From positions 1 through 33,635 of the forward strand of contig JAGAPT010000002.1 of the NCBI GenBank assembly GCA_017623115.1: a stretch of 33,635 nucleotides of DNA, read 5' to 3'. The translations under genes were made by a program, and so were the position numbers. Under the pieces are notes generated by a model. The model was not told where the DNA came from, ran no database searches, and saw only the letters and a program-made list of their open reading frames with translations. Source of the DNA: Alistipes sp. (lineage in GTDB: Bacteria > Bacteroidota > Bacteroidia > Bacteroidales > Rikenellaceae). Below, in pieces: positions 1 through 33,635 of the stretch (the first letter of the stretch is position 1; every line of letters begins with the position of its first letter).

Positions 1-151
1 CAAGAGTTATTTGAGAGTATTGCTACCGCAAACCGCAGAAATTCGCACGATTCCCAAATCGTTACCACGCTCTTTTCAAAATAACTTCAAGTGTTTATTC
101 TTCAAACGATTATATCAAATCGATGAAATATTAAAATAAAAATCTACAAAG
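1..151. other. AT-rich leader upstream of ssb; no gene recognised
   Basis: This stretch is much more AT-rich than the coding DNA to its right. One forward frame is open from the window edge to a TAA at 137-139, so the tail of an upstream gene is possible, but the roughly 45 residues match nothing I recognise and the base composition looks intergenic. No TAnnTTTG element for ssb was found. The bases just before the ssb ATG are A-rich, as is usual for Bacteroidota translation starts. Confidence 0.35.
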
Positions 152-643
152 ATGGTAAATAAAGTCATATTGATTGGCAATGTCGGCACGGACCCCGAGG
201 TGCGTGCCATGGAGGGTGGCGTGAAGGTTGCCCGCCTGCGTCTGGCGACGACCGAGCGTTATCGTGATCGTCAGTCGAACGAGAATAAAGAGCACACCGA
301 GTGGCATACTGTGACGTTATGGCGTGGTTTGGCCGATGTGGTGGACAACTATGTGCGCAAGGGATCGCAAATCTACATCGAGGGGCGTCTGCGTACCCGC
401 GAGTGGACCGACCAGCAGGGGCAGAAACGCTACACGACCGAGATTCTGGCCGATGCGATGAACCTGCTGGGTCGTCGTAGCGATAATGGTCAGGTGGCAG
501 ATAATACGGGAACCTATACCGCTGCACCGCGTCCGGCACAGTCGCAGCAACCTGCACCGCAGCCGGTGGCACAGCCGACCTATCAGGCTCCGCAGCAGCC
601 CGTAGCAACTCCGCAGGAGGATCCGGACGATCTGCCGTTCTAA
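152..643 (+). CDS. ssb: Single-stranded DNA-binding protein
   Basis: Binds and protects single-stranded DNA during replication, recombination and repair, and recruits partner proteins through its acidic tail. The 163 residues have the standard layout. An OB-fold domain covers about residues 1-108, opening with MVNKVILIGNVGTDPEVR and containing the WHTVTLWRGLADVV and IYIEGRLRTREW strands. It is followed by a Gln/Pro/Ala-rich flexible linker and the conserved C-terminal tip DPDDLPF, which is the partner-binding peptide. The length is normal for the family. The ATG at 152 is preceded by an A-rich stretch with no Shine-Dalgarno. The gene is convergent with the dCMP deaminase gene and is separated from it by a 9-nt-period repeat array and a bidirectional terminator. 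Confidence 0.97.
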   Translation: MVNKVILIGNVGTDPEVRAMEGGVKVARLRLATTERYRDRQSNENKEHTEWHTVTLWRGLADVVDNYVRKGSQIYIEGRLRTREWTDQQGQKRYTTEILADAMNLLGRRSDNGQVADNTGTYTAAPRPAQSQQPAPQPVAQPTYQAPQQPVATPQEDPDDLPF

Positions 644-688
644 TTGAGAGCAAAGAGCAGGGCGGAAGGGTGAGTAATTGAGAATGCT

Positions 689-755
689 GGGAATAATGGG
701 AATACAGGGCGTAGCTCCCAAAATTCCCAAAACTCCCAAGATGCCCAGAATTCCC
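689..755. repeat. 9-nt-period GGG/CCC inverted array, copy 1
   Basis: GGG triplets start at 689, 698 and 707, and CCC triplets start at 717, 726, 735, 744 and 753. Both sets are spaced at exactly 9 nt with six variable bases between. The two arms are imperfectly complementary, so a long hairpin or slipped pairing is possible. Read on the minus strand, the CCC arm becomes five GGG tracts with 6-nt loops, following straight on from the terminator T-tract through TTTTTGTTGGGAATT. The same arrangement recurs at 30795-30950. Its function is unknown. Confidence 0.85.
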
Positions 756-758
756 AAC

Positions 759-799
759 AAAAAGCCCGCTTAACCTTCTGGGTTAAGCGGGCTTTTTTT
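759..799. terminator. Bidirectional intrinsic terminator between ssb and the deaminase operon
   Basis: A perfect inverted repeat has arms at 759-775 and 781-797 around the 5-nt loop TTCTG. The stem core is AGCCCGCTTAACC/GGTTAAGCGGGCT, flanked by A-tracts on the left and T-tracts on the right. It can terminate transcription from ssb (+) and from the convergent secA-deaminase operon (-). Confidence 0.93.
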
Positions 800-812
800 G
801 TCTTCTGTGAAG

Positions 813-1244
813 TTACACCTCGTCGTAGTGTACACACTCGATGCCGACGCGGCGCAGCAGGTTGAGACCCTCCTCCGAGCGATACTCCTCGGCATAGACG
901 ACCCGTTTGATGCCGGCCTGAATAATCAGCTTCGAGCACTCGATGCAGGGTGCCGCCGTGATGTAGAGGGTCGAGCCATCGCAGTTGTTGGCCGACTTGG
1001 CCACCTTCGTGATGGCATTGGCCTCGGCATGCAGCACATAGGCCTTTGTCTTTCCCTCCTCATCTTCGCAGATGTTCTCAAATCCCGAGGGGGTACCGTT
1101 ATACCCATCCGAGATAATCATCTTATCCTTGACAATCAGGGCCCCCACCTTGCGACGCACGCAGTAGGAGTTCTCGGCCCAGATACGAGCCATCTTCAGA
1201 TAGCGAATGTCTAATTGTCGCTGCTTCTCTTCGGCGTATCCCAT
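813..1244 (-). CDS. dCMP/cytidine deaminase family protein (ComE operon protein 2-like)
   Basis: Zinc-dependent deaminase of the deoxycytidylate deaminase type, expected to convert dCMP to dUMP for thymidylate synthesis. The 143-residue protein shows the zinc site: the HAE motif at His72-Glu74 (LHAEANAI) and PCIEC with Cys100 and Cys103. Glu74 would be the proton shuttle. The substrate-loop sequence SDGYNGTPSG lies at about residues 45-54. The start was set at the ATG at 1242-1244 (MGYAEEKQ), because the longer open frame runs back through secA and its extra residues are low-complexity antisense of secA. The gene starts 4 nt after the secA stop, so it is very probably cotranscribed with secA. 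It ends at the terminator at 759-799. Related cytosine-nucleotide deaminases cannot be excluded, but the short length and motifs favour dCMP deaminase. Confidence 0.88.
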   Translation of the reverse strand: MGYAEEKQRQLDIRYLKMARIWAENSYCVRRKVGALIVKDKMIISDGYNGTPSGFENICEDEEGKTKAYVLHAEANAITKVAKSANNCDGSTLYITAAPCIECSKLIIQAGIKRVVYAEEYRSEEGLNLLRRVGIECVHYDEV

Positions 1245-1248
1245 CGAT

Positions 1249-4200
1249 TTACAATCCTTTACCGTGGCACTGCTTATACTTCTTGCCCGAACCGCAGGGG
1301 CAGGGGTCGTTGCGACCGATTTTCTTCTCGACGTGCAACGGCATCGGTTTCTGCTTCTCGCCCTGACCGGCCTGTGCGGCAGCCTGCATGCGTGAGGCCT
1401 GCAACTTATTGACATCGACCTTGGCGCGATGCTGACGTTGCGGCTCCTGACGCTGCTCGTTGACCGGCACATAGGCCTTGCAGAGAATCGACAGCGTATC
1501 GCGGTTGACCTTCGTGAGCATCTTCTGGAACAGACCGAACGACTCGAACTTGTAGATCAGCAGCGGGTCTTTCTGCTCGTAGGTGGCGTTCTGTACGCTT
1601 TGGCGCAGGTCATCCATCTCGCGCAGGTGCTCACGCCAAGCGTCGTCGATGGTCGTGAACATCACAATCTTCGTGAAGATGCGGAAAATCTCTGCTCCAT
1701 CCGTATCCTTGCACTTCTGGAGGTTGACCGGGACATTGTAGCCCAGATGACCATCCGTGAGCGGGAAGTACATGTTCGAATCCAACTGCTCCTTGCGCTC
1801 CTCGTAGACACGCTCCATGACGGGGCGCACGGTGTCGGCAACAGCCTTGGCACGACGTGCGTAGAGGGCACGCAACCCCTCGACAATCCACTCGACCAAC
1901 TCGCCCGACTTAGCATGGTTGTAGGCCTCGGCCTCGAACGTGGGCTCGAGAGCCACCTCGCGAATCAACTCGAAGCGGAACTCATCGTAGTCGATGCCCT
2001 GATGGGTCTCGACAAAGTTTTCGGCATAGTCGTAGAGGATGTTGTTCAGGTCGATCTCAATCCGCTCGCCATAGAGGGCATTGCGACGACGCGAGTAGAT
2101 CACCTCACGCTGCGAGTTCATCACGTCGTCATACTCCAACAGACGCTTACGGGTGCCGAAGTGGTTCTCCTCGACCTTCTTCTGGGCACGCTCGATGGCA
2201 TTCGACATCATGCCCGATTGAATCGCCTCACCCTCCTTGTGGCCCATGCGGTCCATCATCGAGGCGATGCGACCCGAGCCAAACAGACGCAGCAGGTCAT
2301 CCTCCAGCGATACGAAGAATTGCGACGAACCCGGGTCACCCTGACGGCCCGAACGACCACGCAGCTGGCGGTCTACACGACGGCTCTCGTGACGCTCCGT
2401 ACCGATGATGGCCAAACCACCGGCGGCTTTCACCTCGGGGGTGAGCTTGATATCGGTACCACGACCAGCCATGTTGGTAGCAATCGTCACCTGCCCACCG
2501 CGACCGGCCTCGGCAACCACCTGTGCCTCCAGGGCGTGTTGCTTGGCATTCAACACGTTGTGCTTGATGCCGCGAATCTTGAGCATGCGACTTAACAACT
2601 CCGAAATCTCAACCGATGTCGTACCGACGAGCACCGGACGACCCTCGCCAACGAGTTTGACAACCTCGTCGATGACAGCATTGTACTTCTCGCGCTTGGT
2701 CTTATAGAGAATATCCGCACGGTCGTCACGCAGCACGGGGCGATTCGTCGGGATCACCACCACGTCGAGCTTGTAGATGCTCCAGAACTCCGATGCCTCG
2801 GTCTCGGCCGTACCGGTCATACCGGCCAGCTTGTGGTACATGCGGAAGTAGTTTTGCAGGGTAATCGTAGCGAAGGTCTGCGTGGCGGCCTCGACCTTCA
2901 CACGCTCCTTGGCCTCGATAGCCTGGTGCAGACCATCCGAGTAGCGGCGACCCTCCAGGATACGGCCTGTCTGCTCGTCGACAATCTTCACCTTGTTGTC
3001 CATCACTACATACTCGATATCCTTCTCGAACATCGCATAGGCTTTCAGGAGCTGAATCACCGTATGCACACGCTCCGACTTAATCGAGTACTCGTTAATC
3101 ATGGCATCACGCTTCTGGGCACGCTCCTCGGCCGAGAGGTTGCTCTTCTCCAATTCGGCTACCTCCGAACCGATGTCGGGCAGCACGAAGAAACCATCTT
3201 CGTTGAAGTAGCGCGAGAGCGCCTCATGACCTTTGTCGGTCAGCTCGACCGTATTGAGTTTCTCGTCGATAACGAAGTAGAGGTCGTCGGTAATCTCGGG
3301 CATGCGGCGGTTGTTGTCCTGCATGTAGATGTTCTCGGTCTTCTGCATTAAGACCTTCACTCCCTGCTCCGAGAGGAACTTAATCAGCGGCTTGTACTTC
3401 GGCAGACCTTTGTGCGTGCGGTAGAGTTTAACACCACCATCCACCTCGTTGCCCTCGGCAATCAGCGAACGAGCCTCGGCCAAAAGGCTTGTGACGAGGT
3501 TCTTTTGCAGGTTGTAGAGGTGTTCGATGGCGGGACGATACTCCTCGAAGAGTTGGTCGTCGCCCTTGGGTACGGGACCCGAGATGATGAGCGGCGTACG
3601 GGCATCGTCAATCAATACCGAGTCGACCTCATCGACAATGGCGAAGTGGTGCTTGCGCTGTACGAGGTCGGAGGGTGACGAAGCCATGTTGTCACGCAGG
3701 TAGTCGAAACCATACTCGTTGTTCGTACCGAAGGTGATGTCGGCCATGTAGGCACGACGACGCGCCTCGGAGTTGGGCTGCGTATCGTCGATGCAGGCTA
3801 CCGACAGGCCATGGAACTGGTACATCGGGCCCATCCACTCCGAGTCACGCTTGGCCAGGTAGTTGTTCACCGTAACGACGTGTACACCCTTACGAGCCAA
3901 GGCGTTGAGGAATACGGGGAGCGTGGCGACGAGCGTCTTACCCTCACCCGTTGCCATCTCGGCAATCTTACCCTTGTGCAGTACGACACCACCGAAGAGC
4001 TGCACGTCGTAGTGCACCATGTCCCACTTCAGGTCGTTGCCGCCTGCAATCCAGTGGTTTTGGTAGATGGCTTTGTCGCCCTCGATGGTGACAAACTCCT
4101 TCTCGGCGGCCAGGTTGCGGTCGAAATCGTTGGCCGTCACGACCACCGTTTCGTTTTGGGCAAAGCGGCGAGCCGTATCCTTCATGATGGCGAAGGCCTC

Positions 4201-4533
4201 GGGCAGAATCTCATCCAGCACCTGTTCGATTTTCTCGTCGATACGCTTCTTGAGCGTGTCAATCTCCTTCGAGACGCGCTCCTTCTGTGCCAACTCGGTC
4301 GAGGGGTTCTCCAACTCGCCTTTGAGTGTTACGATGCGGGCCTCATCCGCTGCGATGAAGTCGGCGATGCGCTGCTTGAGGGCCTCGCTACGACCACGCA
4401 ACTCGTCGTTCGAGAGCTGCTCGATCGAGGGGTAGACCGCCTTGATTTTTTCGATGTAGGGTTCAATCTCCTTGCGGTCTTTGTCCGCTTTGGAACCGAA
4501 AATAAGTTTGATTAATCCGGCAAGAATATCCAT
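1249..4533 (-). CDS. secA: Preprotein translocase ATPase SecA
   Basis: Peripheral motor ATPase that drives secretory proteins through SecYEG. The 1094 residues are longer than the roughly 900 of the E. coli protein, in line with Bacteroidota SecA, which carries extra sequence in the first nucleotide-binding domain (about residues 320-450 here). Visible motifs are the Walker A loop MATGEGKT at 193-200, the DEAD-type box [20 protein letters not shown], the preprotein cross-linking region around [29 protein letters not shown], and the motif VI region [10 protein letters not shown]...[13 protein letters not shown]. The protein ends with a Cys-rich zinc tail, [14 protein letters not shown], which binds SecB or ribosomes in other bacteria. 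The ATG at 4533 gives the usual [15 protein letters not shown] start. A canonical promoter lies 41-72 nt upstream. The dCMP deaminase gene follows after 4 nt. Confidence 0.98.
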
Positions 4534-4573
4534 ATTGTCGTTTGTTTATTTTTCGTTATGTTGATAAATCCTC

Positions 4574-4605
4574 CAAAGATAGGGATTTTCTGCGAAAAAA
4601 ACAAA
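4574..4605 (-). promoter_or_regulatory. secA promoter, Bacteroidota type
   Basis: On the minus strand, TTTG (4605-4602) is followed after 20 nt by TATCTTTG (4581-4574). This fits the Bacteroidota primary-sigma consensus TTTG-N19-21-TAnnTTTG. Transcription should start near 4569, giving a 5' leader of about 35 nt before the secA ATG. Confidence 0.75.
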
Positions 4606-4632
4606 AACGAGCTGAAAATGGGAAGGAAAAGC

Positions 4633-5586
4633 CTATCGGGCGTGGAGGATGCGTCGGGCAACGGGGCATTGCGAGCAACCCTGCACGAGGCATAATTCGG
4701 TGATGAGTTGCAGGAGCGCCTGCGACTCGAAGGCATCGTGCGGACGAATACCCGAGGCGGCCCAGATGCGCATGTAGCGGTTGTCTTCGGCCGGTAGTCG
4801 CTCCAGGAGCGAGAGGGCGTGGTCGCGCTGGGAGTCGCTACCCGTAAGCACGCCGTAGGCAAATTGCAGCACGGCGACCAGATTGATGCCGATGATGTTG
4901 GCTTTGAAGGCACCGAGGCGACGGGGTCGCTCTTCGTGTGTGGTTCCCGGCAGAGGTGTCGAGCACCAATAGGGCGTTGCCTCGGAGCAGAAGATTTGGC
5001 GCACATCACGCTCGGTGCGGCATGCCAAGGTGCGTCGCATCAAAAATTCGTCTTGACGGAAGAGCGCAGCGGCCTGCGCCAAGCGCAGAATGGGATGGTT
5101 GGCCGGGCGTACCTCGCGGAGCACCCATCGTTTGGGTGACATCGCTTCGAGTCCGTATTTGGCCGTGTAGTGAGCAAACTCGGCACGCAGCGTGTTGATG
5201 AAGGGGCTCTCCTGATAGTGATCGAGCAGTCCCGAAGCACCAAACAACATCGCCTCGATACCGTGAGGTGTCGTGCGCTCACGCAGCAAGATGCGATAGG
5301 GGACCCGATGTGCCAATTCGAGATAGGCCTCCTGATTCTGGCGGTCGCCCAACGTGCGGAAGTAGAGCAGGTAGAAGGTTTGATTCCAACAGCCGTCGGA
5401 GTCCTGGAAAAGTTGTTCGACCAGACGCATCTTGCGCTCCAGGCGGGCGAAGAGGAGGTCGGTGTAGAGTTGTGAGCGGTTGAGCGGATCGAGGTTGGCC
5501 AGAAACGAGCCACACGCCACCGAACCCGATTCGGCACCCTTCAGCAACTGCTCCAGCAGGCGTGTTTGTTCCCCGTGCTCGCTCAT
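4633..5586 (-). CDS. DUF2851-like protein, apparently lacking the usual N-terminal part
   Basis: Function unknown. The 317 residues resemble the C-terminal two-thirds of DUF2851, a Bacteroidota family usually of about 420 residues. Shared segments are the WNQTFYLLYFRTLGDRQNQEAYLELAHRVP region, IEAMLFGASGLL, RPANHPILRLAQAAAL, NIIGINLVAVLQFAYG and the C-terminal QALLQLITELCLVQGCSQCP, with clustered Cys residues. The usual first hundred or so residues are not encoded in this frame: immediately upstream, 8 nt away, is the sufT stop. The start was set at the ATG at 5584-5586 (MSEHGEQTRLLEQ), because the longer open frame overlaps sufT. There is no signal peptide. The gene is the last of the phosphatase-like/sufE/sufT cluster. 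The assignment rests on remembered motifs. Confidence 0.62.
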   Translation of the reverse strand: MSEHGEQTRLLEQLLKGAESGSVACGSFLANLDPLNRSQLYTDLLFARLERKMRLVEQLFQDSDGCWNQTFYLLYFRTLGDRQNQEAYLELAHRVPYRILLRERTTPHGIEAMLFGASGLLDHYQESPFINTLRAEFAHYTAKYGLEAMSPKRWVLREVRPANHPILRLAQAAALFRQDEFLMRRTLACRTERDVRQIFCSEATPYWCSTPLPGTTHEERPRRLGAFKANIIGINLVAVLQFAYGVLTGSDSQRDHALSLLERLPAEDNRYMRIWAASGIRPHDAFESQALLQLITELCLVQGCSQCPVARRILHAR

Positions 5587-5594
5587 GGTAGTCG

Positions 5595-5915
5595 TTAGAA
5601 CAGATTCAGTTCGAGCAGAGCCTCCTCCGACATCATGCTCTTGTCCCATACGGGCTCGAAGGTGAGAATCACATTCACCTCATCTACCCCCTTGACCTTG
5701 CCCACCTCGCGGTTGACATCCTCGACCAGCAGATCGGCCATCGGGCAGTTGGGGGCTGTGAGCGTCATGCGGATGTTGGCCACACGGTCGGGCGTGTAGT
5801 CGATTTCGTAGATCAGCCCCAAGTCGTAGATGTTGACCGGAATCTCGGGGTCGTAGATATTTTTCAGGGTCAGGACAATCTCCTTTTCGACCTGTAAAAT
5901 TTCGTCGGGTGTCAT
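5595..5915 (-). CDS. DUF59/MIP18-family iron-sulfur assembly factor (SufT-like)
   Basis: Small cytosolic protein of the MIP18/DUF59 family, which helps mature or deliver Fe-S clusters. The 106 residues contain the hallmark YDPEIPVNIYDLGLIYEIDY (about residues 21-40) and LTAPNCPMADLL, whose Cys is the conserved family cysteine. The longer open frame begins at a TTG inside the sufE coding end. I chose the ATG at 5913-5915 (MTPDEILQVEKE) because it lies 7 nt after the sufE stop. Direct linkage to sufE supports an Fe-S role. It could equally be called a PaaD-like or YitW-like protein, as the family is broad. Confidence 0.85.
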   Translation of the reverse strand: MTPDEILQVEKEIVLTLKNIYDPEIPVNIYDLGLIYEIDYTPDRVANIRMTLTAPNCPMADLLVEDVNREVGKVKGVDEVNVILTFEPVWDKSMMSEEALLELNLF

Positions 5916-5922
5916 CGTTTGA

Positions 5923-6333
5923 TTATTTGTTGGCAAAAGCGAGGGCGTAGAGGCGCATCTGTTTAATCATCGCCACCAAGCCGTTGGCTCGGGTGGGCGA
6001 GAGATTTGCCTCGAGGCCGATTTGCGGAATGAAGTAGAGTTCCGTGTCGAGAATCTCTTGCGGAGTGCGTCCGTTCAGTACGCGGATGAGCAGGGCGATG
6101 ATGCCCTTCGTGATGATGGCATCACTATCTGCTGAGTAGTAGACTTTCCCCTCCTCCAGGCGGGCATCGACCCATACGCGCGATTGGCAGCCGTCGATTT
6201 GGTACTGCTCGGTGCGATGCTCGGGGCTGATGGCCGGAAGTTGATCCGAAAGCGAGATGAGGTAGTCGTATTTGTCGAGCCAGTCGTCGAACATCGAGAA
6301 CTCCTCGATAATCTCCTCTTGCAGGTTATCCAT
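5923..6333 (-). CDS. sufE: Cysteine desulfurase sulfur acceptor SufE
   Basis: Accepts persulfide sulfur from the SufS cysteine desulfurase and passes it to the SufBCD scaffold for Fe-S cluster assembly. The 136 residues match the family's usual length. The acceptor cysteine is Cys49 in the conserved YQIDGCQSRVW context. Further family signatures are the SDAIITKGIIALLIRVLNG segment and the C-terminal LSPTRANGLVAMIKQMR. No sufS or sufBCD is present here, so the main suf operon must be elsewhere. sufT follows after 7 nt. The upstream phosphatase-like gene ends 32 nt before this ATG, so cotranscription of the four genes is likely. Confidence 0.94.
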   Translation of the reverse strand: MDNLQEEIIEEFSMFDDWLDKYDYLISLSDQLPAISPEHRTEQYQIDGCQSRVWVDARLEEGKVYYSADSDAIITKGIIALLIRVLNGRTPQEILDTELYFIPQIGLEANLSPTRANGLVAMIKQMRLYALAFANK

Positions 6334-6365
6334 GGTCTATGTCTGTTTTTTTTTTGTTATTCGGT

Positions 6366-7919
6366 TTATAGGTCGAGCGGTCGTCCCTCGGCTGCATCGG
6401 GTTCGTGGATGCCCAAGAGTTGTGCCACGGTGGGTGCCAGCGAGGTCATGTCGATCGGCTCGTGGTGATGCCCGGGTGTGATGCCTCCTCCACTAATCAA
6501 GAGCGGTACCTCGGCATCATAGCCATACATCGAGCCGGAGGCCGAGCAACGCCCCTCCTCCTCGATAATCAATCCCGGCATCAGGTTCAGCAATACGTCA
6601 CCCGAACGACGGGCGTAGAAGCTGTTCTGCATGCGGTGGGCATAGCCATCGGCAAAGTAGGCCGAACGGAGATCGCTGGCCGCCATGGCGTGGGATACGC
6701 CGCTGAATTGCAGGGCGAAGATGGCCAATTCGTTTTGCAGGCGGGCCAGGTCGAGGTTGCGCTCATAGATGAGCGTATGGTTGAGGTAGAGTGCCTGATT
6801 TTGGAACCCTAATACCCAATGCCCCGAGCCGTAACGCACGTTGAGGAATCCGTTGGCAATGACACGGAACTGATGGGCGTTGAAACGCTCCGCAGGGTGC
6901 TCCGCATCGAGGTCGAAGGAGTGGCTGGTGCCGTGGTCGGAGGTGAGCACGACGATGCACTCCTCGGGCTTCACCTGCGCATAGAGGAAGGTCAGAAAGT
7001 CGCTCAAATCGCGGTCGAGACGGTAGTACATATCCTCTACTTCGATGGATTCGGGCCCATACACCTCGCTTAGGTAACGGGGCGTGTCGAGGTAGATATT
7101 TATCAGGTCGGGCACCTCGTCTGTCCCCATGTGGTGCTGCGCAATGGCCTGCTTGGCAAAGGCCAGTACGGCCGTGTTCCCCGCCGGTGTGTAACGCAGC
7201 CGCTCGATGTAACTGCGGGGCGTGAGGCGACGAAGCCCCTTGGCCGGCACGCTGCGTTTGGCTCCCGTGTTTTTGCGGATGTCGAACGAGCGGGTGTTCA
7301 GGTACTGCTCTTGGTGGAGCAGTTGCTGCCAATAGGGCAGTAAGTAGGCGATGTTGAACCCCTCCCGATTGCCCTGCGCCAGCCATTCGGGGATGGATTG
7401 CGTGTAGTAGAGCGACGAGCCCCATTCGGCCGTCTCGGGCTCGACCCAATAGACATGGTTGGTGCGACCTCCCAGCAGAATGGCTGCCTCGGCATCGAGT
7501 GCCAGGCTGACGGTGTGAGCCGTCGGGTGCTGACGTTGAAGCGCATCGGAGAGGGTCGGTACGACAAGGTGGTAGCCTCCCGGGCCACGGCGACCATCGA
7601 TGAGGTCAACGGCCAGATTGGTCGTGTAGTCCTGCCACGAAGTGCCTACGATGCCGTGCATCGAGGGGTTGGCACCTGTTGCCAAGGTCGAAAGGGTGGC
7701 AGGGGTCGTGGTCTGTTGGAAAAGATAGGCAGCCTCCTTGTAGTAGCGGCTGTTGTGCATCAGGCGACGGAAGCCGCCTTCACAGAATTGTGCCTCGTAG
7801 CGTTCGAGGTCGCCGACACGCATCGAGCCAACGACGATTTGCACCACAAGGCGAGGCTTCTCGGCAGCCCACGAGGTGAGCGTAGCCGCAAGGAGGAGTA
7901 TGGTGAGAATACGTTTCAT
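6366..7919 (-). CDS. Exported alkaline-phosphatase-superfamily protein, probable pseudoenzyme (PafA-like)
   Basis: A protein of 517 residues with a signal peptide (about residues 1-19, MKRILTILLLAATLTSWAA), so periplasmic or exported. The overall fold signature is that of PafA-type phosphate-monoester phosphatases/NPPs: an N-terminal LVVQIVVGSMR strand, the nucleophile loop around Thr72 (TTTPATLSTLATG...HGIVG), GPESIEVEDMYYRLDRDL, the TSDHG motif at 326-330, and a C-terminal YDAEVPLLISGGGI...TSLAPTVAQLLGI. However, by recalled alignment most active-site positions differ. The first metal Asp is Gly31, the DxxxH metal pair becomes Arg281/Glu285, the late metal His becomes Glu470, the phosphate-binding Lys/Arg become Asp142/Glu144, and the Asn is Thr93. 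Only Asp328-His329 and Thr72 remain. I infer a binding or structural role rather than hydrolysis. It is the first gene of the cluster leading to sufE. Confidence 0.8.
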   Translation of the reverse strand: MKRILTILLLAATLTSWAAEKPRLVVQIVVGSMRVGDLERYEAQFCEGGFRRLMHNSRYYKEAAYLFQQTTTPATLSTLATGANPSMHGIVGTSWQDYTTNLAVDLIDGRRGPGGYHLVVPTLSDALQRQHPTAHTVSLALDAEAAILLGGRTNHVYWVEPETAEWGSSLYYTQSIPEWLAQGNREGFNIAYLLPYWQQLLHQEQYLNTRSFDIRKNTGAKRSVPAKGLRRLTPRSYIERLRYTPAGNTAVLAFAKQAIAQHHMGTDEVPDLINIYLDTPRYLSEVYGPESIEVEDMYYRLDRDLSDFLTFLYAQVKPEECIVVLTSDHGTSHSFDLDAEHPAERFNAHQFRVIANGFLNVRYGSGHWVLGFQNQALYLNHTLIYERNLDLARLQNELAIFALQFSGVSHAMAASDLRSAYFADGYAHRMQNSFYARRSGDVLLNLMPGLIIEEEGRCSASGSMYGYDAEVPLLISGGGITPGHHHEPIDMTSLAPTVAQLLGIHEPDAAEGRPLDL

Positions 7920-7944
7920 GATTCAGTACGCAAATTTCAAACGA

Positions 7945-7952
7945 CAAAGGTA
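7945..7952 (-). promoter_or_regulatory. -7 element upstream of the phosphatase-like gene
   Basis: The minus strand reads TACCTTTG, matching TAnnTTTG, and ends 25 nt before the ATG at 7919. No TTTG box is seen at the standard 19-21 nt spacing; the nearest is 15 nt upstream. The element lies in the 45-nt gap after the GSCFA stop codon. Confidence 0.5.
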
Positions 7953-7964
7953 CGAAAATTCGTC

Positions 7965-8924
7965 TTACAAACGACTGCGGAGCAAAGCAATTTCTTCCGA
8001 AAAATCGAATGGACTCTCCTGCATCGCTCGGATAACCTCCCGAGATTGCCGTTGGTACTCCTCCGAGGCCGGGTCGTACGGGCGATGGGCACAGAAGCGG
8101 AGCAGGTGCTCCACCTCCTTCATCTGCTGTTTGGTCTGCTCGGAGAAGGCAGCCTCTGCGAAGCGTTCACGGATGTAGGCAAGAGCCTGCGTCGAGGGGT
8201 GGCAGAGGTCGTCGGCATAGTAGCGGTAGTCGCGCAGGTCGTCGAGGAGCAGTTCGTAGGCCGGAAAATAGCGACAATTTGAGCAACGCTCGACGAGTTG
8301 CTCGACAGCCAGTCGCAGGGTGGCTTTGCTGACGGCATTGCCCTCAAGGCCATCTCCGAGGTGGCGGATGGGGCTCACGGTCAAGAGCACCTGTTTCTGC
8401 TGCAGGGGTCCCTCAAGCAAAGCCGACCAGCGTGCTACAATCTCCTCGACCGAGAGACGTTCCCGTCGGAAGCGTTGCTGCGGTTGTTTGTGGCAGTTGG
8501 CTACCACCTCGCCCGTGGCTTGCAGACGATAGACCCATGCCGTGCCGAAGGTGATAATCAGGTGGCGTGCGGTAGCGAGTCGGTTGGCAAGGGCTTGGTT
8601 CGCCTCCTGGCAGCGGGCTGCGACTGCTTGTGGGTCATCTCCGACATAGAGGGTCGAGGTGTGGTAACTGAAATACCGCCCATCGGCTCCTTGTGCCAAA
8701 TCGGTTGGACGAATCTCCTCGCCTCGTTGTGCCCGCTCGATGGCGTCGGCAATCGATGCCGGGTTAAAAAGGGGGCCGGCAAAGTTCCCCGAAGCCCGAA
8801 ATTTTAGTGAGGCGAGCCATCGCCGCATCTCATCGGCAAAGCACGATCCGAGCATCAGCAACTCGTCGTCGTACCCGATTTTGCGGGGCAGGGGAGTGGG
8901 TGTGATTTCAGTGCGGAATTTCAT
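7965..8924 (-). CDS. GSCFA-domain protein (SGNH-hydrolase-like)
   Basis: A cytoplasmic-looking protein of 319 residues, with no signal peptide, named for its conserved GSCFA motif, here at Gly26-Ala30 (LLMLGSCFADEM). The family belongs to the SGNH/GDSL-like fold. Ser27 would stand in the nucleophile position, and the C-terminal Asp239/His242 pair (DDLCHPS) would complete the catalytic site. Other family segments are NFAGPLFNPASI, ITFGTAWVY, and LLTVSPIRHLGDG. The substrate is not known for this family. The ATG at 8922-8924 is only 4 nt beyond a TACATTTG element, so the transcript may be leaderless. It is divergent from ispE. Confidence 0.85.
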   Translation of the reverse strand: MKFRTEITPTPLPRKIGYDDELLMLGSCFADEMRRWLASLKFRASGNFAGPLFNPASIADAIERAQRGEEIRPTDLAQGADGRYFSYHTSTLYVGDDPQAVAARCQEANQALANRLATARHLIITFGTAWVYRLQATGEVVANCHKQPQQRFRRERLSVEEIVARWSALLEGPLQQKQVLLTVSPIRHLGDGLEGNAVSKATLRLAVEQLVERCSNCRYFPAYELLLDDLRDYRYYADDLCHPSTQALAYIRERFAEAAFSEQTKQQMKEVEHLLRFCAHRPYDPASEEYQRQSREVIRAMQESPFDFSEEIALLRSRL

Positions 8925-8928
8925 GCAA

Positions 8929-8936
8929 CAAATGTA
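8929..8936 (-). promoter_or_regulatory. -7 element for the GSCFA gene, almost abutting its start codon
   Basis: The minus strand reads TACATTTG, with only four bases between its last G and the ATG. With transcription starting about 5 nt beyond the element, the first transcribed base would fall at or next to the A of the start codon, predicting a leaderless mRNA. Confidence 0.6.
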
Positions 8937-8946
8937 CGAATTTTAT

Positions 8947-8954
8947 TATCTTTG
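8947..8954 (+). promoter_or_regulatory. -7 element for ispE, almost abutting its start codon
   Basis: The plus strand reads TATCTTTG followed by TCGT and then the ATG at 8959. This mirrors the GSCFA side of the same 34-nt intergenic gap and again predicts a leaderless, or nearly leaderless, transcript. No TTTG box is visible at the usual distance. Confidence 0.6.
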
Positions 8955-8958
8955 TCGT

Positions 8959-9765
8959 ATGAAGATGCGTGCAAATTGTAAAATTAATCTCGGACTTGAC
9001 ATCCTCCGTCGACGTGAGGATGGCTACCATGACCTCGAAACGGTGATGGTGCCCGTGCATGGCCTCTACGACGAGTTGACCATCGAGCGTATTGCCGGCG
9101 ACGGGGTGCTCTTCGAAAGTGCAGGTCTGAAGGTTGATTGTCCGGCCGACAAGAACCTTTGTATCAAGGCTTTTCAACTGATGAAGGAGCGATATGGAGT
9201 AGGGGGTGTCTATCTTCGCCTCGATAAACGGGTACCCTTTGGTGCCGGCTTGGGCGGAGGCTCTTCGGATGCTACGATGACCCTCCTGGCACTCAACGAA
9301 CTCTTTGCATTGCACCTTCCCGAATCGGAGTTGATTGCGCTGGCTGCCGAGTTGGGGAGTGATACGGCCTTCTTTGTGCGCAACACTCCGCAACGCTGTA
9401 CGGGGCGTGGTGAGCGGATGGAGCCGATTGACCTCAATTTGCAGGGGCTGTGGCTCGTGCTGGTGAAGCCCGATGAGGGTGTTTCGACCCGTGAGGCCTA
9501 TGCGGGTGTCGTGCCGCAACTTCCCGAAATCCCCCTGCGCGAACGCCTGCAACGCCCCTTGTCGGAGTGGCAGGCGTGCGTCAAAAACGATTTCGAGCCC
9601 CACATCTTTGCGGCCCATCCGCGCTTGGCGGCTATCAAAGCGGAGCTCCTGCAGGCAGGGGCGGTCTATGCTGCCATGTCGGGCAGCGGCTCGACGATTT
9701 TCGGCCTCTTCGACGACGAAAAAAAGGCGCGTCTGGTGGACACGCCTTACATCTATTGCCTCTAA
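8959..9765 (+). CDS. ispE: 4-diphosphocytidyl-2-C-methyl-D-erythritol kinase
   Basis: Phosphorylates CDP-ME in the non-mevalonate (MEP) route to isoprenoid precursors. This is a GHMP-family kinase of 268 residues. The N-terminal ANCKINLGLDILRRREDGYHDLETV is the family signature containing the substrate-binding Lys. The ATP-binding glycine-rich loop is PFGAGLGGGSSDA (about residues 92-104). The C-terminal GHMP motif is MSGSGSTIFGLF. An open frame continues upstream, but it overlaps the divergent GSCFA gene and has no family similarity. I chose the ATG at 8959; the ATG two codons later (8965) is also possible. The last 20 or so codons overlap the terminator of the convergent rpiB. Stop codons of the two genes are 7 nt apart. 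Confidence 0.96.
   Translation: MKMRANCKINLGLDILRRREDGYHDLETVMVPVHGLYDELTIERIAGDGVLFESAGLKVDCPADKNLCIKAFQLMKERYGVGGVYLRLDKRVPFGAGLGGGSSDATMTLLALNELFALHLPESELIALAAELGSDTAFFVRNTPQRCTGRGERMEPIDLNLQGLWLVLVKPDEGVSTREAYAGVVPQLPEIPLRERLQRPLSEWQACVKNDFEPHIFAAHPRLAAIKAELLQAGAVYAAMSGSGSTIFGLFDDEKKARLVDTPYIYCL
9719..9746 (-). terminator. Intrinsic terminator of typA-rpiB located inside ispE
   Basis: A hairpin with arms at 9726-9733 and 9739-9746 (GGCGCGTC/GACACGCC, one mismatch, 5-nt loop) is followed on the minus strand by seven Ts (9725-9719). It lies 26-54 nt past the rpiB stop and entirely within the 3' end of ispE, where it encodes part of the EKKARLVDTP tail. Confidence 0.7.
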
Positions 9766-9772
9766 TCGAGCC

Positions 9773-10210
9773 TTATTGCTGCACGGGGATTTTAGCCACA
9801 CGCGCCTCGTGGCGACCGCCCTCGAAGTCGGTCGAGAAGTACTCGTCGAGGATGGCTACGGCCTCATCGTTGGTGATGAAGCGTGCCGGCAGGACAATCA
9901 CGTTGGCGTTGTTGTGCTGACGAATCAGGTGGGCAATCTCGGGCAACCAGCACAAGCCGGCACGAATCCCCTGATGCTTGTTCAGCGTCATCGAGATACC
10001 CTCTCCCGAGCCGCACAAGCCGACACCGCAATCCACTTCGCCTTGCTCGACTGCCTCGGCCAGCGGATGGCCGTAATCGGCATAATCGACACTCTCGGCC
10101 GAATGGGTGCCGAAGTCGTAGACCTCAAAGCCCTTCGCCTGAAGGTATCCTACGACAAACTCTTTCATCTCGTAGCCGGCATGGTCGCTGGCAATACCTA
10201 CTTTTTTCAT
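9773..10210 (-). CDS. rpiB: Ribose-5-phosphate isomerase B
   Basis: Interconverts ribose 5-phosphate and ribulose 5-phosphate in the pentose phosphate pathway. The 145 residues fit the RpiB/LacAB family. Visible features are the N-terminal IASDHAGYEMKE with Asp9-His10, the catalytic Cys66 in VGLCGSGEGIS, the NKHQGIRAGLC strand, and HNNANVIVLPARF. The tail GGRHEARVAKI is typical of the family. The gene begins 33 nt after the typA stop and is probably cotranscribed with it. A related sugar-phosphate isomerase such as allose-6-phosphate isomerase is possible in principle, but the motif set and lack of sugar-operon genes favour RpiB. Confidence 0.95.
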   Translation of the reverse strand: MKKVGIASDHAGYEMKEFVVGYLQAKGFEVYDFGTHSAESVDYADYGHPLAEAVEQGEVDCGVGLCGSGEGISMTLNKHQGIRAGLCWLPEIAHLIRQHNNANVIVLPARFITNDEAVAILDEYFSTDFEGGRHEARVAKIPVQQ

Positions 10211-10243
10211 TGGTTGGTCTATTTTAGGTGTTAGGTGGTTGCG

Positions 10244-12055
10244 TTACTCCTTGGCGGCGCGTTTGCGGTCTACGTCGTGCAGCAGGATTTTGCGCAGGCG
10301 CATCGCATGGGGCGTGACCTCGACATACTCATCCTCCTTGATGTACTCCAAGGCCTCCTCCAAGGTGAAGATCTTCGGGGGAACAATCACCGCCTTGTCA
10401 TCCGAGCCTGAGGCGCGCATGTTCGTGAGCTGCTTGGCCTTCGTGACATTGACGGCGATGTCGTTTTGGCGGGTGTGCTCGCCGATGACCTGACCCTCGT
10501 ATACGGGCTCCATCGGGGCGATGAAGAAGCGACCTCGGTCCTGCAACTTATCAATCGAATAGGCGTAGGCCGTACCCGTCTCACTGGCGATAATCGAGCC
10601 GTTGGTGCGCATCTCGATGTCGCCGACCCACGGCTCAAAACCCTTCAGGCGGTGGGTCATGATGGCCTCGCCGGCCGTAGCCGTCAGCATGTTCGAGCGC
10701 AGACCGATGATGCCGCGCGAGGGGATGTCAAACTCCAAGCGCACACGGTCGCCATTCGAAATCATGTTGGTCATCGTACCCTTGCGACGGGTCGTGAGTT
10801 CGATGACCGTACCCGAATACTCCTCGGGGCAGTCGACCGTCATCTCCTCGATCGGCTCGCACTTCCGGCCGTCAATCTCCTTGACGATGACACGCGGCTG
10901 ACCCACCTGCAACTCGTAGCCCTCACGACGCATCGTCTCAATCAGTACCGAGAGGTGCAGTACACCACGACCGTAGACGTTGAACGAGTCGGCCGAAGGA
11001 CCCGGGGAGACACGCAGTGCCAGATTTTTCTCCAACTCACGGTCCAGACGCTCCTTGATATGGCGCGAGGTGACATATTTGCCATCCTTGCCAAAGAAGG
11101 GCGAGTTGTTAATCGTAAAGAGCATCGACATCGTCGGCTCGTCGATGGCAATCGGGGGCAGTGGCTCGGGATGCTCGAAGTCGCAAATCGTATCGCCGAT
11201 ATCGAAGCCCTCGATACCCATTAAGGCGCAAATCTCGCCACACGAGACCTCCTCGACCTTCTTCTTCGAGAGACCCTCGAAGACCATCAACTCCTTGATA
11301 CGGGTCTTGACCATCGTTACACCATCACGCTTGGCCAGCGTCACGGGTTGTCCGACACGCAACCGTCCACGGGTGAGTTTACCGACTGCCGAGCGACCCG
11401 TGTAGGCCGAATATTCGAGCGAGGTAATCAGCAATTGGGGCGTTCCTTCGACCTGCTCGGGCTCGGGAATCTCATCGATAATGGCATCCAGCAACGGCAC
11501 AATCGAGTCGGTTGGCTCGTTCCACTTGTGGGACATCCAGCCCTGCTTGGCCGAGCCGTAAATCGTCTTGTAGTCGAGCTGCTCCTCGGTGGCATCGAGC
11601 GAGAACATCAGGTCGAAGACCTGCTCGTTGACCACCTCGGGGCGGCAATTCGGCTTGTCGACCTTGTTTACCACCACAATCGGCTTCTTGCCCAGCGAGA
11701 GGGCCTTCTGCAACACAAATCGGGTCTGGGGCATCGTGCCCTCGAAGGCGTCGACTAAGAGCAGTACGCCGTCGCACATGTTCAGCACACGCTCCACCTC
11801 GCCACCGAAATCGGCGTGGCCCGGGGTGTCGATGATGTTGATTTTGTAATCCTTATAGATGACCGAGACATTTTTTGAGAGAATCGTGATTCCTCGCTCA
11901 CGCTCCAGGTCGTTGTTGTCCAATATCAAGTCGCCACTCGTCTTGGCATTCTCGCGCAGGATGTGGCCTGCCAGAATCAGTTTGTCCACGAGGGTCGTTT
12001 TACCATGGTCGACGTGGGCAATAATCGCAATATTGCGCAGTTTTTGCATGTTCAA
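10244..12055 (-). CDS. typA: Ribosome-associated GTPase TypA/BipA
   Basis: Translational GTPase related to EF-G, involved in ribosome assembly and stress adaptation. The 603 residues have full family length. The G motifs are AHVDHGKT (residues 13-20), the RERGITI switch I segment, DTPGHADFGGEVERVL, and NKVDKPNCRP. Domains II and III and the BipA-specific C-terminal domain follow (SRGIIGLRSNMLTATAGEAIM, then GSIIASETGTAYAYSIDKLQDRGRFFI). The ATG at 12055 gives MNMQKLRNIAIIAHVDHG. A TATTTTTG promoter element lies 14 nt upstream. rpiB follows after 33 nt, and the divergent aroB shares the upstream region. Confidence 0.97.
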   Translation of the reverse strand: MNMQKLRNIAIIAHVDHGKTTLVDKLILAGHILRENAKTSGDLILDNNDLERERGITILSKNVSVIYKDYKINIIDTPGHADFGGEVERVLNMCDGVLLLVDAFEGTMPQTRFVLQKALSLGKKPIVVVNKVDKPNCRPEVVNEQVFDLMFSLDATEEQLDYKTIYGSAKQGWMSHKWNEPTDSIVPLLDAIIDEIPEPEQVEGTPQLLITSLEYSAYTGRSAVGKLTRGRLRVGQPVTLAKRDGVTMVKTRIKELMVFEGLSKKKVEEVSCGEICALMGIEGFDIGDTICDFEHPEPLPPIAIDEPTMSMLFTINNSPFFGKDGKYVTSRHIKERLDRELEKNLALRVSPGPSADSFNVYGRGVLHLSVLIETMRREGYELQVGQPRVIVKEIDGRKCEPIEEMTVDCPEEYSGTVIELTTRRKGTMTNMISNGDRVRLEFDIPSRGIIGLRSNMLTATAGEAIMTHRLKGFEPWVGDIEMRTNGSIIASETGTAYAYSIDKLQDRGRFFIAPMEPVYEGQVIGEHTRQNDIAVNVTKAKQLTNMRASGSDDKAVIVPPKIFTLEEALEYIKEDEYVEVTPHAMRLRKILLHDVDRKRAAKE

Positions 12056-12069
12056 AGTATTTTAACGTG

Positions 12070-12077
12070 CAAAAATA
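12070..12077 (-). promoter_or_regulatory. typA -7 element
   Basis: The minus strand reads TATTTTTG, matching TAnnTTTG, and ends 14 nt before the typA ATG. No TTTG box is seen at the expected spacing. It faces away from the aroB element 22 nt to the right. Confidence 0.5.
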
Positions 12078-12098
12078 ATAAATTCTCGGAAAATATGC

Positions 12099-12106
12099 TA
12101 AATTTG
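12099..12106 (+). promoter_or_regulatory. aroB -7 element
   Basis: The plus strand reads TAAATTTG, matching TAnnTTTG, and lies 28 nt before the aroB ATG at 12135. No TTTG box is present 19-21 nt upstream. The short 79-nt typA-aroB gap therefore holds two back-to-back promoters. Confidence 0.5.
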
Positions 12107-12134
12107 TTGCCCGAAGCATGAAACTCTTTTCACG

Positions 12135-13160
12135 ATGAATCCCGATTTTACGGTGCGTAACACGAGCCGGGTCTATGTCGCCCGAGCCGAGGAACTCCTC
12201 CCGCAACGCTTGTGCGGGGAGCAGGTTTTTGTGGTGACCGATGAGGTGGTCGAAGCCCTTTATCCCGATTTACTTCCGCACTATCCTCACATCTGCATTC
12301 CCTGCGGAGAGCAACATAAAACCTTGACGACCGTCGAGTCGATTCATCGCCGACTGCTTGCACTGGGTGCCGACCGCAAGAGTTTCCTCCTGGCTGTGGG
12401 TGGCGGTATCGTGACCGATACGGCCGGATTTGCCGCCTCGACCTATATGCGCGGAATTCGTTTCGGATTCCTCTCCACGACTTTGCTGGGGCAGGTCGAT
12501 GCCTCGGTAGGCGGAAAAAACGGCGTGAATGTCGATGGCTACAAGAATATGGCCGGAACCTTTACACAACCCGAGTTTGTTGTGTGCGATACCACGATGC
12601 TACGCACCCTCCCCGAGCGGGAGTTTCGAGCCGGACTGGCCGAGGTGGTAAAGTCGGCCATTATTGCCGACCCGAACCTCTTTGAACGGCTGGAGCAGAC
12701 TTCATTTACGCAGTTGCGCAGCGATGAGGCTCTCCTCGAACAGGTGGTGCGTGCCGCTGTGGGGGTAAAGGTGGCCATTGTCGAGCGGGATGAGCGGGAA
12801 GCGGGCGAGCGACGTCTGCTCAATTTGGGGCATACGCTGGCGCATGCCATCGAAAAGTGTTCCCATGCGATGAATCACGGCGAGGCCGTAGCGGTCGGGA
12901 TGCGTCTGGTGGCCGATTGTGCGGTGCGTGGCGCGTGGTTATCCGCTGCGGAGCGGAATCGAATTTGTGGCTTGCTGACGCGGTTGGGCTTTGTGTTGGA
13001 ATCCCCGGTGGGGCTCGACAGGCTCCTCGCAGAGGTGGGCAAAGATAAAAAGAGCGATGGCGAATCTATCCATCTGATTGTCCCCCATGCAATTGGCCAT
13101 TGCGAAGTGCACACCCTCGAAAAAGAGGCGTTACAAACGCTGTTCAAACAGGATAAATAA
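12135..13160 (+). CDS. aroB: 3-dehydroquinate synthase
   Basis: Second enzyme of the shikimate pathway, converting DAHP to 3-dehydroquinate with NAD and a divalent metal. The 341 residues match the family. The NAD-binding segment is GGGIVTDTAGFAASTYMRGIRF, followed by TTLLGQVDASVGGKNGVN and GYKNMAGTFTQPEFV. Metal ligands are visible as the Glu in FRAGLAEVVKSAI and the His residues in NLGHTLAHAIE and MNHGEAVAVGM. The C-terminal Lys-rich DKKSDGE is also typical. The gene is monocistronic here: it is divergent from typA and convergent with waaA. No clear intrinsic terminator was found in the 66-nt gap that follows. Aromatic biosynthesis is also represented by tyrA about 1.8 kb downstream, on the other strand. 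Confidence 0.96.
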   Translation: MNPDFTVRNTSRVYVARAEELLPQRLCGEQVFVVTDEVVEALYPDLLPHYPHICIPCGEQHKTLTTVESIHRRLLALGADRKSFLLAVGGGIVTDTAGFAASTYMRGIRFGFLSTTLLGQVDASVGGKNGVNVDGYKNMAGTFTQPEFVVCDTTMLRTLPEREFRAGLAEVVKSAIIADPNLFERLEQTSFTQLRSDEALLEQVVRAAVGVKVAIVERDEREAGERRLLNLGHTLAHAIEKCSHAMNHGEAVAVGMRLVADCAVRGAWLSAAERNRICGLLTRLGFVLESPVGLDRLLAEVGKDKKSDGESIHLIVPHAIGHCEVHTLEKEALQTLFKQDK

Positions 13161-13226
13161 GGGATTCTAACAGCAGGTAAGGAGATTCAGGCGGCTACCA
13201 AAACGCGCTACCCCTCCCTCTCTTGT

Positions 13227-14453
13227 TTAATTGAAGATGGTCTTGACGATGAGTTGCGTCGAGCCTTGGTGACGCTGTGTGTACTCTTTGGCCAGAGAGC
13301 CTGTTTGTTGGAGCCGTGTGGCATCGTCGCGCAAGGGGGCAAACCAAGCAGCAAGCTCCTCGTAGTCTTTCACCGAACGAGCCGCGCCAATCGAAATCAA
13401 ATCACACGCCTCCTTGAATTTTTGATAACGGGGTCCAAAAGCAAGCGGCAATCCGAAGGTGGCTGCCTCCAACGTGTTGTGGATACCGACACCGAACCCA
13501 CCTCCGATATAGCCCCACGAGGCGTATCCATAGGCCGATGAGAGCATGCCCATCGTGTCGAGTACGAGCAGTTGTTTCTCTTCAAACGAGGTGGTTGCAT
13601 CACAATCCGTATAACGGATCGCACCGGCATGCACCTCTCGCAGCAGGCGTTGAATGCGTCCCTCCTCCATTTCATGCGGAGCAACGATGAACTTCAGCGT
13701 GGAGTTGTCGTTGGCCAAGCGAATGATGAGCTCTTCGTCGGGTCCCCAAGTCGAACCGGCAATGAAGAGCGGCTTCTCGCCTCGGAAACGCTCGATGAGT
13801 TCGATGCGTTTGGTTTGGCGAGCGATTTCGGCTACACGATCGAAGCGAGTATCTCCGGCTACCAATACATTGTCAAATCCCAGTTCGGCCAGCAACTGTT
13901 TCGACTCGTTGTTCTGCACGAAAATCGTGTCGAAGGTTTCGAGTGCCATGCGCCACAAGCCACCGTAGAAACGGAAGAAAATCGAATTCGGACGGAAGAT
14001 GGCCGATACGACATAGGTACGAATCTTGCGACGGCGCAACTCGAAGAGCATGTTGAGCCAAAACTCGTATTTCACGAAGATCACCACTTCGGGATTTACC
14101 GTGTTGAGGAAGCAACGCACGTTGCGCGGGGTGTCGAGCGGGAGGTAGAAGATGTAGTCGGCTCCCGGATAGCGTTTGCGGATTTCGTAACCCGAGGGGG
14201 AGAAGAAGGTAAGCAGGATTTTGTATTCGGGGTGCGAACGGCGCAACTCCTCGATGATGGGACGTCCCTGCTCAAACTCGCCGAGCGAGGCTACATGCAC
14301 CCAGACGATACGGGCTTTGCGGTCGATGACGCGCTCCATGCGCTCGAAGAGCTGGTGGCGTCCCTCGACCCAACTTTTAGCCTTGCGATGCCGAATGGCG
14401 GCCAAGCGAATTGCCCAGCCGTAAAGCATGATGACTATGTTGTAAAACCACAT
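13227..14453 (-). CDS. waaA: 3-deoxy-D-manno-octulosonic acid (Kdo) transferase
   Basis: Transfers Kdo from CMP-Kdo to lipid A precursor at the inner membrane during LPS core assembly. The 408 residues fit the GT30 family. The N-terminal WFYNIVIMLYGWAIRLAA is a membrane-anchoring hydrophobic segment. WVHVASLGEFEQGRPIIEELR and the ILLTFFSPSGYE segment carry the family signature, including the catalytic-region Glu. The second Rossmann domain shows FIAGSTWGPDEE, APHEM, and GYIGGGFGVGIHNTLEAATFGLPLAFGP. The open frame extends to a TTG at 14513, but the ATG at 14451-14453 (MWFYNIV) matches family starts and lies 30 nt after a canonical promoter. It is monocistronic and convergent with aroB. Confidence 0.93.
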   Translation of the reverse strand: MWFYNIVIMLYGWAIRLAAIRHRKAKSWVEGRHQLFERMERVIDRKARIVWVHVASLGEFEQGRPIIEELRRSHPEYKILLTFFSPSGYEIRKRYPGADYIFYLPLDTPRNVRCFLNTVNPEVVIFVKYEFWLNMLFELRRRKIRTYVVSAIFRPNSIFFRFYGGLWRMALETFDTIFVQNNESKQLLAELGFDNVLVAGDTRFDRVAEIARQTKRIELIERFRGEKPLFIAGSTWGPDEELIIRLANDNSTLKFIVAPHEMEEGRIQRLLREVHAGAIRYTDCDATTSFEEKQLLVLDTMGMLSSAYGYASWGYIGGGFGVGIHNTLEAATFGLPLAFGPRYQKFKEACDLISIGAARSVKDYEELAAWFAPLRDDATRLQQTGSLAKEYTQRHQGSTQLIVKTIFN

Positions 14454-14483
14454 GGAGTCGTCTCGTTCTCTGAAATTCGGATG

Positions 14484-14514
14484 CAAATGTACGATAAAAA
14501 ACCGAATTACCAAA
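14484..14514 (-). promoter_or_regulatory. waaA promoter, Bacteroidota type
   Basis: The minus strand reads TTTG (14514-14511), 19 nt, then TACATTTG (14491-14484), an excellent fit to the consensus. It supports the ATG at 14453 over the longer TTG reading, which would begin at the -33 box itself. The -33 box lies 10 nt past the yraN stop. Confidence 0.75.
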
Positions 14515-14524
14515 TAGTTACGTA

Positions 14525-14908
14525 TTACCAGCCATATTCGATGGCATTTTCACGCCACTCGACCTCCGCTGTTCCGTAGGCCGGCATCAGCACCGCTGCC
14601 AGGTCGAATTGCACCTCATAACCCTCATAGCGAGCCCCTGTTGTCGCCAGAAAGGCCGCGGCTGCCCGACGCAACGATTGCTGTTTGTGGGGTGTCAGGG
14701 CATCTTCGGGTGTGGTCAGACCCTCCGAGCGGCGGGTCTTGACCTCGACGATGTGCAGCGTTCCCCGATGCTCGGTAACGATGTCCAATTCGTAGTGTCC
14801 CTGTCGCCAGTTGCGGGCAACCAGACGATGTCCCAGCCGACGCAGATGTGCTACGGCGGCCTCCTCGCCGAGGCGGCCTATGCGGGCGGTATCGGTCTCT
14901 GTGGTCAT
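14525..14908 (-). CDS. yraN: UPF0102/YraN-family endonuclease-like protein
   Basis: A small protein of the YraN family, whose fold resembles archaeal Holliday-junction resolvases and other PD-(D/E)XK nucleases; its cellular role is not settled. The 127 residues show IGRLGEEAAVAHLRRLGHRLVARNWR, then the putative metal-site residues Glu and Asp in YELDIV, and Glu-x-Lys in HIVEVKTRRS. This matches the nuclease core order. The ATG at 14906-14908 lies 3 nt after the tyrA stop, so the two are translationally close. It ends 10 nt before the waaA promoter. Confidence 0.88.
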   Translation of the reverse strand: MTTETDTARIGRLGEEAAVAHLRRLGHRLVARNWRQGHYELDIVTEHRGTLHIVEVKTRRSEGLTTPEDALTPHKQQSLRRAAAAFLATTGARYEGYEVQFDLAAVLMPAYGTAEVEWRENAIEYGW

Positions 14909-14911
14909 CGG

Positions 14912-15754
14912 TTAGTGGATGATGCGCTGAATCGAGTTGGCGCGTTGGATGCTCTCCCGCAATCCTTCGGCATCGTCACGCTCAATCATGCGACGCAACA
15001 GTTGTAACTGGTGGATGTGTTCGCGCAGGACATCCAGCACGTTGTACTTATTGCCCAGCAGGATGGGTACCCAGGTCGAGGGGGCACTCTTGGCCAGACG
15101 CACCGTGCTCTCGAAACCACCACCGGCCAGATCGAAGATGTGTCGCTCCTCACGCTCCTTCTCCAAGACCGTGTTGGCCAGCGCAAAGGAGGTGATGTGG
15201 GAGATGTGCGAAACATAGGCCGTGTGCAGGTCGTGCTCCTCGGCATTCATGTAGAGCAGCGGGGTGTCGAGTGTGCGGAAGATGCGCTCGACGATGGCTA
15301 CTGCATCCGAATCGCTCTGCTCGGTGTCGCACAGCACGACATTGCGCCCCGTGAAGGCTCCGTGTACGGCCGCCTTCGGGCCACTATATTCGGTGCCCCA
15401 CATGGGGTGTGCTGCTACGAAACGGCCTCGACGGCGGTGCATGGCTATTACCTCGCATAATTCCCCTTTGGTCGAACCCATATCCATCACGACAGCCCCC
15501 TCGCGGCAGAGGTTGAGCGCCTTGACAGCCATCAGCGGAAGGGTGTTGACCGGGGTGGCCAGTACGATGAGGTCGGCCGTGCGTACCCCTTCGTCGAAAT
15601 CGACAATGCGGTCGCAGAGTCCCAGCGAGCGGGCCTCGGCCGCCCTCTCTTCGTTTAATTCGGAGCCTGTAATCTCATCGGCGAGTTCGTGGTCGCGCAG
15701 CGCGAGGGCAAACGAACCGCCAATCAGACCCAGACCGGCAATGAAGACCTGCAT
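14912..15754 (-). CDS. tyrA: Prephenate dehydrogenase
   Basis: Oxidatively decarboxylates prephenate to 4-hydroxyphenylpyruvate in tyrosine synthesis. This is a monofunctional protein of 280 residues with no chorismate mutase or ACT domain visible. The NAD-binding loop GLGLIGGSFALAL is at the N-terminus. LATPVNTL, MGSTKGEL, and the substrate-site HPMWGTEYSGP follow, with the His the likely catalytic base equivalent. The helical dimerisation domain contains HISHITSFALANTV and the DLAGGGFESTVRLAKS segment. It is the middle gene of pepE-tyrA-yraN, with 3-nt gaps on both sides. The dehydrogenase type (prephenate rather than arogenate) is inferred from the family. Confidence 0.93.
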   Translation of the reverse strand: MQVFIAGLGLIGGSFALALRDHELADEITGSELNEERAAEARSLGLCDRIVDFDEGVRTADLIVLATPVNTLPLMAVKALNLCREGAVVMDMGSTKGELCEVIAMHRRRGRFVAAHPMWGTEYSGPKAAVHGAFTGRNVVLCDTEQSDSDAVAIVERIFRTLDTPLLYMNAEEHDLHTAYVSHISHITSFALANTVLEKEREERHIFDLAGGGFESTVRLAKSAPSTWVPILLGNKYNVLDVLREHIHQLQLLRRMIERDDAEGLRESIQRANSIQRIIH

Positions 15755-15757
15755 ACC

Positions 15758-16465
15758 TTATTTATTATAAAGGAACGAGAGGTCGTCTCCGGCAACCACC
15801 TCACGGATGGGCTGCCCTTTGCGGAAGATGCGCATCGGACGCGAGCCGATGAGTTGCAACTGCCCCTCCTCGTAGTGGAGGATGCAACCTTCACGCAGAC
15901 CTACAACCCAGCGACGCGGATTGGCCTCGATATACTCCAAGATGCGCTGCTCGCGTGTCTCGCCGGCGTGTCCCTCAGGGTTGGCATCGAGATAGTGGGG
16001 GTTAATCTGGAAGGGGATGGCTCCGATGGCCTTGAACGATGCAGGCTCGACAATCGGCATGTCGTTCGTCGTGCAGATGGTGGGGCAGCAGACATTGCTG
16101 CCGGCCGACCAGCCGACATAGGGCGTGCCGGCCTTGATTTTGCGCAGAATGGCACTCATCAACCCCTGCTCCTGCATCTTCTTGGTGAGGGCAAAGGTGT
16201 TACCGCCACCGACGCAGATGGCTTCCGCCTCGCGAATCATCTTGCGCGGATCCTTCGCACGGTGCACCGAGCGTACCCGAATGCCGAGTTCGGCAAAACG
16301 AGCCTGTACCTTCTTCTCGTAAGCGGCATAGGAGAAGGTAACAGCTGCATAGGGGACAAAGACAATCTCTTTGATGCCTTGCAGGAAGGTGGCGATGGTC
16401 GGGAGCGGATAACGCAGGTATTCTTCGCCTGCGTTGGTCGAATTTGAGATGAGAAGGAGTTTCAT
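15758..16465 (-). CDS. pepE: Dipeptidase E (peptidase family S51)
   Basis: Cytosolic serine peptidase that cleaves Asp-Xaa dipeptides. The 235 residues match PepE in length and motifs. The nucleophile is Ser120 in VGWSAGSNV, and the likely His is His157 in INPHYLD. The preceding AICVGGGNTFALTKKM is the oxyanion-region signature. The N-terminal LLLISNSTNAGEEYLRYPLP is characteristic of the family. It is the first gene of a tight three-gene operon with tyrA and yraN. No recognisable promoter element was found in the 184-nt gap shared with acpP. Confidence 0.93.
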   Translation of the reverse strand: MKLLLISNSTNAGEEYLRYPLPTIATFLQGIKEIVFVPYAAVTFSYAAYEKKVQARFAELGIRVRSVHRAKDPRKMIREAEAICVGGGNTFALTKKMQEQGLMSAILRKIKAGTPYVGWSAGSNVCCPTICTTNDMPIVEPASFKAIGAIPFQINPHYLDANPEGHAGETREQRILEYIEANPRRWVVGLREGCILHYEEGQLQLIGSRPMRIFRKGQPIREVVAGDDLSFLYNK

Positions 16466-16568
16466 AAGACTCTGTATGTTAGTTCGTTATACTCGTTTCT
16501 GTTCTATAAGTCGGAATTTTTGGGATAAAAAAATCGACTCGATATGCCAAAAGTAATAAAAAAAGTGT

Positions 16569-16576
16569 TATTTTTG
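16569..16576 (+). promoter_or_regulatory. acpP operon -7 element
   Basis: TATTTTTG matches TAnnTTTG and gives a leader of roughly 70 nt that is strongly AT-rich, consistent with a highly expressed gene. No TTTG box is visible at the standard distance. Confidence 0.5.
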
Positions 16577-16649
16577 CGCAAAATTAACGTGGAAATTAAA
16601 AGCGAATAAGACTATTTCCAAATATTTGTTTAACTAAAAATTTACAATT

Positions 16650-16886
16650 ATGTCAGACATTAAAGCGAAAGTTGTCGAGATCATCGTTGACAAACTGGGT
16701 GTTAAGGAGTCGGAGGTTACTCCCGAAGCAAGCTTTACGAACCACCTGGGTGCCGACTCGCTCGACATCGTTGAGTTGATTATGGAGTTCGAGAAGGAGT
16801 TCGACCTGCAGATTCCCGACGAGGCTGCTGAGACCATCTCGACCGTGGGTGATGTAATCGCTTACATCGAGCAGAACCAGAAATAA
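16650..16886 (+). CDS. acpP: Acyl carrier protein
   Basis: Carries growing acyl chains on a 4'-phosphopantetheine arm during type II fatty-acid synthesis. The 78 residues are acidic and helical, as expected. The modified serine is Ser37 in [18 protein letters not shown]. The remaining sequence, [22 protein letters not shown], is the usual fourth-helix region. It leads the acpP-fabF-rnc-radC operon, an arrangement (acpP-fabF-rnc) widespread in bacteria. fabF starts 60 nt downstream. Confidence 0.98.
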
Positions 16887-16946
16887 TCAGTTCTTCATCG
16901 TTTAAGTTCTTTGCAAGCGACATGGGGTCGCAATGAATGTTGTATC

Positions 16947-18194
16947 ATGGCAGAAAGAAGAGTTGTCATCACGGGTATCGGTACGGTCAATCCGCTCGGT
17001 AACAATGTGGAAACCTATTTTTCGAATCTTGAGCAAGGTGTATCCGGGGCTGCTCCCATCACCCGCTTTGATGCTGCAAAATTCAAGACACAATTCGCTT
17101 GCGAGGTAAAAGATTTTAATCCGAACGACCATTTCGACCGCAAAGAGGCTCGTCGCTACGACCTCTTTACCCAGTTTGCCTTGGTGGCGGCTGAGGAGGC
17201 AGTCCAGGATGCTGCATTCGATTTCGAGAAGCTCGATAAAGAGCGTTGCGGTGTCATTTGGAGTTCGGGTATCGGAGGAGTAAAATCCTTCTTCGACGAA
17301 TGTGTGGGCTATGCCGAGGGTGGAAACACCCCTCGGTTTAGTCCATTTTTCGTTCCCCGCATGATTATCGACATCGCTGCCGGCTTCATCTCGATGAAGT
17401 ATGGCCTGATGGGCCCCAACTACTCGGTGGTTTCGGCCTGCGCCTCGTCGAATCATGCCATGATCAATGCCATGGAGTCGATTCGCTATGGTCGTGCCGA
17501 TATGATTATCACGGGCGGCTCGGATGCGACGGTCAATGAGGTGACCATCGGCTCGTTCAATGCCATGCAGGCCCTCTCGACTCGCAACGATGACCCCGCA
17601 CATGCCTCCTCGCCCTTCGATCGCAACCGCGATGGTTTTGTCGTCGGTGAAGGTGCCGGAGCACTCGTCTTCGAGGAGCTGGAGCACGCCAAGGCGCGTG
17701 GCGCAAAAATCTATTGCGAGGTGGTCGGAGGCGGCTATTCGGCCGATGCCTACCACTTTACGGCACCCCATCCCGAAGGATTGGGCGCCATCAAGTCGAT
17801 GCGCGAGGCCCTGCGCGATGCAGGCATGGAGCCGGCGGATATCGACTACATCAATGTACACGGCACATCGACTCCGCTGGGCGATGTGGCCGAAATCAAA
17901 GCCCTGAAGGGTCTCTTTGGCGAGGGCTTGTATGACATCAACATCTCGTCAACCAAGTCGATGCATGGCCACCTGCTGGGTGCTACAGGTGCTGTCGAGG
18001 CATTGGCCTGTGTGATGGCTATCCAGCGTGGCGTGGTGCCGCCGACCATTAACTGCCGCGAACTCGATCCCGAGATTGATGCGCGCCTGAATCTTACACT
18101 CGATCAGGCGCAGCATCGCGAGGTGCGTGCTACGTTGAGCAATACGTTCGGCTTTGGCGGCCACAATGCAACCATCATCTTCCGTAAATTTTAG
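16947..18194 (+). CDS. fabF: Beta-ketoacyl-ACP synthase II
   Basis: Condenses malonyl-ACP with acyl-ACP in fatty-acid elongation. The 415 residues have full KAS II length. The Cys-His-His site is visible as Cys165 (SACASSNHAM), His305 (NVHGTSTPLGD) and His342 (KSMHGHLLGATG). The residue before the last Gly-His is His340 where Thr is more common. The open frame extends upstream, but the ATG at 16947 (MAERRVVITGIGTVNPLG) is the family start. It is preceded by acpP and followed by rnc after 14 nt. Confidence 0.97.
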   Translation: MAERRVVITGIGTVNPLGNNVETYFSNLEQGVSGAAPITRFDAAKFKTQFACEVKDFNPNDHFDRKEARRYDLFTQFALVAAEEAVQDAAFDFEKLDKERCGVIWSSGIGGVKSFFDECVGYAEGGNTPRFSPFFVPRMIIDIAAGFISMKYGLMGPNYSVVSACASSNHAMINAMESIRYGRADMIITGGSDATVNEVTIGSFNAMQALSTRNDDPAHASSPFDRNRDGFVVGEGAGALVFEELEHAKARGAKIYCEVVGGGYSADAYHFTAPHPEGLGAIKSMREALRDAGMEPADIDYINVHGTSTPLGDVAEIKALKGLFGEGLYDINISSTKSMHGHLLGATGAVEALACVMAIQRGVVPPTINCRELDPEIDARLNLTLDQAQHREVRATLSNTFGFGGHNATIIFRKF

Positions 18195-18208
18195 CCGACT
18201 TCACTGCC

Positions 18209-19003
18209 GTGCTCGATTTTCTGTTACGTCCCTTCAAACGTCGTTTTGGTGCTGACCGTCGTTTCTATGCGATGGTGGATGACATGTTTGGCTTCCTGCC
18301 CCATAATATCGAACTCTATAAACTCGCCTTGATTCACAAATCGGCGTCGGTGAAACTCGAAAATGGACAGACGGTCAACAACGAACGCTTGGAGTATCTC
18401 GGCGATGCCGTCATCGAGGCCGTTACGTCGGACTATCTCTTTATCGAATTTCCGGATCGGGATGAGGGATTCCTGACCCAGATGCGTTCGCGTATCGTGT
18501 CACGCCAATCGCTCAACCAGTTAGCCGAGAAACTCGGGTTGGACCAATGCCTGATTGCCAACTATGTGCCGGGGGTAACCCAGAAACATATCTATGGCGA
18601 TGCTTTCGAGGCGATGATGGGGGCTATCTATCTCGACCAGGGGTATAATTTTGTCAATCGACTGCTCATCAATCGGATCTATGCCCATCTGCTCGATTTG
18701 GAGAGTGTGACGGCCGAGGAGACCGATTTCAAGAGTCGCCTGATTGAGTGGTGCCAGAAACATCACCACCACATTGTCTTCCGCACGGAGCATGATAAAT
18801 CCTACCTGCCGAATCATCCGGTCTTCTATACGACCGTATTGATTGACGATATGGAGATGGGACATGGCTCCGGTGATTCGAAGAAGGCAGCCGAGCAACA
18901 TGCGGCCCTCTCGGTGGCCGGTTATATGACCGATGAGCAGTGTGCATCGCTGCTCGACAAGGTCGACCGCATGGAGCGTGCGGAGATGCGTAAGGCGCAA
19001 TAA
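18209..19003 (+). CDS. rnc: Ribonuclease III
   Basis: Cleaves double-stranded RNA in rRNA maturation and mRNA turnover. The 264 residues comprise the nuclease domain (about 20-165) and a double-stranded-RNA-binding domain (about 175-245). The catalytic signature is NERLEYLGDAVIEAV (Glu62 and Asp66), with the second acidic cluster in GDAFEAMMGAIYLDQGY. The dsRBD has DFKSRLIEWCQK and GSGDSKKAAEQHAALSVAGYM. The frame opens at a GTG at 18209, 14 nt after fabF. A later ATG (codon 22) would delete the region before the domain and is less likely. Confidence 0.95.
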   Translation: MLDFLLRPFKRRFGADRRFYAMVDDMFGFLPHNIELYKLALIHKSASVKLENGQTVNNERLEYLGDAVIEAVTSDYLFIEFPDRDEGFLTQMRSRIVSRQSLNQLAEKLGLDQCLIANYVPGVTQKHIYGDAFEAMMGAIYLDQGYNFVNRLLINRIYAHLLDLESVTAEETDFKSRLIEWCQKHHHHIVFRTEHDKSYLPNHPVFYTTVLIDDMEMGHGSGDSKKAAEQHAALSVAGYMTDEQCASLLDKVDRMERAEMRKAQ

Positions 19004-19015
19004 ATTCCTCAATAT

Positions 19016-19648
19016 ATGCAATCATTGACCGATAAGATGGATGCGCGAGGCGTGGCTTCGCTCACCGATGGCGAATTGTTGTCGCTCATGGTGGGGGATG
19101 AGGCCTTGGCACACCAACTGCTGGAGCATGCCGGAGGCTCATTAGCGCAACTCGTTGGCGAGGAGCGTTCACGTTTGCGCATGGTGGGCGGTCTGGGGCT
19201 GACACGTGCACGATTGCTGCATGTAGCAGCAGAGCTGGGTCGTCGCATTGCCTGCTCCGAGACGGAGCCGATGGCGGTCATTTCGTCGAGCGAGGATGTG
19301 ACCCGTTTGATGCGCCCGCAGTTGGAGGAGTTGGCCTATGAGGAGTGCTGGGCACTCTATCTGACCACCTCGAATCGGGTTATCGAACGGCAACGCATCA
19401 GCCAAGGGGGCGTGCAGGGTACGGTCGTTGACCATCGGTTGGTCGTGAAACGAGCCCTTGAGCTGCTCGCCACGAAATTGATTCTGGTCCACAACCACCC
19501 CTCGGGGGCGGCTACACCGAGTGGTGCCGATTTGTCGCTTACGAAGCGGTTGAAGGAGGCTGCGGCACTCTTTGATATTGTGCTGCTCGACCACCTGATT
19601 ATTGCGCGCGAGGGGAGCTACTCTTTTAAGCAACATGACCGATTGTAA
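19016..19648 (+). CDS. radC: RadC-family JAB1/MPN-domain protein
   Basis: The RadC family carries a helix-hairpin-helix-like N-terminal part and a JAB metalloprotease-like domain; despite the name, no DNA-repair role has been firmly shown. The 210 residues are slightly short. The metal-binding motif is intact: LVHNHPSGAATPSGADLSLTKRLKEA (about residues 157-182) followed by LLDHLIIAREGSYSF. The first acidic residue position precedes it in the RISQGGVQGTVVD segment. It lies 12 nt downstream of rnc. The terminator stem begins inside its last codons. Confidence 0.9.
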   Translation: MQSLTDKMDARGVASLTDGELLSLMVGDEALAHQLLEHAGGSLAQLVGEERSRLRMVGGLGLTRARLLHVAAELGRRIACSETEPMAVISSSEDVTRLMRPQLEELAYEECWALYLTTSNRVIERQRISQGGVQGTVVDHRLVVKRALELLATKLILVHNHPSGAATPSGADLSLTKRLKEAAALFDIVLLDHLIIAREGSYSFKQHDRL

Positions 19649-19665
19649 GCATCGGTCTTTTTTTT
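19637..19665 (+). terminator. acpP-fabF-rnc-radC operon terminator overlapping the radC stop
   Basis: A 7-bp stem GACCGAT/ATCGGTC (19637-19643 and 19651-19657) with a 7-nt loop is followed by eight Ts (19658-19665). The loop contains the radC TAA at 19646-19648. Confidence 0.8.
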
Positions 19666-19716
19666 GCGTGATTGGATAAAAACATGGTTGCTCCTTCGGG
19701 CGTGCTGATGCCGATC

Positions 19717-19752
19717 AAAAAAACGGTTGCCTTCACAGGAAGGCAACCGTTT
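19717..19752 (-). terminator. ppdK terminator
   Basis: A perfect 13-bp stem has arms at 19721-19733 and 19740-19752 with a 6-nt loop, followed on the minus strand by a T-tract reaching to about 19717. It lies 24 nt past the ppdK stop. Confidence 0.88.
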
Positions 19753-19775
19753 GCTATTGAAATGATCCCGAAGGA

Positions 19776-22505
19776 TTATTTCTCGTTCAGGGCAGCGTGA
19801 GCCGCAGCCAGACGTGCGATGGGCACGCGGAAGGGCGAGCAGCTGACGTAGTTCAGACCTGCGTAGTGGCAGAACTCTACCGACGAGGGCTCACCACCGT
19901 GCTCACCGCAGATACCGCACTTGAGGTTGTCGCGCGTACCACGACCCTTGAATACGGCCTCACGGATCAACTGACCAACACCATTGCGATCCAGAATCTG
20001 GAACGGATCGTTCTTCAGGATACCCTTCTCGAGGTAGATCGGCAGGAACTTCGAGATGTCGTCGCGCGAGAAGCCGAGCGTCATCTGCGTCAGGTCGTTC
20101 GTACCAAACGAGAAGAACTGGGCAACCTCGGCAATCTGGTTTGCCGTAACAGCTGCACGCGGAACCTCGATCATCGTACCAACCATGTAATCGATCTTAT
20201 CGTTACGCTCCGAGAATACCTGCTCGGCGGTCTTGTCGATGATATTCTTCTGGTAGCGCAACTCCTTGTGGTTACCTACCAGCGGTACCATAATCTCAAC
20301 GTGTACCTCCATGCCCGAAGCCTTCACGTTCATAGCGGCCTCGATGATGGCACGAGCCTGCATCTCGGTAATCTCCGGATAGGTGTTACCCAGACGGCAA
20401 CCACGGTGACCCAGCATCGGGTTGAACTCGGAGAGAGCCTCTACCTTGGCGATGATCTTCTCAACGGGAACACCCATCTCGTCGGCCATCTCCTGCTGAC
20501 CCTTCAGGTCATGCGGAACGAACTCGTGCAAGGGGGGATCCAAGAGGCGAACCGTCACGGGGTTACCCTTCATGGCCTTGAACAGACCCTCGAAGTCACC
20601 ACGCTGAATCGGGAGCAACTTGGCCAAAGCGACACGACGACCGGCCTCGTCGTCCGACAGAATCATCTCACGGATAGCCTTGATGCGGTCGCCCTCGAAG
20701 AACATGTGCTCCGTGCGGCAGAGACCGATACCCTCGGCACCGAACTCGAATGCCTGAGCAGCATCCTTCGGCGTATCAGCGTTGGCGCGAACCTTCAATA
20801 CCGAATACTTGCCGGCCAGCTCCATCAGCTTGCCGAAGTCGCCGCTGAGGTCAGCAGCGCGCGTGGCTACCTCACCGAGGTAAACCTCACCGGTCGAACC
20901 GTTGAGCGAAATCCAATCACCCTCCTTGACAACTACGCCGTCCGCCTTGATCGTGCGAGCCTTGTAGTCGATCTCCAACTCACCGGCACCCGATACGCAG
21001 CACTTACCCATACCACGAGCAACCACAGCAGCGTGCGAGGTCATACCACCACGAGCGGTCAAAATACCGGCTGCATCCAACATACCCTTCAAGTCCTCGG
21101 GCGAGGTCTCGATACGAACGAGGATGGCGCGCTTACCCGTCTCGGCCAATACCTTGGCAGCGTCGTCAGCGAAGAATACTACGGGACCCGTAGCAGCACC
21201 CGGCGATGCGGGCAGACCCTTCGTGATAACCTTGGCCGTTGCGATGGCCTTCTTGTCGAATACGGGGTGGAGCAGCTCGTCGAGTTTTGCGGGCTCGCAA
21301 CGCAGTACGGCCGTCTTCTCGTCGATGCGACCCTCACGGAGCATATCCATGGCAATCTTCACCATGGCAGCACCTGTACGCTTACCATTGCGGCACTGCA
21401 ACATCCAGAGCTTACCGTCCTGAATCGTGAACTCGATGTCCTGCATATCCTTGTAGTGGTCCTCGAGGTGGTTCTGGATGTCGTCCAGCTCCTTGTAAAC
21501 CTCGGGCATCACCTCCTCCAACGAGGGATACTTCTCGGCACGCTCCTCCTCGGAGATGTTCTGAGCCTTAGCCCAGCGGCGCGAACCCTCGATGGTAATC
21601 TGCTGCGGCGTGCGGATACCGGCAACCACGTCCTCGCCCTGTGCGTTGATCAGGTACTCACCATTGAAGATGTCCTCACCCGTTGCAGCATCACGCGAGA
21701 AGGCAACACCCGTAGCCGAGTTGTTACCCATGTTACCAAATACCATGGCCATAACCGATACGGCCGTACCCCACTCGGCGGGGATGTTGTTGAGCTTACG
21801 ATACAGAATAGCGCGCTCGTTCATCCACGAACCGAATACGGCGCAGATAGCACCCCACAACTGCTCCCAGGGGCATGCGGGGAAGTCCTTGCCCGTCTGA
21901 GCCTTCACGGCTGCCTTGAAGTTGGCTACGAGCTCCTTCAGGTCCTCGACCGTCAGATCCGTGTCCTTCACGATACCGCGCTTCTCCTTCTGCTGCTCGA
22001 TAATCTCCTCGAAGGGATCCTGATCCTCTTTCGAAGCAGGCTTCATCTCGAGTACCACGTCGCCGTACATCTGTACGAAACGACGATACGAGTCCCATGC
22101 AAACCAGGGGTTGCCACTCAACTGGGCCATAGCCTCTACAGCCTCATCGTTCATACCGAGGTTGAGAATCGTATCCATCATACCCGGCATCGAGGCACGA
22201 GCACCCGAGCGAACCGACAACAGCAGCGGCTGCTGCTTGTCACCGAATTTGCGACCGGTCAGGTTCTCGATATTCGCTACAGCCTTCTCTACCTCGGGCT
22301 TGAGCAGCTCGATAACTGCCTCTTTGCCCTGTGCGTAGTACTCGGCGCAGGTGTCTGTCGTAATCGTAAAGCCCGGGGGAACGGGGATGCCGATGAGGTT
22401 CATCTCCGCAAGGTTTGCACCCTTACCACCCAGCAGCTCGCGCATTTTACCGTTACCCTCGGCCTCTTTGTTACCGAAGGTATACACTCGTTTTACGTCT
22501 GCCAT
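19776..22505 (-). CDS. ppdK: Pyruvate, phosphate dikinase
   Basis: Interconverts PEP, AMP and PPi with pyruvate, ATP and phosphate, in glycolysis or gluconeogenesis of anaerobes. The 909 residues are the full three-domain enzyme. The ATP-grasp nucleotide-binding region has GGKGANLAEMNLIGIPVPPGF and SVRSGARASMPGMMDTILNLG. The phosphohistidine domain has His491 in ARGGMTSHAAVVARGMGK. The PEP/pyruvate TIM barrel has GLCRTEHMF, GHRGCRLG, FFSFGTNDLTQMTLGFSRDD, and the catalytic Cys region KCGICGEHGGEP. The strong codon bias leaves the antisense strand open over its whole length, which is not evidence of a gene. It has its own promoter about 92-123 nt upstream and its own terminator. Confidence 0.98.
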   Translation of the reverse strand: MADVKRVYTFGNKEAEGNGKMRELLGGKGANLAEMNLIGIPVPPGFTITTDTCAEYYAQGKEAVIELLKPEVEKAVANIENLTGRKFGDKQQPLLLSVRSGARASMPGMMDTILNLGMNDEAVEAMAQLSGNPWFAWDSYRRFVQMYGDVVLEMKPASKEDQDPFEEIIEQQKEKRGIVKDTDLTVEDLKELVANFKAAVKAQTGKDFPACPWEQLWGAICAVFGSWMNERAILYRKLNNIPAEWGTAVSVMAMVFGNMGNNSATGVAFSRDAATGEDIFNGEYLINAQGEDVVAGIRTPQQITIEGSRRWAKAQNISEEERAEKYPSLEEVMPEVYKELDDIQNHLEDHYKDMQDIEFTIQDGKLWMLQCRNGKRTGAAMVKIAMDMLREGRIDEKTAVLRCEPAKLDELLHPVFDKKAIATAKVITKGLPASPGAATGPVVFFADDAAKVLAETGKRAILVRIETSPEDLKGMLDAAGILTARGGMTSHAAVVARGMGKCCVSGAGELEIDYKARTIKADGVVVKEGDWISLNGSTGEVYLGEVATRAADLSGDFGKLMELAGKYSVLKVRANADTPKDAAQAFEFGAEGIGLCRTEHMFFEGDRIKAIREMILSDDEAGRRVALAKLLPIQRGDFEGLFKAMKGNPVTVRLLDPPLHEFVPHDLKGQQEMADEMGVPVEKIIAKVEALSEFNPMLGHRGCRLGNTYPEITEMQARAIIEAAMNVKASGMEVHVEIMVPLVGNHKELRYQKNIIDKTAEQVFSERNDKIDYMVGTMIEVPRAAVTANQIAEVAQFFSFGTNDLTQMTLGFSRDDISKFLPIYLEKGILKNDPFQILDRNGVGQLIREAVFKGRGTRDNLKCGICGEHGGEPSSVEFCHYAGLNYVSCSPFRVPIARLAAAHAALNEK

Positions 22506-22596
22506 AATGTGTAATTAGTTAAAAAATATTGAAAATAATATAAAATATGTTCGGTTTGTTTCCTGTCCTGGTTCCGTTGCACAGCATAGCGGATTG

Positions 22597-22628
22597 CGAA
22601 TATACACTTTTTTTTTCAATTCGGCAAA
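22597..22628 (-). promoter_or_regulatory. ppdK promoter with a long AT-rich leader
   Basis: The minus strand reads TTTG (22628-22625), exactly 20 nt including a nine-A run, then TATATTCG (22604-22597), one mismatch from TAnnTTTG. The predicted leader is about 85 nt and its last 45 nt are almost pure A/T. The -33 box lies directly after the stop of the upstream EEP gene at 22631. Confidence 0.65.
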
Positions 22629-22630
22629 TT

Positions 22631-23443
22631 TTAACGATGCATCCGGCACCAAATCGGTAAATTTATACTGCGACCTCCCCGGTACCGCCCACCACGATAG
22701 GTTGGAAGGGGTGTGCCACTCTCGGGGTCGAGCAACCAACGCCGAATAAAGACCTCGCCCGCCTCGCTTCCGATTTCGGGAGAGGTAAAGATGCGGTCGC
22801 GCATCTGCCAGCCCGACGAGCGATAGCGTGTCCCATGTCCGGCTCGGGCAGCACGCTCCATGCGGTCGACAAGCCCTAAGTCCGTAGCATGCAATCCCTG
22901 CAAGGGGCCGGCCACAAGGAATCTGCGATGGGGATGCCGCTCTTGCTCGTCTTGCAGCATTGCTGTCAACGTGGCTCGGTCGGCCGAAAGGAGAATCGAG
23001 ACCGTGTCGCGGTCGATGGTTGCCTCGACATGCAAGGTGCGTCGTGCCGTGTGGCAGGCATAGGGGATGAGCCGATCGCCGTAGTAAAGCAACGCGAAAT
23101 CCATGCCATCGAGCGTATTGAGTGTGCGGTGCAGGTAGGTGTAGTCGCCTTTCAGCGCAGTGGCGAGGTCGCGCACCACCTGCTCGTTCTCTACGCCATA
23201 GAGGGCCACAATGGGTTGCGCCAGGCTATCGATGAGTGCCGCAATGTCCTGTACCTTTGCTCGATAGCGTCTCTCGCTCCAGCGATAACGGCCTTGTGGC
23301 GTGTAGTCGTTGTCGTTGTAGAAGGGGGAGGGAATCGTGTCGTAGAGTCGGTCAGCGTCGTAATAAACAAATCCTGCTTGCCCATAGAGTGCCGTCGAGA
23401 GGCAGAGGGCAAGCAGGAGGAGTGATAGTCGCAGACGCATCAT
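22631..23443 (-). CDS. Exported endonuclease/exonuclease/phosphatase-fold protein, probable pseudoenzyme
   Basis: A protein of 270 residues with a signal peptide (about 1-22, MMRLRLSLLLLALCLSTALYGQ). The order of conserved blocks follows secreted Bacteroidota EEP (DNase I-like) proteins: LYDT, DYTPQGRYRWSERRYRAKVQDIAALI, PIVALYGVENEQVVRDL, GMDFALLYY, and a C-terminal TYRGGRYRGGRSINLPIW. The catalytic residues expected in these blocks are missing. The Mg-binding Glu before VEN is Gly83. The His of the usual NHWPS block is absent near residue 151. The GDFND motif reads GPLQG (179-183). The terminal Asp-His of SDHLPV reads Ile260-Asn261. The frame itself is intact, so loss of activity, not gene decay, is inferred. 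It starts 12 nt after def, the last gene of the glyS operon. The MM start could be either Met. Confidence 0.75.
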   Translation of the reverse strand: MMRLRLSLLLLALCLSTALYGQAGFVYYDADRLYDTIPSPFYNDNDYTPQGRYRWSERRYRAKVQDIAALIDSLAQPIVALYGVENEQVVRDLATALKGDYTYLHRTLNTLDGMDFALLYYGDRLIPYACHTARRTLHVEATIDRDTVSILLSADRATLTAMLQDEQERHPHRRFLVAGPLQGLHATDLGLVDRMERAARAGHGTRYRSSGWQMRDRIFTSPEIGSEAGEVFIRRWLLDPESGTPLPTYRGGRYRGGRSINLPIWCRMHR

Positions 23444-23455
23444 CGGCGGGCGATG

Positions 23456-24001
23456 TTACTTGGTTTTGTAGGCACAGCGATATTTTCCCTTCGACATACC
23501 GACCAATTTGCTCTTCAGCAACTGACGGCGCAGGGGCGAGAGGCGGTCGGTGAAGACCTTTCCCTCGAGGTGGTCATACTCGTGCTGAATGACACGAGCC
23601 CGAAATCCATCGAAGAGTTCGTCGTGGGGCTCCAGATTTTCATCGAGGTAGCGCATGCGAATCGCTATCGGACGGCGCACATCCTCGTGCAGCCCCGGCA
23701 ACGACAGACACCCCTCATTGAAGAGGTCGGTCTCCTCTGAGACTTCGTAAATCTCGGGGTTGATAAAGGCCTTGCGGTAATCCTTGCACGCCTCATCCTC
23801 CTCGCCCCAGGCCGAGCAATCGACGACGAAGAGGCGAATGTTTTTGCCTATCTGCGGTGCAGCCAGTCCGCAACCGTCGGCTGCGGCCATCGTGAGGAAC
23901 ATGTCCTCGATGAGTTTTTTCAGGTCGGGGTAGTCTGCGGTCAACTCAACAGAAGGTTTGCGCAACACCTCTGCCCCAAATATGACAATCGGATAAATCA
24001 T
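23456..24001 (-). CDS. def: Peptide deformylase
   Basis: Removes the N-formyl group from nascent proteins at the ribosome. The 181 residues contain all three family motifs: GCGLAAPQIG (43-52), EGCLSLPG with metal ligand Cys98, and QHEYDHLEG with metal ligands His140 and His144 and catalytic Glu141. The C-terminal extension (LSPLRRQLLKSKLVGMSKGKYRC) is usual for Bacteroidota. It lies in a minus-strand operon, 15 nt after the GDSL gene and 12 nt before the EEP-like gene. Confidence 0.97.
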   Translation of the reverse strand: MIYPIVIFGAEVLRKPSVELTADYPDLKKLIEDMFLTMAAADGCGLAAPQIGKNIRLFVVDCSAWGEEDEACKDYRKAFINPEIYEVSEETDLFNEGCLSLPGLHEDVRRPIAIRMRYLDENLEPHDELFDGFRARVIQHEYDHLEGKVFTDRLSPLRRQLLKSKLVGMSKGKYRCAYKTK

Positions 24002-24016
24002 GTTGTTGTTTGCTTG

Positions 24017-24754
24017 TTACTTTTGCGGTTGTGGTGAAACGTAACTCTTCTTGGTCTTCAGCACCTTGTTTACAGCCTTCAGTACCATGGGCTCCATGAT
24101 GGTGGTGTAGCACGCCAGATTGGGATGTACGCCATCCTTTGCCCATTTGAGGGGCATACCACCATCCTCCTCGGTGAGTGCCGAGTGGTAGTCCAGGTAG
24201 TAAATCTTCTGCTTGGCAGCGTACTCCTTAATCATGGAATTCAGCCGCTTGATATCCTCGGCAGGGGTCAACTCTTTGCGCCAACCGAACTGACGTGACG
24301 GCGTTACCGAGCAAAGGATAACTTTGATTTTGTGAGCCTTGGCCAATTCACACATCGACTGAATATTGCCCATGATGTTTTTGTGCGCAATGTAACCATT
24401 GTTTAGGGCAATGTCATTGATGCCGGCCATAATCACGACGCAACGGGGCTTCAAATCGATGACATCTTGGCGGAAACGTACTACCATTTGTGCTGTAGTT
24501 TGGCCGCCGATGCCACGACCCACAAAGTTGTTGTTCTCGAAAAATGCCGGATCTTGGCGTGCCCAGCCATGGGTGATTGAGTTGCCCATAAAGACTGCAT
24601 CAATTTTACCTACGCGGTCAGCAATTTCGGCATTTGCCTTTTCGTAAAATCCGAATGCAGCCCAATCTTTCGGGGCCTTCTTTCCTGCTGTTTGAGCTGA
24701 TGCAGCACCTGCTATCAGCAGCAACGCGGTTAACAGCACAAAAAATCGTTTCAT
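24017..24754 (-). CDS. Exported SGNH/GDSL-family hydrolase
   Basis: A 245-residue protein with a clear signal peptide (about 1-21, MKRFFVLLTALLLIAGAASAQ), predicted to be a periplasmic esterase, lipase or carbohydrate deacetylase. All SGNH blocks are present: Ser59 in FMGNSITHGW, the Gly of GRGIGGQTT, Asn113 in AGINDIALN, and Asp207/His210 in KDGVHPN. The similarity is to the platelet-activating-factor acetylhydrolase-like subgroup that often deacetylates glycans; the substrate is unknown. It sits between ruvX and def with 11- and 15-nt gaps, so it is cotranscribed with translation genes. It is visibly richer in A/T than its neighbours, which hints at a later insertion into the operon. Confidence 0.88.
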   Translation of the reverse strand: MKRFFVLLTALLLIAGAASAQTAGKKAPKDWAAFGFYEKANAEIADRVGKIDAVFMGNSITHGWARQDPAFFENNNFVGRGIGGQTTAQMVVRFRQDVIDLKPRCVVIMAGINDIALNNGYIAHKNIMGNIQSMCELAKAHKIKVILCSVTPSRQFGWRKELTPAEDIKRLNSMIKEYAAKQKIYYLDYHSALTEEDGGMPLKWAKDGVHPNLACYTTIMEPMVLKAVNKVLKTKKSYVSPQPQK

Positions 24755-24765
24755 ATGGTACGGAA

Positions 24766-25179
24766 TTAGTGTTTGCTTTCCATGTAGGATTGTAAAATAA
24801 TCGTTGCGGCAATCTTATCCACGGTGGCTTTGTCGCGGCGGGCCATCTTCTTCATGCCTCCGTCAAGCATGGCTCGGTGAGCCAGGACGGAGGTGAACCG
24901 CTCGTCGTAGAAGAGTACCTCCTTGTCGGGGTAGGCGTGGCGCAGGCGACCGGCCAGCGGCTCGATGTAGCGCCACGTCTCCGAGGGTGATCCATCCATC
25001 TGCATGGGTTTGCCGATGACGATGGTCGATACCTCCTCGCGGGCGCAGTAGTCGGCAACGAAACGCTCCAACTCCTTGGTCTCGACAGTCGTCAGTGCCC
25101 CTGCAATGAGTTGCAGGGGGTCGCTGACGGCGATACCGGTGCGTTTCCGCCCGTAGTCGATGGCCAGGATGCGTGCCAT
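24766..25179 (-). CDS. ruvX: Putative pre-16S rRNA nuclease / Holliday junction resolvase-like YqgF
   Basis: An RNase H-fold nuclease of the RuvX/YqgF family, implicated in 16S rRNA 5' end maturation. The 137 residues show the first acidic site Asp8 in LAIDYGRKRTGIAVSDP, a central FYDERFTSVLAHRAM, and the C-terminal DKIAATIILQSYM, which supply the three acidic active-site positions. It lies 9 nt downstream of glyS in the same operon, in keeping with a translation-linked role. The ATG at 25177-25179 is the only reasonable start. Confidence 0.94.
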   Translation of the reverse strand: MARILAIDYGRKRTGIAVSDPLQLIAGALTTVETKELERFVADYCAREEVSTIVIGKPMQMDGSPSETWRYIEPLAGRLRHAYPDKEVLFYDERFTSVLAHRAMLDGGMKKMARRDKATVDKIAATIILQSYMESKH

Positions 25180-25188
25180 AATCCTGTG

Positions 25189-26733
25189 TTAGAGGTTCAA
25201 CTTCTTGAACAGACGGCGATACGAGCACTCCTCGTCGACCATCGCACGCAGTGCCTCAATCCGGATGCGCTCCTGCTGCATCGTGTCGCGGTGGCGTACC
25301 GTAACCGTACCATCCTCGAGCGTCTGACCATCCACCGTTACGCAGAACGGTGTACCGATGGCATCCTGACGGCGATAACGCTTGCCGACCGAGTCTTTCT
25401 CGTCGTAAACGACGTTGTAGTCGTACTTCAGCTCGTCGACAATCTTGCGAGCCACCTCGGGCATGCCATCCTTCTTCACCAGCGGCAAGACAGCAACCTT
25501 CACCGGAGCCAAAGCGGCCGGGAACTTGAGGACGATGCGCTGGTCGCCACCCTCGAGTGCCTCCTCGGTGTAGGCGGCCGACATCACCTGCAGGAACATG
25601 CGGTCCACGCCAATCGAGGTCTCCACGACATAAGGTACGTAACTTTCGTTCGTCTCGGGATCGAAATACTGAATCTTCTTACCCGAGAACTTCTGGTGGT
25701 TCGAGAGGTCGAAATCCGTACGCGAGTGGATACCCTCCACCTCCTTGAAGCCGAACGGGAAGTTGTACTCGACATCGGTAGCGGCATTGGCGTAGTGGGC
25801 CAACTTATCGTGGTCGTGGAAACGGTAGTTCTCGTCGCCGAAGCCGAGGGCACGGTGCCAAGCCATACGCGTCTCCTTCCACTTGTTCCACCACTCCATC
25901 TCGGTACCGGGGCGTACGAAGAACTGCATCTCCATCTGCTCGAATTCGCGCATGCGGAAGATGAACTGACGGGCTACAATCTCATTGCGGAAGGCCTTAC
26001 CAATCTGTGCAATACCGAACGGCAGCTTCATGCGGCCCGTCTTCTGCACATTGAGGAAGTTGACAAAGATACCCTGTGCCGTCTCGGGGCGCAGGTAAAT
26101 CGTGTTGGCACCCTCGGCCGTCGAACCCATCTGGGTCGAGAACATCAGGTTGAACTGGCGCACCTCGGTCCAGTTGCGCGTACCCGAGATCGGGCAGACG
26201 ATTTCGCAGTCGAGGATAATCTGACGCAGCTCCGTGAGGTCGTTGTTGTTCAACGCCTCGGTAAAGCGGTGGTGTACCTCATCACGCTTGGCAACGGTCT
26301 CCAGTACACGGGGCGAGGTAGCACGATATTGCTCCTCGTTGAACTGATCCTTGAAACGCTTGCGCGCCTTCTCGACCTCCTTCTCGATCTTCTCGTCCTG
26401 CTTGGCCATCCAATCCTCGATCAGGACATCGGCACGATAACGCTTCTTCGAGTCCTTGTTGTCGATGAGCGGATCGTTGAAGGCTCCTACGTGACCCGAG
26501 GCCTCCCACGTCTTGGGGTGCATGAAGATGGCTGCATCAAGACCCACGATGTTTTCGTGGAGTTTGACCATCGAATCCCACCAGTAACGCTTGATGTTGT
26601 TCTTCAGTTCAACACCATTCTGGCCGTAATCATAGACAGCACCCAGACCGTCGTAAATCTCGCTCGACGGGAATACGAAACCATACTCCTTGCAGTGAGC
26701 GACCAACTTTTTGAAGAGTTCTTCTTGTGTCAT
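25189..26733 (-). CDS. glyS: Glycine--tRNA ligase (single-chain, class II)
   Basis: Charges tRNA-Gly. The 514-residue single polypeptide is of the bacterial/eukaryotic-like dimeric type (GlyQS), not the alpha2-beta2 type. Visible parts are the N-terminal YGFVFPSSEIYDGLGAVYDYGQNGVELKNNIKRYWW, motif 2 in AQIGKAFRNEIVARQFIFRMREFEQMEMQFF, motif 3 in VVETSIGVDRMFLQVM, and the anticodon-binding domain with KFPAALAPVKVAVLPLV. A long insertion with paired Lys and Glu lies around residues 100-140. It heads the five-gene operon glyS-ruvX-GDSL-def-EEP. A TATCTTTG element lies 38 nt upstream of the ATG. Confidence 0.96.
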   Translation of the reverse strand: MTQEELFKKLVAHCKEYGFVFPSSEIYDGLGAVYDYGQNGVELKNNIKRYWWDSMVKLHENIVGLDAAIFMHPKTWEASGHVGAFNDPLIDNKDSKKRYRADVLIEDWMAKQDEKIEKEVEKARKRFKDQFNEEQYRATSPRVLETVAKRDEVHHRFTEALNNNDLTELRQIILDCEIVCPISGTRNWTEVRQFNLMFSTQMGSTAEGANTIYLRPETAQGIFVNFLNVQKTGRMKLPFGIAQIGKAFRNEIVARQFIFRMREFEQMEMQFFVRPGTEMEWWNKWKETRMAWHRALGFGDENYRFHDHDKLAHYANAATDVEYNFPFGFKEVEGIHSRTDFDLSNHQKFSGKKIQYFDPETNESYVPYVVETSIGVDRMFLQVMSAAYTEEALEGGDQRIVLKFPAALAPVKVAVLPLVKKDGMPEVARKIVDELKYDYNVVYDEKDSVGKRYRRQDAIGTPFCVTVDGQTLEDGTVTVRHRDTMQQERIRIEALRAMVDEECSYRRLFKKLNL

Positions 26734-26770
26734 ATTGTTGTGTTGTTTGTTTTATTTCATTTCTAACTGA

Positions 26771-26778
26771 CAAAGATA
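26771..26778 (-). promoter_or_regulatory. glyS operon -7 element
   Basis: The minus strand reads TATCTTTG. Just upstream of it is a tandem near-copy (TTTTTCGTATC twice). The nearest TTTG is 25 nt upstream, longer than standard, so the -33 box is uncertain. The rest of the gap to 26870 holds nothing recognisable. Confidence 0.5.
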
Positions 26779-26870
26779 CGAAAAAGATACGAAAAAGTGA
26801 GGGCAAAAGCAAGTTTCCTTGCATTTTGCCGAGCAGGAGTATCTAAGACGAAGTCAAAAGTACCAAAAAA

Positions 26871-26974
26871 TAGTTAATATACTCATGGTGTACAATAAAA
26901 ATCCCTAACTGATTGATTGGAAATTACCATGAATTTGCATGGAATTTGTTGTACACCTGTGATATATTAATCAA
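26871..26974. repeat. 104-bp palindromic-ended repeat, copy A
   Basis: Identical to 28077-28180 except for one base (A at 26916, G at 28122), in the same orientation. Its ends are inverted repeats: TTAATATA (26874-26881) with TATATTAA (26963-26970), and inside those GGTGTACAA with TTGTACACC. A second inner palindrome, CCATG-6 nt-CATGG, lies near the right side. The size, AT content and inverted termini resemble a MITE or other short non-autonomous element. It encodes no protein. Its right end runs directly into the chimeric ORF. Confidence 0.9.
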
Positions 26975-27385
26975 TATTTTTACTTTTGGAACCGAATTTT
27001 CCACTACAAACGGTGGAAACTGCTCTATTTTGTGCGCGGATTTTGGCGCTATTATGTTACCGCAGGGTGGGCAAAACGCCGTCTGAATGCCCTTTTGGCC
27101 GAGGCGCGTCAGCGTCCCGATTGGGACTATATCCGTAGTCGTGTCGAGTACTACAACCGCTTGCCGCAACTCGCCGCCACGCCCGAAGCTGAGGTTATTC
27201 GTAAGGTTGCAGAAGCGATCGCCGCCACAAAGACTGATCCTGTAACTTATATGTTGGTCAATCGCTATATTGACACCTTGAAGGAGATGGCGATGGGCAA
27301 CGATTCGAAGTTGGTTTACCTGCCTTACGAGTCGAGCAATCTGATGAGTGCGCTTGGTGCTTTGACGAATCTAACCAAGAAATAG
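26963..27385 (+). pseudogene. Chimeric remnant: GT90-like glycosyltransferase start joined to SPFH/stomatin-like tail
   Basis: The frame opens just after a TGA inside repeat copy A and reads to the TAG at 27383-27385. The first GTG, at 27032, would give 117 residues. However, the codons before it (giving WNRIFHYKRWKLLYFV) already look like protein, so the true start seems lost. Residues up to about RPDWDYIRSRVEYYNRL resemble the N-terminus of GT90/LpsA-like glycosyltransferases. From about EAEVIRKVAEAIA to DPVTYMLVNRYIDTLKEMA and KLVYLPYESSNLMSALG the sequence resembles the C-terminus of SPFH-domain membrane proteins. The core domains of both families are absent. It is followed by a terminator. 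Both family matches are from memory; a genuine small gene of unknown function remains possible. Confidence 0.55.
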
Positions 27386-27431
27386 TATAGAGATGGAAGA
27401 AAGAGCAGGTCAGATAGGCCTGTTAGTCGGA

Positions 27432-27469
27432 AAAAGGGAGGCTGACCACCAAAGGTCAACCTCCCTTTT
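27432..27469. terminator. Bidirectional terminator between the chimeric ORF and the exported protein gene
   Basis: A 12-pair stem with one mismatch has arms at 27436-27447 and 27454-27465 and a 6-nt loop. It is flanked by AAAA on the left and TTTT on the right, and serves the convergent genes on both sides. Confidence 0.85.
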
Positions 27470-27492
27470 CGTTCGGTGTTGGTTGTTTCGGA

Positions 27493-28002
27493 CTATAGGT
27501 CGTGGTCGTTTTTCACCACGCGCTTGCCGACAGCACCCGGCAGATTCTCGTTGATGTACAACTCGACACCGTAATCGACGCAGAAGAAGTAGTATTTTCT
27601 TTCCATAAACTCACCGTCGCAGGGGGTCAACTTCTTCATCGTACCCTTCATATCCACATAATAGGTGCTGCCATCGTAGTAGAGCGGGTAATTGCCCGCT
27701 ACGCGACCGGTCTTGTAGTAAAGATTGATATTCTTGACAAACTTTTTCTCGCCGTTCGATGCCGGAGCGGCACTTGCCTGCGAAGGCTTTTGTGGTGCAG
27801 TCTGCTTTGCCTGGGTCGGCTGAGCCTTCTGCGACTGGGGCTTCTCCTTTTTCGTTGTCGAGGGGTTGAATAGGTTGTGCTCGGCCTCTTTCTTTACCTC
27901 TTTCTTTACCTCCTTGCCAAGTTTCTGCATGAAACTCTGCGCCGGAGCATCTGCGATGTTCAACGCAAGCATGGCTACTGCCAGCATCATCAGTTTTTTC
28001 AT
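27493..28002 (-). CDS. Exported hypothetical protein with Lys/Gln/Pro-rich linker
   Basis: No family recognised. The 169 residues begin with a signal peptide (about 1-22, ending near DAPAQS), followed by a Lys/Glu-rich helical stretch (KLGKEVKKEVKKEAE). A low-complexity linker rich in Lys, Gln, Pro and Ala spans about residues 45-85. A compact C-terminal region of about 80 residues is rich in Tyr (INLYYKTGRVAGNYPLYYDGSTYYVDM...RKYYFFCVDYGVELYI), probably a small beta-rich domain. It contains two Cys (in TPCDGEF and FFCVDYG). A -7 element, TACCTTTG, lies 57 nt upstream. The gene lies between the two 104-bp repeats and is the only intact gene there. Confidence 0.8.
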   Translation of the reverse strand: MKKLMMLAVAMLALNIADAPAQSFMQKLGKEVKKEVKKEAEHNLFNPSTTKKEKPQSQKAQPTQAKQTAPQKPSQASAAPASNGEKKFVKNINLYYKTGRVAGNYPLYYDGSTYYVDMKGTMKKLTPCDGEFMERKYYFFCVDYGVELYINENLPGAVGKRVVKNDHDL

Positions 28003-28059
28003 ATTCGTGTATTTTGTTGAGATTTATAGCCTCTTTGAGTCAATCTACTTTGCGTAGGT

Positions 28060-28067
28060 CAAAGGTA
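28060..28067 (-). promoter_or_regulatory. -7 element of the exported protein gene
   Basis: The minus strand reads TACCTTTG, matching TAnnTTTG. Any -33 box would fall inside repeat copy B, which begins 9 nt upstream, but no TTTG is present there at the usual distance. Confidence 0.5.
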
Positions 28068-28076
28068 GTAATATTT

Positions 28077-28180
28077 TAGTTAATATACTCATGGTGTACA
28101 ATAAAAATCCCTAACTGATTGGTTGGAAATTACCATGAATTTGCATGGAATTTGTTGTACACCTGTGATATATTAATCAA
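28077..28180. repeat. 104-bp palindromic-ended repeat, copy B
   Basis: Direct repeat of copy A (26871-26974), 1206 nt away, with a single substitution. It carries the same terminal and internal inverted repeats. It lies 8 nt beyond the mnmA stop, between mnmA and the upstream region of the exported protein gene, and might act as a 3' hairpin for mnmA, although no T-tract terminator was seen. Confidence 0.9.
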
Positions 28181-28188
28181 AAAAATGC

Positions 28189-29394
28189 TTATTGTGCAAT
28201 CACTCCCGACCCGATGAGTTCGTCGGCGTCGTACCACGCTGCGAATTGCCCGCTCGTGATGCCGCGCTGCGGCTCGTCGAACAGCATGAAAAGCCCCTCC
28301 TCACGGCAGTAGAGCGTCGCTTGTCGCAGGGGTTGGCGATAGCGGATGCGCACCGCGTAACGGCGCATCTCGCCCACCTGCATCGCCTGCATGGGGTCAC
28401 ACCAATGCACCTCCTGTGAAGCGATTTTCAGGGCCGGACGCCACAACCCCGGATGGGCATCGCCCTCACCGACGTAGATGACATTCTCCTTGACATCGGT
28501 CGCCAGAATGAAGAGCGACTCCTTACGTCCACCGATGCCAAGCCCCTTGCGCTGGCCGATGGTGTAAAAGTGGGCTCCGTTGTGGGTCCCGATTTTCTTG
28601 CCGTCACGCACCGTGAAGTGCCACGGCTCGGCCAGTGCTGCGAGGAGTTCGGTTGTCGGCTCCTCATGGGTAGCAGGTGCCTCCGGACGATGAGCAAATT
28701 TCGGCCATGCGGGCTTGATTTCGTGGATGTTGCCCACCTTCTTGGCGAGCTTCTGTTGCAGGAATACGGGCAGGTCGACCTTTCCGACGAAGCAGATGCC
28801 CTGCGAATCTTTGCGCTTGGCCGTAGCCAGCCCCTGCTCGGTGGCGATGCGACGTACTTCGGGTTTCAGCAGGTCGCCAATCGGGAAGAGGGCATAGCGC
28901 AGTTGCTCCTGTGTGAGCTGGCAGAGAAAGTAACTTTGGTCTTTGTTGGGGTCGCTGCCTGCCAGAAGGTGGTAGTGTTCATGCCCCTCGGCATCGGTGG
29001 TCGTGTGCTTACGGCAGTAGTGCCCCGTGGCCACATAGTCGGCTCCGAGTTTGAGTGCCTCCTTCAGAAAGACGTCGAATTTGATTTCGCGGTTGCAGAG
29101 CACATCGGGATTGGGGGTGCGCCCCTGCTCATACTCGGAGAACATATACTCCACGACCCGTCGGCGATACTCCTCCGAGAGATCTACGACATGCAGTGCG
29201 ATGTCGAGTTTCTTGGCCACCAACTCGGCAAAGAGGCGGTCGTCGTGCCACGGACAATCCCCTTCGAGGGTGCCGGTCGTGTCGTGCCAATTGACCATGA
29301 AGAGGCCGATGACCTCATGCCCCTGTTCTTTTAGGAGATAGGCCGCTACCGACGAGTCGACGCCTCCCGAGAGACCGATAACAACACGTGCCAT
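28189..29394 (-). CDS. mnmA: tRNA-specific 2-thiouridylase
   Basis: Introduces the 2-thio group of 2-thiouridine at wobble position 34 of Lys, Glu and Gln tRNAs. The 401 residues show the PP-loop GLSGGVDSSVAAYLL (8-22), the nucleophilic Cys100 in GRTPNPDVLCNREIKF, and the persulfide Cys201 in KDSQGICFVGK. ADYVATGHYCR and the FYTIGQRKGLGIGG segment of the central domain are also clear. The spacer GDCPWHDDRLFAELVAKKLDI near the N-terminus is typical of Bacteroidota versions. rimM lies 11 nt upstream, so mnmA is probably cotranscribed with it. The sulfur relay links it functionally to Fe-S/sulfur metabolism, but sufE is 22 kb away. Confidence 0.96.
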   Translation of the reverse strand: MARVVIGLSGGVDSSVAAYLLKEQGHEVIGLFMVNWHDTTGTLEGDCPWHDDRLFAELVAKKLDIALHVVDLSEEYRRRVVEYMFSEYEQGRTPNPDVLCNREIKFDVFLKEALKLGADYVATGHYCRKHTTTDAEGHEHYHLLAGSDPNKDQSYFLCQLTQEQLRYALFPIGDLLKPEVRRIATEQGLATAKRKDSQGICFVGKVDLPVFLQQKLAKKVGNIHEIKPAWPKFAHRPEAPATHEEPTTELLAALAEPWHFTVRDGKKIGTHNGAHFYTIGQRKGLGIGGRKESLFILATDVKENVIYVGEGDAHPGLWRPALKIASQEVHWCDPMQAMQVGEMRRYAVRIRYRQPLRQATLYCREEGLFMLFDEPQRGITSGQFAAWYDADELIGSGVIAQ

Positions 29395-29405
29395 ATTGCT
29401 GACGA

Positions 29406-29921
29406 TTAATCGATTAGCCCTTCGGGAAGGATGAATTTGATGCGCCCTTGTTCGAAGTCGATGCCGCCAATCATCTCATCGACAGCCGGCACCAGCACTG
29501 CACGGCCCTCGACTTCGAGAGCAAAGAGCGGATTGACCTCGCTGTCGTAGTAGTCGGCCACACGTCCTTCGAGTCGACGTTCCGTGCCGATTTCGTAGAG
29601 GTCGGTCGCAAAGCCGATGAGGTCCTCTAAGTAAAATTCGTCGTCGGGCAACTCCTCCTCTTCGAGTTCCATGCGAAATTCCTTGCCGATGAGCTCCTCG
29701 GCACGACGTTCCGTGTCGAGGTCGGCAAAATGTACCGAGGCTCCCTGTGCACCGACATAGTCGAACTCGTCGCACCAGAGGGGTACGTCGAGGCCGTCGA
29801 TGTCGACGATGAGGGGCATGGTTTCGGGGTTGAACTCCTCGGGGAAGGTGTCGTAGAGCGTCAGGCGCAGGCCTCCGCCCGTACCGAAGCGTTTATTGAT
29901 GCGACCACAAAGCGTCATCAT
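29406..29921 (-). CDS. rimM: Ribosome maturation factor RimM
   Basis: Binds ribosomal protein uS19 and assists 30S head assembly and 16S rRNA processing. The 171 residues comprise the N-terminal beta-barrel (about 1-85, GRINKRFGTGGGLRLTLYDTFPEEF) and a PRC-barrel-like C-terminal domain (FYLEDLIGFATDLYEIGTERRLEGRVADYYDSEVNPLFALEVEGRAVLVPAVDEMIGGID). The order rpsP-rimM is widespread in bacteria and supports the call. The first or second Met of the MM start could be used. A separate intrinsic terminator after rpsP suggests rimM-mnmA may have its own promoter, but none was clearly identified. Confidence 0.93.
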   Translation of the reverse strand: MMTLCGRINKRFGTGGGLRLTLYDTFPEEFNPETMPLIVDIDGLDVPLWCDEFDYVGAQGASVHFADLDTERRAEELIGKEFRMELEEEELPDDEFYLEDLIGFATDLYEIGTERRLEGRVADYYDSEVNPLFALEVEGRAVLVPAVDEMIGGIDFEQGRIKFILPEGLID

Positions 29922-30016
29922 GATTAAGGTAAGATTGGGGATTCAAGTTGTCAACAGGCCAACTGCTGCCTGTTGCTTGCCGCAAACTAATTACTGAAAA
30001 CTGATAACTGATAACT
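29922..30016. other. rimM upstream region with hairpin and small tandem repeat
   Basis: An 8-bp inverted repeat, CAACAGGC/GCCTGTTG (29952-29959 and 29968-29975), is followed by a short tandem ACTGAAA/ACTGATA/ACTGATA tract (about 29993-30016). No good TAnnTTTG is present; the closest on the minus strand is TTAGTTTG. Together with the following terminator the whole rpsP-rimM gap is 175 nt. Confidence 0.5.
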
Positions 30017-30056
30017 AAAAAAGGGGTGTCAGACAGAATCTGCCCAAACACCCCTT
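30017..30056 (-). terminator. rpsP terminator
   Basis: A 9-bp stem AAGGGGTGT/ACACCCCTT has arms at 30021-30029 and 30048-30056 with an 18-nt loop that can partly pair internally. On the minus strand it is followed by a T-tract ending at 30017. It lies 41 nt past the rpsP stop. Confidence 0.82.
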
Positions 30057-30096
30057 AATCGGTTGCGTGCAGCAGTTGCCACACTTGCGTGTGGAA

Positions 30097-30633
30097 CTAC
30101 TCCTCCGAAGCAGCCTCTTCAGCAGCCTCCTCCGAAGCGGCCTCAGCGGCAGCCTCAGCAGCGGCAGCCTCAGCAGCAGCCTTCTTCTCGGCAATAGCCT
30201 TAGCGCGCTCCTCGTTTACCTTGGCCTCAGCAGCCAGGCGAGCCTTCTCGGCCGACTTAGCGTCCGATGCGAGCTTGTTGGTCTTTGCCTCGATCTTACC
30301 CGACTTAGCCTCAGCCCACTTGTTGAAACGAGCCTCAGCCTCAGCCTCGGTGAAGGCACCTTTGGCTACACCACCCAGCAGGTGCTTCTTATAGAGCACA
30401 CCCTTGTAGGAGAGGATAGCACGGCAGGTGTCCGTAGGTTGTGCGCCTTTGAGTAACCAACCCAGAGCTTGCTCGAAGTTCAGGTCGATTGTAGCAGGAT
30501 TCGTGTTGGGGTTGTAGGTACCCAACTTCTCGATGAATTTACCATCACGTGGCGCTCTGCTATCTGCGGCAACGATGTGATAGAAGGCATAACCCTTCTT
30601 ACCGTGACGTGCCAAACGAATTTTAACAGCCAT
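30097..30633 (-). CDS. rpsP: 30S ribosomal protein bS16 with Ala/Glu-rich tail
   Basis: Structural protein of the small ribosomal subunit. The S16 core is residues 1 to about 85 ([42 protein letters not shown], then [22 protein letters not shown]). The remaining 90 or so residues form a charged, probably helical tail that ends in a low-complexity Ala/Glu run (about 150-178). Long tails of this type are common in Bacteroidota S16 but not in E. coli (82 residues). It has its own promoter element and terminator. rimM lies downstream, an order shared by many bacteria. Confidence 0.97.
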
Positions 30634-30696
30634 AATGCTTATAAAATTTTGTTAAAGGTTAATAAAAACGCTCAGCCTTTCGGCCTATTTAGCGCG

Positions 30697-30704
30697 CAAA
30701 TATA
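30697..30704 (-). promoter_or_regulatory. rpsP -7 element
   Basis: The minus strand reads TATATTTG, matching TAnnTTTG, and predicts a leader of about 60 nt. The leader contains a small hairpin, GGCC-GAAA-GGCT, with a GNRA-type loop near 30673-30686. No TTTG box was found at 19-21 nt. Confidence 0.55.
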
Positions 30705-30794
30705 CGAAGAAGATTTGAAAAAGAAAAATTTTGCGAAAAAATCTGTTGGAAATCAGTTGCAGAGGAGGGGGCTTGGGGTGGGAGAGGAGTTTTT

Positions 30795-30950
30795 GGGAGA
30801 ATTGGGAGAATTGGGAATTTTGAGAGTTTTGAGAGTTTTGGGAGTTTTGAGAAGTCGCACCAACCTGCTAACTCTCCCGATCCGCCTAATCTTCCCAGTC
30901 CTCCCAGTCCTCCCAGTTCTCCCGGATCTCCCAGTTCTCCCAAAATTCCC
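30795..30950. repeat. 9-nt-period GGG/CCC inverted array, copy 2
   Basis: The left arm has GGG at 30795, 30804, 30813 and 30840, with GAG at 30822, 30831 and 30849, all in one 9-nt register. The right arm has CCC at 30876, 30894, 30903, 30912, 30921, 30930, 30939 and 30948, with CCT at 30885, again at exactly 9 nt. About 24 nt separate the arms. On the minus strand the right arm begins just after the terminator T-tract of the surface protein gene with TTTTTGTTGGGAATTTTGGG, almost the same junction as copy 1. Eight in-register GGG tracts with 6-nt loops could also form G-quadruplexes. Confidence 0.88.
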
Positions 30951-30952
30951 AA

Positions 30953-30983
30953 CAAAAAGAGGCCACCCCGAAGGGTAGCCTCT
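30953..30983 (-). terminator. Surface protein gene terminator
   Basis: A hairpin has outer arms AGAGGC (30958-30963) and GCCTCT (30978-30983), inner ACCC/GGGT pairing with one mismatch, and a CGAA loop. On the minus strand it is followed by TTTTTG. It lies 22 nt past the stop at 31006. Confidence 0.8.
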
Positions 30984-31005
30984 AAAATATGGTCGTAGTA
31001 TCCGA

Positions 31006-33635
31006 TTAGTAAACCTCTACATTGTCAATTACTACATTCAGACGGCTCGTCGGCAACGAGTTTTTGTTACCCCACAGCGTCGAACCGGTATTCAGACCCT
31101 TGTTCGTGATGTCAAAGCCGTTTACGGTGCAACCTGTAGCGACAATCTCCTTCTTGTCGGTTGTCCAGTCCGAACCCACCTCAATGGCAGCTTTGTTGTT
31201 GACATCGTCGTAATCGTTGGCGTCATTGAAGATACATCCGGCTACCTTCAGTGTCGTGTTGGTGTTACCATACAGCAAGATAGCTTTACCGCTCGTGTTG
31301 AATACGCAATCCGTAAACTCTGCTGTCGGAGCACCCCATGTCCAAATGTTGTACGAGTCACCCGATACGTTGAACGTGCACTCGTTAAACTTGCTGTCGC
31401 CATAGAGCGTGAAGGTGTTGTTGATGATGCACTTGTTGTAGGTCGCATTCAAACCTGCATAGCCCGTATAGGTAGTGCCCGGCGTGGTAATCGTAATGTT
31501 GTTGAAGGTTACCGTGCAACCACGGAAACTATAATCACAACCCTCATACGAACCATCGTCCTGTGTCTCCACAATTACATCGGCTGCATTGCTACCCGAA
31601 ATGGTAAAGGTGCTGCCACTGCTTACATCGGGCAAGATATAGGTGCCAGCGGTCAATTCAACCTCCTTGGCACCATTTGTCAGGGCCGAAGCCAAAGCGG
31701 TATCCGACGAAGCCTTGCACTTGCCATTGACAATCTGTCCCGCCTCTTTGGCGATAAAAACCTCTACGAAGTTAGCAGCCTCGGGAGCCTCGGGGTTATT
31801 CGTGTTCACGATGCTGGCACCACTCGAATATGTGTTCGAAGCGTCACCCAGCTCAACGCCATAATACATAGCCTTACCGGTCGAACCAAAGTTGATGAAC
31901 TTGCAGTTCGTCAGCGTCATCTTATCACCGGTCTCGCCCAAGAACTTCACAGCATAACGGTAGAAGTTGTCGAAGGTGGTATTTGTGATGTTCGTTTCGA
32001 ATACGCCGACATTGCCATTGCGACCATTTACTTGAATCGGACGTTGGCCATTGGCCTTGAAGTAGCAATCCTCGATGTTGAGGGTTACATTGGTGAAACC
32101 ACCCGAGTTGGTCGTACTCGTGATGCCATTATAAACCTGATCGAAGGTGACATTTTTGAAAGTATAGGTAGCATCTCCACCTTGAATATAGAACGTGGCA
32201 CCATTCCACCACGAGTTCGAGTGGATGTTGGCGGGAGCGGTCAACGAACCCTTGGGAGCACCGGTCAGCGTTACGCCCTCAATTTCAACCTTTACATTGC
32301 TATTCTGTGCCGAGAAGGTACCCTTGATGATGGCACCACCCTCACCTACGATACGAACGTCGTTGGCGGGAAGCACGATGTTACCCTCGTCATACTCTCC
32401 ATCCTCGATAATGATATAGGTAGCACCTGCAGCCAAAGCATCATTCAGCGACTCGCCATTCTTGACCAAATAGTAGTTTGCCAACGGAATTTCGTTCAGC
32501 GCACCGCCCGATACCGTTACGGTGTTGGCGCCGGTAATCGTACCGGTCGTGCTGTCATAGGTTGCAGCAGCCCACTCAATCGAACGATCGCCACGTCGAG
32601 CAGCATACAAACCATCGATGGTCGTATCCTTGATGGTGTTGGCACCTGTGAAGTTCACCGTACCGACAACCTTACCTGCCATACCGCAGACAAAGCCCGA
32701 CTCGTTGTCTACCGAGTAGTTGGTCAGATAGCTGTTCTCTACCGAGCAGTCGGCGATGTTCACCGTCGTGCCGCTGGCAACCAGACCAACAAATGCAGCC
32801 ACCGACTGAACCCCCTTGATCTTGGCATCCTTTACGGTTACGCCATTCAGGTTGAGCGTTGCGCTATTCTGGAAGTCGCCAAAGAGTACGGCAGCATAAC
32901 CGTAGTCGGGGAAGTAGGAGTCGATAACAGCACCGGCAATGGTCAGATTCTTAATCGTGATGTTGGCATTTGCGCTTACCGTCGGGTTGAACAGACCTAC
33001 CGAGTAGTTGCCTGTCTGCAGCGGAATCATGTTCGACATCGTGTAACCCTGACCATCGAACTCGCCGTTGCCAAAGGCTACTGCCTTAATCTCATGGTTG
33101 TTGAAGTTGATCGACGAGGTGAGCTTCAGGTTGTTGCCACCTACACCGTTCTTTGCCAACCAAGCCCAGTGAGCAGGCGACGAAATCTCATAGTAGCCAT
33201 TGACCAAGGCGGGCTTAATCGTCTCAACGCCATCCCAAGCCTCGGCAATCGTGTAGTCGGGCTCATCAAACGTCTCGTCAATCTCGATGACAAACTTACC
33301 GGGATCGGTCAGGAGCGAACCCATGATGTTCGTGCGGTGGTTGCGCTCGAAGGTGACACCTGCAAAGGTCGGTACCGAGTACTGCTTCACCTCGTTAGCC
33401 GTGCAGAAGGTGATGTCTACATCGTAAGCATCGGTCGGCATTGCCGGCAGGATGTAATCCATAGCGACATACTTGTAGGCCGTACCCTTGATCGTAATCG
33501 TCTCGTCAGCACCCGTCATCGGAGCAGCGCAAGCAAAGGTTACAGGAGTCTCGGTACCTGCGGGCATACCATAGTCGCCCGTGCCGTCAGCCTTCGAGTA
33601 GGCCTCGCCACCGAAGAAGTTAATCTGATCGTAGC
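31006..33635 (-). CDS. Large fimbrillin-like / beta-helix surface protein, 5' end outside the window
   Basis: The frame is open to the window edge, so the start is missing; at least 875 residues are present. The first 110 or so resemble the end of a Bacteroidota fimbrillin-like (Mfa2/DUF6562-type) domain, ending in the typical FERNHRTNIMGSLLTDPGKFVIEIDETF. The remainder looks like right-handed beta-helix sequence rich in Asn, Thr, Gly and short N-x-T-F/I strands, in at least three blocks: HWAWLAKNG...FDGQGYTMSNM, SLNDALAAGATYIIIEDGEYDEG, and ALASALTNGAKEVELTAGTYILPD. A run of Cys-x-Phe/Ile/Val sites near the C-terminus suggests a stacked ladder. There is no recognisable C-terminal sorting domain; the protein ends in NVEVY. 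It is probably a cell-surface or fimbria-associated protein; ligand and role are unknown. Confidence 0.8.
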   Translation of the reverse strand, partial: YDQINFFGGEAYSKADGTGDYGMPAGTETPVTFACAAPMTGADETITIKGTAYKYVAMDYILPAMPTDAYDVDITFCTANEVKQYSVPTFAGVTFERNHRTNIMGSLLTDPGKFVIEIDETFDEPDYTIAEAWDGVETIKPALVNGYYEISSPAHWAWLAKNGVGGNNLKLTSSINFNNHEIKAVAFGNGEFDGQGYTMSNMIPLQTGNYSVGLFNPTVSANANITIKNLTIAGAVIDSYFPDYGYAAVLFGDFQNSATLNLNGVTVKDAKIKGVQSVAAFVGLVASGTTVNIADCSVENSYLTNYSVDNESGFVCGMAGKVVGTVNFTGANTIKDTTIDGLYAARRGDRSIEWAAATYDSTTGTITGANTVTVSGGALNEIPLANYYLVKNGESLNDALAAGATYIIIEDGEYDEGNIVLPANDVRIVGEGGAIIKGTFSAQNSNVKVEIEGVTLTGAPKGSLTAPANIHSNSWWNGATFYIQGGDATYTFKNVTFDQVYNGITSTTNSGGFTNVTLNIEDCYFKANGQRPIQVNGRNGNVGVFETNITNTTFDNFYRYAVKFLGETGDKMTLTNCKFINFGSTGKAMYYGVELGDASNTYSSGASIVNTNNPEAPEAANFVEVFIAKEAGQIVNGKCKASSDTALASALTNGAKEVELTAGTYILPDVSSGSTFTISGSNAADVIVETQDDGSYEGCDYSFRGCTVTFNNITITTPGTTYTGYAGLNATYNKCIINNTFTLYGDSKFNECTFNVSGDSYNIWTWGAPTAEFTDCVFNTSGKAILLYGNTNTTLKVAGCIFNDANDYDDVNNKAAIEVGSDWTTDKKEIVATGCTVNGFDITNKGLNTGSTLWGNKNSLPTSRLNVVIDNVEVY

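Follow-up and report, generated by a model that had tools for sequence, protein, structure and literature searches.

The closest known kind of repeat to the arrays described here is the heptamer quadruplex repeat of Xanthomonas (GGGNATC) and Nostoc (GGGGA(C/T)T), which is found genome-wide and mostly between genes in arrays of 2–26 units, with four units preferred and with lengths that vary among close relatives (PMC4692102). In Xanthomonas, 70 and 75 convergent pairs of such arrays are reported and regarded as potential stem-loops (PMC4692102), and a modulation of transcription or replication by quadruplexes has been proposed for the repeats of both genera. Among Bacteroidetes, direct repeats of the heptamer TAACTGA are recorded for some members, as they are for Beggiatoaceae and Cyanobacteria, often just before start codons (PMC4679880), and Porphyromonas gingivalis carries the dispersed intergenic tandem repeats of the minisatellite-MITE BrickBuilt (PMC4596501). 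In the literature consulted on Alistipes repeats, minisatellites or G-quadruplexes and on heptameric or quadruplex repeats of Bacteroidetes, no description of the present nonamer family was found.

The stretch of Alistipes DNA analysed here (the window, 33,635 nt) is contig C21 of a 2.19-Mb genome in 60 contigs, labelled G000. By its rpsP product, the nearest named relatives are metagenome genomes that carry the labels Alistipes or Rikenellaceae. Between an uncharacterised ORF and rpsP the window holds a pair of opposed arrays of 9-nt units. This pair belongs to a genome-wide family of nonamer minisatellites between genes, which probably changes by unit-wise slippage and has spread partly as a passenger.

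The paired array upstream of rpsP

The element sits between the terminator-like hairpin of the upstream gene and a promoter-like box of rpsP. The upstream gene, an uncharacterised ORF of 853 aa at 31006..33567 (minus strand), has a weak match to DUF6562 that stays below the cut-off and no Pfam family above it; its intrinsic-terminator-like hairpin was placed by a terminator scan at 30958..30983 (minus strand), with the T tract on the 30957 side. The array itself lacks the hairpin with a direct T run that characterises an intrinsic terminator, the scan giving this adjoining hairpin instead. The gene rpsP for ribosomal protein bS16 (Pfam Ribosomal_S16) occupies 30097..30633 on the minus strand, and 71 nt ahead of its ATG stands a TATATTTG box (30697..30704, minus strand) that we take, by the Bacteroidetes consensus TAnnTTTG, to be the candidate −7 box of its promoter. 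If this assignment is correct, the element would be transcribed by read-through alone.

Read on the plus strand, the element starts with a G-arm (30795..30851) of seven 9-nt units, four with GGG (starting at 30795, 30804, 30813 and 30840) and three with GAG (30822, 30831 and 30849), passes through a 24-nt centre (30852..30875, strand unassigned) and ends with a C-arm (30876..30950) of nine 9-nt units, in which a CCC at 30876 and the only CCT at 30885 are followed by seven CCC starting from 30894 to 30948, giving eight CCC in all. These features were read directly, and the period of 9 in both arms was also returned by Tandem Repeats Finder. The 9-nt register is fixed. It exceeds chance, the best register in 30701–31000 collecting 8 CCC and 5 GGG and none of 2000 dinucleotide shuffles of this stretch reaching these values (maxima 5 and 4). 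The unit counts, the centre and the register proposed in the first-pass annotation were thus exact to the base, and the minus-strand reading frame that it mentioned exists mechanically, as an ORF of 88 aa at 30689–30955. Adjoining the G-arm is a G-rich stretch (30764..30794, plus strand), at the start of which, 30764, the window's top 25-nt G4Hunter value begins.

Another copy of the paired arrays (copy 1) lies at 680..755 (plus strand), between ssb and the dCMP deaminase gene. It had been counted as 3 + 5 units; the five C units are there, together with four G units (one GAG, three GGG), the figure of three holding for GGG alone. Both copies were also thought to share a terminator junction in a constant orientation. 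They do have AATTCCCAACAAAAAG in common, its junction part CAACAAAAA occurs within the window at these two places only, and the C-arm is turned toward the terminator in both; the settings of the hairpins differ, copy 1 having convergent genes on either side and a hairpin preceded by A and followed by T, and the hairpin of copy 2, the element upstream of rpsP, having been called a terminator solely for the minus strand. A special link to terminators did not hold up. In the window and 180,611 bases of array-selected sequence taken together, CAACAAAAA has 12 sites, 6 of which lie at most 60 nt from an arm. A terminator-like site lies at most 80 nt away from 13 of the 49 arms found in the genome (see below), for which reason terminator association was rejected as a trait of the array family.

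Several other repeats are present in the same window. The rpsP–rimM spacer carries a short 7-nt array (29984–30018) with AACTGAT/TAACTGA on its plus strand, which is the heptamer of Beggiatoaceae, Cyanobacteria and some Bacteroidetes, and Tandem Repeats Finder returned perfect short arrays of an 11-nt unit, AAAGATACGAA, at 26772–26797 and of a 12-nt unit, CCTCTTTCTTTA, at 27885–27912 (the latter inside an ORF), as well as a 27-nt repeat at 30100–30182 that lies in the part of rpsP coding for the long C-terminal tail of bS16. Rfam gave no match at gathering score anywhere in the window, and a known RNA family was rejected on this result.

A dispersed family of nonamer arrays

The idea that the element exists in two copies had to be abandoned, as the TCCCAAAAY nonamer was found at 46 sites of the genome among the matches listed (clustered at 200 bp). 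The array family is real and well delimited: a search of G000 for TCCCAAAAYTCCCAAAAYTCCC that allowed at most 3 mismatches gave 68 + 69 matches, against none for the reversed control. From these 137 matches, 100 places entered the site clustering along with those of another nonamer search, and the sites were retrieved as 36 stretches, in which, together with the window, a script found 49 arms. The family is dispersed over the genome and nearly absent from called genes, none of the 49 arms (1 of 50 under a looser arm rule) lying inside a gene called by a simple, uncurated codon model. Arm length runs from 3 to 12 units, three being the minimum for detection, and four units are commonest (19 of 49 arms). 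Exact TCCCAAAAY arrays were also seen in 21 viral contigs (L292–L312), apparently of one virus group, with one right flank common to 20 of the 21.

The proposal that arms expand and contract in whole units was supported by this range of lengths and by the likeness of neighbouring units, as adjacent units of an arm have 3.75 of 5 spacer letters in common and 2000 reshuffles among arms gave a mean of 3.48 and a maximum of 3.69. In paired elements, the similarity of units within an arm exceeds that between the two arms (3.63 against 2.62 in G000, 4.32 against 3.64 in the related genome G046 and 4.14 against 3.33 in others). Each arm behaves as a separate tandem array and, since the pairing of a G-arm is no stronger with the C-arm of its element than with a foreign one, the arms would appear to enlarge separately.

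This last comparison bears on the hairpin that the element might form. With a similar unit running in opposite directions in the two arms, the element is predicted to fold into a long hairpin in any of many registers, and the minus strand of the element was calculated to fold at −73.7 kcal/mol (z −4.25), or at −95.8 kcal/mol (z −5.0) when the terminator is included; the z-scores were −3.0 for the whole spacer and −2.1 for copy 1, where 4 of 200 shuffles folded equally well. The minimum-energy fold makes up 2.5% of the ensemble and foreign C-arms pair as well as the element's own, in agreement with the earlier remark that many alternative hairpins could form. When the C-arms were ranked by their pairing with each G-arm, the own C-arm had a mean rank of 5.5 of 8 in G000 (expected 4.5), 3.5 of 4 in G046 (expected 2.5) and 2 of 3 in the other genomes (expected 2), which gives no sign of compensation within elements in any of these sets. 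These ranks led to the rejection of two ideas, that an exact hairpin is under selection and that one arm was recently copied from the other by fold-back. Template switching, which is reportedly able to create hairpins, is likewise not supported by the arm-pairing test as a recent force here.

The order of the arms is constant: all 15 strict opposed pairs (8 in G000, 4 in G046, 3 in other genomes and 0 in G055) have the G-arm first, a strict pair having at least 3 units per arm and a gap of at most 80 nt at array-selected loci, and some of the 15 being related copies and not independent events. In a looser list, a C-arm is followed by a G-arm at most 80 nt away in one case, at L068, where the two arms belong to neighbouring G-first elements.

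Single arms have a bias relative to genes in G000, where, between co-directional genes, 21 arms have the C-rich strand as sense and 2 have the G-rich one; 7 further arms lie between divergent and none between convergent genes. The corresponding co-directional counts were 4 versus 3 in G046, 1 versus 3 in G055 and 1 versus 1 at ten other loci; being absent from G046 and G055, the bias is not a genus-wide rule, and a start-codon placement rule for the whole genus was rejected. Within the G000 stretches and the window, the inner flank is related to that of another arm in 30 of the 49 arms and the outer flank in 8, and the bias may come from common descent of the flanks, judging by these sequence similarities.

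The search was extended to other species, each represented by one genome. A generic four-unit 9-nt pattern, with one mismatch allowed, was matched in 32 of 61 genomes of the same genus, the reversed control being sizeable in some of them (e.g., G066, G067, G074 and G043). The unit itself differs between genomes: among the matches listed it is TCCCTAAAY in G046, G044, G059, G015 and others, and TCCCCATAT in G055. In the order as a whole, 16 of 295 genomes, G000 among them, had exact matches to the generic pattern, and some control matches were obtained as well. The loci L212 and L215 of G055 carry long arrays of a second 9-nt unit, GTGAGCGAT, and L320 and places in G199 belong to another family of the order with 9-nt units such as TCCCATAAY, in which two opposed pairs, among the matches listed, are G-first by coordinates. 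Upstream of rpsP, the relatives listed have other sequence in place of the element, so that its gain and loss are undatable.

Explanations of the arrays

Under the reading favoured at the outset, arms would gain and lose whole units by slippage during replication or by unequal exchange, the family would spread in part by accompanying other intergenic repeats as their passenger, and spacers, being free of translation, would tolerate the arrays. A quadruplex could form on the G-rich strand, and the family may have no function at all.

The hypothesis that the arrays are selected as quadruplexes, with at least four in-register G tracts folding on the G-rich DNA or RNA and modulating transcription or replication, is unlikely, and it is nevertheless the alternative that survives best. 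G3+N1-7 patterns occur just twice in the window, as the minus strands of the two C-arms (30894–30950 in the element), although a G4Hunter value of at least 1.2 is reached by 233 of 33,610 stretches of 25 nt, 12 of which fall inside the element. At least 4 intact tracts in a row are kept by 24 of the 49 arms, whereas label shuffles average 16.4 such arms and 0.08% of them reach 24, and the frequency of four-unit arms recalls the preference for four units in Xanthomonas (PMC4692102). However, homogenised neighbouring units would also give runs of intact tracts, and GAG stands in three of the seven G-arm units. Selection for quadruplexes would be expected to protect all three G of a tract, but the middle one is not specially protected. 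In G000 (120 units with good units on both sides), T1, C2, A5 and A6 of the unit are kept at 0.88–0.96 and C4 at 0.91, and the middle C of the tract at 0.79, positions 7–9 being also lower than T1, C2, A5 and A6; the middle C is kept at 0.76 in G046 (107 units), 0.82 in ten TCCCTAAAY-scored loci from other genomes (65 units) and 0.81 in G055 (26 units), below T1 and C2 in all four sets (0.92–1.00 for T1 and C2 in the last three, where C4 is kept at 0.83, 0.75 and 0.96, respectively).

It is also doubtful, and slightly more so, that what the spacers conserve is a structure, namely a purine-first inverted pair of short-unit arrays whose letters are replaced between species. In the valS–rnhA spacer, G000 and G066 have paired 9-nt arrays with different units, G043 has paired 9-nt arrays with a third unit and G050 has an inverted pair of 7- and 14-nt repeats; paired arrays were absent from G008, G020 and G024, the first two having a plain inverted repeat and G024 an inverted repeat with a single 7-nt array beside it. 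This set consists of six genomes plus G066, picked for showing arrays, and leaves out further valS-like-tail loci, those of G060, G006, G023 and G076 among them; at many of the 30 rnhA loci, the upstream gene was wrong or missing in the output of the automatic spacer finder. The spacer 3′ of the deaminase gene has 9-nt arrays in G000 and paired 7-nt arrays in G050 and G043 (L255 and L256), which flank a terminator-like hairpin and fold with z −12.7 and −16.9, respectively, the neighbouring gene being ssb in G050 and another gene in G043; a tandem array is absent from this spacer in G020, where ssb is adjacent. All twelve spacers tested folded better than their shuffles, at z −2.9 or below. Yet 4 of the 11 window spacers longer than 50 nt (genes taken by hand from the ORF list) carry some tandem array, and with a base rate this high the recurrence in two orthologous spacers, and with it the notion of conserved array slots, is suggestive only. 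By eye, spacers of near relatives at L076, L077 and L233 hold inverted arrays of a period of ~10 nt (CTTAAGG- or CTAAAGG-like) that are purine-first. If they were selected, spacer arrays would amount to a sequence-free slip-register hairpin, set by order and periodicity and not by letters.

From its position between the terminator and the promoter-like box of rpsP, the element could possibly serve as a fail-safe barrier to read-through transcription. The specific version in which the C-rich, G-poor arm and tail load Rho and stop read-through ahead of the rpsP promoter is improbable, in spite of this placement and of a composition that suits it. Rut sites are described as richer in C than in G across some 78 nt, with C or YC at regular spacing (PMC6407284, PMC9160355), and the element has such an excess with a spacing provided by the 9-nt register: on the minus strand of the window, the excess of C over G peaks in the 78 nt of 30767..30844 (47% C, 1% G; rank 1 of 33,558 positions), and the corresponding maximum of the plus strand is also inside the element. 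Rut sites are, however, described as unstructured (PMC6407284), whereas in the predicted fold the C-arm pairs with the G-arm, which is transcribed earlier, and the G-first order would set a Rho site behind its own lock.

A little less credible still is a mobile non-autonomous element, MITE- or REP-like, of which the array would be the end. The inner flanks common to 30 of 49 arms and the mostly unique outer ones point in this direction, as does an 88-bp intergenic module with its own hairpin (L232–L241, in tandem in L236) that lies beside many arms and is present in 24 copies in G000, in 4 diverged copies in G008, one of which has a stem pair changed on both sides, and in none of the other 59 genomes. 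But the module also occurs without an array and many arms occur without the module, and the Y1 transposase (PF01797), positive in 5 of 14 control genomes, turned up in none of the 61, on which account a REP/RAYT element was rejected. For a MITE, the flanks showed relatedness, and no orthologous site devoid of the array came to light. Templated synthesis by a telomerase-like reverse transcriptase, which would account for a single dominant unit at many dispersed sites of each genome, can practically be dismissed, as RVT_1, positive in 20 of 61 genomes, is absent from G000 and from the array-rich G017, G059 and G066, with one each in G046 and G055, which are array-rich too.

The nonamer minisatellite that changes by slippage and travels partly as a passenger is retained as the more probable reading, with the reservation that a purely neutral origin does not explain the 15 of 15 G-first pairs, the surplus of arms that keep intact tracts in a row (24 of 49 versus 16.4), the 21 versus 2 strand bias in G000 or the paired arrays of other units in the matching spacers of relatives. 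If the arrays do block read-through, they would represent a fast-evolving and nearly sequence-independent insulator; if they do not, they would be a natural record of unit-wise slippage.

Comparison with described repeat families

Like the heptamers of Xanthomonas and Nostoc, the nonamers are G-tract tandem arrays that are dispersed and chiefly intergenic (46 sites among the matches listed; 0 of 49 arms genic), and the convergent pairs of Xanthomonas are taken here to have the same order as the G-first pairs. The unit of G000 differs in having 9 nt, TCCCAAAAY on the C strand, and not the 7 nt of GGGNATC or GGGGAYT, and, unlike the heptamers, it changes between species of one genus while the period and the G-first order stay. 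For the Xanthomonas/Nostoc arrangement, with the G-rich strand antisense within 50 bp before an ORF, the counts are biased in G000 (21 versus 2) and not in G046 (4 versus 3) or G055 (1 versus 3), and the comparison of quadruplexes is, for the arrays of G000, one of sequence patterns.

The TAACTGA heptamers resemble the nonamers as intergenic arrays of short units, of a type that occurs in Bacteroidetes; they differ by one fixed heptamer, no G tracts and arrays that are mostly unpaired (PMC4679880). BrickBuilt is similar in that intergenic tandem repeats are scattered over a Bacteroidales genome, and is distinguished by a 23-nt unit and a single array with a leader and a tail that have inverted-repeat ends (PMC4596501). 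With the arrays of Alistipes, a nonamer case found across one genus joins the small number of intergenic G-tract repeat families on record, and it becomes testable why such arrays, seemingly of one polarity, arise in distant phyla.
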